From NCBI GenBank assembly GCA_001247695.2, contig LGRX02028972.1, forward strand, positions 1-64,000: a stretch of DNA of 64,000 bases. The letters are read 5' to 3'. Below the pieces are notes generated by a model, which saw only the letters and a program-made list of their open reading frames with translations, was not told the DNA's origin and searched no databases. The stretch is from Cymbomonas tetramitiformis (Eukaryota; Chlorophyta; Pyramimonadophyceae; Pyramimonadales; Pyramimonadaceae). Below, piece by piece: positions 1 to 64,000 of this stretch (the stretch's first letter is position 1; every line of letters begins with the position of its first letter). Made by a program: the position numbers and the translations under genes.

Positions 1-170
1 CCGAGACGGCGCCGAGTTCCAAGCCATCCTCCAGCTGGTCCCCCCTCCCCCCCAGCATTCCCAGCCCCCTCATTCGCATCATCGAGGTGGTGACTCCCAC
101 ACCTGCCGCCCTGTAACCCTGCTCTCCTTATCCAGCTAGTCCCCTCGCCCTCTCCACAAGCCCCGCATTC

Positions 171-232
171 GGCCCCCTTCACGCATGCAGTGCGCCACAT
201 CGGCCCCCTTCACGCATGCAGTGCGCCACATC
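171..232. repeat. 31-bp tandem duplication
   Basis: A 31-bp unit beginning GGCCCCCTTCACGCATG occurs twice head to tail and a third copy starts and breaks off. No coding role is visible. Confidence 0.9.
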
Positions 233-1116
233 GGCCCCCGAGCCACACTGTGCCATACGTTTATTGATGTTGTCACTCAATGAGTACGAGCATCGCGATG
301 ACGCAAGTCTCGGCGGGGATGGGGGCTGTCATCCGTGGATGAAAATTGCAGATGAAGGTGACATGCAGCGCCCGCGCACACTGAGACTCCCTGCATCAGC
401 CCCTCGTGACCAGGCCGCATCTTGCGCGGCCGCGCGCCTGCCTGCAGCTCTGCCCGCGCAGCCGGCCTCGTCAAGCCCCGCCCGCCCTCGCCATGTCATG
501 CCCGCCTCGTATCTCCCGTGCAGTGTGGCTGTGGTCACTCTTGTTATTGACGGCTGGTGCATCTTCGTGCGCATTTAAACATATTTTAATCTCTCCCTCG
601 CTCTCTGTCTGCCTGCCCGTAGTCTGGTGTCGTCTAGGTTGCTTGTGCTGAATACATTGAAGCGCAACGTAGCCGTACGTCGGAACCCACGTTGGACCAA
701 CACCTGACCTGCCGAATCACATGGAAGGGCGCGAAGCATGCCCCAGAGATCGCGTGACATCTAACGCACGCCGTTGGATGATAAGGCTATCCGCGGGCAT
801 GACACATGCTAAGACTCGCCAGAGAGAAAAGGAACACCACCCCGGATGGCAGAAGGGGAAGGGAACCAAGGGTTCGGAACCTTGGATCATCGAGAGGGGG
901 GAACCTGGCTTTTCCCATTCCCCCAAATCAACCAAGGAGATGGGCGTGGCACATCATGCATAGTCCAATGAATCGAGGGCCGCGGAATGTGTCTTTCATT
1001 TTCCTCTGGATGGGATGGCGCTGAGGGGGGACGTTCGGGGAGGGATGCGGGGAAGCGAGCTCAACAGGAAACGGGGCGACTCCGATTCGGTACGTCCGCT
1101 CAGCCACTCGGGATAT
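233..1116. other. No supported gene
   Basis: GC-rich sequence with short open frames on both strands. None shows a recognisable domain, a convincing start or splice-linked partner. Nothing else was seen. Confidence 0.5.
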
Positions 1117-1456
1117 ACGTCAGCGCAAACAACCCCTCGCCGTCAGCCCCCTGCCACGTCAGCGAAACAACACCTTCCGCCGGCCAGCCTTCCTGCCACG
1201 TCAGCGCAAACAACCCCTTCCGCCGGCCAGCTCCCTTCTCCTCGTCACGTCAGCGCAACAACACCTTCGCCGGCTATCCTCTTCCCTACATGTCAGCGCA
1301 AACAACCCCTCTTCGCCGTCAGCCCTCTCCTGCCACGTCAGCGCAAACAACACCTCACCGGCCAGCCCTCTCCCTGCCACGTCAGCGCAAACAACCCCTT
1401 CCGCCGGCCAGCCCTCAGCGCAAACAACCCCTTCCGCCGGCCAGCCCTCTCCCCGC
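1117..1456. repeat. Minisatellite, about 40-bp unit, 8 copies
   Basis: Eight imperfect copies (35-48 bp) of a unit starting ACGTCAGCGCAAACAACCCC and ending in CCGGCCAGCC. Copies differ by small indels, so the open frames running across it are repeat translations rather than a protein under selection. Confidence 0.9.
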
Positions 1457-1608
1457 CTCGAGAGGAAACCTTACCATCGGGACCTATGCCCGTGCACCGC
1501 CAGGCACGGTCGTTGCTGGCCTTCACAGGGCGCAACCAATGGGGGCGCTCACCCATGATGCGCTCTACGCCGCAGAGCTCCGCATGTGTAGTGTATACCT
1601 TTACTTGA

Positions 1609-1991
1609 TGGGCACGCATGGGGTGCTACCTCACAAAGCTCCAAACGGTCCCACCCCTGCCCTTCCGAGAGTTCCTCCTTCCACCCTAAGCACCCAACCA
1701 CCAGATGACTGAAAAGCTAGTGAGGAGGCTAGTGACGCCGATGCGAATACAGTACCCTTACACGTCAGTAATGGTTCTACAACTATATTCACAACTCAAG
1801 ACGCATGGTTGTGGAGCGGGCCTTTGACCGCCTTAAGTGCTGTTGAACCATGTTCGCATCGGCGTCACTAGCCTCCTCACTAGCTTTTGAATCATCTGGT
1901 GGTTGGGTGTTTAGGGTGGAAGGAGGAACTTTCGGAAGGGCAGGGGTGGGACCGTTTGGAGCTTCGTGAGGTAGCACTCCATGCGTGCCCA
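1609..1991. mobile_element. 383-bp foldback element (long inverted repeats)
   Basis: Two arms of about 140 bp (1609-1750 and 1848-1991) are near-perfect reverse complements around a loop of about 100 bp. The outer ends read TGGGCACGCATG and CATGCGTGCCCA. There is no open frame for a transposase, so this is a non-autonomous foldback or MITE-like element, or an inverted duplication. No clear target duplication was seen. Confidence 0.8.
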
Positions 1992-2276
1992 CTCACAGGC
2001 CAGGTCATGTGCGCCAGCCTGCTCTTTAGCACTGATGACGCATAGGCGAAGTGCCACGGGGGTTCAGCTATACTCTCGCCTGCCAAACAGGGGTTGGCAT
2101 CGCATATGATTATTCGCCTATGACCTGTGGGTATGCCTCCACCGCTACCCAACGGATACCTCGCATGCGGCCTACGCTAAACCCACTCCGTACCTGTAGG
2201 CTAGGCAATAGCTGCTCCTATCCACCACCCCCACAGCTGGCTCTTTGCCCGGAAAGCAGGCGCCCTGCAACAGGTC

Positions 2277-2535
2277 CACTGCCCGGTGACCACAACTCTC
2301 ACAGCTGGCGCACTGCCCGGTGACCACAACTCTCACAGCTGGCGCACTGCCCGGTGACCACAACTCTCACAGCTGGCGCACTGCCCGGTGACCACAACTC
2401 TCACAGCTGGCGCACTGCCCGGTGACCACAACTCTCACAGCTGGCGCACTGCCCGGTGACCACAACTCTCACAGCTGGCGCACTGCCCGGTGACCACAAC
2501 TCTCGCACCTGGCGCACTGCCCGGTGACCACAATT
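2277..2535. repeat. 34-bp minisatellite, about 8 copies
   Basis: Near-identical 34-bp units (CACTGCCCGGTGACCACAAC, then a CTCTCACAGCTGGCG tail) repeat with an exact period. Their near identity indicates recent expansion. Confidence 0.93.
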
Positions 2536-3159
2536 TTGAGTGCTAGCTCGTCGCTCGCAAGGTGGTGGGCAGCCCTTTGGCGTGCGAGTGGGATGCTTCC
2601 CCGGAGTTCAGGATCAAAATATATTATCAACGCCGTTGTTGCCATTGCTGCTGTAATTACCACAGTGCCAATGCAGTCATCATCACTTCTGCCGCCCGCA
2701 CCACTTCCACAATAGCCACTGCCACTGCATCTCTGTACTTTCTGTCCTCTCTGCCCTCTCTGCCCTGTATCGCAGACTTTCAGGGAGCTGACTGATGTTC
2801 GCCACCGCCACTGCCGCTGCCACTGCCTGGTGTTTTTGCCTATGTTGCTGCCGGAGGGCACTACTGGAGTATACTTTTTCCAAATGCTTTCAAGACCAAT
2901 GGAGTTGGGGTGGGGGAGGCTGTGAAAATCCTGTCGAGATGCAGGAGACCCGTGCGCAGGGGGGTGCGATGTTGGCGACCGCAACTGTCCAACGTGTCCC
3001 GCAGGTTCGCTCCTCACCTCTATTGATTGGAGCACTTGCTTTCCAGCAGCTTACCGATGCCTCGTTGGGTTGGTCCACAGTGAATTTTGCTCGAAGTATC
3101 ACCTCTGGTTTTCAAAATCCAGCACATGCGTGTTGCAACACCACCACGAGGTTGCCCAT
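2536..3159. other. No supported gene
   Basis: Short alanine/threonine-type low-complexity frames only. No domain or splice-supported exon is seen. Confidence 0.5.
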
Positions 3160-3252
3160 GCACCAATGAGTGTGCAGGAGGCGTTGCTATGCACCAATGA
3201 GTGTGCAGGAGGCGTTGCTGTGCACCAATGAGTGTGCAGGAGGCATTGCTGT
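3160..3252. repeat. 31-bp minisatellite, 3 copies
   Basis: The unit GCACCAATGAGTGTGCAGGA plus an 11-base GGCGTTGCTAT-type tail repeats three times with single-base differences. Confidence 0.9.
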
Positions 3253-6200
3253 GCACGGATTGGCACCATCATATGCACTCACAACGTCTGCCACATTCCA
3301 AATTATGTGCAGGCAGTCACTGCTCTTGTGGCACGTGGCATCCAGTGCCGAATGCCGGCTTCTGCTACCACCGCACTGCCTACTCCGATGTCGGATGCTT
3401 CCACCGCTGCTTGCCACCAGGAAGGTAAGCCCGTCCACTGGGCGTGTGCCTGCGCCCTACACCTCCCGTAGAATATCCCATAGCAGTGCACATATCTTGG
3501 CAAGGCAACGGTTGATTGTCTGAATCGCCACATGTTTTTCACAACGAAGGATTTGTTGTTCGCATAGCCCGATCTCCGCAGGGTGGGATGCCTGAGGGTG
3601 CCTGATACCGCGGTAGAGCAGGGGGCATCATGCCCACATGCCAAGACTCGTACTGTAGGCTAAGACCCATACTGTAGGATGCGCAACATCGTGGCGCCGA
3701 CAGCATTAGCAGTTGTGGCAGATGAGGGGAGCTAACTAGTTTATTGGGAACTTTGTAATAGGTGTGTTGGTGAGCTTGAAGGAGAATGCCCTTCTGACTC
3801 TCGACAGTATGAGCAGCAATGTGCCCGGCATGAGAAGCGCGGATGATGCCCGCTTTGTCACATTAAGCAACGCTCCCGGCACCGAAAGCATTTCCAGAAC
3901 AAGGCAGAATTCCGTGCTAATGTGCATACCTGACCTATATTGCAAACTAGGTGAACACGCAGTAAACCGTATAGAAGTGGTGATGGAGATTCATGTTGGT
4001 CCATCCTGCGGGTTCATCAGGTCACCGGTGCCGTAAAATGTTCCCAGCAATCAGAGCCGTTATATTTGGAGTAGATTTTATAAAGCTCAGCGATATCGCG
4101 CGCTCTCGACAATAGAATGCCAACTTTTAAAACCATCTGTCGCCACCAGTTGAATTTAACATTGCAATCAGCATCCGTTGTCGAGGATTAATGTCAAACT
4201 ATCCCGAAATAATCGATACCCAAATATACATTCGATACCAAACCGCACGTAGTCATCGACCATATAAGCGCGGGTACGACCGGTACAATTACAGTAGACT
4301 CCGACCATATGCCACTCTATATGCAACACCTATTTAACGAGGTAGTATTAATTATGTTCATTAGGAGGTCAGCATAATGTCGCGAATCAGCCAGCAGGGC
4401 AGCCCGTCCGAGAGTCTCGGCGCAGCCCCCCTATCAGCTTCCATAGTCTGTGACAAGTCTGATGACTAGTTAGCACTATATCACAGTAGTCCGGGTTTTT
4501 AGGTTTCCGCCGTTTCCGACATAGCCGTTCCGATTTAACTGGGTATTCACGTATTAATGGTATTATTCACGGTATCCGAATACAACTCTTGTTTTTATTC
4601 TGACTCAGTGATGTACCGTTTGGCCATATCTCGCCACAAAATCGAATTAGTATGCACGAACAATAAGATATAATGGACTATGGGGACGAGATCGAGGACT
4701 TATGCCCCCCTTGCGTGTATCGTGCACATACCACGAATCATACAAATAAAATATTCATAACCAAAGTTCATTTCCGATGTATGCGTCGCGTGTCTGCGCC
4801 ATATCGCCGAGCGCTTTGTCGGGTTCCCGCTTCGAGATCAGCAACCTCCAGACTTCAGATTTCAGAAAGTCGTTTCAGTTTTGGGATTTTTGGTTTGCCC
4901 ACTCTTGGACGATTTGGGGGGGAGGTATAGGGAATAAACATTCTTTATTTTTCACCGGAAGAGTCAATCAATGAAATCTCAACTATCACATCCATGCAAA
5001 CTCCGCCAAACCTGAACCCAACTCCCAGCATCGGACCCGTCTAATCGGAGGGGAAAGACGCGCGATGTGCTTGCAACTCCGCCGCTTCACGTGGCAAAAC
5101 GAGTGTTAGTCCAAGAGGGAGTGAGCCGCTGACTTACAGACAAATTGAAGGTGCCGGAGCCTTCCAAGACCGGTCGGTACGTGCATAGCGATCATCTATT
5201 ATAGGGAGGGCTTTAACTTTTGCGAGTAATAACTTGGGACATTTGTAGTTTGGTAAAGAGGGATAGGCTTAACCGTTGTGCACCTACTAATATCACGTCT
5301 CCGATAGGAATATGCAATTTTTTTCTTTTTTCATCTATTATCAGAATATCGGTTGTCTTCGCGAATTAAAAAAAAAAAAAACGACTGATTAGCCACAAGA
5401 ACGTTTTTCCAGTCTTTTAATGTATTGTGATTTCAACGTCTAAAACCAATGATATACACAAGGCAGGTACGACCGACGGAGACCATGTGGGACCTCTTGC
5501 CCGGCCTAAGCTTGCACCTACAATGGTCCCGGGCTTCGTCCCTTGTACACTCACCCACCTCCCCCACCCCGGATTCTAAGACCGCGATTCCCCGTCCCTT
5601 GACCCAAGTGCGCGACTCAATACAGGTCCACCTCTCAACGTACTCATTTGTGCCCACCACCTCCCTGTCCAAGGGTGACGCCCTACACACTCCGTCTCAC
5701 CCCAAGCACGCCCCCTCTTGAATTAAACCTTCTAGCAATAAAAGCTTTTAGCATCCCACACACTGATGGTGCACACCTCGTCAAGTGACCATCCTAAGCT
5801 TATATTTCCCACTCGAACAGCTTGAGCCTCCAGCTTTCTCTCTTCACATGCAACCCGGCATTGCTGGTGTGGTACCCGCAAGGGCCTGGACGCCCCCATG
5901 GTGCTATTGATACTCCACTTGAGAGGCATTCTCATGCATTCCTCGAAAATTACGAAACTCTCAACGAGTGTATCAAAAGGCGTCACCTTCCCCTCTAGCT
6001 TTGCCTGGGTATTATGTTGAGCAACCGAGCACCAACGTGAACGTCAACTTGAAGGAAAGCCACAGTGTTCTGAGGTCCGATTTTGCGTTTGGCTGATATT
6101 ACTTATGGTGTGTGGGTTCCATGCTTCAAATGAAAGGAGTAACGGCAGTTAAGGTAATAGCTTGAGACAGACTCGTGAAGAGACTCGTGTGCTCTCACTA

Positions 6201-6814
6201 AGAGAAGCGTTGCCGACTTTATATGGACTAACAGTTAGTATTGATGCCACGTGTACGGGTTACCGAGGTAACGCATATGCCTTACTCAAAGGGGCCGAGC
6301 TTCATGCGACTTGCCAGGGCGTTCCTCCTTTTCAGTGAAATAGAATGCATACTATTTGTTGAACTAAAAGTCCTTGCAAAGTATCTCAAATTATGCAACC
6401 GGACACGGTGAAGTCTGAGCTTTACATAACTTTCACAAACGACAGTGTACAAACTATCCCTGCATGGGATGTAGACTGCGGGAATCGCCGTGCTAACAAG
6501 TGCCATGCTCACTGCGCAAGAAAGGGTCGGTCAGCAGTAGTGATTGGAAGTCATGCCAAACAGCATGGAAAGCCCGCCCGTACGTCTTCGCTCCCTGTGC
6601 CGCCAAATAGTAACTTGCTTGCGGGGCCGCACGTTCCATCCCCCGGACTTAGTCGATATCTCAGAGGCCTATCAGGTACGACAATCCATACGGAAGCATG
6701 GGTAGGCCAACCAGGCCCTGTTTGAACTGCTTTCGGACAGATATTCCACGGAACGGATGGTGTTAAAATAACACATTTTTTACTACGCCAGCGCCTACAC
6801 TGCAACCATGAACC
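3253..6814. other. AT-richer gap without a supported gene
   Basis: Base composition falls relative to the first 3 kb. Open frames are short (120 codons or fewer), unrelated to families I recognise, and overlap on both strands. A 14-base poly(A) run lies near 5370. Exons of a host gene could be hidden here, but none can be supported. Confidence 0.4.
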
Positions 6815-7132
6815 TGACGACAAGGTCGCAGCCTTGGTTCCCCCAGACACAGACGAACACCGGTCCTGATTTCACGAGAGGTGATACGTGGCTTCTTGTT
6901 ACACTTTGCAAGTTTAGCAGATTCGCCAGCGATCTTCTCGAACATGTCGTTAATTAATGAGTGCTTGATGCCCATGGCCTTGCTGGAGATACCAGTATCA
7001 GGGTGCATCTGGTTGAGTACATGTAGATCTTGTAGGACTCCATAGACTTATTCTTCTTCTTCTCAGCGCCTCTAGCATAGTCTTTGTAACACGGTAATCT
7101 CTGGCTGGAGTTTTCTCAGCCTTAGGTGCCAT
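6815..7132 (-). pseudogene. Histone H2B pseudogene
   Basis: Reading from 7132 down, an MAPKAEKTPA N-terminus (plant/algal H2B start) is followed in a second frame by [15 protein letters not shown]. In a third frame come [20 protein letters not shown] and [11 protein letters not shown], then the [16 protein letters not shown] helix of the H2B fold. The YKIYMY to LNQMHPD joint lacks about two codons and shifts frame. After VRLCL the segment matching ELAKHAVSE is missing, and the GTKA end is in another frame. At least three lesions make it non-functional as one protein; real H2B is a core nucleosome histone. The order of pieces is intact, so this is a decayed copy rather than a chance match. Splicing does not explain the joints. 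Confidence 0.85.
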
Positions 7133-7377
7133 TTTTGCTGCCGGTGAGTTCACTGGGCGAAAGAGGGGTCTGGTCTCTGGTGTTGTCGTGCCAACTGCCT
7201 TTTCGTTTTGATGATATGAAGGTTTCCACCGCACGATTGAATTTGATTTTGTTTATACCCATACGATAGAATAGTGTTACAGGTCAGCTATTTACTTTTA
7301 TCTAAATAAGATAAAGTGATTGCATAGAACATGTCAACGTGGACCAGTAGCCGAGTGCCACTGGTTTCAGCCTTGTA

Positions 7378-7464
7378 TGCGGGAGGTAGGGGGATCGATG
7401 CCCCCCTTCTCCAAATTCCATAAATGAGGGGAAGTAGCTCAGATGGTAGAGCGCCCGCTTAGCA
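7378..7464 (+). tRNA. Circularly permuted tRNA-Ala (AGC)
   Basis: The 3' half (7378-7413, tRNA positions 38-73) lies upstream of the 5' half (7428-7464, positions 1-37), with a 14-nt linker at 7414-7427. Re-joined, the halves give a complete 73-nt cloverleaf. The acceptor stem is GGGGAAG/CTTCTCC, including the G3:U70 wobble that identifies tRNA-Ala, with discriminator A73. The D arm is GCTC/GAGC with loop AGATGGTA. The anticodon stem is CCCGC/GCGGG with loop TTAGCAT (anticodon AGC), the variable loop is AGGTA, and the T arm is GGGGG/CCCCC with loop ATCGATG. Relative to a typical plant tRNA-Ala, acceptor pair 6-67 and one anticodon-stem pair differ with compensating changes across the two halves, so the halves belong to one molecule. 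The break is at 37/38, the canonical intron site. Permuted genes are known to mature through a circular intermediate cut by splicing endonuclease; that route is inferred here. The internal B box lies upstream of the A box. Confidence 0.88.
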
Positions 7465-7658
7465 AATCACACGCTTTCTTTTGATACCTGTCTCCTGTAA
7501 GTAAATACAGTTTTTGCATTTTACTCTCGACTCATCGTTTGCGGGGATGTCATCATGTTTTAAAGTCCTCGTTGCGGCGTCGAGATGAAGACTCCAACTC
7601 CGCGTCCCCCGTCATTTCGAATTTCCGGACTGAGGACTTTGTGACACTCTTGTTCCCA
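7465..7658. other. Trailer of the permuted tRNA and unassigned DNA
   Basis: The bases after the 5' half read AATCACACGC and a T-rich stretch (CTTTCTTTT) follows within about 15 nt, which could serve as a Pol III stop. Nothing else is recognised up to the foldback repeat. Confidence 0.4.
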
Positions 7659-7746
7659 GAGTTTCTCCGAGCGCGGCCGCTGCGCGGCCTGCGACACGCG
7701 AGCGAGGGTCGACGTTACAGTTGATCGAAGAGGCTCGGAGAAACTC
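7659..7746 (+). repeat. Small foldback element, copy 1
   Basis: Perfect 14-bp arms GAGTTTCTCCGAGC (7659-7672) and GCTCGGAGAAACTC (7733-7746) enclose a GC-rich core and a GACGTTACAGTTGATCG block. The same unit recurs inverted at 33543-33608, and a relative with different but matching arms lies at 60501-60590. The lead-in ACTCTTGTTCCC is also shared. Confidence 0.75.
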
Positions 7747-8065
7747 CTTATGGACTTATGGACCCAGAACGTTACAAACCCTAAGTCTAATTTAGTCCAT
7801 AATAAGCTCTGGGAAGAGTAGAGGACTTTGCATCTCGCATTTTCTGCGATGACAACCTGACGTTCACAGTTCAGCTCCTCGTATCAGGACTATTTTTCTC
7901 ACGCTCCTCAAAGGAGCGATGAGAAAAAGAGGCCCGAGATTCTTGTAGAAACGTCAGCCAGCATCAGCCACAGAGATCTCGTTCGATCGAGTTCGGTCGG
8001 GATTTTGCTTGAAAATGCGAGACGCAATTTTGCACCGAAAGTCCTCAAATTCTGGCCGCAAACGA

Positions 8066-8112
8066 GAATAATGATAATATAACATTTACGTTGAGAATAA
8101 TGACAAAGTCTT
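8066..8112 (-). mobile_element. LINE 3'-tail fragment
   Basis: Read on the minus strand: a GACTTTG box, then CAACGTAAATGTT, then AT-rich TTATTA-like repeats. This matches the 3' end of the methyltransferase LINE at 13829-13900 and is a severely 5'-truncated relative. Confidence 0.6.
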
Positions 8113-8267
8113 TTTTCCGACGCTAGTGGCCGACACGTCCTTCCTTAGCGGCCTAGCCGCTCCTGCTTCCATGCCATTTGGAATGCTTCTTGCTCTTGCA
8201 GACAGTCATGAATGAGGGGAACAGCCTCTCGTTGTAGATCGTTCCGCGGAAGGCGTTGCCTTACTCA

Positions 8268-8446
8268 ACATCGACGTAAATGTTTTATTATTACAGTATT
8301 ATTAGAATAATAATAATAATATAACATTTACGCTGAGAATAATGCCAAAGTCATTCAGTCAGTCCGCTGTAATCCTGCAAGCAGGCAACTGAAGAACAGA
8401 GGGAGCTGGAATCGTCCTCATAGCGCACCCCGAAGGGCTCAGTTAG
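8268..8446 (-). mobile_element. 5'-truncated LINE 3' ends, tail to tail
   Basis: On the minus strand, 8446-8298 carries CTGCTTGCAGG, GACTTTG and GCGTAAATGTT followed by (TTA)n, as in the 3' UTR at 13829-13915. Abutting it, 8268-8297 holds a short copy of the same tail in plus orientation (CGTAAATGTTTTATTATTA). Two insertions thus meet at their (TTA)n ends. The LTR at 8447 starts immediately afterwards. Confidence 0.65.
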
Positions 8447-8566
8447 TGTGAAGACAAACACACAGTGAAGCACTACAAGTCGGGTGCTACGCTCGCATAT
8501 GTCAACCGTGAAACTGTGAAGCTATACACAAGATAATACGATGTGTTATAGCTTCCGCCGAAAGAA
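8447..8566 (-). repeat. Left (3') LTR, first part
   Basis: Bases 8447-8566 match 19161-19280 of the right LTR with one difference (GAAGAC against GAAAAC). The remainder of this LTR is at 11835-11971, beyond the nested element. Confidence 0.9.
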
Positions 8567-8790
8567 TGCTGGACTTCGGGTTTAGGCTTAGTTATTATGG
8601 GCCTGACCCTGCATCCGTTTCGTGTCCGTGACATCCTAGCACTGTACTGTACAGTAGTACAGTACAGTAGTACAGTCATTGTTACTGTCTGGGTTTCCGA
8701 GAGCATAAAGCTCCGGCCAGACACTGTTTATGTGATTATCAGTTTCATGCTTAGCAAGCTTAGCCGGACAGCGTATCTGTCTTCCTCGCA
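8567..8790 (+). repeat. 5' LTR of the nested gag-only element
   Basis: TG...CA ends. It contains a strongly palindromic run of ACTGTAC/GTACAGT units near 8640-8677, also present in the 3' LTR near 11681-11717. Confidence 0.92.
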
Positions 8791-9228
8791 GGTTATAGGC
8801 CGCACCGGCTTTCCGGTGATTCTGATGATGGCACAGCGCCTTGCTGTTGCCATGTTCGGCTAAGTAGGACGTAGGAGGGGTTGAGCGCCCACTTGGGCGG
8901 TGGTGAATTGCGCTTGCGGTATGGCCTTTTGACTTGGCAGTGATGGCGGCACACATTGTGCTCGCCTTCGCTGCGCAGGAGATCAGTTCGTGACGGGTCA
9001 TTTTTATTTTACAGAAGCATCGTCGCAGCGAGGGTTATTCTGTTTCGTGCGCCGCTGGCTCCGGCGAGGTCGTTCCACACGTGACTGAGTTTTGGCCGCT
9101 CTCATGGATTCGCTTACGACCTGTGGATTTTGATCATTCAGCTGAGACTTCTACAAAGCATCTGGCCGCTGTAAGCGTTCTCTCACCATCCCCCTGTTCA
9201 GCTCAACCTTCTCCCCTGTCTCTCTATA

Positions 9229-11403
9229 ATGGTTACCACGGCAAATAGGATGACGCGTTCACGCGTCCGTAGATTGGAGACGATTTTTGATGATGTCGGT
9301 GCACAGCACGCTGCGACTCCACACACGCCGCAGCTGCCGGCTCCGACCACCGCAGCTGCGAGAGAAATTTTGGACAAGTGTAAGCAGCTGGCCCGTGAAA
9401 ATTTCGACAGGAAGGTTGCGAAAACCGTTGCCACCAAAATTCTAGGAGACAAGTCGGAGCGCTTTGCAGGGACAGAGGCAGATGCTGTGGACATTTTTTC
9501 GCAATTAATGCATGAGCTTCGCACGCAGTTTGTGCTTCAGTCGACGGCATTTGCTCCCCTATTTGACTTGACTGACATGGCAGTTGAGGCGAGACATGAG
9601 GCAAATGAATTGTTGCTTTCGGCTCTGACATTTCTGGCTCGCCCTGGCTCGCCTGCCCGTGACTGGCTTGAGGCCTCTGGGTCCGACGCTCCTGGAGATG
9701 GCAAGCGCGCTGCCCTTGAGGTAGTGCGCATGCTCCAGGAGCGTTCGGAACCCTTTGACTCTTTTGAGTTGCTGCTGGCGGTCCGCATCCCCAGCAGCAA
9801 AGATCCTGACCGTGGCATCCGTGAGTTCAATGGCCTGTTGCGGGACGTTCAGCGTTCCCACAACTTGCCAGAGGACGCGGTGAAACGGCAGTTTCTGAAG
9901 GCTCTCGGCAATTCGGCATTGTACCGTGACTTGGCTAATTCCTTGGCTCGGGCTGACCAGCGGCAAGGAGTGTCTCTCTTGACTATTCAGGCTCGTGTGC
10001 GGGAGCAATTCCGCCATGGCCTGCAAGTCTCTGACACTCCTGTTTCGGCTTTGTCATTCGGCGATGGCGCGTCTGACTTAGCTGCGGCGTTGTCCAGTCT
10101 GCAGAAGCAGCTGGAGCGCATGCAGCAGGACATTCGTGACCTGAAGCGGCAGAAACGGGAAGGGGCGCCGCCTGCGGGCAAGCACCTTACCCGCTCTGCT
10201 GCTAAGCATCACCGTGCTGGTGTTAAACCGCTTGGCACCGCTCCTCTTGTCTCATTTGACAAGAAGAGTGGTGCCTTCGTGCCCCACTGCAAGAATGCGG
10301 TGTGTGCACAAAGTGGTTTGAAGCACTGGCATGCTGAATGCCCCAATGGCGGTCTTCACTCTGCCCACTATTGTGGTGCGGTTGAAGACTACGAGGCTGA
10401 CTGTATGGCTGTTCGTTTCCAGCGTTTCTATGACGCGGGGGATGAGCACGCCTTCGAGTCACTCTGCACGATGGAGGGTCGCCCGGAGGTGTGCGAGCTG
10501 TCGGCGCATTCCTTTGTGCCGGCTGAGCCCACATCTCTGAAGCACTTTCAGGATGCGGCGGCTTCCGCTCAGGATGCGGCGGCTGACGATGAGGGCGAGG
10601 CTCACTTTCCTCTGGCCACGTTCCACTCGGATGCACGGGGTTCGATTCCGCCACCGCCTGCGGTTCGGGATCCCTCTGCACTCGTGGCTGGTGGTGTGCC
10701 TACGGCTCATGACCCGCCAGTGGCTGTCTCTGGCTCTCTCGGCTTGCATGGTTCTGTCCCATCGCTCCAGCTTGGCGGCTCTGCACCGGCTCCGCTGTTC
10801 GCTGGCATGACGATTGAGACTTCTGAAATTGGCTCTGAAGGCTCTGACAACGACCAAGGCTCTGACGATGGCTCTGACGACGGACGGCAAGTGGCTTTTG
10901 ACTCCTTCGGCACTCCTGACCAGGGCTCTGACAGGGGAGCATCGCCACTTGCAGCTCCGGTGTACCGTCCGCGGGCTCCGCCGAGCTTTCTCCGATGTGC
11001 GATGATGTCTTCGGTCCTCTGCTGCTCTCTGTTGGCCAGTGCTACGGCATCTCTGGTTGCCGTGGGCGGTGGTGACAGGGGCCTGGTTGAGCCCGGAGTC
11101 ACCGTCCATCGGTCTACTGGAGATCTCTTTGCTTCGGATCCGCCGCTTGGCTCTCTGGACATCCGTGATTGGCCGCCTGACGATCGAGTTCTTCCATCTC
11201 TTTCTTCAAAGTTCACAACACCATGGGAATCTACTTATCAGAATTCTTCAGTTGATTTATTCTCTGCTGTGGAACCACCTTACCCACTTGGGTCTGGTGG
11301 TGCTCAATCGGTTGCAGACAACTTCCAATTCACTTCCGGGTTCTTATTTACTTTGCATCCGACCGCTGAACTCAGCTCCGCTGACCAGCCTCAAAGTGGC
11401 TGA
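9229..11403 (+). CDS. Gag-like protein of the nested LTR element
   Basis: A 724-residue frame filling the element. Residues about 1-290 are helical and capsid-like, with no enzyme motif. A coiled coil follows near 290-312 (LSSLQKQLERMQQDIRDLKR). A cysteine/histidine cluster at about 353-372 (CKNAVC then HWHAEC) resembles a retroviral-type zinc knuckle with altered spacing. Residues about 430-590 are acidic and Gly/Ser/Asp-rich. A hydrophobic segment at about 591-613 could span a membrane, unusual for gag. The ATG at 9229 is the first in frame, 438 nt after the 5' LTR, and the stop lies 185 nt before the 3' LTR. Two other gag relics here share this layout. The role as a particle protein packaging element RNA is inferred from position and zinc knuckle. 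Confidence 0.8.
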   Translation: MVTTANRMTRSRVRRLETIFDDVGAQHAATPHTPQLPAPTTAAAREILDKCKQLARENFDRKVAKTVATKILGDKSERFAGTEADAVDIFSQLMHELRTQFVLQSTAFAPLFDLTDMAVEARHEANELLLSALTFLARPGSPARDWLEASGSDAPGDGKRAALEVVRMLQERSEPFDSFELLLAVRIPSSKDPDRGIREFNGLLRDVQRSHNLPEDAVKRQFLKALGNSALYRDLANSLARADQRQGVSLLTIQARVREQFRHGLQVSDTPVSALSFGDGASDLAAALSSLQKQLERMQQDIRDLKRQKREGAPPAGKHLTRSAAKHHRAGVKPLGTAPLVSFDKKSGAFVPHCKNAVCAQSGLKHWHAECPNGGLHSAHYCGAVEDYEADCMAVRFQRFYDAGDEHAFESLCTMEGRPEVCELSAHSFVPAEPTSLKHFQDAAASAQDAAADDEGEAHFPLATFHSDARGSIPPPPAVRDPSALVAGGVPTAHDPPVAVSGSLGLHGSVPSLQLGGSAPAPLFAGMTIETSEIGSEGSDNDQGSDDGSDDGRQVAFDSFGTPDQGSDRGASPLAAPVYRPRAPPSFLRCAMMSSVLCCSLLASATASLVAVGGGDRGLVEPGVTVHRSTGDLFASDPPLGSLDIRDWPPDDRVLPSLSSKFTTPWESTYQNSSVDLFSAVEPPYPLGSGGAQSVADNFQFTSGFLFTLHPTAELSSADQPQSG

Positions 11404-11588
11404 GTTTCTTGGCATTTGTCCTGGTAGCTTGATTAGCTTTAGCCCAGTAGTGGGATGACCGGGTCAAGACCCCGGCACCCAGCTAGAAGTGATCGGTTTC
11501 CACCGAAGTGAATGTTAGGTGTTTGTTTGTGTCTCGTGGCTGTATATACTGTACCTGCCTCGCTAGGTAGTCACACCCACGGGTGGTG

Positions 11589-11829
11589 TGCTGGACTTCG
11601 GGTTTAGGCTTAGTTATTATGGGCTCTGACTAGCCCCTAGCCTGACCCTGCATCCGTTTCGTGTCCGTGACATCCTAGCACTGTACTGTACAGTAGTACA
11701 GTACAGTAGTACAGTCATTGTTACTGTCTGGGTTTCCGAGAGCATAAAGCTCCGGCCAGACACAGTTTATGTGATTATCAGTTTCATGCTTAGCAAGCTT
11801 AGCCGGACAGCGTATCTGTCTTCCTCGCA
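11589..11829 (+). repeat. 3' LTR of the nested gag-only element
   Basis: A 241-bp copy of the 5' LTR with a 16-bp extra block (TCTGACTAGCCCCTAG region). It is followed by the AAGAA target duplicate and then the remainder of the host LTR. Confidence 0.92.
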
Positions 11830-11834
11830 AAGAA

Positions 11835-11971
11835 TGTGATGACAACCCCTAAGGTGTCAGGTGTGGAAATGACAGATGCTATGAACTGTCTGACTACCGA
11901 AGTCGATATCGGAGATGGCGTTGATGACAGTGAAGAAGTCATAGTAGTCGAGCCATATCGGTGATGACACA
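11835..11971 (-). repeat. Left (3') LTR of the outer element, second part
   Basis: Matches 19281-19417 with two single-base differences. Together with 8447-8566 it rebuilds a 257-bp LTR of exactly the same length as the right LTR. Confidence 0.9.
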
Positions 11972-12028
11972 GTATCCCCGTCCCCGTCCCCTGGGCCCCT
12001 CCCCGTGGGCCCCCAGGTGACAGCAGTC

Positions 12029-13828
12029 TCAGTCCGTCCGAGGCATCCTCCTGCCCACAAGCATGCTCACATCTGCCATGGCACAGCCCAGGAAGCCGAG
12101 GACAACAAGTGTGGAGACGAGGGCATGTCTGTAGAAGGGTACACCACCCCTACCTACACCCCTACGCAGGGCAGGTCCAGTGACGGGCGGTGGGGGGTCA
12201 TAGTACGGTCTTTCCCCTGAGCCACGGGGCTCAGGGCTGTCGGGCTCGTCCGAGGCCCCGACTACGGACCCCGCAGACACCCCGTGTCCGCTGGCAGGGA
12301 GGCCCATAGCCGTGGCATATAGTCCAGCTCCTGCGGTGACAGAGCATGGGCCAGAGCTGGGAGGGAAGGGCACTACCGGAGGTGGTGCTCGTGGTTCCCT
12401 CGAAGTCGTTGCGGCCGAAGCCGGCAGGGTGTCGTACCACTGGGTGGGCTGGGTGTGATCCTCACACCACAGCCTGTCCCAGTGGTCCTGCTCCCTGTCG
12501 GTGAGGCCGGGAGGAGTGCCGCGAAGGCCACGCCGAAGCTCCTCGAAAGGGCCGGGCTCCGGTCTAGCCACAGACTCCAGCCGTGAGCTCCAAGACCTCG
12601 GCCCCCAAGCCCCTTGCGACTCCCGGGTCTCACTGAGATGTTGTTCGGTCATTGATTGGAACCGAAAATCACCTGCCAACACCATGTCAGCGAACAACCC
12701 GGAGCCAGGCTCCAGGGGTGTCTCGTGTGCGAAGAGCGCTGACACGGGGTGCATACAGGTGTCTCCATGCTCGGCATCGCCCGGTGTGTCACCCGAGAAC
12801 GGCGCGGTAGGATCCAACGTCTGAGCGGTCCCGTCTAACACCACACCTGCGTCGAGATGCGACTGGGTAGACGCAGGCTGTGGGTCACACGGTGAGCATG
12901 TGATGCTCGGGTCCGCACGGTAGAACGACGAAAGATCAAGCGGTGTCTCAGCGGCAGCGACAGAGTCCATGCGGGCATCGACCGGTGGGGTTGGCGTGGT
13001 GTCACGATCGACACCACCCACCCCGAAGCTGCCAAAATGAACTCTCCCTAGTGAAAGGGAAGAGTACGGCTCCTGAAGATCTTGCTCATCGTAGCCCGCC
13101 TCCTCCCCTGCATAGCAAAAGGCTTGAAACTTTGCGGAAGCCTTCCGCTGGAGTCGATCCCACTCGTCATGTTGTTCCTGAGTGTAGGATTCATGCTCCC
13201 AAGCATCCCACTCAGAGTCAGTCCACTCCTGTGGTGCCCAAGCGGGTGCATGAGAGGCCTCATCCCCCTGGGTGAGGTAGGCGGCAAAGGACAGGGATCC
13301 GTCGTCAGGGTACGTGCACACCGACTCCGAAGAGTCACAAATGTTTGGTGTGCCGTGTTCCCAACAGACTGCCTGAAAGGCCTCCTCCGAATGCTCATAA
13401 GCTGCCTGAAAGCGAGCTGCCAGAACATCCGTGAAGGCCCCTTCGGCTAGTGCCTCGGGGTCAAGCCGCATGGAGTGTGCCGCCAGGTGCTGCATGTGTG
13501 TACAGTCTGCCTGGCGGTGCCTCCCACCGCAGGACCAACAGTTGCCCATGAACTGCTTGGAACCCGGGTGGAAAGTGACTCGGGGCTTCTGCGATTGCCC
13601 CTTGCCCTTCTTGCCTTTGCCTTTGCCTTTGCCTTTGCCTTTCCTGCGGATTCCCTGTGGCCAATTCCCCCCCTTCGGCAAGGGGGAGGCAGCGAATCGG
13701 AAACTCTTCCCCTTCCCCTTAAAGGGGTGGGAAGGCCGCCCAGGATAGTAAACATCACGCGGGCGGGCAGGGCGCAGGTCAGGGGCTCCCCTGGAATCCA
13801 GACCGCCACGTTCACCGTGGCGGTGTCC
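12029..13828 (-). CDS. Gag-like protein, C-terminal part (outer LTR element)
   Basis: About 600 residues read down from the LINE-like junction at 13828. The order is an Arg/Gly-rich linker, a SPLPKGGNWPQGIRRKGKGK basic tail encoded partly by a (CTTTGC)n-like microsatellite, and a CCHC-type knuckle (CWSCGGRHRQADC; C-x2-C-x3-H-x4-C). A long acidic Asp/Glu/Trp-rich region and a hydrophobic segment (STLVVLGFLGCAMA) follow, close to the stop at 12029. The stop is about 60 nt from the 3' LTR. The N-terminal capsid-like part is not here; a related one is at 17579-18677. Whether the two fragments were once one gene is unclear because their shared 229-bp overlap has diverged. The upstream bases to 13918 are LINE 3' UTR, not gag. 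Confidence 0.75.
   Translation of the reverse strand, partial: GHRHGERGGLDSRGAPDLRPARPRDVYYPGRPSHPFKGKGKSFRFAASPLPKGGNWPQGIRRKGKGKGKGKGKKGKGQSQKPRVTFHPGSKQFMGNCWSCGGRHRQADCTHMQHLAAHSMRLDPEALAEGAFTDVLAARFQAAYEHSEEAFQAVCWEHGTPNICDSSESVCTYPDDGSLSFAAYLTQGDEASHAPAWAPQEWTDSEWDAWEHESYTQEQHDEWDRLQRKASAKFQAFCYAGEEAGYDEQDLQEPYSSLSLGRVHFGSFGVGGVDRDTTPTPPVDARMDSVAAAETPLDLSSFYRADPSITCSPCDPQPASTQSHLDAGVVLDGTAQTLDPTAPFSGDTPGDAEHGDTCMHPVSALFAHETPLEPGSGLFADMVLAGDFRFQSMTEQHLSETRESQGAWGPRSWSSRLESVARPEPGPFEELRRGLRGTPPGLTDREQDHWDRLWCEDHTQPTQWYDTLPASAATTSREPRAPPPVVPFPPSSGPCSVTAGAGLYATAMGLPASGHGVSAGSVVGASDEPDSPEPRGSGERPYYDPPPPVTGPALRRGVGRGGVPFYRHALVSTLVVLGFLGCAMADVSMLVGRRMPRTD
13600..13828 (-). repeat. 229-bp direct repeat, copy 1
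   Basis: Matches 17579-17807. It starts exactly where the (TTA)n tail of the LINE-like segment ends. About 14 substitutions separate the copies, nearly all transitions, plus length variation in the CTTTGC repeat. Confidence 0.85.
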
Positions 13829-16800
13829 TAATAATAATAATAATAAAACATTTACGCTAGCAAAGGGGACAAAGTCCTGAGAGTGCGGTATCCCTGCAAA
13901 GCAGGCTAGTGAAAACACCAGGGGCTACTCCCTCTACTACCCATTGGGGACACGGAACCATCTTATATTGCAAGACTTTTGAAAATTATTGCAGGAGGGT
14001 TTGAAGAAAGTCGTTTGACTGTTGCACAGCTTCTGTTTCTGTCATGGTTTCACTGCTCGAGATGTCAACTGTATGCGGATCAGTGTTTAAGGTGGTGGTG
14101 GTGTTTAACAGAAACATGTCTCGACCATTTTTGGTGTGTTGCCTACAAATTCTTGAAAGTTTTTTAAGGAGAGGTTTAATCTTGCCACGGGGAACACCTA
14201 TCGTGTTGAGGAAAGTACCAAAAAGAGGAGGGAGGTATCCCATGAGTGTAAGAACTTTGGGCCATTTCACGGTGCTTATGAAGGGCTTGGAATTTGCGTT
14301 GGTGATTGTCGTGTCATGGTGACCACCATAATAATGCTCAGCATCACTCTGATGATAGGGAGGGTCTTGAGTGGGCCATGGGCAAAGCGAGGAAGGAAGT
14401 ACTTTGTCGCCTTCGTTCATAACTTCATTCCAAATATCAGGGCTGACTCCTGTGTATTCTAGCCTCTTCTCCGTGACTCTGGACTTTGGAAGGACATTGA
14501 GGAACCATCTGGCAATCTTTTTCTGTGTAGGTCTCCAATCAAAGGCTGGTTGAGTATCACTGGGTGCACTGTCTATAGCTATGATAACGACATCCGAAAA
14601 GTCATCCTTATAGCATCCGCCACCTGGAAGAACGTAGGGGTCATCACCCGTCCAATAACCATGTGGGATAAATGGAATAGTGTTATGCGGGAATCTGAAA
14701 ACAAGTTTAAAACCTTTGTTGAACCATCTCTTTTGGTTTTTGGGAGACAGCGGAAGAATCCATGTTCCTGAAAATCCGGGGACGGTGTTGGCCGCTTTAT
14801 GTCCCATTTCCAAGGTAGTCATAACCGCCGATGATTTGCCCTTTTCTTTCCCATCAAAGGGGGGATTTCCATAAACGATTCTGCCGATGCCTGTTATCGG
14901 ATCCACGTGGGCATCCCAAGCGAGACCATCAAAGCCAATTTTCCCATGATGGCAGAAGGGCCTGAGAGCTTTCTTCATTCTTGTGGTGGGTATGCATCTT
15001 CTCGAGTGAATTCTAGGGTGGGCATTTAGTGGGTTGGAGAAAAGTTCACAGCCGTTTTTGTCAAGGTTCCTGTCATCCACCAAAATATCTAAGAGGCTTC
15101 TTCTGATTGCATAGCAGTTTTTTGGATCCCCCGATTCAAACTTACATGCATTGAGTGCTTCGTGAATATCGTGTGCCCTATTCGAGTACTCCGCAAGTGA
15201 GCATGGTACTGCTTTGTTGGAAAGGCGGTGCCAGGCCAAAAGTTTCCAAAACTCTTTCTTCTGGACATATTGGAGTTCAGGATATTTAATTGTCCCCTTG
15301 ACATGGTCCACTTCAGGTTTAGCGGCCACAGCAATGGTATTCTTTTTTGAACTTGATGGTCGGTACATGCTAGCTTCCGGGAGAGCGTGCAAGTATAATT
15401 CCTCCTTCATTTCCTGTCTAAGGTCAGCAAGTGGAAAAAGTTTCGATGGCTCAGTCTTGATGTATGTGGTACCCTTTCCAGGGTTTAGTAGTTTGGGCTT
15501 TTCTGGGATTTCTTCAGCAATGATTTTCCTTAGCTCGCCATCTTGGGTTGTTCTAAGACTATGCAAGCTATTATTATGTCCTGAGCATTCAAGTTGGATG
15601 TGTTCGAAGGTGCATTTAGTATTCTGTTGGCAGTAGGGGCAGTTTTCAGTCCCGATTTTCCCCAGTTTAAATAAACGTGTTGGAGAGGCTTGGAGACCCA
15701 GGAGTTCTCTGCTTCTAGAAGCGGTGAAAGCTTTAGGTGTTATTTTGGAAATATCTTTAGTGGGGGCGGTGTTATTCTCGTTGAGCATTCTCAAGTACTT
15801 CCCTTGGGACTGTAGAGTTCTCCAATTATGATAGTGTGAGAGACGTTGAATTCTTCTAATGTGACTACGAATATCGCCTAAGATAGGGACCTCAAAAAAG
15901 AATAACGAGAAGGGTAGTTCCTCGGCAGGGTCGTAGCGGGAGATGTCTAGACAGCCCCCTCTGAATGAGGCTCTTTTAGCAGTACGGACCACTCTGTCAT
16001 GGACTTTGTCATTATTGTGACCCCTTATCCATTTGAGGATGATTTTGCTGTGGTCTCCTTCACTGTAAAAACCAAGTTCTTCTAACAGTAGGCGAACAGC
16101 TTGCACATCTCTGCGATTAGCTTCACGTAATTTGTCCCGAGCACTCATGGATCTGCCATCTTTTGTTACAGCAGATATTGCTGCCATGGAGTCAATGGCA
16201 TGTACCATTGGAGTAATAGATTTGAGGAGTTTCTCTTTTTGTTCTGTGAGTAGAAATCGCAGTCCCGCAATCTCAGCAGATGTGCTACTCGGGTTTTGTA
16301 TATCTTCCTTGATAGGAAGCCCCAATGCGGAGAAAGTTCTTGAGGGGGGGATATTCATCTTCCGAACAAGTGGCATCCCGTTGTCAAAGTTTTTTATGGC
16401 ATATGCTGCACCACTGCATGCTGTTTTCTTTCCTGCAAATAGAGAACCATCGCTTGCCATATCATAATCTTCCATTTGTTTGCTCTTTTCGGCGTTGGGG
16501 GTGGATTCTTCTTCCGAGTCGCTAGGGCAGCTATATTCACTTTCTTCCTCCGCAGTTTTATTTTTCATTCTGGCAATAATGGTCTCATACTGTCTATCTG
16601 AGATGTAATCATAGTGTGAGTTAATATCACGGACTGTAGCAAGGACAGAAGAGGGCGGGTCCATATGGTCATTATATTCGAAAATAGAACCTGCTGGAAT
16701 TAGGATGCAACCGTCATTGGTGATGCTATATTCAAAGTCGTATTGAAAACTGTTGGTACCTTCGATTCTGATAAAGACATTAGGGTTTATGGCATTGTTA

Positions 16801-17578
16801 TTGTATTCTGTATATTGTATTGACATGGCCTCTAAGTCAATATTGGTAATGTGGATAAGAGAGATGGAATTTCGGTCACCATTTCCTTTCCAATGAAATT
16901 CACCCGTGTCGGGGGGTACTATGTTGTCTCTATACTGTTTCTTGACATATCTGGCCTGTGGGTCCAAATCTACCGGGTTTTGAAGCATTTCCTTTTCAAT
17001 TTCGGTTAGCCATCCAGGAGGTCTATTACCGCTCAGCCTAAAGAAACTTTTACTTTCTTGCCAGTTTTTTAACATTCCACCGCAGGGAGTCAGAAAGGAA
17101 CCTGTGTGCTTGAGGTTGTATTTTTGTATTGCGGAGGTAACATTTCTCGACATGTAAAGTTGTCTGGGAAGGGTGGTGATTAATGTGGTTTCACCCGCTT
17201 CATTTTCAGGGTAATTTTTAGAGTCGATAGCATATCCAAGTTTTGCCATAATGTGACCTGTACGCCTAAACCAGTTAAAGCGTTTGTCTTTTGTGTGACT
17301 GTAGGTTGCATAGTGTGATAAGGGGAAACCCGAGATGGCATTTTTACCCATTTCGTTGTTCATGTTTTGAATTATTATTTTAAGCCATAAATTGCTGTTT
17401 CTACGGTATAGTGAGATGAGGTGGGGATCAGTGATACGGTCCGTGTGGTTGTGTTGCCAATATTCGTGTTCATCTGCAGAACACAGGGTGTTCATAGTTT
17501 CAGTAATACACGTCGCGGTTACAATATCAAAGACACTATCAATACCGTACCCGCCTTGGCATACTGCTGTCCAGAGTG
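13829..17578 (-). mobile_element. 5'-truncated LINE-like retroelement with methyltransferase
   Basis: The segment interrupts gag sequence. Its 3' end (13829-13850) is a (TTA)n tail preceded by GCGTAAATGTT. Its 5' end at 17578 begins inside a region resembling the post-RT part of LINE proteins, so the reverse transcriptase is missing. 5' truncation and a short-repeat tail are typical of target-primed reverse transcription. It is flanked by 229-bp direct repeats of gag sequence. A second, more decayed copy lies at 19735-22350. Confidence 0.75.
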
Positions 17579-18677
17579 CTTGCCCTTCTTGCCTTTGCCC
17601 TTGCCCTTTTCCCTTCCTGCGGATTCCCTGCGGCCAATTCCCCCCCTTCGGCAAGGGGGAGGCAGCAAAACGAAAATTCTTCCCCTTCCCCTTAAAGGGG
17701 TGGGAAGACCGTCCAGGGTAATAAACATCACGCGGGCGGGTAGGGCGTAGGTCAGGGGCTCCCCTGGGGTCCAGACCGCCACGTTCACCGTGGCGGTGCC
17801 CTGCATCATTGTAAAAGGCGCTTGTCAGTTGCTTCGCTTTCCCTAGTGTGTTGTAGACCCGCTGAATCGCGAGTCCACAGCTCACCAGGGTCAGCTCTGC
17901 CTGTGTCTTGACCTTTTCAATCGCGTAGTCCTCGTGCACCTGTTTGTAGGTGACGGGACATGTACGACGAAGGAACAAACGTACCGCATCTTCCCTCGAG
18001 ATGTCGAGGCTGGAGTGTTGCCCCAAGTCCGTCGCAGCGTTACTAACAGCGTCAGTGAAAGCTTTGATGAACTGTTTGGGGTTCACACCTGCCGGGACCT
18101 CTACTGTGGGGGTAAAGATGAAGTCAGTTTTGTCAAAATCCTCCAGGTCAGGCATCACGTCCCTGACTAAGGCAGTTAAAATAACCTTGCCGTCGTCAGG
18201 GAAGTAACGATGTGCTTCCCGAACTGAAGCGAGCGCTGGACCGCCACAGAGATACTCCAACAACTCCTTTAGAAGTTTGTTTGCGTTGGGCATCACTGTG
18301 GCGGTGACGTCGTCCAGACGGAAAGCATGCGTGTAAAGGACGTTAAACCTTGTGAGGCGCGAGGTAAGCTCCTCAACGAGGGAGTCAAGTAGTGAGCGAG
18401 CATTAGACTCGTCACCACAAAATCTCCACTCGTCGATGGCGTCCCCTTTGCCACACAGCTTAGATTTAACGCCCCTTACTAGCGCCTCAATCTTCTGCTG
18501 ATCATCAAGGAAAGCCGCTGATTCGGAATCAAACTTCTTTTCAGCTGCTGATTGTTGTGAAGACGCGGCGACTGGTGTCGGCACCAGTTGATCAAATTGC
18601 AGTTGCCTCTTAGATGCACCAGCTGGGTGCGCTCTCAATCTTGCTGGAGCCATCAGCTGATACGGCGTAGAGGCCAT
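13986..18677 (-). CDS. Gag / RNase H / Dam-like methyltransferase fusion frame
   Basis: One 1563-codon open frame. Residues 1 to about 365 are gag: a capsid-like helical region ending in the FRFAASPLPKGGNWPQG basic tail. Residues from about 366 are LINE-like. An RNase H type I fold has D in MASDGS (about 742), E in TSAEIAGL (about 799), D in AIDSMAA (about 828) and D in VHDRVV (about 894). A zinc motif CPYC...FEHIQLEC (about 1012-1030) is like those following RNase H in LINEs. The C-terminal domain has a SNPLNAHPRIHSRRCIP block and YGNPPFDGKE (about 1268), the NPPF motif of N6-adenine methyltransferases of the Dam/DIRS type. No reverse transcriptase core is present. The join at 17578 is in frame; chance gives that one time in three. 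Expression as one protein is unproven. Confidence 0.75.
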   Translation of the reverse strand: MASTPYQLMAPARLRAHPAGASKRQLQFDQLVPTPVAASSQQSAAEKKFDSESAAFLDDQQKIEALVRGVKSKLCGKGDAIDEWRFCGDESNARSLLDSLVEELTSRLTRFNVLYTHAFRLDDVTATVMPNANKLLKELLEYLCGGPALASVREAHRYFPDDGKVILTALVRDVMPDLEDFDKTDFIFTPTVEVPAGVNPKQFIKAFTDAVSNAATDLGQHSSLDISREDAVRLFLRRTCPVTYKQVHEDYAIEKVKTQAELTLVSCGLAIQRVYNTLGKAKQLTSAFYNDAGHRHGERGGLDPRGAPDLRPTRPRDVYYPGRSSHPFKGKGKNFRFAASPLPKGGNWPQGIRRKGKGQGQRQEGQALWTAVCQGGYGIDSVFDIVTATCITETMNTLCSADEHEYWQHNHTDRITDPHLISLYRRNSNLWLKIIIQNMNNEMGKNAISGFPLSHYATYSHTKDKRFNWFRRTGHIMAKLGYAIDSKNYPENEAGETTLITTLPRQLYMSRNVTSAIQKYNLKHTGSFLTPCGGMLKNWQESKSFFRLSGNRPPGWLTEIEKEMLQNPVDLDPQARYVKKQYRDNIVPPDTGEFHWKGNGDRNSISLIHITNIDLEAMSIQYTEYNNNAINPNVFIRIEGTNSFQYDFEYSITNDGCILIPAGSIFEYNDHMDPPSSVLATVRDINSHYDYISDRQYETIIARMKNKTAEEESEYSCPSDSEEESTPNAEKSKQMEDYDMASDGSLFAGKKTACSGAAYAIKNFDNGMPLVRKMNIPPSRTFSALGLPIKEDIQNPSSTSAEIAGLRFLLTEQKEKLLKSITPMVHAIDSMAAISAVTKDGRSMSARDKLREANRRDVQAVRLLLEELGFYSEGDHSKIILKWIRGHNNDKVHDRVVRTAKRASFRGGCLDISRYDPAEELPFSLFFFEVPILGDIRSHIRRIQRLSHYHNWRTLQSQGKYLRMLNENNTAPTKDISKITPKAFTASRSRELLGLQASPTRLFKLGKIGTENCPYCQQNTKCTFEHIQLECSGHNNSLHSLRTTQDGELRKIIAEEIPEKPKLLNPGKGTTYIKTEPSKLFPLADLRQEMKEELYLHALPEASMYRPSSSKKNTIAVAAKPEVDHVKGTIKYPELQYVQKKEFWKLLAWHRLSNKAVPCSLAEYSNRAHDIHEALNACKFESGDPKNCYAIRRSLLDILVDDRNLDKNGCELFSNPLNAHPRIHSRRCIPTTRMKKALRPFCHHGKIGFDGLAWDAHVDPITGIGRIVYGNPPFDGKEKGKSSAVMTTLEMGHKAANTVPGFSGTWILPLSPKNQKRWFNKGFKLVFRFPHNTIPFIPHGYWTGDDPYVLPGGGCYKDDFSDVVIIAIDSAPSDTQPAFDWRPTQKKIARWFLNVLPKSRVTEKRLEYTGVSPDIWNEVMNEGDKVLPSSLCPWPTQDPPYHQSDAEHYYGGHHDTTITNANSKPFISTVKWPKVLTLMGYLPPLFGTFLNTIGVPRGKIKPLLKKLSRICRQHTKNGRDMFLLNTTTTLNTDPHTVDISSSETMTETEAVQQSNDFLQTLLQ
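17579..17807 (-). repeat. 229-bp direct repeat, copy 2
   Basis: Ends exactly at the 5' junction of the LINE-like segment and mirrors copy 1 at 13600-13828. The pair has the arrangement of a target-site duplication but is far longer and more diverged than usual. Confidence 0.85.
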
Positions 18678-19160
18678 GCCGGAAATTTTACAGTTGCGGT
18701 CCTCGAGCGTTAGACAAGAAAATCCAAGAATTCAAAATGTTCGATAATCAAGGTTCTAAAAAATACACTGCAAAGTTCTCGTCAAGAGAAAACAAATTTA
18801 CACTTGAGCAATCTATAGAAAATAAGGGCAGGGGCTTCAAATTCAGGGTCAAAGGTTCAAAATTTACAGCCGCGAAATAGGGTAAGGTACGAGAGGGGTG
18901 GCGATCGTGTTGTGAGGCTTGATGTCGACGCGCGTGCTGCTTCGGAGACTGCGGCTAGCTAGACCGGTCCATCTTTGTCCTAAGCAATTGTGCTCACGAA
19001 CGGAAAAATAATCTTCCTCTCTCTCACTCTACCCCTTTCGTGACTAGTGCGTTCTAGAACCTCATGCCCCGATCTTCAGCCCCGAGCCCCTATAAAGGCT
19101 TTAGCCAGCCATAATTGGCGGTTTTAACTAACCACCTAAGGCCGGTGGTGGGCGCAAACC
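18678..19160 (-). other. 5' leader of the outer LTR element
   Basis: Untranslated sequence between the 5' LTR and the gag ATG at 18677. On the minus strand it starts GGTTTGCGCCCACCACC directly after the LTR, where a primer-binding site should be. I could not match it to a tRNA 3' end with confidence. Confidence 0.5.
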
Positions 19161-19417
19161 TGTGAAAACAAACACACAGTGAAGCACTACAAGTCGGGTG
19201 CTACGCTCGCATATGTCAACCGTGAAACTGTGAAGCTATACACAAGATAATACGATGTGTTATAGCTTCCGCCGAAAGAATGTGATGACAGCCCCTAAGG
19301 TGTCAGGTGTGGAAATGACAGATGCTATGAACTGTCTGACTACCGAAGTCGATATCGGAGATGGCGCTGATGACAGTGAAGAAGTCATAGTAGTCGAGCC
19401 ATATCGGTGATGACACA
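19161..19417 (-). repeat. Right (5') LTR of the outer element; empty site for the nested one
   Basis: A 257-bp uninterrupted LTR. It carries a single AAGAA at the position where the left LTR has the duplicated AAGAA and the 3.26-kb insert, so it serves as an internal empty-site control. Confidence 0.92.
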
Positions 19418-19734
19418 GATGACGATGACACTGTCGGCGTGCCAAATCCAGCAGTTAGGTCATATTAACCTAGGAAACCGCGGCAAGGCAAAACTACGCA
19501 GCGCACTAAAAAGGCCGTGCCGGCGGAGAAGCAGCAGAGGAGGTGGAGGTGGAGCGAGGTTGTATCTGTAATGGAAAAAAAGGGGCGGGAGCGAGGCGGA
19601 GGAAGGGCGGTGGTGGAGGGTCGAGAAGGCGCGGGTGGAGGGAGCGGAGTGTGGGGGTGGAGGGGGCGGGCTAAGGCGGAGGGGGGTGTAAATCAAGAAA
19701 TCATCTGAGTGAGGAGAAGGAGTGGAGATGAAAA
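19418..19734. other. Purine-rich spacer
   Basis: GA/GGA-rich simple sequence, followed at 19777-19798 by a (CTT)n run inside the LINE relic. No gene is seen. Confidence 0.5.
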
Positions 19735-22350
19735 TCATTCAGGGGAGGTTAGGAAAGACATGTTTGCTCTTTCAACTTCTTCTTCTTCTTCTTCTTCTGT
19801 GATGCCAGTAATTCGGCTAAGTGTGATTCTGAGGGGGTCCTCGTGGCTCTCGACTCTAGCATGACCATTAAGGAAGGCGTCACGTCTAATGCGAGTGTGG
19901 TATCTGCACAGCCTAGAAAGCTTCTTGAGGAGAGGCTTCAGTCTTCTCTGATGGACCCCTATGGTGCTAAGAACCTCGCTGTCCAAAATGCTTCGGAAGA
20001 TAACCCATCAGAGTAAGTTCTTTGGGCCATGTGACAGTTCCTACAAATGGCGTGTTGTCCCTGTTCGTGTAAGACGTGTCATAGTGCCCTCCGTAGTATT
20101 CCGTTGGGTGGGCACTCTGTTGGGTCTCCTGCGGGAGGGGTCACGGGCAAAGGCTGTCGGGAATGACAAGCTTCCTTTCACTCAGAATTTCCTGCCAGAT
20201 CTCGGACGGAGCCAACTCCTGTGCAATTCAGTCTTCTTTCGGTGATCTTCTTCTCGGGAAGGACATCATTGATGTACCATCTTGCAATCTTTCTCTGCGT
20301 CCCACTCCAGTCATGAGCAGGAAACCGTCTTGGCTCGGAGGGCTATCGATGGCAATAATACAAACATCTGAGAAGTCATCTTTGTAACATCCTCCGCCCG
20401 GGAGAACATAAATCATGGGTCATCTCCCGTCCAGTAGCCGTGTGGGATGAATGTCTATTGCCAAATGGGTACGGTGGGTTAACCCACCGTAATGACGATT
20501 TTAAACAACCCAAAGCTTCTATGTAACGGCGTATATTGTCTCAAACCTATGTTTTATGGCACTCGTTAAGAGTCCATCCCTTCGAACATGGAAAACATAC
20601 TTTGCACCATTCTAAGGTGTTTTCGATATGTAAGAGGCGCATGAAGTTGCCAAATATTATGGTGGGTTGGGAAATTTGCTTACGGTGGGTTTACAAGTGT
20701 CACAAATATTCCGTGCCGTACGGAGGGAGGCGCTAGTATGCGATCTTAGGGTTGGCACTTCATATATGATAGTTCGGTTGACAATGTTAAGTTTTGATGT
20801 ACATCACTTGGGGAGGCATGTGCATATCGTAGGCATGCTACGTTACCATGGGGGTGTCGGGGTCTAAAATTGGCTAAAATCCGTTATTTTCATAGGGTTT
20901 CGTGGGGGAAATAAGTTCACGTCAATGAGTATTGCTCAAGCAGCTGCAAAAGTTTGCACATCAAAATACATTAATAGACCAAACGTTTTTCATCTCAACA
21001 AGGCATTCCATTGTGTTTTAAGCATGTGTATTGTCGTGTATTCACCCAAGTGCAAATATGCGGTGGTGAAGACGAGGGACACACTTCGCGTGTTTGTCTC
21101 CGGCATATTCGAACGTCACTTCGAATCGCTTGTCAGGTGCTTTGTCCGGGTCACATGCGGTCACTCGAGCCTTCAATCTATAGTCAAGGGGGTTGGGGCA
21201 TTGGCCGCCAAACTCTTGGACAGTCCATTCCCGCCCACACGCACCAGCGGGAATGCATAACTCGCACCCTATTATTTTCTCACGGTTTCTCAAGTTGAGC
21301 GCAATAGGAGGCATGTTTAACAGCGTCTGCCGCCAAGTCTATTGACCCCCGAGTACGTTTAGTGTTAGTTTTAAGTGTCTAGTTGGTCACTATAATGTCA
21401 CATTTCTTGCGGAACCGCGTAACGACCCCGTTACGCGCCAAACGCGTAGGGTTGGTTTACCCACCGTAACAGCGTGGTACGGTGGGTAAACCCACCGTAA
21501 CAGCGTGTTACGGTGGGTAAACCCACCGATCTGGCAATAGACATGAAAGGAATGGTGCTGTTATGAGGAAATCTGAAAACCATTTTAATAAATCCTTTAG
21601 CAATCCACTTTTCTTGATTTTTTGGACGAGAGAGTGGGAGGATCCAGATGCCTCGAAATCCTGGTACCGTGTTTGCTGGATTGCTGCACGGTGGCCGAGT
21701 TCTAAGGTAGCCGTGGCCGCTGAGTTTGAGAATCTTTCCTTACCGTCAAACGGGGGGTTCCCATAAACATTCCAACCCATATTAGTGATAGGATCAACGT
21801 AGGCATCATATGCAAGTCCATCGAAACCGATCCTGCCATTTGCACAAAAGGGCCGAAGGACGGCTCTCATATGGTCTGAAGGAATACATCTTCTCGAATG
21901 GATCCTAGGGTGTGAGTTCAGTGGGTTACAAAACAGTTCACATCCATTCTCGTTTAGTCCACGGTCGTCAATGATGATGTCAAGAAGGCTTCTTCGAATG
22001 GCGTAGCAGTTTTTGGGGTCACCCGACTCATCTCTATACGCTTTGAGTGTTGTATGAATGTCGTGTGCATGTGCGGCATATCGTGCGAGCGGTGACGGAA
22101 ACTCTTTCTTTGAGAGATAGTAGTGCCACGACAGGAGTTTCCAAAACTCGCGTTTCCTAGCATATTGGAGATCAGGGTACACATTATTGCCGCTCTGGGT
22201 GTTTACATCCGGAAGTGCTGTCACAACAATGGTTCCCTTCTTGGAAGCGGATGGGCGGTACATTCCTGATTCAGGCAATGCTTGGAGGTAGAGCTCCCGC
22301 TTCATCTCGTCGCGAAGGTCAGCAAGTGGAAAAATAGTTTCGGAGCAATT
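19735..22350 (-). pseudogene. Second copy of the methyltransferase LINE, decayed
   Basis: Reads down from about 22350. It contains a FPLADLRDEMKREL block, then the SNPLN-equivalent CNPLNSHPRIHSRRCIP, then the VYGNPPFDGKE methyltransferase motif. A frameshift near 21690 follows, before the PGF, WILPLS and FRFPHN equivalents. The frame is then cut by a TIR element at 20451-21544 and resumes as YVLPGGGCYKDDFSDV and IDSPPS. A C-terminal block (LKPLLKKLSRLCRYHT) ends at 19735. By eye about three quarters of residues match copy 1 across the methyltransferase core, so this is a different family member, not a recent duplicate. RNase H and gag parts are absent. The upstream side is replaced by the CACTA-type sequence. 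Confidence 0.85.
20451..21544. mobile_element. 1.09-kb TIR element inserted in the methyltransferase relic
   Basis: Ends read ATGTCTATTGCC and GGCAATAGACAT. Just inside lie palindromes TACGGTGGGTTAACCCACCG (left) and tandem GGTGGGTAAACCCACC units (right). Excising it restores the coding register of the relic (an HN-STIPFIPHGYW-type stretch). The short duplication is GA, TGA or ATGA; repeated bases make the size ambiguous. There is no transposase frame, so it is non-autonomous. Confidence 0.8.
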
Positions 22351-22353
22351 GTC

Positions 22354-24313
22354 ATGGAAGTCACGGACGTGCCAAACCTAGCAGCAGGAAAGCAGTCGCA
22401 ACCGCTGGTCACGCACGGGAAGGCGAGTCCGAACGGAGTGACCGTGCAGGAGGCCGTATGGTACTTCATGGATATGAAAAGGCGACAGAGGTGGACTGAT
22501 GACCATTTCGACACCTTCCTGAAAGTCTTGAAGATGCTCCTGGGCGGCAATACTTGCAACCTGCCGGGATCGCTATGGCACATGAGACGGGCGCTCGGTG
22601 CGGAGAGCGTATGGGACTATGCGATACACGTGTGTCCCAAGTTCCACCGCAATTTCGCATGGCAAAACGGGGAGGGAAAGCCGGGGAAGAGGGTGCAAGC
22701 GGTATGCGGCGTGCCCACGAAGCGTGATGCGGATGGCGAGCCCACAGAGTGGTGCACGGAGGAGAGGTACGACGTTGTTAAAACGGCGCGCGGGGAGGAG
22801 TATCGTCCCAAGGAGTACTACTTCTATTTCACCGTGAAGCGGCTGGTGCGGCGCTGGATGATGGACTACGACTTTGCTAAGCAGCGTGCGAGTCCCACGG
22901 CCAGAGCTCCCGAAAACGCTTGTGTCATGAGCAGTCCGCACGGGCTACGAGTAAACGCGCACCCTAGCGTCGGTGGCAGACTACTGCGTGAGACGCCGAG
23001 TGGGAACCAGGAGAAACCAGGGGTATTACGAACTGGTATGGGCATCGAATATGGAGAGGACGACGGGCAAGCAAAGAAGCATGACAAACAGTGCGACCCG
23101 TGCCGATGTTCTTACTCCTTGTAACGGACGAGTGCCGCGGCTGATTGTATACGAACGTTGCCGATGGGCGATGCCTGATGGGTGAAAGGACCGCAACTGA
23201 CTAGCGCGTTGCCATCGCAGGAATTGGTCCACGCGGTTCGGCGCGATGCGAAGTGCGGACCTCCCTCCCAAGGTAGGTAGTGCGTCACGACGTGTGACAA
23301 AGCCCAACCCGCAGTCAACATCTACACGAGTGTGCGCGCACGGAGGTGTGACGCTCCAGCGCGGCTTGAAGAGATCATAGGCTATTGCGCTTGACTGCGT
23401 GTGCAATGGAGGGTATCCGCAGGAACGTGTGAAGATGAAGCACTGCGGTGTGATCTCGATTGCCTCTGGCCCACGTCAACACTGGAAGGACGTCGACGTG
23501 TTGCTAGAACCCATGATGGAAGAGCTGAAACAACTGAGTAAGGGCCATGCCGATGCTGACCAAACCCCTTTCAGGGTGTATGACGGGTACTTCCAGGTGT
23601 GGCATGAACAGTTCAGCGTGTTCCTGATGTTATGCTACTGCGATACGATTGCGCGTAACGACTTGGGGAAGTTCGCTCCCGTGGCGGCAAGGCGCAACGA
23701 CTTCAAAAGCATCTGGGAGGCCACTAAGGGCCCTAACGGTAATGGTATGTACTGCTTGGGCTATGCGAACCCCATCTCGCAGACATACTTGGACGAAGGG
23801 GAGGTGTTGTATGCCAATGATCCGAGTGTGTGGTTAACGAAGGAGGACCACAAGGAACTGGTGAGGCTGACCGCGGAGGATGGTGTGGATCCGATGCGAA
23901 CCGGCCGATATGCAGCCGGGCCGTTAGAGCAGCTGGAATACTTTGACCCCATCTACGGGTACGTGCTGCCGTTCATGCACATGATGTGTTACGGCGTCAT
24001 CAAGAAGTTCCTGAAAATGCTGCGAAACAAGGTGAACAATTGCCCAAACACGTGCTATTTCTCACCCATGCAACTGAAGCAGTTGCAGGCCAACGGAAAG
24101 GGACTGACCGCGCCGCATGACATGCACCGGGAGTACCAGGACTTCGTGCAATACGCGGGTGAGCACCCGGATCTAACGACGGATACCGACACCCATCACC
24201 TTGCATGTGCCTTGTTTAGTAGGAACGGGCGTGGCAGATGCGCCAACCTTATACGCCCGGTCCGCGTGCAACCATGTTTGTGTGCACCGGCAGGGAATGG
24301 TCACACCTACTAA
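22354..24313 (+). pseudogene. TNP2/CACTA-type transposase remnant
   Basis: The first block (22354-23124) has an N-terminal module (TVQEAVWYFMDMKRRQRWTD, then LKMLLGGNTCNLPGS) followed by an HVCPKFHRNF and C..C zinc-like region and YYFYFTVKRLVRRWM, the layout of TNP2 transposases. The second block (about 23340-24313) has GGVTLQRG, then HWKDVDVLLEPMMEELKQL and FDPIYGYVLPFMHMMCYGVI, matching the catalytic-domain region of Transposase_21. A TAG at 23378-23380 interrupts the second block, and the blocks are separated by stops, with possible GT-AG sites between. It would have cut and pasted DNA elements but is now very likely inactive. No CACTA terminal repeats were found. Confidence 0.72.
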
Positions 24314-24404
24314 CCGTAGGGATGAATGCTACTACAACCAGGTATATATGTATGCACTGTTGTTAGTTTGTTGGTGTCATTTCATAACCGTCCGACGTTG
24401 ACGT

Positions 24405-25817
24405 AAAGGCCCTGATTCGGGAGTTTCAGTTCCACATCGACGCCGCCAACAAGGTTCTTGCGACGCTCTCCGACGAGGACGCGCACGACGAGACTACGAC
24501 TAGGTGGCCGGCTCCGACTACGGGCAAGCCTACTGGCAAGCCAGGTGTGCATTTTCCACCCTCCTCCTGGCGTGACCGCCAGAACCGTCGGGTGGATGGG
24601 AAGTTTCACGGCCGAAGACGTGATTTGAAGCGCCGCTTCGCCGCTTCGCCCCTTCCCAAGGACGGGAATTGGCCGCAAGGCGTCCGACGCCACAACGGCG
24701 ACAAGAAGCACTACGGCATGCACTCCGTCTCCTTCCACGTCCTCTCCAAAGCCTTCGTTCCGCAGTGTGTCCGTTGCCCTCCGGGGTTTTGGCATATGAC
24801 TCCGCGAATTGTCCCACCGCCGACATCGAGTGCGACAAGTGCGTGGTTGAGCAAGCCGACGACGCCGACGGTCTCGTGTCCGCCTTCCAGACTGCCTTCG
24901 ACACTGAGGACGACACGGCCTTTGCTCGACTCTGTGCCCAACATGACCATCCCTTGGTTCGGCAGGACGAGGAGCCCTTCACGTTCTCCGAGGACATTAA
25001 CGTGGGGCTCCGAGCGCAGTACGCGGGATTGACGCCCACCCAACCCTCACTCCTTGCTACCCGCGTGCACGAGGCGCGCACCGCTCTCCGCGAGCTCAAG
25101 CAGGTGGCTGGTGGTGCTGAATCTGACACTCAGCACTTTCCAATGGTGCACTTCGGTTCGGCCACACCCTCCGTGATCGGCGATGCCGTCGTGGAGCATG
25201 AGCCGGAGGTGGCGATCGAGACCGAGAGCGACGCGTTAATTTACCCGAAGCAGTTCGCTGACGGTGAGCCGCCCTTCGAGCAGTCCTTTATGGACAACAT
25301 GTCTGTAAAATTGGGCTTCTTCGAGCCCGAGCCGCAGGTCTCACTTCAATCCTTCAACCCCCTGCCTCCGTACATTTCTTCCACGCATGATTCGGCCAGC
25401 GTGGCTGACACGGAGTCTGACGACGGGGACTTGCATGATGCCGTCCCACCACCCGCTCCACGGGTTGGTGGTGTACGGACACCTTCAATCGGCGCATTCC
25501 TCACGGCAGCAACTATCCCCGCTTTGTTTCTGTGTGTGAGCATCGCCATGATCGACACCGTCACCGCCACTGTACTTTGTGATGTGGAGATTGCTCCACC
25601 GTCGGTGGTGTACGGTGACTGCTCTGGTTATCAGAATGGCACAGTGGGCTACTTCACTGACCCCGACCTTCTGGACACTGGACCGACTGACTTCTACAAC
25701 ATCTTCAATCTGGACTCTGACGGCTTCGGCATCTGCAATCTGGACTTCCAATTTGAGAACTACAACACCTACAATCTTTGTGAACTCTGCTCTGTGGACC
25801 ACTTTAAAGGTGGCTAG
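24405..25817 (+). pseudogene. Third gag-like gene, 5'-truncated and frameshifted
   Basis: One frame carries RRFAASPLPKDGNWPQG, the hallmark basic tail of the other gags; a second frame carries the remainder (IECDKCVVEQADDADG onward). The frame change lies near 24750-24800. The remainder is acidic, ends with a hydrophobic segment (FLTAATIPALFLCVSIAM) and stops at 25817 after a Tyr/Asn-rich tail. Order and composition match the gags at 9229 and 12029. The capsid-like N-terminus is missing; the sequence before 24405 belongs to the transposase relic. Confidence 0.72.
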
Positions 25818-25834
25818 AGTTACTGTCAGGAGTA

Positions 25835-27810
25835 CATCCGGGAGTTGGGGGGTTATTACGATGGAAAACTGACCCTGTATTTTTGACCCTATTTTTTCAC
25901 CCTGTATTTTAAATACAGGGGCTGTATTTTAAATACAGGGGCTGTATTTTAAATACAGGGGCTGTTTTTTAAATACAGGGGCTGTTTTTGAAATACAGCC
26001 CCTGTATTTCAGTTCAGCCCCTGTATTTTCGATTTTTATACATTTTTGAAAAAATCTCATACCCCCGGAAATATTTATATCTTGTTTCTACAAAAATACA
26101 GCCCCTGTACTTTTCAATTTGCACTCTTAAGGAGCCCCTGTATTTTTTTGTTCAGGGGCTGTATTTTTGCTTCACTCTTCGTTTTTTATACTGCTTGCAA
26201 TTATATTCTCATTCCCCCCTGTACAAAAATACAGGGGCTGTATTTTCGCTCTACTTCACTTTTCTTCAGGGGCTGAACTTTTATTCAGGGGCTGAATTTT
26301 GTCTTCAGGGGCTGAGCTTTTCTTCAAGGGCTGAACTTGTATTCAGGGGCTGTTTGTAGTATACTACCCCAGGGGGTAGTATCAGGGAGTAGTATACTAC
26401 CCCTTAACTTTTATTCAGGGGCTGAACTTTTATTCAGGGGCTGTATTTCATTCAAGGGCTGAACCTTTTTTCAGGGGCTGAACTTTTATTCAGGGCTGAA
26501 CTTTTATTCGGGGCTGAACTTTTTTTCAGGGGCTGAACTTTTTCAGGGGCTGTATTTTATTCAAGGGTTGTATTTTATTCAGGGGTGTATTTTATTCAGG
26601 GGTTGTATTTTATTCAGGGGTTGTATTTTATTCAGGGGCTGTATTTTATTCAGGCCCTGAAAATTAGCAAGCCCTTTTCAAGGCCTGAAAATGAATTCCA
26701 GCCCCTAAAAATGAATTTTCAGGGCTTGAATTATCATTTTCAGGCCCCGACCTATCATTTTCAGGCCCTGAACTTGCATTCCAGGGCATGAACTTTCAAT
26801 CTTCATTGCAAGTTATGCATTATTCAATCCATTATTAAGTGTACTCAGGCAAGTGACGGGCATTCCTCCCAAGTAGACAACCCTCTGGAAGGGTATTCAT
26901 CCTATAATTGCCGCTTAACACCGCTATTCAACCCCCCTTGCTTTCCACGGTGTGTGGCTAAGGTTTGCGTTCCTCCCAGAAGAAGAAGGGAGCGAAGGCG
27001 TGCTAGTAGAAGATTCTTCTTGCGCAAGAAAGATCCTGTGCGGTAAAGGAACGAGGGACTTCAGACAGCTAGATTAAGAAGGGAAATGTGTTGAACGTAA
27101 TAAAAATACATGCGAGAGTGTACATAGGTGAAGCAAGCGCGCATGCGGAAAACTTCCGCCCCTTATTTTTTCATCGTAAGGTCATCGTAAGTTGAGCGTC
27201 AGTTCAGCATAAGTCAAGCGTAAGTTCAGCCCCTGAGTACGTAAAGTAAAAAATGTTTGCTGTAATGTCATTGAAAAATACCTTGGTTGGCGAGGTCTAT
27301 TGGACGGAGAGGTCTTTTGCGAGAAGGACCGGAGACTGAGGTGTTTTGCGCGAACGTTATATCTCGGGCCTGAGGAAATCAAGCTTACATACTGTGAAAA
27401 AATAAGACGAGATTAAGGGAGGTAAGCTGCGAACCTGCGATTTGCAAGGCTACTTAAAGGTTTCCACCGCGCAACATCTTGCTTCCTTCATGTTCGGACG
27501 CGAAGGGTATGTCCTAAGATGGCCGCTGGAGGAAAGGTGAAACGAGGAGAGAGGTGTTCAAAGAAGTGATATCTCTTGTAAAAAGGTACTTACCGTAGAG
27601 GCCGCCGGTAAAAAAATGCCCGAAAGGGGTTATCTCACCGCTTACTTGAAGCGCGGTCAAGTGTTTCGAAAATACAGGGTCTCCACTAGAAAGCGTGATT
27701 ATACACGGGAATTATACTTGTAGAGAAAATTTATTGAGAATTGTATAAATCCTAAGGTGACGATCTCACCCTGTATTTTCCCATCGTAATAACCCCCCAA
27801 GTCCCGGATG
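25835..27810. mobile_element. 1.98-kb TIR element with TA target duplication
   Basis: Inverted ends CATCCGGGAGTTGGGGGG (25835) and, on the other strand, CATCCGGGACTTGGGGGG (27810) run on through TTATTACGATGG, about 30 bp in all. TA flanks both sides (25833-25834 and 27811-27812). TA duplication is typical of Tc1/mariner-type elements. No transposase frame is present. The interior holds a large minisatellite built from the ACCCTGTATTTT subterminal motif. Confidence 0.87.
25905..26665. repeat. AT-rich minisatellite inside the TIR element
   Basis: It begins as 20-bp palindromic units (GGGGCTGTATTTTAAATACA) and passes into 19-21-bp TTCAGGGGCTGAACTTTTAT and TTCAGGGGCTGTATTTTA units, about 30 in all. 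It repeats the CAGGGG/CCCCTG box of the element ends. Confidence 0.88.
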
Positions 27811-27812
27811 TA

Positions 27813-29060
27813 TTGGTGTCAGAAGCCTAGTAGCACAACTAGATCTGTATCACGGACACAGTAGCCTTCAGTGTATAGTGCTAGCTAGAGATTTGGGACC
27901 GCCCTGGCCAAGAGCACAGGCCCCCACTAGAAATTTGTTTCCACCGCTTGAGATGGTGTGTTTTGTTTCACCTGACAAACTACCTGTTCCACCCTAACTC
28001 TTCCTCCGTAATAGTACAGGGTGGTGTGCTGGATGTGACACCCCGTGTGTGTCACAGTCCTCTGTCTGTACTAGTACTCCGTACAGTACGGCTGTCACAG
28101 GTTCAGGGTTTCGGGCTTAAGCCGAGCGACACTCAATCTAACTTCACTTCTTATGTTATCTTAAGTGTAAGCATTCTGTGTTATCAGCACCTCAATATAT
28201 AGTTGGCACTATATATCCCACAGGGCTTCCCCGCACACGCGGGCCCGTGGGGGTTTCATTACTTTGTCTCTCTCTTTCTTTTGATCTCGATCATGGGAGT
28301 GGGAGCTGCCGCCTACACGGCGGCCAATGACATCGACTCTGTGCAGGTATCGGGTCGGGCTGCACCGCAGCCTGTGCTGTGCAGAGGTGATTTGTGCATC
28401 TACCCTGGTATAGCCGAGCCGGACCCCGTCACTCTGGATGCGGTACTGCACTCCCTGGGTACTGCGACGGTGGTTCACCGGCCGCCTGACCCACTGGAGA
28501 GCAGTGCTGCAGGCTACTGCAGTGGACGTTGTGGTGACGGTGCCCTTCTGGACTTTGACCCCGAGTAGCTTTCCTTCTGGCTCTGGCAGTGCACCACTCT
28601 GGTGGTGTACTGAGATGTGCTTTGACCTCAACATGGTCTTCAATTTGGTTTATACTTTACTTTGACATCTACAATCTTCAATCTGGTTTGCTGCCACAGT
28701 GCTTTTCAGTAGTTTAGCAGGACCTGAGTGCCTGTATGTTTCTGCTCTTGTGCCGGCTAGAGGGTTTCAATTTGTGTATCAGAATAGCACAGTTGAATTA
28801 GCAGTTAGGTTTGTCACCCTAGCTCCTACCCTAACTTATCTTGACTTCTCTGACTTACCTGTCAGTCACCACCCACAGTGCTGGGGTGGTGTGCTGAAAT
28901 CTGTATAGGCAGCCCTGACCGGGAGTCCCGGTGCAGGCCCCTATGACAGATTCCTAGGTAGCCAACACTGGACCGTGACTGATCCGTAAGCCTGTGCTGT
29001 GACACACCGAGTGTCACAGGTAGCTAGACTCGAGACCGTTCCGACTCCGTGACCGTTCCG
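27813..29060 (+). pseudogene. Decayed 3' part of gag-type LTR element(s)
   Basis: The downstream flank of the TIR element resembles the region after the nested gag. It has a TTTCCACCG box, a GTGTTTTGTTT stretch and GGGTGGTGTGCTGGA before an LTR-like start at about 28027. A frame at 28203-28568 has a membrane-like segment (FVSLFLLISIMGVGAAAY) and VHRPPDPL, reminiscent of gag C-termini, and then stops. A second GGGTGGTGTGCTGA appears at 28884. The palindrome-like TGTGACAC...GTGTCACAG occurs near 28036 and 28998. Exact LTR borders could not be fixed. Confidence 0.45.
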
Positions 29061-29269
29061 GGTATATCTAGCTTAGGGTTTATTTCTTATACGAGTTTAT
29101 CTATATTGGTTCACTGACTGTCTGATATCTTGAACCGGGATATTCCAGTAGGCGATGTGATGAGGGTTTGCTCACTGTTGGTGATGCAATATAGTGTCTT
29201 GGGACCTATTTCAAGCTTTTGAGATTTTGCGGTTTTGACTTTAAGCTTACTAACAACCTGAACAAAAAA

Positions 29270-29430
29270 CCCTAACAACCTAGCAATTTTGCGTTCACGA
29301 GTTTCAAGAAATCCGGAAGCTACAACCCTAAACCCCGGATCAAACCCTAAAACCCTAAATCCGGATGAAACCACAAAACCCTAAATCCCAATACAACCCT
29401 AAATCCCGATGAAACCTTATAACCCTACGG
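29270..29430. repeat. Degenerate interstitial CCCTAAA repeats
   Basis: At least eight AACCCTAA-type units (for example AACCCTAAAACCCTAAAT) are spaced by short GGAT/GATG inserts. This is the plant/green-algal telomere motif, here internal and decayed. Confidence 0.7.
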
Positions 29431-30260
29431 CCGTGCGTTTAGGTTTTCTGGGAGTCTTGAACCCAAGACCCTAAAATCCTTAAACTAAAAAGACATCGCA
29501 AATCTCGATGTTGATATGACCATATGCCGATAATGCAATCAAGGTTGAGAAGAATATGCACGATATGCCGAAAATGCACTTTCATCTGAATTACGTTACG
29601 ATATAAATTTCGATATGAATCCTGAATTCCGATTCTGAATTGCCAACCTTGTGGAGCAGTGATAGTTGGTGGACAAAAATAAGCGCAAGTAGAGAAAATC
29701 CTAGCTCGACGAGTACACGTGAGTCAATGAAAGGAGATAGAGCAATGAAGGTAGTAAGAAATCGATGGATTGGACATTCCAAACCTCACGATCAATGGCG
29801 AACATGGAAACATTAGAACGAGGTGCCCCCTTGTGACAATTGTGGGACTTTGAGAACCACCGCTAGCTATGGAGCACCAAGTCCGGGATTCAGCGATGCA
29901 GAGGAGAGAAAATCGGCGTCACAGGGGCACACTATGTACATACAGCCTCGGAAGGGACCCTGGCACAACAACTATCAGAGCAGCGTCGGGGCACAACAAG
30001 CGATAACTACACAAATTTCAAAATTCTCGTATAACACCTGGTTTAAGCAACAATCTAACCACCTCAAGCAGATAGGAACGTCTGGCCCTACGCACACCTC
30101 GAATGTTCCAACCGCATACTTCTATCTGCTGCCAGAACCTACCGAGGCTTACCATTTGTCTTGTATATTCACACCGTATTTCATCAATTCCGCTTGCTCA
30201 CTCGAAAATCAACACGATTGCCTCCAGATTCCATATTTCAACTAGCATGCCCGCCTTAAG
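29431..30260. other. No firm gene
   Basis: A plus-strand frame at 29823-30245 (about 140 codons, no ATG start, no recognised domain) is the only candidate. It could be the last exon of something or chance. Confidence 0.35.
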
Positions 30261-33200
30261 CTATCTTTGAGAGCTGTGAACTAGACTTCCGGCTTCTCTT
30301 TTTTCCTTCGGACTCATTTGTTCTTTCAATACTCGTTTCTCGTCCTGAACCCTACTTAGCTGACGAAGAAACATGCTACCCCTTCTAATTGCCTGGATCC
30401 CGTACGCCTCCAGTTCACTCTCCAAATCTCTCTCCCTCTGGCGCAATGCCCGCAACTTGTCCACATTGTTTGAAAAACATTCCTCAACCACCCCTCCTTC
30501 GACTAGCCACCCAAGAAAGGCATCGACCACGAAGCGAGCAATCAAGTGTGTTTGCTCAGCACTTAGAAGTCGTACAGGTTCCAATTTCTTTTGCAGATGT
30601 TGAACCAGATACTCAGAAAAGGCGTCCAGCTCTGCCTTAGATGAGGATTGGAGGACTGTCATCCAAGAGGCTGGGATGACGGCATCGATGGCTATACATA
30701 TAATATCCACTACCTTGTTGAAAAGGGCCTGGTACACAAAGCACCATTCGCAATCAACCCCTTTTTGCTTCTGTCGAATTGCATTCACTGTGCGCTAGGG
30801 GGCCTAGTTACCAGGCTGTCGTCCAACGGCTGACGCATTCATTGTGCGCTAGGGGGCCTAGTTACCGGGCGGTCGTCCAGCGGCTGATGCATCCGCTGGC
30901 AGGTCAAAAGCAAGTCAACGAAGGTGCGCACGACTGCAAGGGCCTTTGGGCGCAGGCTATCACGAAGGCATATCACAGCCTGAGAGCCAACCTGCTCTTG
31001 CTCCTCGTCCAACAGTGGGAGATCGACGGCCTTGTTGAGTCTTGCCACTAAAGCCTCGCGGCTCCGTGGATCCTTGAGGGCGCGAAATGCGGAGATGGTA
31101 GACTTGGCTGCGGAGGAGGCCACCTGGGAGCTGACGCTCTGATCGGCCAACATGGCTTTGAGCACAACTCGTAAGACCTCATCCTGAGAGCAGAGCACGG
31201 CGACGCGCAGTGTGCAACCAAGTTAGTCACGGCTTTCAACTTTCAAGGTAGCGAACAATATCCAGGTCAGCTGAGCGACTCCTGTGCCACCATACCGACA
31301 AGCATGGTTCTCATAGTTGCATCAGTTGTGGTCGCGCGTCCCGTCCCCGAATTGGGCTACGCGGGGCACGAAGACACGAGCACGCACAATGATCGGCGGA
31401 ACAAGTGACCGTCTGTCAAGCACGGGAGAAGCACGAGCTTGATTGAACGTCGCTTGCCACTGCCCACCAGAGTTGCTTGGCAGGTCAGCCTGCGAGGACC
31501 ATTATGCAAGGACCAGGCCATTTCGCCTGCGCATGCGTGGCGCGTAGGGGCCAGGAAGCCCAACGCGCGGTCTCGCCACACTTGGTGCTTGCCGCGGTCT
31601 CGCCACACTTGGCGCTTGCCGCGGTCTCGCCACACTTGGCGCTTGCCGCGGTCTCGCCACACTTGGCGCTTGCCGCGGTCTCGCCACACTTGGCGCTTGC
31701 CGCGGTCTCGCCACACTTGGCGCTTGCCGCGGTCTCGCCACACTTGGTGCTTGCCGCGGTCTCGCCACACTTGGCGCTTGCCACCGTGAGCCACGCTTGG
31801 CACTTGCCGCGGTCTCGCAACACTTGGCGCTTGCCACCGTGAGCCACGCTTGGCGCTTGCCGCGGTCTCGCAACACTTGGCGCTTGCCGCCGTGAGCCAC
31901 GCTTGGCGCTTGCCGCGGTCTCGCCACACTTGGCGCTTGCCGCGGTCTCGCCACACTTGGCGCTTGCCGCGGTCTCGCCACACTTGGCGCTTGCCGCGGT
32001 CTCGCCACACTTGGCGCTTGCCGCCGTGAGCCACATCTCGCGGATGACAAGTAGCCTTGCGGCGAATTACACGGCAACCAGCGAAAGCCGACGACTTCCA
32101 AGAGAGCTTAGCACTACAAGCAGTGGCGGTTCGCGGGGCTCCCAGGCAACGCAAGTATAGCTCGGCTCCCAGGTCGTAGCTTGAGGGCATTCGCCTGGAT
32201 CTTCTTTAATTTCAGCGTGGGACGTGGAGCTTGGACAGTATGCGTTACTAGTGGCCTCTGATTGCGGGCCGGAAGGCTTTACCCGCAAAACCGTATTCCG
32301 AGCCTTGCTGCCGTTCAGAGGGAAGGGACAGGAAGGTGCAACTTTATGGAGAAGCTCGGGCTCGAAGACCTCTTCTCGAGGTCCCACGTGCGCACCTCCA
32401 TGGGCTGGTCCAAAATGGGGATATCAATGGCACCACGCAGCGTGACCACGAGCTCCTCGACAAAGTCCTCAGGCGGCACAGCCCCGACATCGAGTGCCTG
32501 AGGGATACCCACCAAACAAGGAGACCCGCTGAAGGCCCCTTGAGCGAAAGCCCTTGGCATCCTCATAACAACTTCCGTGCGACACACTGAGCGAGCTCAG
32601 AAACTTTCCGCGCGTAACACAATGGAGGAACTCGGAGTTACAAACAGCAGGAACTCAGGACTCTTCCGTAAGGAAAAAATTGCGGGAACTCAGGACTCTT
32701 CGGTGCGTAACAAGTTAAGGCAACTCGGGGGTCTTCCTTGCGTAATCCAAGTAGATAAATCAGGACAGCTATTGGAGGGTTGTTCACGAGCAAGTGCTCG
32801 TTCAGGGCGTCGGGAGAGCTGTACCTGTACACGCTGCCTCTGTTCATGGGTCAGTCGACGGTCGAGCTGGAGTGACACTGTTTTCACCGCTTGCATCAGC
32901 AACACGGCTTTCAGGCCCGAAGGTAACAGAGGTATGTCCAGCAGCGCATCCGCCTTTTCAGAGATCACCGCGACTTGCTCTTCGGTGAGAATCCCGGAGG
33001 CAGACGAGGTAGCTTCGCAGTTGGCTGTCGCCACGCTAGGGCGAAGAGCGCAGCTGGATAAACCGAGCCCACATGCGAGGGAAAGTGCGATGATACTATC
33101 ACCATCCAACGGGATATTCCTGCCGGAGTCTGGCACCGCCGCTATTGAACCCAACCGACATACGTGGTGACAGATGTCGCTGTTTGTGAGTTGGGAGGGC

Positions 33201-33286
33201 GGAAGGGCATGCGAGTGACTGTGGATGCCTTCGTATATACGTGGTCGTACACGCAGTTTATTGCGGCAGCATGCGCGCAACATCAT
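30261..33286 (-). CDS. Four-exon gene, 449-aa helical protein of unknown function
   Basis: Exons 33286-32825, 32497-32396, 31183-30866 and 30728-30261 join with GT-AG sites (donors CAG/GTACAG, GAG/GTGCGC, CCG/GTAACT; acceptors CTCAG/G, CTCAG/G, ACCAG/G). All three introns are phase 0 and every exon length is a multiple of three, with no stop, which strongly supports the model. The protein has a hydrophobic ALSLACGLGLSSCAL stretch near residue 70. Mostly helical sequence follows, with a recurring box LLDIPLL / AIDIPILD / AVDLPLLD, one per exon in exons 1-3. The C-terminus is coiled-coil-like and charged (RALRQRERDLESELEAY, RVLKEQMSPKEKRE). I recognise no family. The true start could be in an unseen upstream exon. 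Intron 2 (1212 nt) contains a minisatellite. Confidence 0.72.
30782..30889. repeat. 54-bp tandem duplication across a splice donor
   Basis: Two copies, 30782-30835 and 30836-30889. The second holds the end of exon 3 and its donor GTAACT (minus strand), and the first carries a duplicate donor near 30811 inside the intron. Reading on past the real donor gives a stop within ten codons. Confidence 0.85.
31569..32034. repeat. 27-bp minisatellite, about 17 copies, in intron 2
   Basis: Unit GGTCTCGCCACACTTGGCGC plus TTGCCGC, with a variant (GTGAGCCACGC) interspersed. All frames are open across it because 27 is divisible by three, giving long artefactual reading frames. It lies wholly inside intron 2 (31184-32395) of the 449-aa gene. 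Confidence 0.92.
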
Positions 33287-33542
33287 GATAGGTGCGAATC
33301 ACGTGTTTGCTGAAACGAAAGCGTGGAGTGGGTCCACGACCTACTGGAATATCCCGAACTGGATATTCCCGAATAGAGAAACACACCGTTGACTTTTTTT
33401 TATATTAAGTGGGACGAGTCCATTTTTCACAGTTTATAACATAACAAGTCAACGGTTTGTTTCTTCTGAAAAAAACTCGTCTTAACTCGTCATAAAACCT
33501 AAACCCTGAACGGTGATAGGTGACGGCATCGGCATGTGACAC

Positions 33543-33608
33543 TTTCTCCGAGCCTCTTCGATCAACTGTAACGTCGACCCTCGCGGCCGCGGCCCGCGCT
33601 CGGAGAAA
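33543..33608 (-). repeat. Small foldback element, copy 2 (inverted)
   Basis: TTTCTCCGAGC and GCTCGGAGAAA arms. The minus-strand reading contains GAGGGTCGACGTTACAGTTG exactly as in copy 1 at 7659-7746, with a shorter GC core. Confidence 0.75.
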
Positions 33609-33611
33609 CTC

Positions 33612-36049
33612 TGGGAACAAGAGTAGCATGCGGATGGGGATGGCACAGCCGAGCGACAGCGACAGGACAATTCAACAAACGAGAGCGAGAGTCACGGAGG
33701 GGTCAAAATTTATCTTCTTTCAACCATAACTTGCGGATAGCATACGAGTGCACTCTACCAACATATAACATATATATACAACGAACATACAACATTGCCG
33801 ACAACTAGCTGGGGTGACGCGCAGCGCGACTGCCTCACAGGTGTCTGTTCGTGTGCACGTGGTTATCACCCGTCCGTCCTCTGCGTCGTCGGCAGCTTCT
33901 CGACGCTCGTGCCCACCTGGACCATCGGATTTGTATCCATGCTCAAAGCGCCCCTTCTTCGCATTATGATACAGGAGGCTGAAAACATATAGGTGTACAC
34001 GTATCTACGCGCTAACTGGCGAGGAGAGTCCTGCAAACAAGCATGCCTCGCGCCAAAACTGTACTTGCGTTGGCACTGTTTTTGGCTGGGCAACGCGTGG
34101 CATCCTGCGCCGAAGGTCATTCCCCTGCTGTTTCCGACGTCGAACACCTGCATGTTTTGTCGCATACCCACAAGACACGAAGCAGCCTCGCCGCAGTGTC
34201 GATGTTGCTTTCTCTGCTCAAAGCAAAAAATGGACTTGAGTTGAGATATGCTCGCGTAGTGTGGACTCGCCGCGATTCGCATATCGCGCTATCACCCTGG
34301 CCTGCCTGAGATCCCGATACCTTGCAACCTAACTTTGACTATCGACACTTTCAACAACTTTCAGGGCTGCCAGTCTTGCCCATAACCGGACTACACACGT
34401 GGGACAGGGCCTGCCCAAATATTAGGCTACATTTTCGCTCGTAGGATCAACTGGAGAATAGAGGGGCACGCGTACCGCGTACTCAGTACCTGCCACTACG
34501 CAGTCCACCAGGATAAGCGTAGACTGCTAAACGACTACGAACAAACGACTTTTTGTCTCGATTCTCGCTTGCCGTCAAGCACGCTGTGTGGACCTCAGGC
34601 TCGCACAACTCTTGCCCATACTCGCAGTCGTATACTCGCGTATTTCTCCACTGATGCGCTCTGCTTCTTCACTCGCGCCATCATCATCGAGGCAAGCATC
34701 CCGTAAGGTGTATTCCTGTCGCCATCTTCGCGTTCAGAGTTGCTCACAGACCGACTCCTGGCCAGCAGGACCCGGCAGAGGTGGAGGCCTCACATTGGAC
34801 CAACGACCCGCCCAGCCCCGTGTCGCTCCCGACCAGCGCGGCGGCGAGAAGTCTGGCCGCGTCGTCACGAGCCTGACATCCCGATCCGCTCCCACCGCAA
34901 CGCCTCGGGGTCCTGGTGCCGGTTCTGGTGCCGGTCCTTCGACCGGTAGTAAAGTTGCACTTCAAGCGAAAGCGCCAGCCGCTGTTACCGCAAGTGCATC
35001 AGGTCCCGCGAGGGCGCCACCCCGAAAGCCTCACGCACCTCCGACGCGACCCACAACTTCCGTCCGCCGACCTGTCGCGAAGGAGTCCGAACGCGCCACG
35101 CGATGGAGTAACCTCCCCAAGCGAAAGGTACGCTGCCTGCCCCGGCCGCGAGGCCCTCCGACGCTCGCGACACTCGCGCATCGCGCCGCTCGCACGGGTT
35201 CCAAACGCGACGACCTGCTTCCAGGTTAGTTTACGAGTAGGGTTTGACTGAGCCCTTCTGCTCGCTAATGCGGCTCTCAAGCTCAAAGTGAGGAAGAAGA
35301 CGACCCGCCTCTGGAAACGAGTTGACAGTGTGAAATCTCACTGCAGAGCACAGTCTTGCACAGTTCAGTTGGCGGCGGCCGGTGTCCGTTGCCGATGGAG
35401 TGAAGCTTGAGGAGGACGGGGGCTACCCACCTACTGGCTTGCGGCCGGTGTCAATGCTTCTCAGCTTGAGGGACTGCGAATTGGTGTCAAGCCAGGAGAC
35501 GCCACTGCGTGGTGCCGTGCCGTTGATGGGCAGCCACTGCTTCCCATCCACGTTGAAGAAGGACTGCCCGAGCGGCCCTGCCACGCTCTTCGGATCTGCC
35601 GACCTCAACACCTCGATCTCGCGAGCTGGCAACTGCCGGTGAGCCCTCGCATCCCCTGCGCTTCGGCTCGCCTGCGGCAACGTGCAGGGGCAGACACTTG
35701 TGTTTTGCGAACCTGCTGCTGATGGAGGAAATCACTTAAAGAATCCGTAGATGTGGTGACACATACTGTGAAGCCCCCCGCGTCTACCGCAGCACTTCAA
35801 CCGTGCTGGCTGTCGGTGCTTGCGAGCAAGAATCGGGCGTTTTCCGTCCATACAGCAATTGCACTCTCTGTGGTGTCTCCCGTCGAAATATGTTTTGCGG
35901 AGCGGAAGCATCCCGCGTCCCTTCCCCGGTCCCTGCAGCAACATGGCCTCCGCTAGGCCTCCTGCCTGCCTCTCAGGGGTCAGCCCCGTTTGGCAGCTGC
36001 ACACTCCCGCGACGCTGTCGAGACTCCGAAGCGCTTATCGTGCTGGCAG
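33612..36049. other. Gene-poor stretch, possible unrecognised exons
   Basis: A plus-strand frame at 34043-34309 starts with a signal-peptide-like segment (MPRAKTVLALALFLAGQRVA). A Pro/Ala/Arg-rich frame runs at 34588-35229. A minus-strand frame at 35423-35680 (FFNVDGKQWLPINGTAPRSG) has normal protein composition. None has supporting splice partners, so they are not called as genes. The upstream exons of the glycosyltransferase at 36050 should lie here. Confidence 0.35.
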
Positions 36050-39000
36050 GTGCCTGCCGTGCGGCTGCAACGGAACTATCGTGCTCACGGTGGTGAACTC
36101 CGCCTTCGTGGACCTGATGGAGCTCCAGTTTGAGTCCGTCGCACGGTGTGGACTTCCCATCACCCTCCCGGCACAGATCCCACCCACAGTGCACCGATCC
36201 GCTTCACAGAGGTCTAAGAGAATCCGCGCGAACTGCATCTGCCACGTGGCACGCAGCCACAGGGCACCGATCTGCTTCACAGAGGTCTAAGGGAATCCGC
36301 GCGAACTGCATCTGCCACGTGGCACGCAGCCACAGGGCACCGATCCGCTTCACAGAGGTCTAAGGGAATCCGCGCGAACTGCATCTGCCACGTGGCACGC
36401 AGCCACATTCTCATCGCCATCTCTGCGAGTTTTCATCCCTTGCTGCATTTATACAGCTCATGTTTGCCAAAGACAGCTAAGCCCAGTGCTATTGACAAGC
36501 TGGTGACCACATTTGGCAAAGGTGTATCTCCGGCTCCGGGCGCTAAGCATGTCACACTGATGACACTTGGCAAAGGTGTATCTCCGGCTCCGGGCGCTAA
36601 GCATGTCACACTGATGACACTTGGCAAAGGTGTATCTCCGGCTCCGGGCGCTAAGCATGTCACACTGATGACACTTGGCAAAGGTGTATCTCCGGCTCCG
36701 GGCGCTAAGCATGTCACACTGATGACACTTGGCAAAGGTGTATCTCCGGCTCCGGGCGCTAAGCATGTCACACCGACGTGTTTGACGAAGGAGACTATCT
36801 CGAGCTGTGACGCGTTTGCCACCTATATGCCACCTGTCCTATGCGCACTTGCCGCCGAGTGGCCGTGCCTGCCGCTTCCGGCTCGAGAATGCGCTCGCTG
36901 CTGCGTGAAGCAGTGCAGCATGTGCGTGCTTTATAGAGTGTCAGTTGCCAGACAACTCAGGTGGGCGCTGGTACCGTGTCTTGCTGCGGCAGGTTTGCTC
37001 CACGGCTGTTGAACATGTGGGTCGTGGTAGCTCTGGACGAGGCAGCCTTTGAGGCGTGCAAAAGGCAAGCGCTCCTCCCGCCTTCCTTCCATCGCGGTGC
37101 CGACATAACACATCAAGTTACAGCCTCGTGGAGGGCGTGCATGTGTATCTCCTCGCACTTACGCCCCCAATAGAGGGAATCAAGAGAGCCGTCAGATGCT
37201 CGTGCGCGCTCGGCCAAACCGTATGAGAGCCATCAGATGCGCGTGTGCGCTCGGCCAAACCGTATGAGAACTGTCAGATGCTCGTGTGTGCTCGGCCAAA
37301 CCGTGTGAGAGCCGTCAGGTGCTTGTGCGCGCCGGCCAAACGGTATGAGGCCATCAGATGCTCGTGTGCGCTCGGCCAAACCGTGTGAGAGCCGTCAGAT
37401 GCTCGTATTGCTCGGCCAAACCATGTGAGAGCCGTTAGTGCTCGTGTGCGCTTGGCCAAACCGTGTGAGACCGTCAGATGCCGGTATGCGCTCGGCCAAA
37501 CGTAAGAACCGTCAGATGCTCGTGTGCGCTCGGCCAAACCGTGTGAGAACCATCAGATGCTCGTGTGCGCTCGGCCAAACGCTGTCAGAGCATTGGCTGT
37601 GCGAGCCCTGAGTTGATGTATCTGGCGAACGAGTTGCTCTGGCAAACGATTTTCGCCTATGGGCTGCGCCTCGGCGTTCATGTGCCAAGGATGCGCGACT
37701 CCCCTTTATGCTCCGCTTCTGGCATATTTTGCTGCGCCTATAGCATGCGCCACTCTCGGGAATCCAAGCCACAGCAGAGGAGCTGAATTCTCCCTCTGTG
37801 CCGTTGAAGCGGCCGATGTGGGGAGGCAACAGGGGGATCGATGTGGGGAGGCAACAGGGGATCGTGTGGGGAGGCAATAGGGGGATCATGTGGGGAGGCA
37901 ACAGGGGATCGATGTGGGAGGCAACAGGGGGATCGATGTGGGAGGCAACAGGGGATCGATGTGGGGAGGCAACAGGGGGATCGATGTGGGGAGAGCAACA
38001 GGGGGATCAGATGTGGGAGGGCAACAGGGGATCGATGTGGGGAGGCAACAGGGGGATCGATGTGGGGAGGCAACAGGGGGATTGGTGTTGCGCGGGTGCC
38101 CCTGACGGGCGCGTGGAGGCTCGTGTAGGATGTGGCGTCACTGTGCTCTCGACGAGGCGTTCTCTGCGGCGCCCGACATGTCCCAGGGCCACACCTACAG
38201 CGACGCGCGCCTCGAGGGGGACGCGCGCGCCCAGCGGCTGAGCAAGCTGGAGGTGCATCTACCAAACGTCCTACCCTCCCAAAACAGACCCTATCGCCTG
38301 CTCCACCTCCGGCAGCTCCAGCGACTGGGCAGGGTCTAAGTAAACCCCCTCTGAGTCTGACTGAATTGCGACTCTTGGCAGCTCGGACGGAAGGACGGTG
38401 CAGCCGGTGTGGCGCCGGGTCTTGAGCTTTAGGAGCCTGGGGAACGCCGTGTTGTGATGTAGGGCGAGGCAGTGAGTGCCTCGGGGGGGAGGAGGTTGCT
38501 CCCGCCGGAAGCAGTAGCACCCGCATCTGCTGGCGGAGGGTGGAGCTGGTGTCGCTGGCGGTGCGCATGGGCTTCGACGTGATGTTCGCGGACGTGGATG
38601 TCGTGTTCCTGCGCGATCCACGGTGCGGTTTCGCAGCCGATACACCTCCCATCTCTCTCATCTTGTCATCGCGACGGCGGAGCATCGAATGCATTTTAGC
38701 TGCGAGGGCCAGGCGAGGGTCATGGCTGGAGGGCCGGGCGAGGGTCATGGCTGGAGGGCCGGGCGAGGGTCATGGCTGGAGAGCCAGGCGAGCGCCATGG
38801 CTGGAGGGCCGGGCGAGGGTCATGGCTGGAGGCCAGGCGAGCGTCATGGCTGGAGGGCCGGGCGACGTCATGGCTGGAGGCCGGGCGGCGTCATGGCTGG
38901 AGGGCCGGGCGAAGTCATGGCTGGAGGGCCGACGCGTCATGGCTGGAGGGATGGCTGGAGGCCGGGCGAGGCTGGAGGCCGGGCGAGCCATGGCTGAGGC

Positions 39001-39969
39001 GGCGTCATGGCTGGGGGCGGGTGGCGTCATGGCTGGAGGGCGAGGCGGCATGGCTGAGTCATGGCTGGAGCCGATGTGGAGCTGATGGCTGCCGGGCGAG
39101 CGTCATGGCTGGAGGCCGGCGAGCCATGGAGGGGGCCGGGTGAGCGTCATGGCTGGAGGGCCGGGCGAGCGTGGCTGGAGTGGCTGGAGGCTGGAGGCCG
39201 GGCGAGGCCGTCATGGGGGGCCGGGTGTGGCGGAGGCCAAGCGGCGTCTGTGGAGGGCTCATGACTGAGGGCCGGGCGTCATGGCTGGAGGGCCAGGCGA
39301 GGGTCCGAGGAAGGCGGCCGGCGTCATGGCTGGAGGGCCGGGCGAGCGTCATGGCTAGGAGGAGCCAGGCGAGGGTCATGGCTGGAGGCCCGAGCGGCAC
39401 ATGGCTGGAGGGCCGGGCGAGCGTCATGGCTGGGGGGCCGGGCGAGCGTCATGGCTGGAGGGCCGGGTGAGCGTCATGGCTGGAGGGCCAGGCGAGCGTC
39501 ATGACTGGAGTAGCGGGACCACTCCAGGTCCTGCTTGTGCACCGACGTGGCAAGTGTCTGAGAGAGAGCTGGGACCACTCCAGGCCCTACCTGCGCACCG
39601 ACGTGGATCTGCAGTTTGGACCAAACTCCAAGGGATTCGAGCGCACGTCGGAGGCGGCCTACCAAGTGTTTCCGGGAACCCTCAACGCCGGTTTCTACCA
39701 CATTCGCGCCACCCGAGCCTCCCTGCTTTTCCTCATGGCCTGGCTGGAGGAAGGTGCCGCCGCTTTCATCCACCCTCTCCCGCTTGCTGCTTGCCAAGAC
39801 CCCCACATCACCTGGATAGAGGTCACCGTGATGAGGGATTATCTTATCAGATGTGAGCACGGAGCCTGCGGGTGGTGCACCCAGTTGCCGTCGGACGCAC
39901 CAGTCAGGGAATGGCAGTGTGGCGCTCATGACTGCGTGGTGCCGATTATCACCCTCGGGTGCCCTGCAG
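36050..39969 (+). CDS. Putative nucleotide-diphospho-sugar transferase A (multi-exon)
   Basis: Exons recognised: 36050-36145 (GTIVLTVVNSAFVDLMELQF), 36993-37096 (RLLNMWVVVALDEAAFEACK), about 38140-38252 (YSDARLEGDARAQRLSKLE), about 38514-38622 (VELVSLAVRMGFDVMFADVD then VVFLRDPR) and 39584-39969 (YLRTDVDLQFGPNSKGFE, then LNAGFYHIRATRASLLF). The order matches PF03407-type glycosyltransferases: strand one, ALDE box, the DxD-type DVD metal/sugar-nucleotide motif followed by LRDP, then DLQ and the N-x-G-F-Y box. GT-AG joints 36145/36993 and 38622/39584 keep frame (both phase 2). Such enzymes usually add sugars to cell-wall or secreted glycans in the Golgi; that role is inferred. Start and C-terminal end are not defined. 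Introns hold five different minisatellites. Confidence 0.62.
36191..36406. repeat. 73-bp minisatellite, 3 copies (intron)
   Basis: Unit starting GCACCGATCCGCTTCACAGA, with an exact 73-bp period, in the first intron of glycosyltransferase A. Confidence 0.92.
36513..36772. repeat. 54-bp minisatellite, 5 copies (intron)
   Basis: Near-perfect 54-bp units starting TTGGCAAAGGTGTATCTCCG. The period is a multiple of three, so an 18-residue peptide repeat appears in frame, but the array lies within an intron. Confidence 0.92.
37186..37583. repeat. About 39-bp minisatellite, about 10 copies (intron)
   Basis: Units of GAGAGCCGTCAGATGCTCGT followed by GTGCGCTCGGCCAAACCGT, with indels, between the second and third recognised exons. 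Confidence 0.9.
37814..38084. repeat. 25-26-bp minisatellite, about 11 copies (intron)
   Basis: Units GATCGATGTGGGGAGGCAAC plus AGGGG, with one-base length changes, just before the third recognised exon. Confidence 0.9.
38711..39500. repeat. 25-bp minisatellite, about 30 copies (intron)
   Basis: Units GTCATGGCTGGAGGGCCGGG plus CGAGC fill most of the 961-nt intron 38623-39583 between the DVD exon and the DLQ exon. Copies vary in length, giving scrambled frames. Confidence 0.92.
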
Positions 39970-40106
39970 GTGTTCCTGGTGCGAGCGTCATTTGCACGGG
40001 GGCGTCAGAGTAGCATGCCCGTCGGCACTGCGGCGCCACAGGATCTCGGCCGTGCCACCGCGGATCCCGCAGGATGCCTCCTCAGGGCCTCCATTCTATG
40101 AAGTGG

Positions 40107-40126
40107 TGTAGTAGTAGTAGTAGTAG
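40107..40126. repeat. (TAG)n microsatellite
   Basis: Six to seven TAG units downstream of glycosyltransferase A. Confidence 0.85.
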
Positions 40127-40559
40127 TCACGCCAGGGAAAACACGGCGGGGAATTTTCACATATTTTTCCATATATATTTCCCTCCACCACACGATTGTT
40201 TTGAAAGTTTTTATAGTTCAATTCTTTGTAGGTTTTGAAAGGCACAGCATGCCATTTAAGGACAAGATTGGCCGCAATGTAGAATGTTTGATAATATTTG
40301 GAAATGCTTGCGCGAGCGATATCCCAGCTGATCGTTTGACTGTGTCGTACAAATGATCGAACGGTGCTTTATGGCGAATCTGCGCAAACATTTCCAAACG
40401 TCTCCAAACATTGCGGTCAATATTGTCCTGGAGTGTCATAACAGCATGCCACGGCACGGAGTGTGACCTTGGCGAGTGTCGCCAAGGGAGATTGGCGGAG
40501 GGGGGGAGGTTGGCATGCAACGCGACGGCTGTGATGGGCTCTAACGCTGGAGGTTGCCC

Positions 40560-40627
40560 GTGGCGCAGGGCGCGTGCATCTCCACGAGGCCGACGATATC
40601 TACTTCCATGAAGGCATGGGGACTGGT
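40560..40627 (+). other. Exon-like fragment
   Basis: After an AG at 40568-40569, a plus frame reads GRVHLHEADDIYFHEGMG. It is preceded by a pyrimidine-poor but plausible acceptor and could be a late exon of glycosyltransferase A. No partner was found. Confidence 0.3.
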
Positions 40628-40771
40628 GCAACTCAAACTCCCTCCCTGCGCGCCCCCCTGCCGAAAGCTCAGGGCTCACCCCCTACTGGGAGCCTGGCGC
40701 AACTCAACCTCCCTCCCTGCGTGCCCCCCTGCCGAAAGCTCAGGGCTCACCCCCTCCTGGGAGCCTGGCGC
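40628..40771. repeat. 71-bp tandem duplication
   Basis: GCAACTCAAACTCCCTCCCT... repeats once after 71 bp with a few differences. Confidence 0.88.
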
Positions 40772-42879
40772 AACGCTCTAGTCATTGTATGATCGCCATC
40801 CTATGCGAGCGATCCTATCAAGGTTCCCCTGTTAGTGGCATCCTAGGAATGCCCCCGCGGGCGTTTCTGCGAGGGGAATTTCCTGTAAGGGCACTTCTAC
40901 GGCAGGATTCTTTCGAGGGCTGTCCTATGAGGGATGTTTTATGAAGGCACACCTAAAAGAGCTCAGCTTGACCCAAGCTCTTTTATGAGGATAGACCTGG
41001 GCAAATTACTTACTTACTTCCTTAATCAAGTCAATCAAAACGCCGTTGTGATTGGTGCATGTATGTACGTGAAGTGTACGTCACGATATGCCACGTCATT
41101 CATCACTCAGATGAGCGAAGCAAAAAAAGGAATCGGAAAACGAAATATAGAACCGACGCGGCCGCGATGCGTGCGACGTCTCATCGTATAAAACGCAAAC
41201 AAATTGTCATCGTCGAACTTGTCGCGAGTCTGGATAGTGTCATCGTAAACGAATCGTCATTGTCAATCTGGCATGCATGTTTGCATGACGACTTACATGA
41301 CCAACACGATTGATGACGGCCTAGTGCGGAGATCTTGAGATCGACAATGCTAGTATTCTCATAAGGGCAGACCTGTGAGGGGGGTTCCTGTGGCAAGCGA
41401 TCAGAGCCGCAGGTCTATGCTCTACGATTCGGGTGCAGCCTAAGGCTGTGTCTGGACGGATTCCACAACTTCTGGTTTTTTCGCACGGTCTGCGGAGTGT
41501 TTTTTTTTTTCTCCCTGGCGCAGTCCTTACACGTGCTACCCCATGGTTTCAGCTCAAGCTGCCTCGCTGCCTCCGCGCTTCTGGAGGTGCAGTGCCTTCG
41601 CCCGCCACTTTCGAGCTGCAGAATGTGCTCAACTGACTGCGCGCTCTGGAGCCGAGGGGTCAGGACTCGTCGAGAGTTAAGCCAAAACCATGTGCTTTGA
41701 TTACACTTTCCATATTTAGAAGGAAATTTCGTTATGTGTTAAATAAGAACATAGTTTTGGCGCAACAGGGGGCAAGACGCCCATTGTCTACCTTGGCGTT
41801 TTTTTTCAAGACACAATAGGCAAAAGGGCCTAAGGTATGCATTTTTTCAGGTGCCTATAGGGGGACGAGTTCTAAGGTAAACTTTTTTGCCCCCCCCCTA
41901 GTGGGGGACCGGAATCTCAGGTGTAGGGGTTTCTACCGTGCCTATACGTCCCCTGTCCCAGTGTTAAGGATCTACGTTAGGAGTCACAGATGTCGGTCCA
42001 GCGCACCAGCCACCAAACATCGGGGCAAGATTTTGGCGATCATGTTTTCATTGGCGATTAATATGAAAAATACTCTTTATATACGAAACGTACGTTGAGC
42101 ACTGTTGTCTTCGCAGATTCTGCTCTTCAAATATATATTGTCGGTATTATCCAGCATTTATATCCGCCGGGCCGCCCTAGAAAATATCAGTTTTGGGCCA
42201 CCTTAGGCAATATAACCCGGGCCGGACCCCCCGTGGGGGGTTTCTAAGAAAAAATGAAAAAAGAAAAATGACTCAATTATTACGTTGAGTGGGGCTGGAT
42301 TAACAGGGGAGCCGGGCCCTTTCCACCTCTCACCCCTATTAAGTTATGTTCTGTACTGCACTGTCATACAAAGCGAGAAACTCGGTCTGCACTCGGTCGG
42401 CTCAACCCCCTACAGAAGCCCTACGGCAAGGACTAGACAGATTTCCGGACCGCTAATTCTTCAAGGCAGGAGCTGTTCGGATGCGGTGTCAGATTACTTT
42501 AAACTGCAGGGGCTCAGCAAACAAGAACAAACTCGCAAGCGGTGTCTAAGAGGCGCTGTGGGATCCTAAGCAGTCTGCTTATCATTCGATCGAGTTCTTA
42601 GGATTTGGGAAAGCCGTAGTCCCGTGGTCCCACCGGTCCTCTGGACCACTCACCACGTAGTACAACAGAGATGTAACCGCTGGGAAAAACCTGTATAGGA
42701 AAAAGCGGTTGTGATCGTGCGTTGGCACCCACTATTTGCTCGATCGACGTATTTGTCTGCAGCTTCGGAGGGCAGTAGAGAACTACAGCGATACATTCCA
42801 CTCACGATGCTCCAAACGTATCGATCATACAAAAAGGGGGTGTCTGATTTTAGCGTCTCCGCTGTAGTCCAACTGTCAA
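40772..42879. other. No supported gene
   Basis: Mixed sequence with poly(T) runs near 41500 and 41810 and poly(C) near 41887. Open frames under 95 codons have no recognisable features. Confidence 0.45.
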
Positions 42880-43641
42880 TTATCTGCCATCGACCTTTAG
42901 CAAAACTCTCCCCTCAGGGCTGAGAGAGTTCGAACGCTCGTGCGATGCTGCTGGTGGCGAACCTACAGCCGGTTGTGATTCAGAGCGTTTGCGACAGTCT
43001 GCGCGATTACAGGTGATTGATCTTCGAACCTTTGGCTCTTTGCGCTTCCCCTTGTCACCTGAACTAGACTTCGCTCGCTTGTGCCCTGTTGATGGAGGCG
43101 GGTCAGTACGTCGGATTAAGTCTTCCGCTGGTGTTGGCGTCTGTGGATTGGCCGATTCAACAGTAGAGCTTCTTGTGACGATGGGTTTGACTATTATATC
43201 CGAGGTAGGGGGCTTGCGTCCCTTCAAAGATTCTTCGTGCAGTGACTGATGTTTTCGCTCTGGGAGGGGAACTGTTGGCTTTGTTGGCTCACTTTTTTCA
43301 GTCTTCCTTCTGTCACTGCGAGATGCACGAAGTATTTTCCTACGAAGGGTTTTTGAACTTGGTCCCTCGCTCCAGGCACTGTTACCTGTGCGATGCTTGT
43401 GCGCACTCGCACCCTCAGATTTCTCGCTTTTCGCTTGGGAGATTAGGGCACGTTCTGCTGTGGTCACCGCCTCTTTCGACTTGGCGCCCACTAGTGAAAT
43501 AGCTGCGAGCAAATTTTTGGACACTACTTGCGAGTCTGTGAGATGCAAAAGAGCTGTTGAGCCTACGTCTTCCATCTGGAGAGTGGCAAAGTCGCTTTTC
43601 ACTAGTTTCAACAAGTATAAGGCAGCAGATGCGCAGCTCAT
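42880..43641 (-). CDS. Hypothetical basic Ser/Lys-rich protein, 253 aa
   Basis: The frame starts at the ATG at 43641, with a TGA in frame two codons upstream. Residues 1 to about 70 are ordinary helical protein (FATLQMEDVGSTALLHL, VSKNLLAAISLVGAKSKEAV). From about 70 the chain becomes Lys/Arg/Ser/Pro-rich and disordered, with runs such as KRAKSSSGDKGKRKEPKVRR that resemble nuclear-localisation clusters. I recognise no domain. It may be one exon of a longer gene. A nuclear or chromatin role is only a guess from composition. Confidence 0.45.
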   Translation of the reverse strand: MSCASAALYLLKLVKSDFATLQMEDVGSTALLHLTDSQVVSKNLLAAISLVGAKSKEAVTTAERALISQAKSEKSEGASAHKHRTGNSAWSEGPSSKTLRRKILRASRSDRRKTEKSEPTKPTVPLPERKHQSLHEESLKGRKPPTSDIIVKPIVTRSSTVESANPQTPTPAEDLIRRTDPPPSTGHKRAKSSSGDKGKRKEPKVRRSITCNRADCRKRSESQPAVGSPPAASHERSNSLSPEGRVLLKVDGR

Positions 43642-44280
43642 GACTTGTCAAAGATTTATCTCAACACTTGCAAGTAGAGGCGCAGATGTCTGTTTTTCCG
43701 ACCAGATTTTCCCATACCGCGTCCCTGCTCGTCTCGTAAATTGCGTATCAAGAATACACCAATAAAAACAACAAAAAAACTGTAAGAACGAAAAAACATC
43801 GCCACTCAGTATCATAAAATTATCGCAATAAATTACCATATGGCGGCTGAAATATTTCCGGGAGGTGCGAACGCTGACCGGTTGTCGATTCTAAGTATGG
43901 CCTTGAGAGTCTGGACGCATACCGAAAAAATAAAATTTTATCCCTGGGTCTCTAAGGTAACCATTTGCGAACGACCAGTGGCCCCCACTGATTGACCCCC
44001 GGGTCTTTTCCCCCCCTTGGCGCAACACTGGAGGGGTCTTCACCCCTCCCCGGAGCCTTGCTTGTCAACTCTCCTGCATTGTTGCAGCTTTCCTTGGATC
44101 AAGCCCAGCGGGGATTGGCGGAGGTGAGTCTTGCAAGGCTGATTAGGCAAGGGGAGGGAGGGCAGGGGTGGCGGGGTCATGGGTCGCGAGTCAAAAGAGG
44201 GCATGGGGGAGAGCAGGGCGGCAGGGGGTAAGGGTTGCGAGAGGGGAAGGGATCGGGGAGAGCAGGGGCGGCTGGGGAGC
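43642..44280. other. No supported gene
   Basis: Short frames only; the sequence becomes GC-rich toward 44 kb. Confidence 0.45.
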
Positions 44281-44375
44281 TTGCGATTGCCAAGTATAAC
44301 CTGAATTTCTGGTGGCTGGACCCAAAGTACATGCCTGTGGACAAGCACATGTACACCGCCCACTCCAACGTGACA
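44281..44375 (+). other. Exon-like fragment
   Basis: A plus frame reads LAIAKYNLNFWWLDPKYMPV then DKHMYTAHSN, ending at a GT directly before the minisatellite, as seen for exons of the glycosyltransferases. Family not identified. Confidence 0.35.
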
Positions 44376-44379
44376 TGTG

Positions 44380-44893
44380 CAGGTCCGCACTGCCCCCGCT
44401 CCGACGTGACACGTGCAGGTCCGCACTGCCCCGCTGCGACGTGATACGTGCAGGTCCGCACTGCCCCCGCTCCAACGTGGCACGTGCAGGTCCGCACTGC
44501 CCCGCTGCAACGTGACACGTGCAGGTCCGCACTGCCCCGCTGCGACGTGATACGTGCAGGTCCGCACTGCCCCGCTGCGACGTGGCACGTGCAGGTCCGC
44601 ACTGCCCCCGCTCCGACGTGACACGTGCAGGTCCGCACTGCCCCGGCTCCGACGTGACACGTGCAGGTCCGCACTGCCCCGGCTCCGACGTGAGACGCGC
44701 AGGTCCGCACTGCCCCGGCTCGGACGTGAGACGCGCAGGTCCGCACTGCCCCGGCTCGGACGTGACACGTGCAGGTCCGCACTGCCCCGCTCCGGCGTGA
44801 CACGTGCAGGTCCGCACTGCCCCGCTCCGGCGTGACACGTGCAGGTCCGCACTGCCCCGGCTCCGACGTGAGACGCGCAGGTCCGCAATGCCC
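44380..44893. repeat. 35-bp minisatellite, about 15 copies
   Basis: Units GCAGGTCCGCACTGCCCCGC plus TCCGACGTGACACGT. Each unit contains potential GT and AG dinucleotides. It very likely lies in an intron between the exon-like fragments at 44281 and 45095. Confidence 0.92.
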
Positions 44894-45079
44894 CGCTCTT
44901 TTTTACAACGCTCTGCAGCAGCACATCCGTCGTCGGTGTAAAGAACTGCGAAAGAAGAAATATCCCACTGTCATACCTCGGGAGCGCAAGGGCCCACTGT
45001 CATGCCTCCTGGCGCCGGATTGGTGGGTGGGATGGGGGAGGGTTGTGGGGACGTTCGGCAGCTATTGTGCACGCCGCGC

Positions 45080-45285
45080 CTGGGTCTGAGCACGTCTCTA
45101 AGGCGGACTTCATGCAAGAGGCGATTGGCATGAAGTTCAACTCCTCGCACTGGGACGACCCGATGTGCGCTCCGCAGGAGTTCTTCTGGGCCGGCACTGG
45201 CCCGGGTGCGCCCCTGGGCCCGCCCCCGTCCGTGCTGGGAGAACCCCTCTGGCCACTGGATGCCTCTCTTGTGGTGATCACTTGA
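45080..45285 (+). other. Exon-like fragment
   Basis: A plus frame reads EHVSKADFMQEAIGMKFNSS and HWDDPMCAPQEFFWAGTG. Protein-like composition and AG/GT sites nearby suggest an exon, but no family match or partner is certain. Confidence 0.35.
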
Positions 45286-46399
45286 TGGCGCCCCTGCAGA
45301 GCTATGCTGAGATGTCCTCCACCCCCCCTCCTCACTTTCGATGGCGCCCTGCGGATCCCTGCGGAGCTAAGCTGAGATGTGCCTCGCCCCGCCCCCCTCA
45401 CTTGATGCCCATCGGTTCTCTACTTCAGATGGCAACGGCACCGCAAAGCAAGTCGCATTGGAGGCGCCCGCGCGGCCCGGAGTGCACTGCTTCCCAACCT
45501 CACGCGACTGCCCGGCCAGCAACAACACGCTGCGTGGCAATGGACTGATCAGACAGTGCGCCCCCTCCTTTTCACCCCTCCTTTCATCCCTCGTCACCGC
45601 TCGGCTTCCCATGGCCGGCCCATCAGCGCCCTTAGTCCTACCTCCCCCCGCTTCTTGCGAGGCAACATGGACAACACTTGCTCAGCGCACCAACGCTGCC
45701 GTTGCAAAGTGAGCTAAACCGATTCCGCGTTCCCTGTTCCCCACCGCTCTTTTGACATCATCACATAGCCACGCGCTCCCGATGGCACGCGTTCAGATGA
45801 CCCGGCGCTTGGCATCCGTCCGGGCTGCGGAAACATTTGTTGTTATGCGCATCTCGTCTGCGCCACACACAAAAGGAAATGAGGGCTGGCCTGTTCGGAA
45901 TCCTCTCCTTTACGTGGCTGCATGTCCGGCGTCCGAGGTAACCGACAACGACTGTCCCATCGAGCCGGCGCTTGCCTCTCGCCTGCCGCGCAAGGCGCGT
46001 GCGCTTAACTTATTCAGTTTTAGAAGTACTTGGGTTCCGCCGGCTCCCGGTTTAGACCCTTCCAGGGTAGCCCCAATGGCGTGCTAGCCTGGCCCGTACT
46101 CGCCGACCTTGTTGCTCGCGCGCCGCTGCTATGAGTCCAGAGGGCTTCGATCCGCTGCAAGGCTCCTGGCGGCTGCATGCCCTCCATTGCAACGGCGAAG
46201 CGTGGCCAATCGCCCGCACCCTCCCTCGCACCGTCCTTCGCAGCAGGAGGCGCCAAGGGTGAGTTATGCAAAGACTTTTGAAGATCCTTGTAGGATGAGG
46301 TGGCACGGCCTCGGCACCATCCTTGGAGCTCGGGGTCGCTTCCCATGTGGAGTCTTGGTGGAGCAGCGGGCTCTCACGATTGGCCGAGAGGTGATGGCG
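45286..46399. other. No defined gene
   Basis: GC-rich sequence upstream of glycosyltransferase B. It probably holds introns or upstream exons of that gene, but none can be defined. Confidence 0.4.
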
Positions 46400-47930
46400 A
46401 TAGGATGTTTGACGGCGTGGCCAACTATGATCCGGGAGAGGGGAGCTTGATCCTGTCACTGTTTCACATGGCCGAGCGCGCTTTCTTCGACGAGTGGACG
46501 AAGGACATGCAGACGTCCTTGAAGAATCTACGGCCGTGGTGGGTTGTAGTCACCACGGACCCGGAGGCCCAATCGTACTGCCTCGCCGCATACCCGCACT
46601 GCGTTTTGGACACCGCGAAGGTGCTTTGCCCTAATCCCTGCTGTCCTCAGGTTGAAATGCGCCTTCGTCTCTCTTCCCTGATCACGAAGCACCTCCCCCC
46701 TCCCCCCTTCCAATGCCCAATCCCTGGGTCATGAAACGCCTGGTTGGGATCCCTCCCATGCATTAGCCCATGCATCCTTGTGACGCCATATGACTCTAAT
46801 TATCCCTGTCACATTCTTGATTGATTTCCCCGGTTGGATCTCAAGCCGCTGCGCCGCGTGCCCAGCCAGGCCAAGAGGGGTCTTGATGCGCAGGCGCCTT
46901 GCATGCATTTGCCCGTGTCTCGGTGGGTGATGGCACCGTTTATTAAAAACGCCTGGTTGGCGTACTTCCGCACTTCCGGCGAGTAGGATTGACCACGATG
47001 TATGCTCTACAAACCCGCTGTGGCTGTGGCGGGTACAGATGCGGCCGGCATGGAAGACAGCCCGGCAAGAAGGACAGAACCTCAGCGGGGGGGTATGGGC
47101 TGACAAGGGGTGGGAGCGGGGCACGGCAAGGAGGGACGAAGGGCGTCATAAGGCCTTAGGGGCTGAAGTGTGGCTAAGCGGGGGTTCACATCTCAGGTCA
47201 AGTACGGGCAAGTGTACGGCTCGGCTCTGCGAACGATGCTGCAATGGCGGCTTGTGGAGCTGATGTACATCGCCATCAAAATGGAAATCACAGTTACGGC
47301 GTCCGACTTCCGCATCAAATGGTTTCAGGACGCCAGGTGGCGCCCAGGGATCCCCCCTCCTAGGGGACCAGCGATCGCCCTCGGCTTTGCCGGCACCGTC
47401 ACATGTATCCGAATTCGGGGATGACTGCCAGGCAGGTATAGAGTGTGAGAGATAGAGAGGGTGCATGAGAGGGAAGGGTGGAGAGGCTTTGTGCTTGACT
47501 TCCCTCAACGGCCTTCTGCTCGGCGCTAGTCCCGCTGCGGGTCTGCTCTCCCCTGCGCGCGCCGCCGAGCATCTGCTCGATGTCATCCCAGGTGCCTTCT
47601 GCCAGCTGCCCAGTGCGGATTGGAGCAGGCTTGTCACGTGTGAACATGGAGGGACATGGAGGGTCTGCGCTCCTCCTCGTGTGTCCATGCTGACCGCTGC
47701 CTCATCCGTGGACGCTGCGCACCCGCTGCCTCATCCGCGGACGCTGGGTACCCACTGCTCCCTGACAGCTGCAAGGCGACGCTGAGTCAGCAACGAGCGG
47801 TTGGTCGCGTCGGCAGGGAGTACCTGGATCAGGATGTCGACGTGCAGCTCGCGATCACCGGGTCTGAGCGAGAGCTGAGTTGCAACCGTACGAACTATCA
47901 GTGTTCGCAAGGGCGCCCCTGCTCCTTCAA
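46400..47930 (+). CDS. Putative nucleotide-diphospho-sugar transferase B (partial, multi-exon)
   Basis: The first recognised exon ends at 46620 (GSLILSLFHMAERAFFDEWT, then RPWWVVVTTDPEAQSYC). The next, 47197-47336, reads WRLVELMYIAIKMEITVTAS then DFRIKWFQDAR. The third begins at 47817 (EYLDQDVDVQLAITGSERE). GT-AG joints 46620/47197 (phase 0) and 47336/47817 (phase 2) keep frame. The exons align in order with glycosyltransferase A, and the last intron sits at the same codon and phase as the 38623-39583 intron of A, so the two are paralogues. In B the DVD motif of A is replaced by ASDFR, so metal or sugar-nucleotide binding may be changed or lost. 5' and 3' ends are not defined. Confidence 0.6.
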
Positions 47931-50862
47931 CACCTCCGCGTGCCCCCTCGGCCCCGTGCTCGAAGTGCGCCTCCTGGCACGCTGGCCCCTCTGCCCACAT
48001 CTCTTCAGCCTCCACGCGCAACCGGGAGCGACCGCCTGATGAGCTCTCCCAGGTGCAGGGCGGCCGCTGGACCAGAGCGCGGCGAGACCCTTTGTCACGT
48101 GCGCCGTAAGTTCAACCGGATGGCCGTGAGGCAAATGGAAGGGCGCAGTTCTACCCCCAGCTGATCAAATTTCCCGCCAGCCTTCACAAGCTGCGAGGTT
48201 AAGGAAGGCGCGCCCCGCAGAGTTGAGGAGGGCGTGACGCGCCGCAGAGTTGAGGAGGGCATGGCGCGCCGAGTGGATCGACTAGCTGCCGTCAGGGCTG
48301 CAGATTCGCGGCGGAGCGTGAAGCGGGGCTCGGGGCACGTGCTTGTGTGCCCGCATGTTTGGAAGGCGTCCCAGTGTGTGACCACCTGTTCCGGTGCACA
48401 GGCTTCGACTGGCTTCACCGCAACACGCGGCTGTGACAACCGAAGCTGCTACGCAGGGCGCCCTTTGAAAGTGTGGGCGTGCAGAGGCGAGGGGGGAGAG
48501 CTCTTAGGATGATCCGCGGGCCCGAGTTAAGGCCGCGTCTTCGTCGGCCTTCCTGTTTCCCCTCGGAAGGCCTTGCAGGATACAGGCAGGTGTATCACTG
48601 AGCGTTGTTGCTAGCGTCTTTGAGTCGCCCGCGCCAGCACCCTGTGTCGGCATGGCACGTGGATGCCTCTGCTGCCGCCGAGCACCTGGAAGTACCTGGA
48701 AGCCCGAGTATGGACGCAGGCCTCTGCGGTGGCGACGCCCCACGAAACCGTTGCCTTGCCACTGACTCGCCAATCTCTCCGGTGAGCATTACCTTGTTAC
48801 CTTGGAATGCGCACGTGGCGGGCTGGAGGCATACCCGCATGCCAAGGATCTGATCGGTCCTCAACAGCTGATGGAATGGAAGGGGCTGGGCCGAGGCGAT
48901 GCCACGTTGCAAAAGGGCCAGGCATTCACGGCGCCTCCCTGTGCTCCCGTGCCGGCGCAGGGGCTGTACCAGGTGCAGGTCGGGCGGCTGAGCCCAGCGT
49001 TCTGTGCCAATTGGCTCGGCCGAGGGTTCGAGAAGATACAGATGAAAAAGGAGCTGGTGGCCCCAAGTACGCCTCCTTGCTTGGCCTCTAATCCCCACCC
49101 CCTGTAAGCGCTAGTAGGTCGCGGCTCCCTCCCTCGTGCTGTGGGATGGGAAATGCTCACCTTTCGGGACGGAGACATGGGTGGTTGTCCAGCGCCAGCC
49201 TCACCCACTTGTTGGCGAGACCGTGTCGGTATCCAGGGTCGCTGCACCCCCGCTAGTCTCCGTTTGTTGTCGCCCACCTTCTACTTGCGAGTCCCATCTC
49301 GACGCACTTCTGCGCTAAACCCCGCGCAGCCTCGCAGCCTGCCAGGAGCTCTCTTAATACAGCTACCCCTCTCTAGGTGATGCTAAGGCACTTCTTCACC
49401 CACTGGTGACTTCAGCCTTTCTCCTCCTTGAGGGTAATGGATGTTGTCTCATGTTTTGCTGTGACGCGATCGAGCTGCAGGTGCGCCGACACTCTCAGAC
49501 GCCTCAGCCGCCTCACCATTTGTGTCCAGCTGCAGCCGCCTGGCTTGCTTCCAAGGCTGGCCGCTTTGCTGTAATCTCACCAGCCGCACGCGTTGCTTCA
49601 GGCTCATTATGTATCCTACGTAATCCCTCTGCACAGCGCTCCTGAAACCGCGCAGCTCCGTGTCTCCCTCTGCCCTTCTGCCAGCGCCTCCACCCCTCTG
49701 TTTGCTGGGTCTCTAGGTGTTGCACTGCTCCCTGGGTGAGAGGGGGAGCCGAGTGCCGGCTTTTGGCTTCCAAGTGTTGGTTTAGGGCTTCAGAGCTTAC
49801 ACTGTCCTGTGTGTAAGGAGGGGAGCTGACCCGAGGAGAGATGCAACTGCAGGCACCTTGGTCGTGAAGGCGATGAAGCACATGGGGCGGTTTGGCAGCA
49901 CATACAAGCACATGGACTACAGGTGAGGGGGTGGGCGCTGCAGAGGCTTTGCGCAGGAGAGCTCCCCAAGCCTGGACACGGCTCGATTGCTTCACATCAC
50001 TGCCATCCCACCAGCGCGCGCGCGTACTGTGGCGATGGGTGTGCACGGCTCGGATAGCGGAGGCATCGCATTCCATGGCTGCGCCTTGTCCACTTGCACA
50101 TGCAGCTCTGCGCACTTGCAGGCCGGTTCTGGCACTACCGGCGATTCACAATGCTCCATACAGGCGATCCGACGGTTGCGCTGCGCGGTCCCTGCACCCT
50201 TCTGAGCACCCCGGGAGCGCCGTGGCAATCGGAGGAGTTTGTTACGGTGGGAGGGAGGCATTCAGGGGCAACGGGTGCGGTCATGTGGCGCTAGGCGCTA
50301 CCGAGCTTACGATGAACAGGAGCTGGATTGGGTGTGGCACGGGGTGCTGAAGGCATGCGCCGCGCCGGGACCGTGCAGGGCCTTTCCAGGAGATGAAGGG
50401 CTGTTTGAGAGTGCTAAAGCTGCGGACCAGTGCCGAGTGGCGATACGAGTTTTGCCCCAGGTGCGCCTCCCGGCAGGCTGAGGCGTGTCTTAGCCTCGGA
50501 AATGTCCGCTGCGAGGAGCCGCGGTGCGCTGGATAGGTTAAAGGGCGCGAGGAGGAGTCTCGAGATGCAGCTCAAGTGACCACCAATTTGGCGCCGTGGG
50601 GAGCAGGTGATCGGGCAGGGCAAAGTCGAAGGGGAGGGCAGTGGTGGCCGGCTGCCGGGAGTCACGGAGACATCCTGGAAGAGAGATGGATGCCCAAAGC
50701 CGGAGCGCAGCAAGAGAAAGATCAGGCTCCACGAAGATCGGAGCGGGTTCAATAAAGTTGTGTCGTACCCGATCTACGGGGAGAAGGTGACATACGCGAA
50801 TCGGGCCACGAAGCACACTGCAAGAAAGGGCACAGATCGAGGCCGAGGCGCTGGAAGGGCGC
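47931..50862 (+). other. Probable downstream exons of glycosyltransferase B, not resolved
   Basis: Several short plus-strand pieces look exon-like. ASTGFTATRGCDNRSC follows an AG near 48408. GLYQVQVGRLSPAFCANWLG follows CAG at 48960, with GTACGC after it. AMKHMGRFGSTYKHMDYR ends at a GTGAGG donor near 49923. YRAYDEQELDWVWHGVLK lies near 50300, and VVSYPIYGEKVTYANRATKH near 50760. Frames and phases were not proven to connect, so no gene model is offered. Confidence 0.35.
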
Positions 50863-51033
50863 GGGTGACGCGCATGCAGCTCGCACCGGGCGGGTGACGT
50901 GCATGCAGCTCGCGCCGGGTGGGTGACGCGCATGCAGCTCGCGCCGGGCGGGTGACGCGCATGCAGCTCGCGCCGGGTGGGTGACGCGCATGCAGCTCGC
51001 GCCGGGCGGGTGACGCGCATGCAGCTCGCGCCG
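50863..51033. repeat. 29-bp minisatellite, about 6 copies
   Basis: Units GGGTGACGCGCATGCAGCTC plus GCGCCGGGC repeat, nearly identical. Confidence 0.92.
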
Positions 51034-51599
51034 GGGGAACGCTAACGACAAAGCATTTCGAGGAGCACATCCCACATGTTCGTGCGAGGACGCCCTCGTC
51101 ATATTCTCAGCGTCCATATGTGGTCATAAGCTTCAGATCGCGTGCATCTTGCATGGTTATTCAAGTCAGCTTGGCACAACGATGGACGCTGCGCCGCACA
51201 CTCCCTGCGAATATGGAGGCAGGCACCCAGAGGACAGGATATATTAGTATATTCCATTTCAAAGTACAGTTTAGCCACTTCTGCGTGCTTTGCGAACATC
51301 AGGCGCCTCCTCGTCGGATTAGGTGGAGTATTGCGCACAACATGAAAAAATTCTCCCCCTTGCCCTTTCTTACGACCCCCCATCCCAGATGCGTAGTAGA
51401 AGATAATACTTGACGAGTCTGTGATGTAGACACACAGAAATCGTATCGATCACTCTAGAATATCAGATGAGGATGCTGAACTATCGAGACCGCAAGTACC
51501 CAACCTTGGCTGCTTGGCCGCCACGTTGTCACCTCGCTGCGAATCCTTCATCGAACCTCAGCGCCCACTTATTATTACCCAAAGCCTGGTGATTATCCA
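51034..51599. other. No supported gene
   Basis: Short frames only. The sequence turns AT-richer between the minisatellite and the LINE 3' region. Confidence 0.45.
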
Positions 51600-52807
51600 T
51601 TTGCTTGTATGTGTATGCTTATTCTTGCGACTCCTGTGGCACCCCGAAGCCACAGGAGACTGCACTATGTGCCCACGCCGGGGATCAAAGGATTCAGCAC
51701 ACACTTCGGGACACTCATCCGGATTCTTCGGAGCTCACTAGTGAAGAATGGGACCCCCTAAGCCTCGCTGAACCACCCGAGCCCCTCTGCATCTGCACCG
51801 CCAGCGCACTGCCGCCTTGTGCCTGAAGCCGGTTCATCCCTGCCCCCCGAGCTGCGCGAGCCATATCTCCACCACCAAGCCCACGCGCAAGACCACCCCT
51901 CTGCTCCCTGAGCCTCACTGGGCCACCTGAGCCCCTCTGCGGCTGTCCTGCCGGCGCACTGCTGCTGTGTCTCTGGAGCCGGCTCACCTCCGCCAATCGA
52001 GCCACCCCTCCACCACCAAGCCCACATCCCACATCACCCCGCTGCCCCCTACAGCCTGATCTCAAGAGAGCTTGCCCACCCACGCCACGGCCAGAATGAC
52101 CAAGCGCTGTCCCAAGGGGCTGAGAATGATAAACTGGGTTGCCCTCATCCAAACTTGCGCATCCGCCACCGACTTGCGCCTGTAGCCCTCTACCCCCAGC
52201 ACCAACTCCCCGTGACTGGAGCCCTTGCGCTGATTGCCTTGCGAGGTGGCCGCGAACTTGAGCAATGCGCTCCACACTTGCGCTGTAACTGTCGCGCCGC
52301 ACTGTTCCTACTTGGGGTCCCATCCCCACAGTTGCCTGTGTGTACCAAGCCCTCCCGGTGGCCGATAGTTCACCACCCGGTCGTCGCCTTCCCGACAGCT
52401 GCTCACTGTTAGTTCCGGCACGGCCAGCAACCTCGCCCGGTGGGCACGGAAGCTGATGAGATGCCGTATGCTGCCGTGCAACCTGTTGTAAGTGGTCATT
52501 GCTGCCGGGATGGGCCCTCGGGCTCTGAGGGGCCCGGCGTGTGTCAACTCCACCCGCGGACCTCCCCACATCTCCCCCGTCATCCTCATCAGTTCCCCCC
52601 ATGCCATCAACCCCCCAAGAAGGCCGGCCACCCGCCTGCTCGCCCCCATCAAGGTGGCCACCCCTCCCTCAGCCAAGGCCATTGCTTGCTCCGGCGAGGC
52701 CCCACTCTGCTCCTGAGTCCAGACCCCACTCCCCGGGCCCGGCGACAAAAGGTCATCCCACTCATTCAAGATATCCTCGACACTTGACGCCGCCTGGCTG
52801 AGCCCGC

Positions 52808-55800
52808 CTATGCCTGCCCGCGCCCCTCCAGATCGCGCCTCGGCGGTGCCCCCTCCACAGTGCCCAGATGCTCCACCTCCCGCCGCACGTCCTCCATGCT
52901 CTCCAAAAGCCTCGATGCCATCGCGCCTGCCTCGCCTGCCTCACCGGGAGCCTGCCCAGACCGCTCACGCTGCGTTCCCTCAGATTCCTGCGTCCCACCG
53001 CCAGACCCATCCTGCGTGGCATAGTCTGTCTCCTCGAACGCGTCCTCCCACGCTCTGTCCATCAGTGCCAACCTCTCCGCCCCTTCCCGTCGGTCCGCCT
53101 CCCCCCGATCCAGGTCCGGGCCCATGCCTCCTCCCACACGCCCTCCGCCAGCCCAACGCCACCCACTTCCGGCCGGACATCGCCCTACAGCCCGCCTGAT
53201 GATCAGCCCTGCAACCCCCCGTGCAAGCGCGAAAGAAAGCAGCCGGACCCACTTCTCCTTCCAGCCCACCGCCCCGCCACGTGCCGCTTCCTCGTCCTCG
53301 TCCTCGTCCCCATTGCCATCCACCTGCTCTCCCCCTTCCGCGTTCGCCTCCATGTACCGCCGCTCCCTGAAGCGCCGCTGCGTCTTCCGAAGGAATCCAT
53401 ACGCTGCAGGCCCTAGCCCACCGTACACCTCCACCCCAAAGGAGATGAAGTGATGTGGGCGGACATCCCCGTACGTCGCCACCTTGCTCTCCTCTACCTT
53501 CTTCGCCGCCGCCCCGGGGGCCATCATGGCCGCTCCCAGGTGCGCGTCTGACATTGGCCGCGCCGTGGCCACATCAAACAGCACATGCTGGCTCGGTCCC
53601 TCCGCATCCAGCACTGTCACATCCGGGCAATGATTCCGTGAGTAGGTCAGGTAGCCCGCGAAGTCATCGTGCAATGCAGACGCCAAGGGATAGGCAGACT
53701 TGGCCACCTCGAACAGCACCCTCTGCAGTTTGTGGTGGATGAAAGAGTACCAATTTCCTCCCCCAGCCCCACTCCCCCCCGGCATGCCAGTAAGTGTGTC
53801 CCGGTGGGATCCCGCTCTCCTCCACAATCGGGGCACTCCTCCACTTGGCCAAGGAGGGGCTGCTCCGCATGAAGAATGTGCCGCAGGGCCACCCGGTATT
53901 CCGCCGAACTGAGCTCCAGGGCTGGGCAGCATGGAACACCCCTCAAGAAAGCAGGCCCAATGCTGTTGAAGGTCACCGAGAAAAGCCAGGGGAGCCGAGA
54001 CGCCCCCACGTGCCCAGCCAGCCAAAGCCAATCCGCAGAGTGGAGGACAGCAGCATAGACCCGTTGGGCACGTTTTTGAGACCTGCTGTAATCACTCAAC
54101 TTCTTGACGTCGTCCGCCTTTGGCACTTGTGGTGGCAAATGCTCATTTGCTCCCCTCGCCTCCCCAATCACCTCCATCGCCTCCGACACCTTCTGCATGG
54201 CCGCTTGCAAAGAATTAACATATGGCAAGTCGCTCTCAGCCCTGAGGTCCTCGGTCCCTGCCGTCACTGTTGGAAAGAGCTCCCGCATATCCTCCCAGAC
54301 TTGCGCAAACCCGCCAAGCCAGGCCGCACTGCTCACCCTCGCCGCCTTAGTCAGGCCCATCCCATGCGGGAGGGTGGCAAACTCACAGGAATGCCACGCC
54401 AATCCACCGCCAGGCAGCAAGTCCCGCAACGCCCCCTGCATCCTCCTGTCATGCTCCTCAGCCGCCTCCCGCATCATCTCCGGCGGCACACCTCGCAGCC
54501 AGAACCCCAGCCTCGGGTGGGCACAGAATCGAAGCAGGAGCCCCTGGGCCTGCGCATGCCCAAGCTTGTTCAAGAGGGGCAGGATGCCACATAACTCCTC
54601 CACCTTCTTCAACATCTCCACACTGACCGCCTCTGCCTTCCCCACCGGCACCCCCAAGACATCGATGAAGTCCAGCTCCCCCCGTGCACCCGGCATCCCG
54701 GCCTCGAAGCAACTGGCGTCCCCCTCAGGCGAGAAAGCCGCTGACTTCACCGGCTGAATATCCAGGCCAATCGCCACTGCCTCCTCCATATAAGTCTCAT
54801 ACGCGAGCGCCGCTTCAACCGGAGGGCCCAGGAAGAAAGCGTCATCCAAGTAGGCAAAGATGACCACGCTAGGGTGTCCCTCCTGAACCCGCTCCAGCAC
54901 CACCTGCAACGGGGCAGCCAAGTAAAGTGGCCCCAGGGGGTCCCCCTGCTGCGTGCCCTCCTTCGACTTGACAAATCGCATCACCGAGCCATCAACGCCC
55001 CCCAGCCGAAACCCCAGGTTTGCATCCACCCCATAACAAAGGTCCGTCCATGCCCACAGCTCCGGGAAGTCCCGCTCGATAGCCTCAAACATTGCCTCAC
55101 GGTGCACCGCATTGAAGGCATTCCTGGCATCTGCCTTAACACAGACCCATTCCGGGTGCCGATCCAGGGCCGCCTGAACAGTGTGGACCCCCAGGTCCGC
55201 CCCTCCCTTCACCGCAACCCCAATCTGGGCCGCCCGCAGTCCACCATGCTCATCATCCTGTCGACGCCCACAAAATCGAGCCCTGAGGGCCTTCGCACGC
55301 TGCCTGCATATGACCTTCGCCACTAGCTTCCGGAGAACTTCGCCACACGCAATGGGCCGGACGTTGACGCCGAGGTCGTCCTTCAGCAACGCCACTAACC
55401 TAGCGCCTGCCAACCACTCCCGAACCCCCGCCGGGGCCCGACCTGCCGCCAGATGGTTGCACACCTCCAACAGTGCATCTCGCCTACCAGAGACATGGAC
55501 CGCCCACATATGCTCCCAGCGCCACTGAGAGCTGCCCGGTCCCGAGGCCCGCGGCAGATTACGCATTCAAACGCCTTCTCATCCAGCTCAAGCGCCTGCC
55601 CCCAAAGCTCCCGCCGGCGATCCTCTCCCACATCTTGCCTCCTGCCTGTCCCAGCCGGTTGCAACCGCTCCAACTTCAGCAACGTCTCCCCCGTCGCTGG
55701 TGCCAGCTTGGCCAACTCCCGCCTCTTTGCTGCCTTTCCCAGCTGCCCCGCCTTCACCAACCGCACAGCACACCAACCGCAACCGCACAGCACCGCGCAA

Positions 55801-55850
55801 CACCCGTGTGTGTGTGTGTGTGTGTGCAACCTGGGACCAACAATTGTTGG
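52808..55850 (-). pseudogene. Reverse transcriptase / restriction-like endonuclease of a LINE, two frameshifts
   Basis: The upstream frame (about 55780-55560) has VKAGQLGKAAKRRELAKLAP, typical of the region before RT in this LINE group. Near 55565 the frame changes to the main RT frame, which has LPRASGPGSSQWRWEH, RPIACGEVLRKLVAK, motif A KADARNAFNAV (about residue 143 from 55566), motif B GTQQGDPLGPL (about 203), motif C FAYLDDAFFLG (about 235) and a CPDCG...THLLAC zinc finger (about 574-590). In a C7 run at 53774-53780 the frame changes again, to a PD-(D/E)XK-like endonuclease region (YSRNHCPDVTVLDAEG, then HVLFDVATARP). These enzymes nick DNA and copy RNA at the nick. The active-site residues are present, but the shifts disrupt the protein unless the homopolymer is a sequencing error. 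Confidence 0.82.
55806..55826. repeat. (TG)n microsatellite
   Basis: About ten TG units at the 5' limit of the LINE copy. Confidence 0.9.
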
Positions 55851-55917
55851 GTGATGATCGGTCACATCGTATAATCTTTCCATGTTGCTTTGCATCTGGG
55901 TCGGGAATATGTCGTAT

Positions 55918-56880
55918 GAGCTGGTGGTATCTTGTCACGGCCCCGCCTTGCTCCTGATTTGCTTCTCACATCCACTGGGATGACGGTGGGGTGGCTTTTG
56001 TCGGCTGATCTCATGCCATTCAGTGTGTGCATGCCGGCAGGAATCGCTTACTCCGACACCTGGTATTCAGCGCACATTGAGTTGCGTGCAGTTGCGGCGT
56101 CTCGCGTGTTTGGCAATGATTGGTGCATACATGCATCCATCCATGCCTGCTTTACATTGGTTTAGAGGTGTATATGTCGGTGGTATCTTGGCACAGCCCT
56201 GCCCTGTTCTCACATCCACTGGGATGATGATGGGCTGGCTTTTGTCGGCAGACTCATGCCGTTCAGTGTGTGTGCGTATCCTTGAATTGAATTCTTTGAT
56301 GTCACAATCCTGTGTGGGTGTGGCTTATCCTTGGACTGAGTTCTCTGGCACCACGTAGCCACAGAATATTTGCTGCACTATGTACCCCCACCGGGGATCA
56401 AAGGACCCGGTGGCCGATAGCTCACCAACCGGGCGTTGCCTTCCCGACAGCTGCTCATCACTATTATAGTTCCGGCACGGCCGGCAGTGCTACGACCGTG
56501 AATCCGACACGGCCACCTGAAGATCACCAGCACCCTCGACCCATTCCTGCCGCCTGGGCTCCTGCCTGGATTATGGCCCCGGACCCCCGAGCTCCCCGGG
56601 CCATCCGCCCACAATCAAGCTTGCGCTCGGAACCACCACCTTGCGCCCTGCCTACCCCAAAGCCTGGTCACGAGTAGAGCTTGTCCACCCACTACACGTC
56701 CTGCATTCCAAAGGGCTGAGAATGATAGACTGAATTCCTTCCTTCCGACGTTGCGCGGGCCCACCACCAAAGTGTGCCTACATTCCCTACCCCGACTTCA
56801 AACTCTATGGCAACGGCGCCCTTGCGCTTGACACCCTGTGAGTAACCTGCGAACTTGAACTAGATTGCCAATAGCGGGTT
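55918..56880. repeat. Dispersed repeat, rearranged relative of 51.6-52.4 kb
   Basis: Blocks at 56335-56405, 56407-56490 and 56672-56735 match 51630-51700, 52355-52440 and 52080-52140 on the same strand but in a different order. Inside, GGTGGTATCTTG...CTCACATCCACTGGGATGA and GGCTTTTGTCGGC occur twice, near 55925-56030 and 56185-56272. No coding potential. Confidence 0.6.
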
Positions 56881-57190
56881 GGCGCAAGCTTTGCCAAGAA
56901 GTCTGCCTACCGTACTCCGGCGAAAACGTCACGAGAAAATGGACTCCGGATTGTGGATCATGATTTGCCGATCCCCCGCAATTATTAGATTTGCAATTTG
57001 CCCTCTTGCTCGATATTTCAACAATAGCATCCTGGCAATTATGTAGATTTCCTGAACGATTTGAACTGCCTACATGCCAGAAGTGATGACAATTATACGT
57101 TGTGGGTACCATATACTTACTATACTTACACAACAAATAAGTAAATGGAAGTATGACCCTGCATAGACTACAAGGCACTCACGTTGCCGC
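56881..57190. other. No feature seen
   Basis: AT-rich sequence without a notable frame or repeat. Confidence 0.45.
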
Positions 57191-57192
57191 TA

Positions 57193-57731
57193 GGTTCCAT
57201 AAAACCCCGGTTATTTTAAAATAACACGGGGTTATAACTCATAAACACGCGGACAACTTATAACCTGTTATAACCTCCGGTTTCTTTTTTGCAAATAACC
57301 CGGTCATTATAACTAGAATAACCCACCGATGCTAGCACACTACATTAAGTGTGTGTGCCATAATGTTTGGCAACTATATTATGTTTGACAATTATATTTC
57401 CCGTAGCCGAGTGATAGATATGCACATGCGATGTACGAGGGGGATATATATGCTGCATCCTGCACGGTGATTGCTATGCTGCAAGGTGATAACTATTCTG
57501 CAGGGTGATATATTTGTTGCAGGTGAATTACATTTGAAACCATTCAGTGCGATCCCTTATTTAAAACTAAACGGGGTTTCCAAAAAATTAAACGATTTTT
57601 CCAACTAATAAAAACCCGGTTTTCTGACACGAAAAAAACCTGATTTTTCGTCGCCAAAGGTTTTTTTATAATCCAGGTTATAACACCGAAACCCGCGTCG
57701 CCGTATAACCGGTTAGAGGTTTTATGGAACC
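57193..57731. mobile_element. 539-bp TIR element with TA ends
   Basis: Inverted ends GGTTCCATAAAACC (57193) and GGTTTTATGGAACC (to 57731) are flanked by TA on both sides. Both ends run on into similar CCGGTTAT sequence. AT-rich interior, no transposase: a MITE. Confidence 0.8.
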
Positions 57732-58651
57732 TAGCGCTGCCGAGGATCAAGGCTTGCCACATGAAAGCCAATCACTGGATGGGAGGAATATTTTTGGCGA
57801 AAAGAAATAGATAATAATCGGAAATACACGTCGTCGAGTCGGAGAATACAATCCGAGGACATGAGCCATACCTGCAAACAATAGTTATTCCCTTCTCTTG
57901 GTATACTTCAAGCACATATCAAGTAAGCAGTTTCGAGCATCAAAACACGTTTTAGAAACCCTCAAGGCAAGAAAAGTGCATGCTTGCATTCCTGACCAAT
58001 ATTATGTTACCTAGGGAACGCTACAACCTCCTAAAGCGTGCAAGTTGGGTTGCCGTCCATCAGTGTAGCAGATTGATGTTTAGCTAATGGAGTTGGCGAA
58101 TACAGGAGCTCGATTCTGATATTTCGTCAAAACCTTCAAACTTCTGACTATAAATGTCGCACCAGTTACAGTTTTTGAGGTACGATGGAGGAATGTCGCA
58201 TGATATCGGTACACAGGAGGGAAACCTCGGCGACTGCGGAGTGATAGTTCGATGCCTCGGGCATTTTGTTCATACCGTCGTGTAATACAATCTTTCAATG
58301 TTTTCATAGACAAATTGCTCGTCGCCTAGGAAACTCCTTGGAGGCTCTGGTTGAAGGTTTAATGACTCGACCAGCGAATGCTCAATGGACCCGACCAGCG
58401 AATGCTGAATTTAGGTCCATTCGTTTCGCAGGTGTCATTTGGATTTCGGATTAACCGAAGATAGCTCTATCAAAACGATGTTCATGGCGCGCCAAAAAGT
58501 CGATGCCCATGGTCTGATCCATATGTTGCGAGGAGGCCTATCCATAGACAATGAGAATGACATTAGCGATTTGCAAGACACGCCGATGACCTTTTGCACT
58601 TTTGCACTTCGTGTTAGCAAACGCACCCACTGATGTTGCCGTGCTTGAAAC
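57732..58651. other. No supported gene
   Basis: Intergenic sequence and probable 3' UTR of the peptide deformylase. A 17-bp duplication (GACCAGCGAATGCT-type) lies at 58368-58408. Confidence 0.45.
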
Positions 58652-59639
58652 TTACTCCGCATACCACAACTGCCCTTTTGGGCATTCTCTAGCGGCAGGC
58701 GTCGGCCAGTCCCTGGCCCACGTTTCCTTGAATTTGAACAACTCGTTTGGCACCAAATGCGTAGGTTTCGAAACGCGGCTTGGGAATAAGACTCCGTCCA
58801 AATGGTCGTACTCATGCTGCAAAACTCGCGCTGCTATGCCGTCAAGTTCAAGCTGGCACCATTGTCCTTCGCCATCGTAACCTTCTACGATGACTTTATC
58901 AGGTCTCTCTACCCAACCACTGATGTCTGGCACGCTGAGACAGCCTTCCCAAAACCACGAGGGACGAGAATCGTTTGCGGGGTTGACGACAGGATTGATC
59001 CAATACTGAAATGGTAGAGTATCGGGATTCAAGGCAGGGTAGCGTTCTGCGGCCTTAAACAGGCCAAAGCAAAATACTCTTTGATACCAACCAATTTGAG
59101 GCCCTGCTATCCCGATTCCTCCATACCTGAGGATTCGCATCGATCACAGATCTTCAGTGCAGCATAGCAAAACTAACTGGACATAATGGGCAGAATGGAA
59201 AATAAGAGTAATGGCAAGATAGGGATTCATATAATGAAATAGCTGTCTGTTTTATTTCCCCCGATTCTGCCTAGGTTATTTCAAAGCTAGCCCCCGCATA
59301 CCTTATCATGCACTGCTTCAGAGTTTCGAGTTCCCTTTGGAAGCTGAGAGACGTAATGTCGTCTGGATTGACGGCAGGCGAACGTTGCATGAGCTTAGGA
59401 GTCCCCAGAAGCACCAGTTTAGGGAGCGCATCTGTCACTTCAGCTGTTAGGTTTGGCACGTGAGCCGAGGAGCTAACTCGCGTTCTCTTTGTTTTGTGTC
59501 GGTATGCAGGACTTACGCCACGCACGTGAGGTGTGTAAGGTCTGGGCGTACGCTGCCGTTCGGCACTGTGCCAACATAACTTTCGAGGGGCTTGTGTCTG
59601 GAAGCCATGGAACCTTACAGAATTACAGGATGGCACCAT
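58652..59639 (-). CDS. PDF: Peptide deformylase, two exons, organelle-targeted
   Basis: Exon 1 59639-59302 and exon 2 59126-58652 are joined across a 175-nt GT-AG intron (donor AAG/GTATGC, acceptor CTCAG/G); 270 aa. The intron splits the arginine codon just before YGGIGIAGPQIG, which is motif 1 (GxGxAAxQ) of the family. Motif 2 is EGCLSVPDISG with the metal-binding cysteine, and motif 3 is LQHEYDHLDG with both metal-binding histidines and the catalytic glutamate, so the active site is complete. It removes the formyl group from the N-terminal methionine of organelle-made proteins. The first about 75 residues are Ser/Arg/Lys-rich with few acids, as in a plastid or mitochondrial transit peptide. 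The EGCLSVP form resembles PDF1A-type enzymes. The ATG at 59639 is the first in frame; an upstream exon cannot be excluded. Confidence 0.92.
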
Positions 59640-60138
59640 GCCGATATGGCTTGACTCTTTACGGCGGAGATGCAAAGAGAGTTTACCTCAACAAAACATA
59701 CTCCTACAACTTCCAAGACCCTGGGATTAGCAAGACCTTCGCTTGGGATCAGCGTCCGCTCACGTCAAGTATTTAATAAGATCTAGATGCTCTCTTCCAC
59801 ACTCGACTCTTGACCTCGTTGCGTTGCAGAACTGCTCCTATCACCTATCGCGATTGTATGGTAAATATAATCTACGGCGTATTTCCATCTTCAGGGTTTT
59901 AGGGTTTTCATTGCATAACTAAATACTTTATATTATATATTATAACCATAAATATAAAATTCAAATTCCACCTCGTCCAGAAATTTCTGGCGGATCTGGC
60001 CCTACCTGCTACCAGCAACACTGATCGGGAATATGTTTGTATGATCCAAGCTTTTTGCACGGAATTCAAAATGTCAGATGACAGGTCAGCAAGAGGAACA
60101 GGTTTCACCGAACCTGTTTATATCTGAAGAATAAGAGG
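59640..60138. other. Upstream region of the peptide deformylase
   Basis: Probable promoter side of the deformylase gene, AT-rich near 59920-59960. No motif can be assigned. A plus-strand frame at 59489-59776 overlaps exon 1 and looks like a shadow. Confidence 0.4.
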
Positions 60139-60227
60139 TAGTTATAGAAGGCACGTCAGACTACATGCTCTGGACTGTGCCGGAGGCGCAGTCCAGAGCA
60201 TGTAGTCTGACGTGCCGTCTATAACTA
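60139..60227. repeat. 42-bp-arm hairpin with 5-nt loop
   Basis: Left arm 60139-60180 and right arm 60186-60227 pair over 42 positions with one mismatch and one G-U type difference. The arms contain GGCACGTCAGACTACATGCT and its complement. It could be a foldback repeat or a small-RNA precursor. Confidence 0.9.
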
Positions 60228-60500
60228 GCTTGTCGCTGGCACGTCTTCGACTCATCACTCGATTGATCGTAGGGCAGTCCTGCTCTCAGAGCTCAAATGG
60301 CACTTTTTGCCACGTCACTTTAGTAGGTTCCACGTCACTTTTGTAGTTTTCACGCCTGCTGTCGCTTTTGCACAATGCTCTCGCTGCTGTATTTCAGAAT
60401 TCAATTATTACATTTTTATAATTTATACAAACGGTTAACGTTATATTCCAGCGTTTCCCCCATTACGACCGTATTACATCGTTTCCCTACTCTCGTCCCC

Positions 60501-60590
60501 AGAGTTTAGACGAGCCGCGCTTCGCGCGGCTACCCGCGATTCGATTCGAGGGCTGCGTTACTTGATGATTGTGGAGCTCGTCTAAACTCT
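60501..60590 (+). repeat. Small foldback element, copy 3 (variant arms)
   Basis: Perfect arms AGAGTTTAGACGAGC and GCTCGTCTAAACTCT, extended by CC/GG. A GC core hairpin CCGCGCTTCGCGCGG lies inside, then GAGGGCTGCGTTACTTGATG, related to the block in copies 1 and 2. The four arm bases that differ from copy 1 (AGAC against CTCC) change on both arms and keep pairing. Confidence 0.75.
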
Positions 60591-60871
60591 GGTCTTTCTC
60601 GTCAAAAGCCAGAATTTAGACGATAAATGTCTACCTTTTTCTTACGGACCTCGGCAGTCGGCAGCTCAACAACGTATTTCGCTCCCGACTGGCTCATGAT
60701 GCCGATATGTTTATGGTCTGAGAGTTGAATATTTTGTTAATAATATCAGTAACTTTTGTTTTATGCGGCGAGGCCTCACTGCAACCTCAAGGACGTCAGC
60801 TTAAGCGCGTAGGCTTCTCGAAGATTGCGATACTTAATTCACGTGAACGTCATCTTCGCTAGTTCGTTGCA
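60591..60871. other. No feature beyond a partial foldback end
   Basis: CCAGAATTTAGACGA at 60610-60624 resembles one arm of the preceding foldback element. Otherwise nothing is seen. Confidence 0.4.
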
Positions 60872-62440
60872 TGAGCTATGGCGCTCGGAACCGAGCAAAT
60901 GAAACTGATTTGGAAAGGTATTGCACTCCTCTTTTGGTTTCCGTGTTCTATGTTGGACCTAGGGCGGATGTTTGTTTGTTATTCACGTGTGAACGTAGAG
61001 CAGGCGCAGGCTCCGCTGTTCCTTGGGCATCTTTGATGTTTCATAGCATGAGCTACAGATGTCGGAACCGTACAATTCGAAAAGTTTTCGGCAGCTAAGA
61101 GTGCCCCCTTTCAGTTTAACTTGCGTACGTTAGCCCTAGGGCGGATGTTTGTGAGTTATTCTAACCACGGTTTGTGGCTGGCTTGTGCATTGCAGATAAT
61201 TGGCCATCTTAGATATTTCTTCGAGGGAGCTATAGAGCTCGGAACCGAGCAAATGAAACTGTTTTGGAAAGGTATTGCACTCCTCCTTTAGGTCCCGTGG
61301 CGTATTGGAGCCCTAGGGCGGATGTTTGTTTGTTATTCACGCGTGAACATTGAGCAGCCGCAGGATCCGCTGTTCCTAGGGCATCTTTAATATTTCATAG
61401 CATGAGCTACAGATGTCGGAACCGAGCAAATCAAAAAGTTTTCGGCAGCTAAGAGTGCCCCCTTTCATTTTAACTTGCGTACGTTAGCCCTAGGGCGGAT
61501 GTTTGTGAGTTATTCTAACCACGGTTTGTGGCTGGCTTGTGCATTGCAGATAATTGGCCATCTTAGATATTTCTTCGAGGGAGCTATAGAGCTCGGAACC
61601 GAGCAAATGAAACTGTTTTGGAAAGGTATTGCACTCCTCCTTTAGGTCCCGTGGCGTATTGGAGCCCTAGGGCGGATGTTTGTTTGTTATTCACGCGTGA
61701 ACATTGAGCAGCCGCAGGATCCGCTGTTCCTAGGGCATCTTTAATATTTCATAGCATGAGCTAGAGATGTCGGAACCGAGCAAATCAAAAAGTTTTCGGC
61801 AGCTAAGAGTGCCCCCTTTCAGTTTAACTTGCGTACGTTAGCCCTAGGGCGGATGTTTGTGAGTTATTCTAACCACGGTTTGTGGCTGGCTTGTGCATTG
61901 CAGATAATTGGCCATCTTAGATATTTCTTCGAGGGAGCTATAGAGCTCGGAACCGAGCAAATGAAACTGTTTTGGAAAGGTATTGCACTCCTCTTTTAGG
62001 TCCCGTGGCGTATTGGAGCCCTAGGGCGGATGTTTGTTTGTTATTCACGCGTGAACATTGAGCAGCCGCAGGATCCGCTGTTCCTAGGGCATCTTTAATA
62101 TTTCATAGCATGAGCTACAGATGTCGGAACCGAGCAAATCAAAAAGTTTTCGGCAGCTAAGAGTGCCCCCTTTCAGTTTAACTTGCGTACGTTAGCCCTA
62201 GGGCGGATGTTTGTGAGTTATTCTAACCACGGTTTGTGGCTGGCTTGTGCATTGCAGATAATTGGTCATCTTAGATATTTCTTCGAGGGAGCTATAGAGC
62301 TCGGAACCGAGCAAATGAAACTCTTTTGGAAAGGTATTGCACTCCTCTTTTAGGTCCCGTGGCGTATTGAAGCCCTAGGGCGGATGTTTGTTTGTTATAC
62401 ACGCGTGTACATTGAGTTGGCGTGTGCATTGCACAAAATA
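60872..62440. repeat. 354-bp satellite array (dimer of about 177-bp monomers)
   Basis: The box TATAGAGCTCGGAACCGAGC or its variant recurs at 60877, 61231, 61585, 61939 and 62293, an exact 354-bp period. Each unit has two related halves, both starting GAGCTA...TCGGAACCGAGCAAAT and both containing CCTAGGGCGGATGTTTGT, so the basic monomer is about 177 bp. Copies 2-4 are almost identical. A decayed monomer runs from about 62400 to 62600. Confidence 0.93.
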
Positions 62441-62619
62441 GGGTTTCGAAGCTCCTTCCTCAAGGGAGCTATGCAACTCGGATGAGGAGCAAGCGGTGAA
62501 GTTTTAAAAAGGTAATTCACTTCTCTTCACTTTCTTTGGCCTATGTGGGCCTTGGGGGAGATGGCAAAGTGTTGTTTTGATGTGTAGCGCAAAGCACGTG
62601 AGGCCATGCATACGCCTTT

Positions 62620-64000
62620 TAGATAGGGTTTTCAGACCCCACCCTTTCGAGGGGATCACTGTGTGACATCATAAAACGGAGCACATAGGTATGTAGAGCC
62701 GGGTGTGAGGAAAAGGGGGCACTTTTCAAAAGTGAATTTGCCTTTCTTATGCTCCTATGGCGCCCATTCTTAGGGTAGTGGGTAGGGTTCGCATAGGGCG
62801 GGACGTGAGCTCCTGCATCGCAGGGTTTCAGACCCCCCCTGTCGGGGGTATCACTGTATGACATCATAAAACGGAGCATATAGCTATGTAGAGCCGGGTG
62901 TGAGGAAAAGGGGGCACTTTTCAAAAGTGAATTTGCCTTTCCTATGCTCCTATGGCGCCCATTCTTAGGGTAGTGGGTAGGGTTCGCATAGGGCGGGACG
63001 TGTGCTCCTTTATCGCAAGGTTTCAGACCCCCCTGTCGGGGGGGTCACTTTGTGACATCATAAAACGGGGCACATAGCTATGTAGAGCCGGGTGTGAGGA
63101 AAAGGGGGCACTTTTCAAAAGTGAATTTGCCTTTCCTATGCTCCTATGGCGCCCATTCTTAGGGTAGTGGGTAGGGTTCGCATAGGGCGGGACCTGAGCT
63201 CCTGCATCGCAGGGTTTCAGACCCCCCCTGTCGGGGGTATCACTTTGTGACATCACAAAACGGAGCACATAGCTATGTAGAGACGGGTGTGAGGAAAAGG
63301 GGGCACTTTTCAATAGTGAATTTGCCTTTCTCATGCTCCTATGGCGCCCATTCTTAGGGTAGTGGGTAGGGTTCGCATAGGGCGGGACCTGAGCTCCTGC
63401 ATCTCAGGGTTTCAGACCCCCCTGTCGGGGGGGTCACTTTGTGACATCATAAAACGGGGCACATAGCTATGTAGAGCCGGGTGTGAGGAAAAGGGGGCAC
63501 TTTTCAAAAGTGAATTTGCCTTTCCTATGCTCCTATGGCGCCCATTCTTAGGGTAGTGGGTAGGGTTTGCATAGGGCGGGACGTGTGCTCCTGCATCGCA
63601 GGGTTTCAGACCCCACCTGTCGGGGGTATCACTTTGTGACATCACAAAACGGAGCACATAGCTATGTAGAGCCGGGTGTGAGGAAAAGGGGGCACTTTTC
63701 AAAAGTGAATTTGCCTTTCCTATGCTCCTATGGCGCCCATTCTTAGGGTAGTGGGTAGGGTTCGCATAGGGCGGGACGTGTGCTCCTTTATCGCAGGGTT
63801 TCAGACCCCCCCTGTCGGGGGTATCACTGTGTGATATCACAAAACGGAGCACATAGCTATGTACAGCCGGGTGTGAGGAAAAGGGGGCACTTTTCAAAAG
63901 TGAATTTGCCTTTCCTATGCTCCTATGGCGCCCATTCTTAGGGTAGTGGGTAGGGTTCGCATAGGGCGGGACGTGTGCTCCTTTATCGCAAGGTTTCAGA
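62620..64000. repeat. About 195-bp satellite array, continues past the window
   Basis: GGTTTCAGACCCC recurs at about 62824, 63019, 63213, 63408, 63602, 63797 and 63992, spacing 194-195 bp. Units carry a short CCCCCTGTCGGGGG hairpin and GGGCACTTTTCAAAAGTGAA, another palindrome. Minus-strand frames of 100-160 codons across it are repeat translations. Confidence 0.93.

Follow-up and report, generated by a model that had tools for sequence, protein, structure and literature searches.

Organization of the locus

The sequence analysed, called the window here, is a stretch of 64,000 nucleotides from the green alga Cymbomonas tetramitiformis. Between positions 7378 and 7464 its plus strand carries the two halves of a tRNA-Ala(AGC) in reversed order: the 3' half comes first, and the 5' half follows after a 14-nt linker. 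Order, linker and coordinates agree with an earlier reading made from the letters alone (the sequence-only reading). The locus consists of the following elements.

7241..7334, plus strand: AT-rich upstream region, candidate promoter (GC 0.277)
7341..7377, plus strand: leader of exactly 37 nt, directly 5' of the 3' half, with an in-register, diverged likeness to a tRNA 5' half
7348..7358, plus strand: A-box-like element TAGCCGAGTGC in the leader, one mismatch to TRGCNNAGTGG
7378..7413, plus strand: tRNA-Ala(AGC) 3' half, positions 38-73, 36 nt (joined cloverleaf, ARAGORN, type II scanner)
7392..7402, plus strand: B box GGATCGATGCC within the 3' half (pattern GGWTCGANNCC)
7414..7427, plus strand: linker AATTCCATAAATGA, 14 nt, lying between the two halves
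7428..7464, plus strand: tRNA-Ala(AGC) 5' half, positions 1-37, 37 nt (joined cloverleaf, ARAGORN, type II scanner)
7435-7446, plus strand: internal A box TAGCTCAGATGG within the 5' half
7465..7482, plus strand: trailer with a Pol III-like T4 terminator at 7479-7482, the first T4 past 7299

An AT-rich stretch upstream, a T stretch downstream and the lack of a terminator between the halves are as expected for a type II permuted gene. GC is 0.277 over the 94 bases 7241-7334, compared with 0.471 in 6601-8400. In the available text of the review PMC3978253, some green-algal permuted genes are described as preceded by AT-rich (ambiguous) stretches, and those of C. merolae as followed by T stretches. 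The T4 begins 15 nt past the 5' half, and no T4 lies between the halves; a T4 is equally near in 5.6% of window positions and 8.6% of the positions in 6601-8400, which makes it weak support by itself. The B-box pattern GGWTCGANNCC has four matches across the window, where about one is expected.

Several other features were observed in the window. A frameshifted histone H2B pseudogene lies on the minus strand at 6769-7132, about 200 bases upstream of the gene. In the frame 6769-7047, residues 9-69 align with H2B chains at E values down to 2.7e-44; the start (MAPKAEKTPA...) is in another frame, and the C-terminus is altered. A reverse transcriptase ORF occupies 53650-55566 on the minus strand (Pfam RVT_1, E 6.3e-10); the other eight long window ORFs tested gave no Pfam match. 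For a retroelement-like ORF at 12032-13924, also on the minus strand, scoring of 8000 candidates gave 11 relatives, ten from C. tetramitiformis and one a EukProt entry; identity to the nearest C. tetramitiformis relatives is 96% across 75% of the query and 88% across 85%. Of two further ORFs, one has a single relative and the other four, among them one from C. tetramitiformis with 47% identity across 33%; such ORFs may be mobile-element genes. A short tandem array at 29320-29416, with units like CTAAAACCCTAAATCC, resembles plant-type telomere repeats, here internal to the sequence. Two long satellite arrays with periods 177/354 and 195/389 fill 60873-64000, the second running past the window end.

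The joined molecule

Rejoining the halves at 37/38 yields a full cloverleaf of 73 nt with the G3:U70 pair, as the sequence-only reading had claimed. All 21 stem pairs are formed (acceptor 7/7 including G3:U70, D 4/4, anticodon 5/5, T 5/5), and the pairs made across the two halves are intact (12/12). The molecule keeps U8, A14, G18G19 and U33, and its anticodon is AGC. The T arm, which has A54, and the D arm are presumably both of the type usual for plant and green-algal tRNA-Ala(AGC). ARAGORN calls a tRNA-Ala(agc) on the joined sequence and likewise on the doubled sequence.

ARAGORN makes no call on the linear locus, nor in the whole window at default settings, and it finds no conventional or intron-bearing tRNA gene in the window either by default or with the intron option. 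Neither half of the site lies inside an ordinary tRNA call under ARAGORN default scoring, and Rfam at gathering thresholds has no match in the window. As both remain silent, standard annotation would miss the gene; the available part of the C. tetramitiformis genome paper names tRNAscan-SE for tRNA annotation. Elsewhere, a tRNA-Ala(cgc) with a 29-nt intron at 34941-35044 on the minus strand is silent at default settings and appears with relaxed ARAGORN scoring (-i116 -ps90); this call is probably due to chance.

The joint is ambiguous by one base: position 7377 is an A, the same as tRNA position 37, and a 36/37 joint is also compatible with the sequence. A joint-free scan of the window produced 5295 joined candidates; ARAGORN accepted 180 of them (57 as Thr(tgt), 21 as Ala(agc)). 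The 15 commonest classes comprise 157 of the accepted candidates, every one of them at this locus. ARAGORN alone does not fix the joint, and we set it at 37/38 because this gives a canonical tRNA of 73 nt with a 7-base loop, joined at the canonical splice position. The splicing motif there (BHB or relaxed hBH) is weak, with three of four central pairs possible (32:-3, 34:-5, 35:-6) and 33:-4 unable to pair; about 21% of random hexamers do equally well.

The predicted folds include the permuted arrangement. With each structure taken alone, the permuted cloverleaf has an energy of -31.9 kcal/mol versus -13.8 for the leader plus the 3' half. The circular form folds into the cloverleaf, and the minimum-energy fold of the whole predicted transcript includes it, the permuted pairs reaching 0.47-0.67 in the ensemble. 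The stability of the whole transcript is like that of its shuffles (z -0.76, with 39 of 200 shuffles at least as good).

Chance occurrence and natural controls

A permuted-tRNA search, which the sequence-only reading had proposed as a check, was carried out on both strands with our own type II permuted-gene scanner (linker 1-80, variable loop 4-6, maximum score 31), and the site scores 31 of 31. On the two strands of the window just one further match reaches 24 or more, a less good version of this very site that scores 27. Allowing variable arms of up to 24 in the scan brought up no other site. When 100 windows were resampled by a Markov model, 82 contained no match of at least 24, and the best score was 25 in 13 windows, 26 in two and 27 in three. 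Extended to a genome of 914 Mb, the tail of these 100 resamplings could allow a chance cloverleaf; what carries the case is therefore that the molecule in its entirety is an ordinary tRNA-Ala, not pairing alone.

Viral sequences served as a natural control. Patterns with the T arm before the D arm pointed to at least 136 viral loci (at least 120 from one scan and 16 from another). Among the loci listed, the same joining test together with ARAGORN accepted 13 candidates, and in 11 of these at least one half lies within an ordinary tRNA call. Neighbouring tRNAs can thus fake a permuted gene. No algal permuted tRNA was recognised among the 13. The viral contigs contained no match to a strict pattern for permuted Ala and none to a pattern for conventional tRNA-Ala(AGC), and a looser permuted pattern gave none in the genome contigs searched. 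A similar looser pattern matched once in the viral contigs, at two ordinary tRNAs side by side.

The other two accepted candidates resemble YrlA, a Y RNA-like family (Rfam RF02553). At L106 (IMGVR_UViG_3300028042_000006, 74.6 kb, positions 4192-4304) neither of the swapped halves is covered by an ordinary tRNA, and once joined they resemble a tRNA-Phe(gaa). The best Rfam match of the element is YrlA at 40.1 bits, under the gathering score of 69; it may be a Y RNA that has diverged, or else a permuted tRNA carried by a viral contig. The large protein adjoining it (4961-7270) has no Pfam match, and solved structures match it at E 0.26 at best, which lends no support to a Ro60 homologue. At L059 (IMGVR_UViG_3300046692_000144, 165 kb, positions 3032-3520) two successive swapped-half modules match YrlA at 45.4 and 36.0 bits, also under gathering, and visual inspection suggests that a tRNA-Lys(UUU) could be restored from the first by a joint near 28/29. 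Self-splicing intron halves, suspected by eye around both loci, gave way to YrlA as the best Rfam match. Given these controls (11 of 13 neighbouring tRNAs, two YrlA-like elements), damaged tandem copies and a YrlA-like mimic are taken as rival explanations of the algal locus.

The leader as a possible outer 5' half

The 37 nt directly upstream of the 3' half were picked for study after a relaxed ARAGORN match, so the statistics on them are post hoc; their register is fixed by the 3' half. That match, obtained with relaxed settings only, is a poor tRNA-Thr(tgt) at 7340-7414, composed of the leader stretch and the 3' half and lacking G18G19. Combined with the 3' half, the leader passes ARAGORN up to -ps95, a setting that 7 of 3000 random leaders also pass; at -ps90 the number is 55 of 3000.

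Read as positions 1-37, the leader (7341-7377) forms 13 of 16 pairs (acceptor 5/7, D 4/4, anticodon 4/5) and shows five of seven conserved features, G18G19 and A21 being absent. Seven of the 127,926 window 37-mers score as high, the leader and the true 5' half among the seven; the pair count alone is matched by 127 of them. In a gapless comparison the leader and the 5' half are identical at 17 of 37 positions (P 0.0055) and differ at 20, and a local alignment of the two is not significant (P 0.35). Plain local alignment thus lends no support to a tandem duplication with an outer half kept as promoter. A residual 3' half was sought in the trailer without success: 6 of 36 positions match (P 0.88) and 30 differ, and local alignment is again not significant.

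The A-box-like element at 7348 stands 44 nt before the B box at 7392, like position 8 to position 52 in an ordinary tRNA of this size. At random sites an A box as good occurs within 25-60 nt upstream in about 1.6% of cases and within 11-90 nt in about 3.5%, and, one mismatch being allowed, TRGCNNAGTGG occurs often in the window (39 times, 30 expected). We regard it as possible, if not quite probable, that the permuted gene is a fossil of the duplication route, in which the diverged outer 5' half would be kept as an external A box. Such an arrangement would present the boxes to TFIIIC in normal order and spacing, and the parent pair would have been intronless. The duplication model in the available text of PMC3978253 takes a tandemly duplicated intronic gene as its point of departure and has the outer halves lost, and the sequence-only reading had likewise proposed an intron-bearing ancestor. 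That proposal finds no favour here: the tRNA-like leader adjoins position 38 directly and leaves no room for an intron, so an intronless tandem pair fits better.

Interpretation and proposed mechanism

The best reading of the locus is that it is, with high probability, a circularly permuted (type II, 37/38) nuclear tRNA-Ala(AGC) gene. The 37/38 joint and the 14-nt linker fall within the range of known green-algal cases (type II linkers of 11-64 nt in the table of PMC3978253). Apart from the intron-bearing origin, the sequence-only reading stands on this point. Its remark that permuted tRNA genes are rare also fits the 2014 review PMC3978253, whose available text counts 34 such genes in six algae and one archaeon; literature consulted in part adds Auxenochlorella since then and, elsewhere, the nucleomorph of Amorphochlora amoebiformis.

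The following expression pathway is proposed. Pol III would make a single transcript of some 148 nt, spanning about 7335-7482, from the upstream region, aided by the A box in the leader and the B box in the 3' half. The transcript would fold such that the upstream 3' half pairs with the downstream 5' half. The tRNA-splicing endonuclease would then cut at 37/38, taking off leader and trailer, and a ligase would close a circle of 87 nt. RNase P and tRNase Z would excise the 14-nt linker, and after CCA addition the tRNA could be charged. The origin is less sure: a tandem pair of intronless tRNA genes may have given rise to the locus, the outer 5' half persisting in diverged form as the leader and the outer 3' half being lost. 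Selection on the inner halves would be the simplest reason for their being intact while the outer halves have diverged.

The permuted gene could also have arisen by reverse transcription of a circular or permuted pre-tRNA followed by reinsertion, in which case the likeness of the leader would be a coincidence or reflect an independent promoter. This alternative route is a published one (PMC3978253, in its available part), a reverse transcriptase ORF is present in the same window, and the P of 0.35 for the local alignment of leader and 5' half agrees with it; set against it is a leader score that 7 of 127,926 window 37-mers reach, at the one relevant register. We consider this origin rather unlikely, a judgement that stands apart from those on the other readings, as it concerns a variant of the best explanation and does not deny the permutation.

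The permutation would be only apparent if the locus held two damaged tandem copies of tRNA-Ala, both non-functional, the first having lost its 5' half and the second its 3' half. The sequence-only reading had argued against two unrelated tRNA fragments from base changes that it took to be compensated across the halves, where the firm observation is the 12 intact cross pairs; this argument leaves room for two related fragments, i.e. damaged tandem copies of one gene. The leader does resemble the 5' half of a first copy, adjacent complete tRNAs can mimic a permuted gene (11 of the 13 accepted among the viral loci listed, at least 136 in number), and the decayed H2B gene about 200 bases upstream indicates a neighbourhood with decayed genes. 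However, neutral decay is expected in both halves of each copy, whereas the visible decay is confined to the outer halves and ends at 37/38 on both sides, and the inner halves form one perfect tRNA with 12 of 12 cross pairs kept. Damaged copies are thus an improbable explanation. Least credible by a wide margin is an RNA that imitates tRNA in the manner of YrlA, a class of bacterial Y RNAs with a swapped T arm/D arm module that is not processed to tRNA. YrlA is the best of five weak Rfam matches in 7200-7700 (7381-7456, 29.3 bits, E 0.00023) and also matches, at 40.1 and 45.4 bits, the viral loci L106 and L059, whose halves are free of ordinary tRNAs. However, the gathering score of 69 is far above 29.3 bits, a mimic would have no need of G3:U70 or of an entire anticodon arm bearing AGC and U33, and the host is a eukaryote, whereas YrlA in the descriptions available is bacterial.

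Significance and comparison with known systems

Read as a permuted gene, the locus extends the green-algal type II genes tabulated in PMC3978253 to the class Pyramimonadophyceae and to an Ala(AGC) broken at 37/38. No published permuted tRNA gene for Cymbomonas or Pyramimonas was found in the literature searched, which included few subscription papers. The genome paper, in its available part, gives a genome of 914 Mb with 68% interspersed repeats; with such a host, permutation would not be limited to small, transposon-poor genomes. In the available text of PMC3978253 a shield against mobile elements is one reason to keep permuted genes, and Ostreococcus is said to have transposons too. Permuted tRNA and TFIIIC both occur in PMC3978253, PMC4090602 and PMC2735962, and the first of these points out that the A and B boxes of permuted genes are inverted and so unsuited to TFIIIC. 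If the leader is a retained outer half, it offers a testable promoter model for this problem, and the duplication-fossil reading, if true, would reveal one route to transcription for permuted genes whose internal boxes are inverted.

YrlA (RF02553) shares with the Cymbomonas locus a T arm, an acceptor-like stem and a D arm that stand in swapped order. It differs in that the locus reaches 29.3 bits against a gathering score of 69, and in that the Cymbomonas halves rejoin to a full anticodon arm.

The permuted tRNA-Ala in the table of PMC3978253 has a short linker as well, but it is of type IV, with a 59/60 joint, a linker of 8 nt and the anticodon TGC. The permuted tRNA-Cys(GCA) of Ostreococcus lucimarinus has a leftover 5' half beside it, as the present gene may have, and the review, in its available text, reads this as a duplication intermediate. 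In O. lucimarinus the leftover half lies downstream, whereas the Cymbomonas candidate lies upstream, adjoins position 38 and is strongly diverged.

The closest parallels are the green-algal permuted genes (Maruyama 2010, as reported in PMC3978253), which are likewise nuclear, with the 3' half first, a 37/38 joint, a short linker and an AT-rich upstream region. The set in the review's table comprises Ser, Leu, Cys, Arg, Asn and iMet, with no Ala, and comes from another class than Pyramimonadophyceae. Its joints are described there as hBH, whereas the motif of the Cymbomonas locus is incomplete. Its A and B boxes are inverted, while in Cymbomonas the A-box-like element of the leader would restore their order; a confirmed leader would make this gene a variant beyond the known permuted type.
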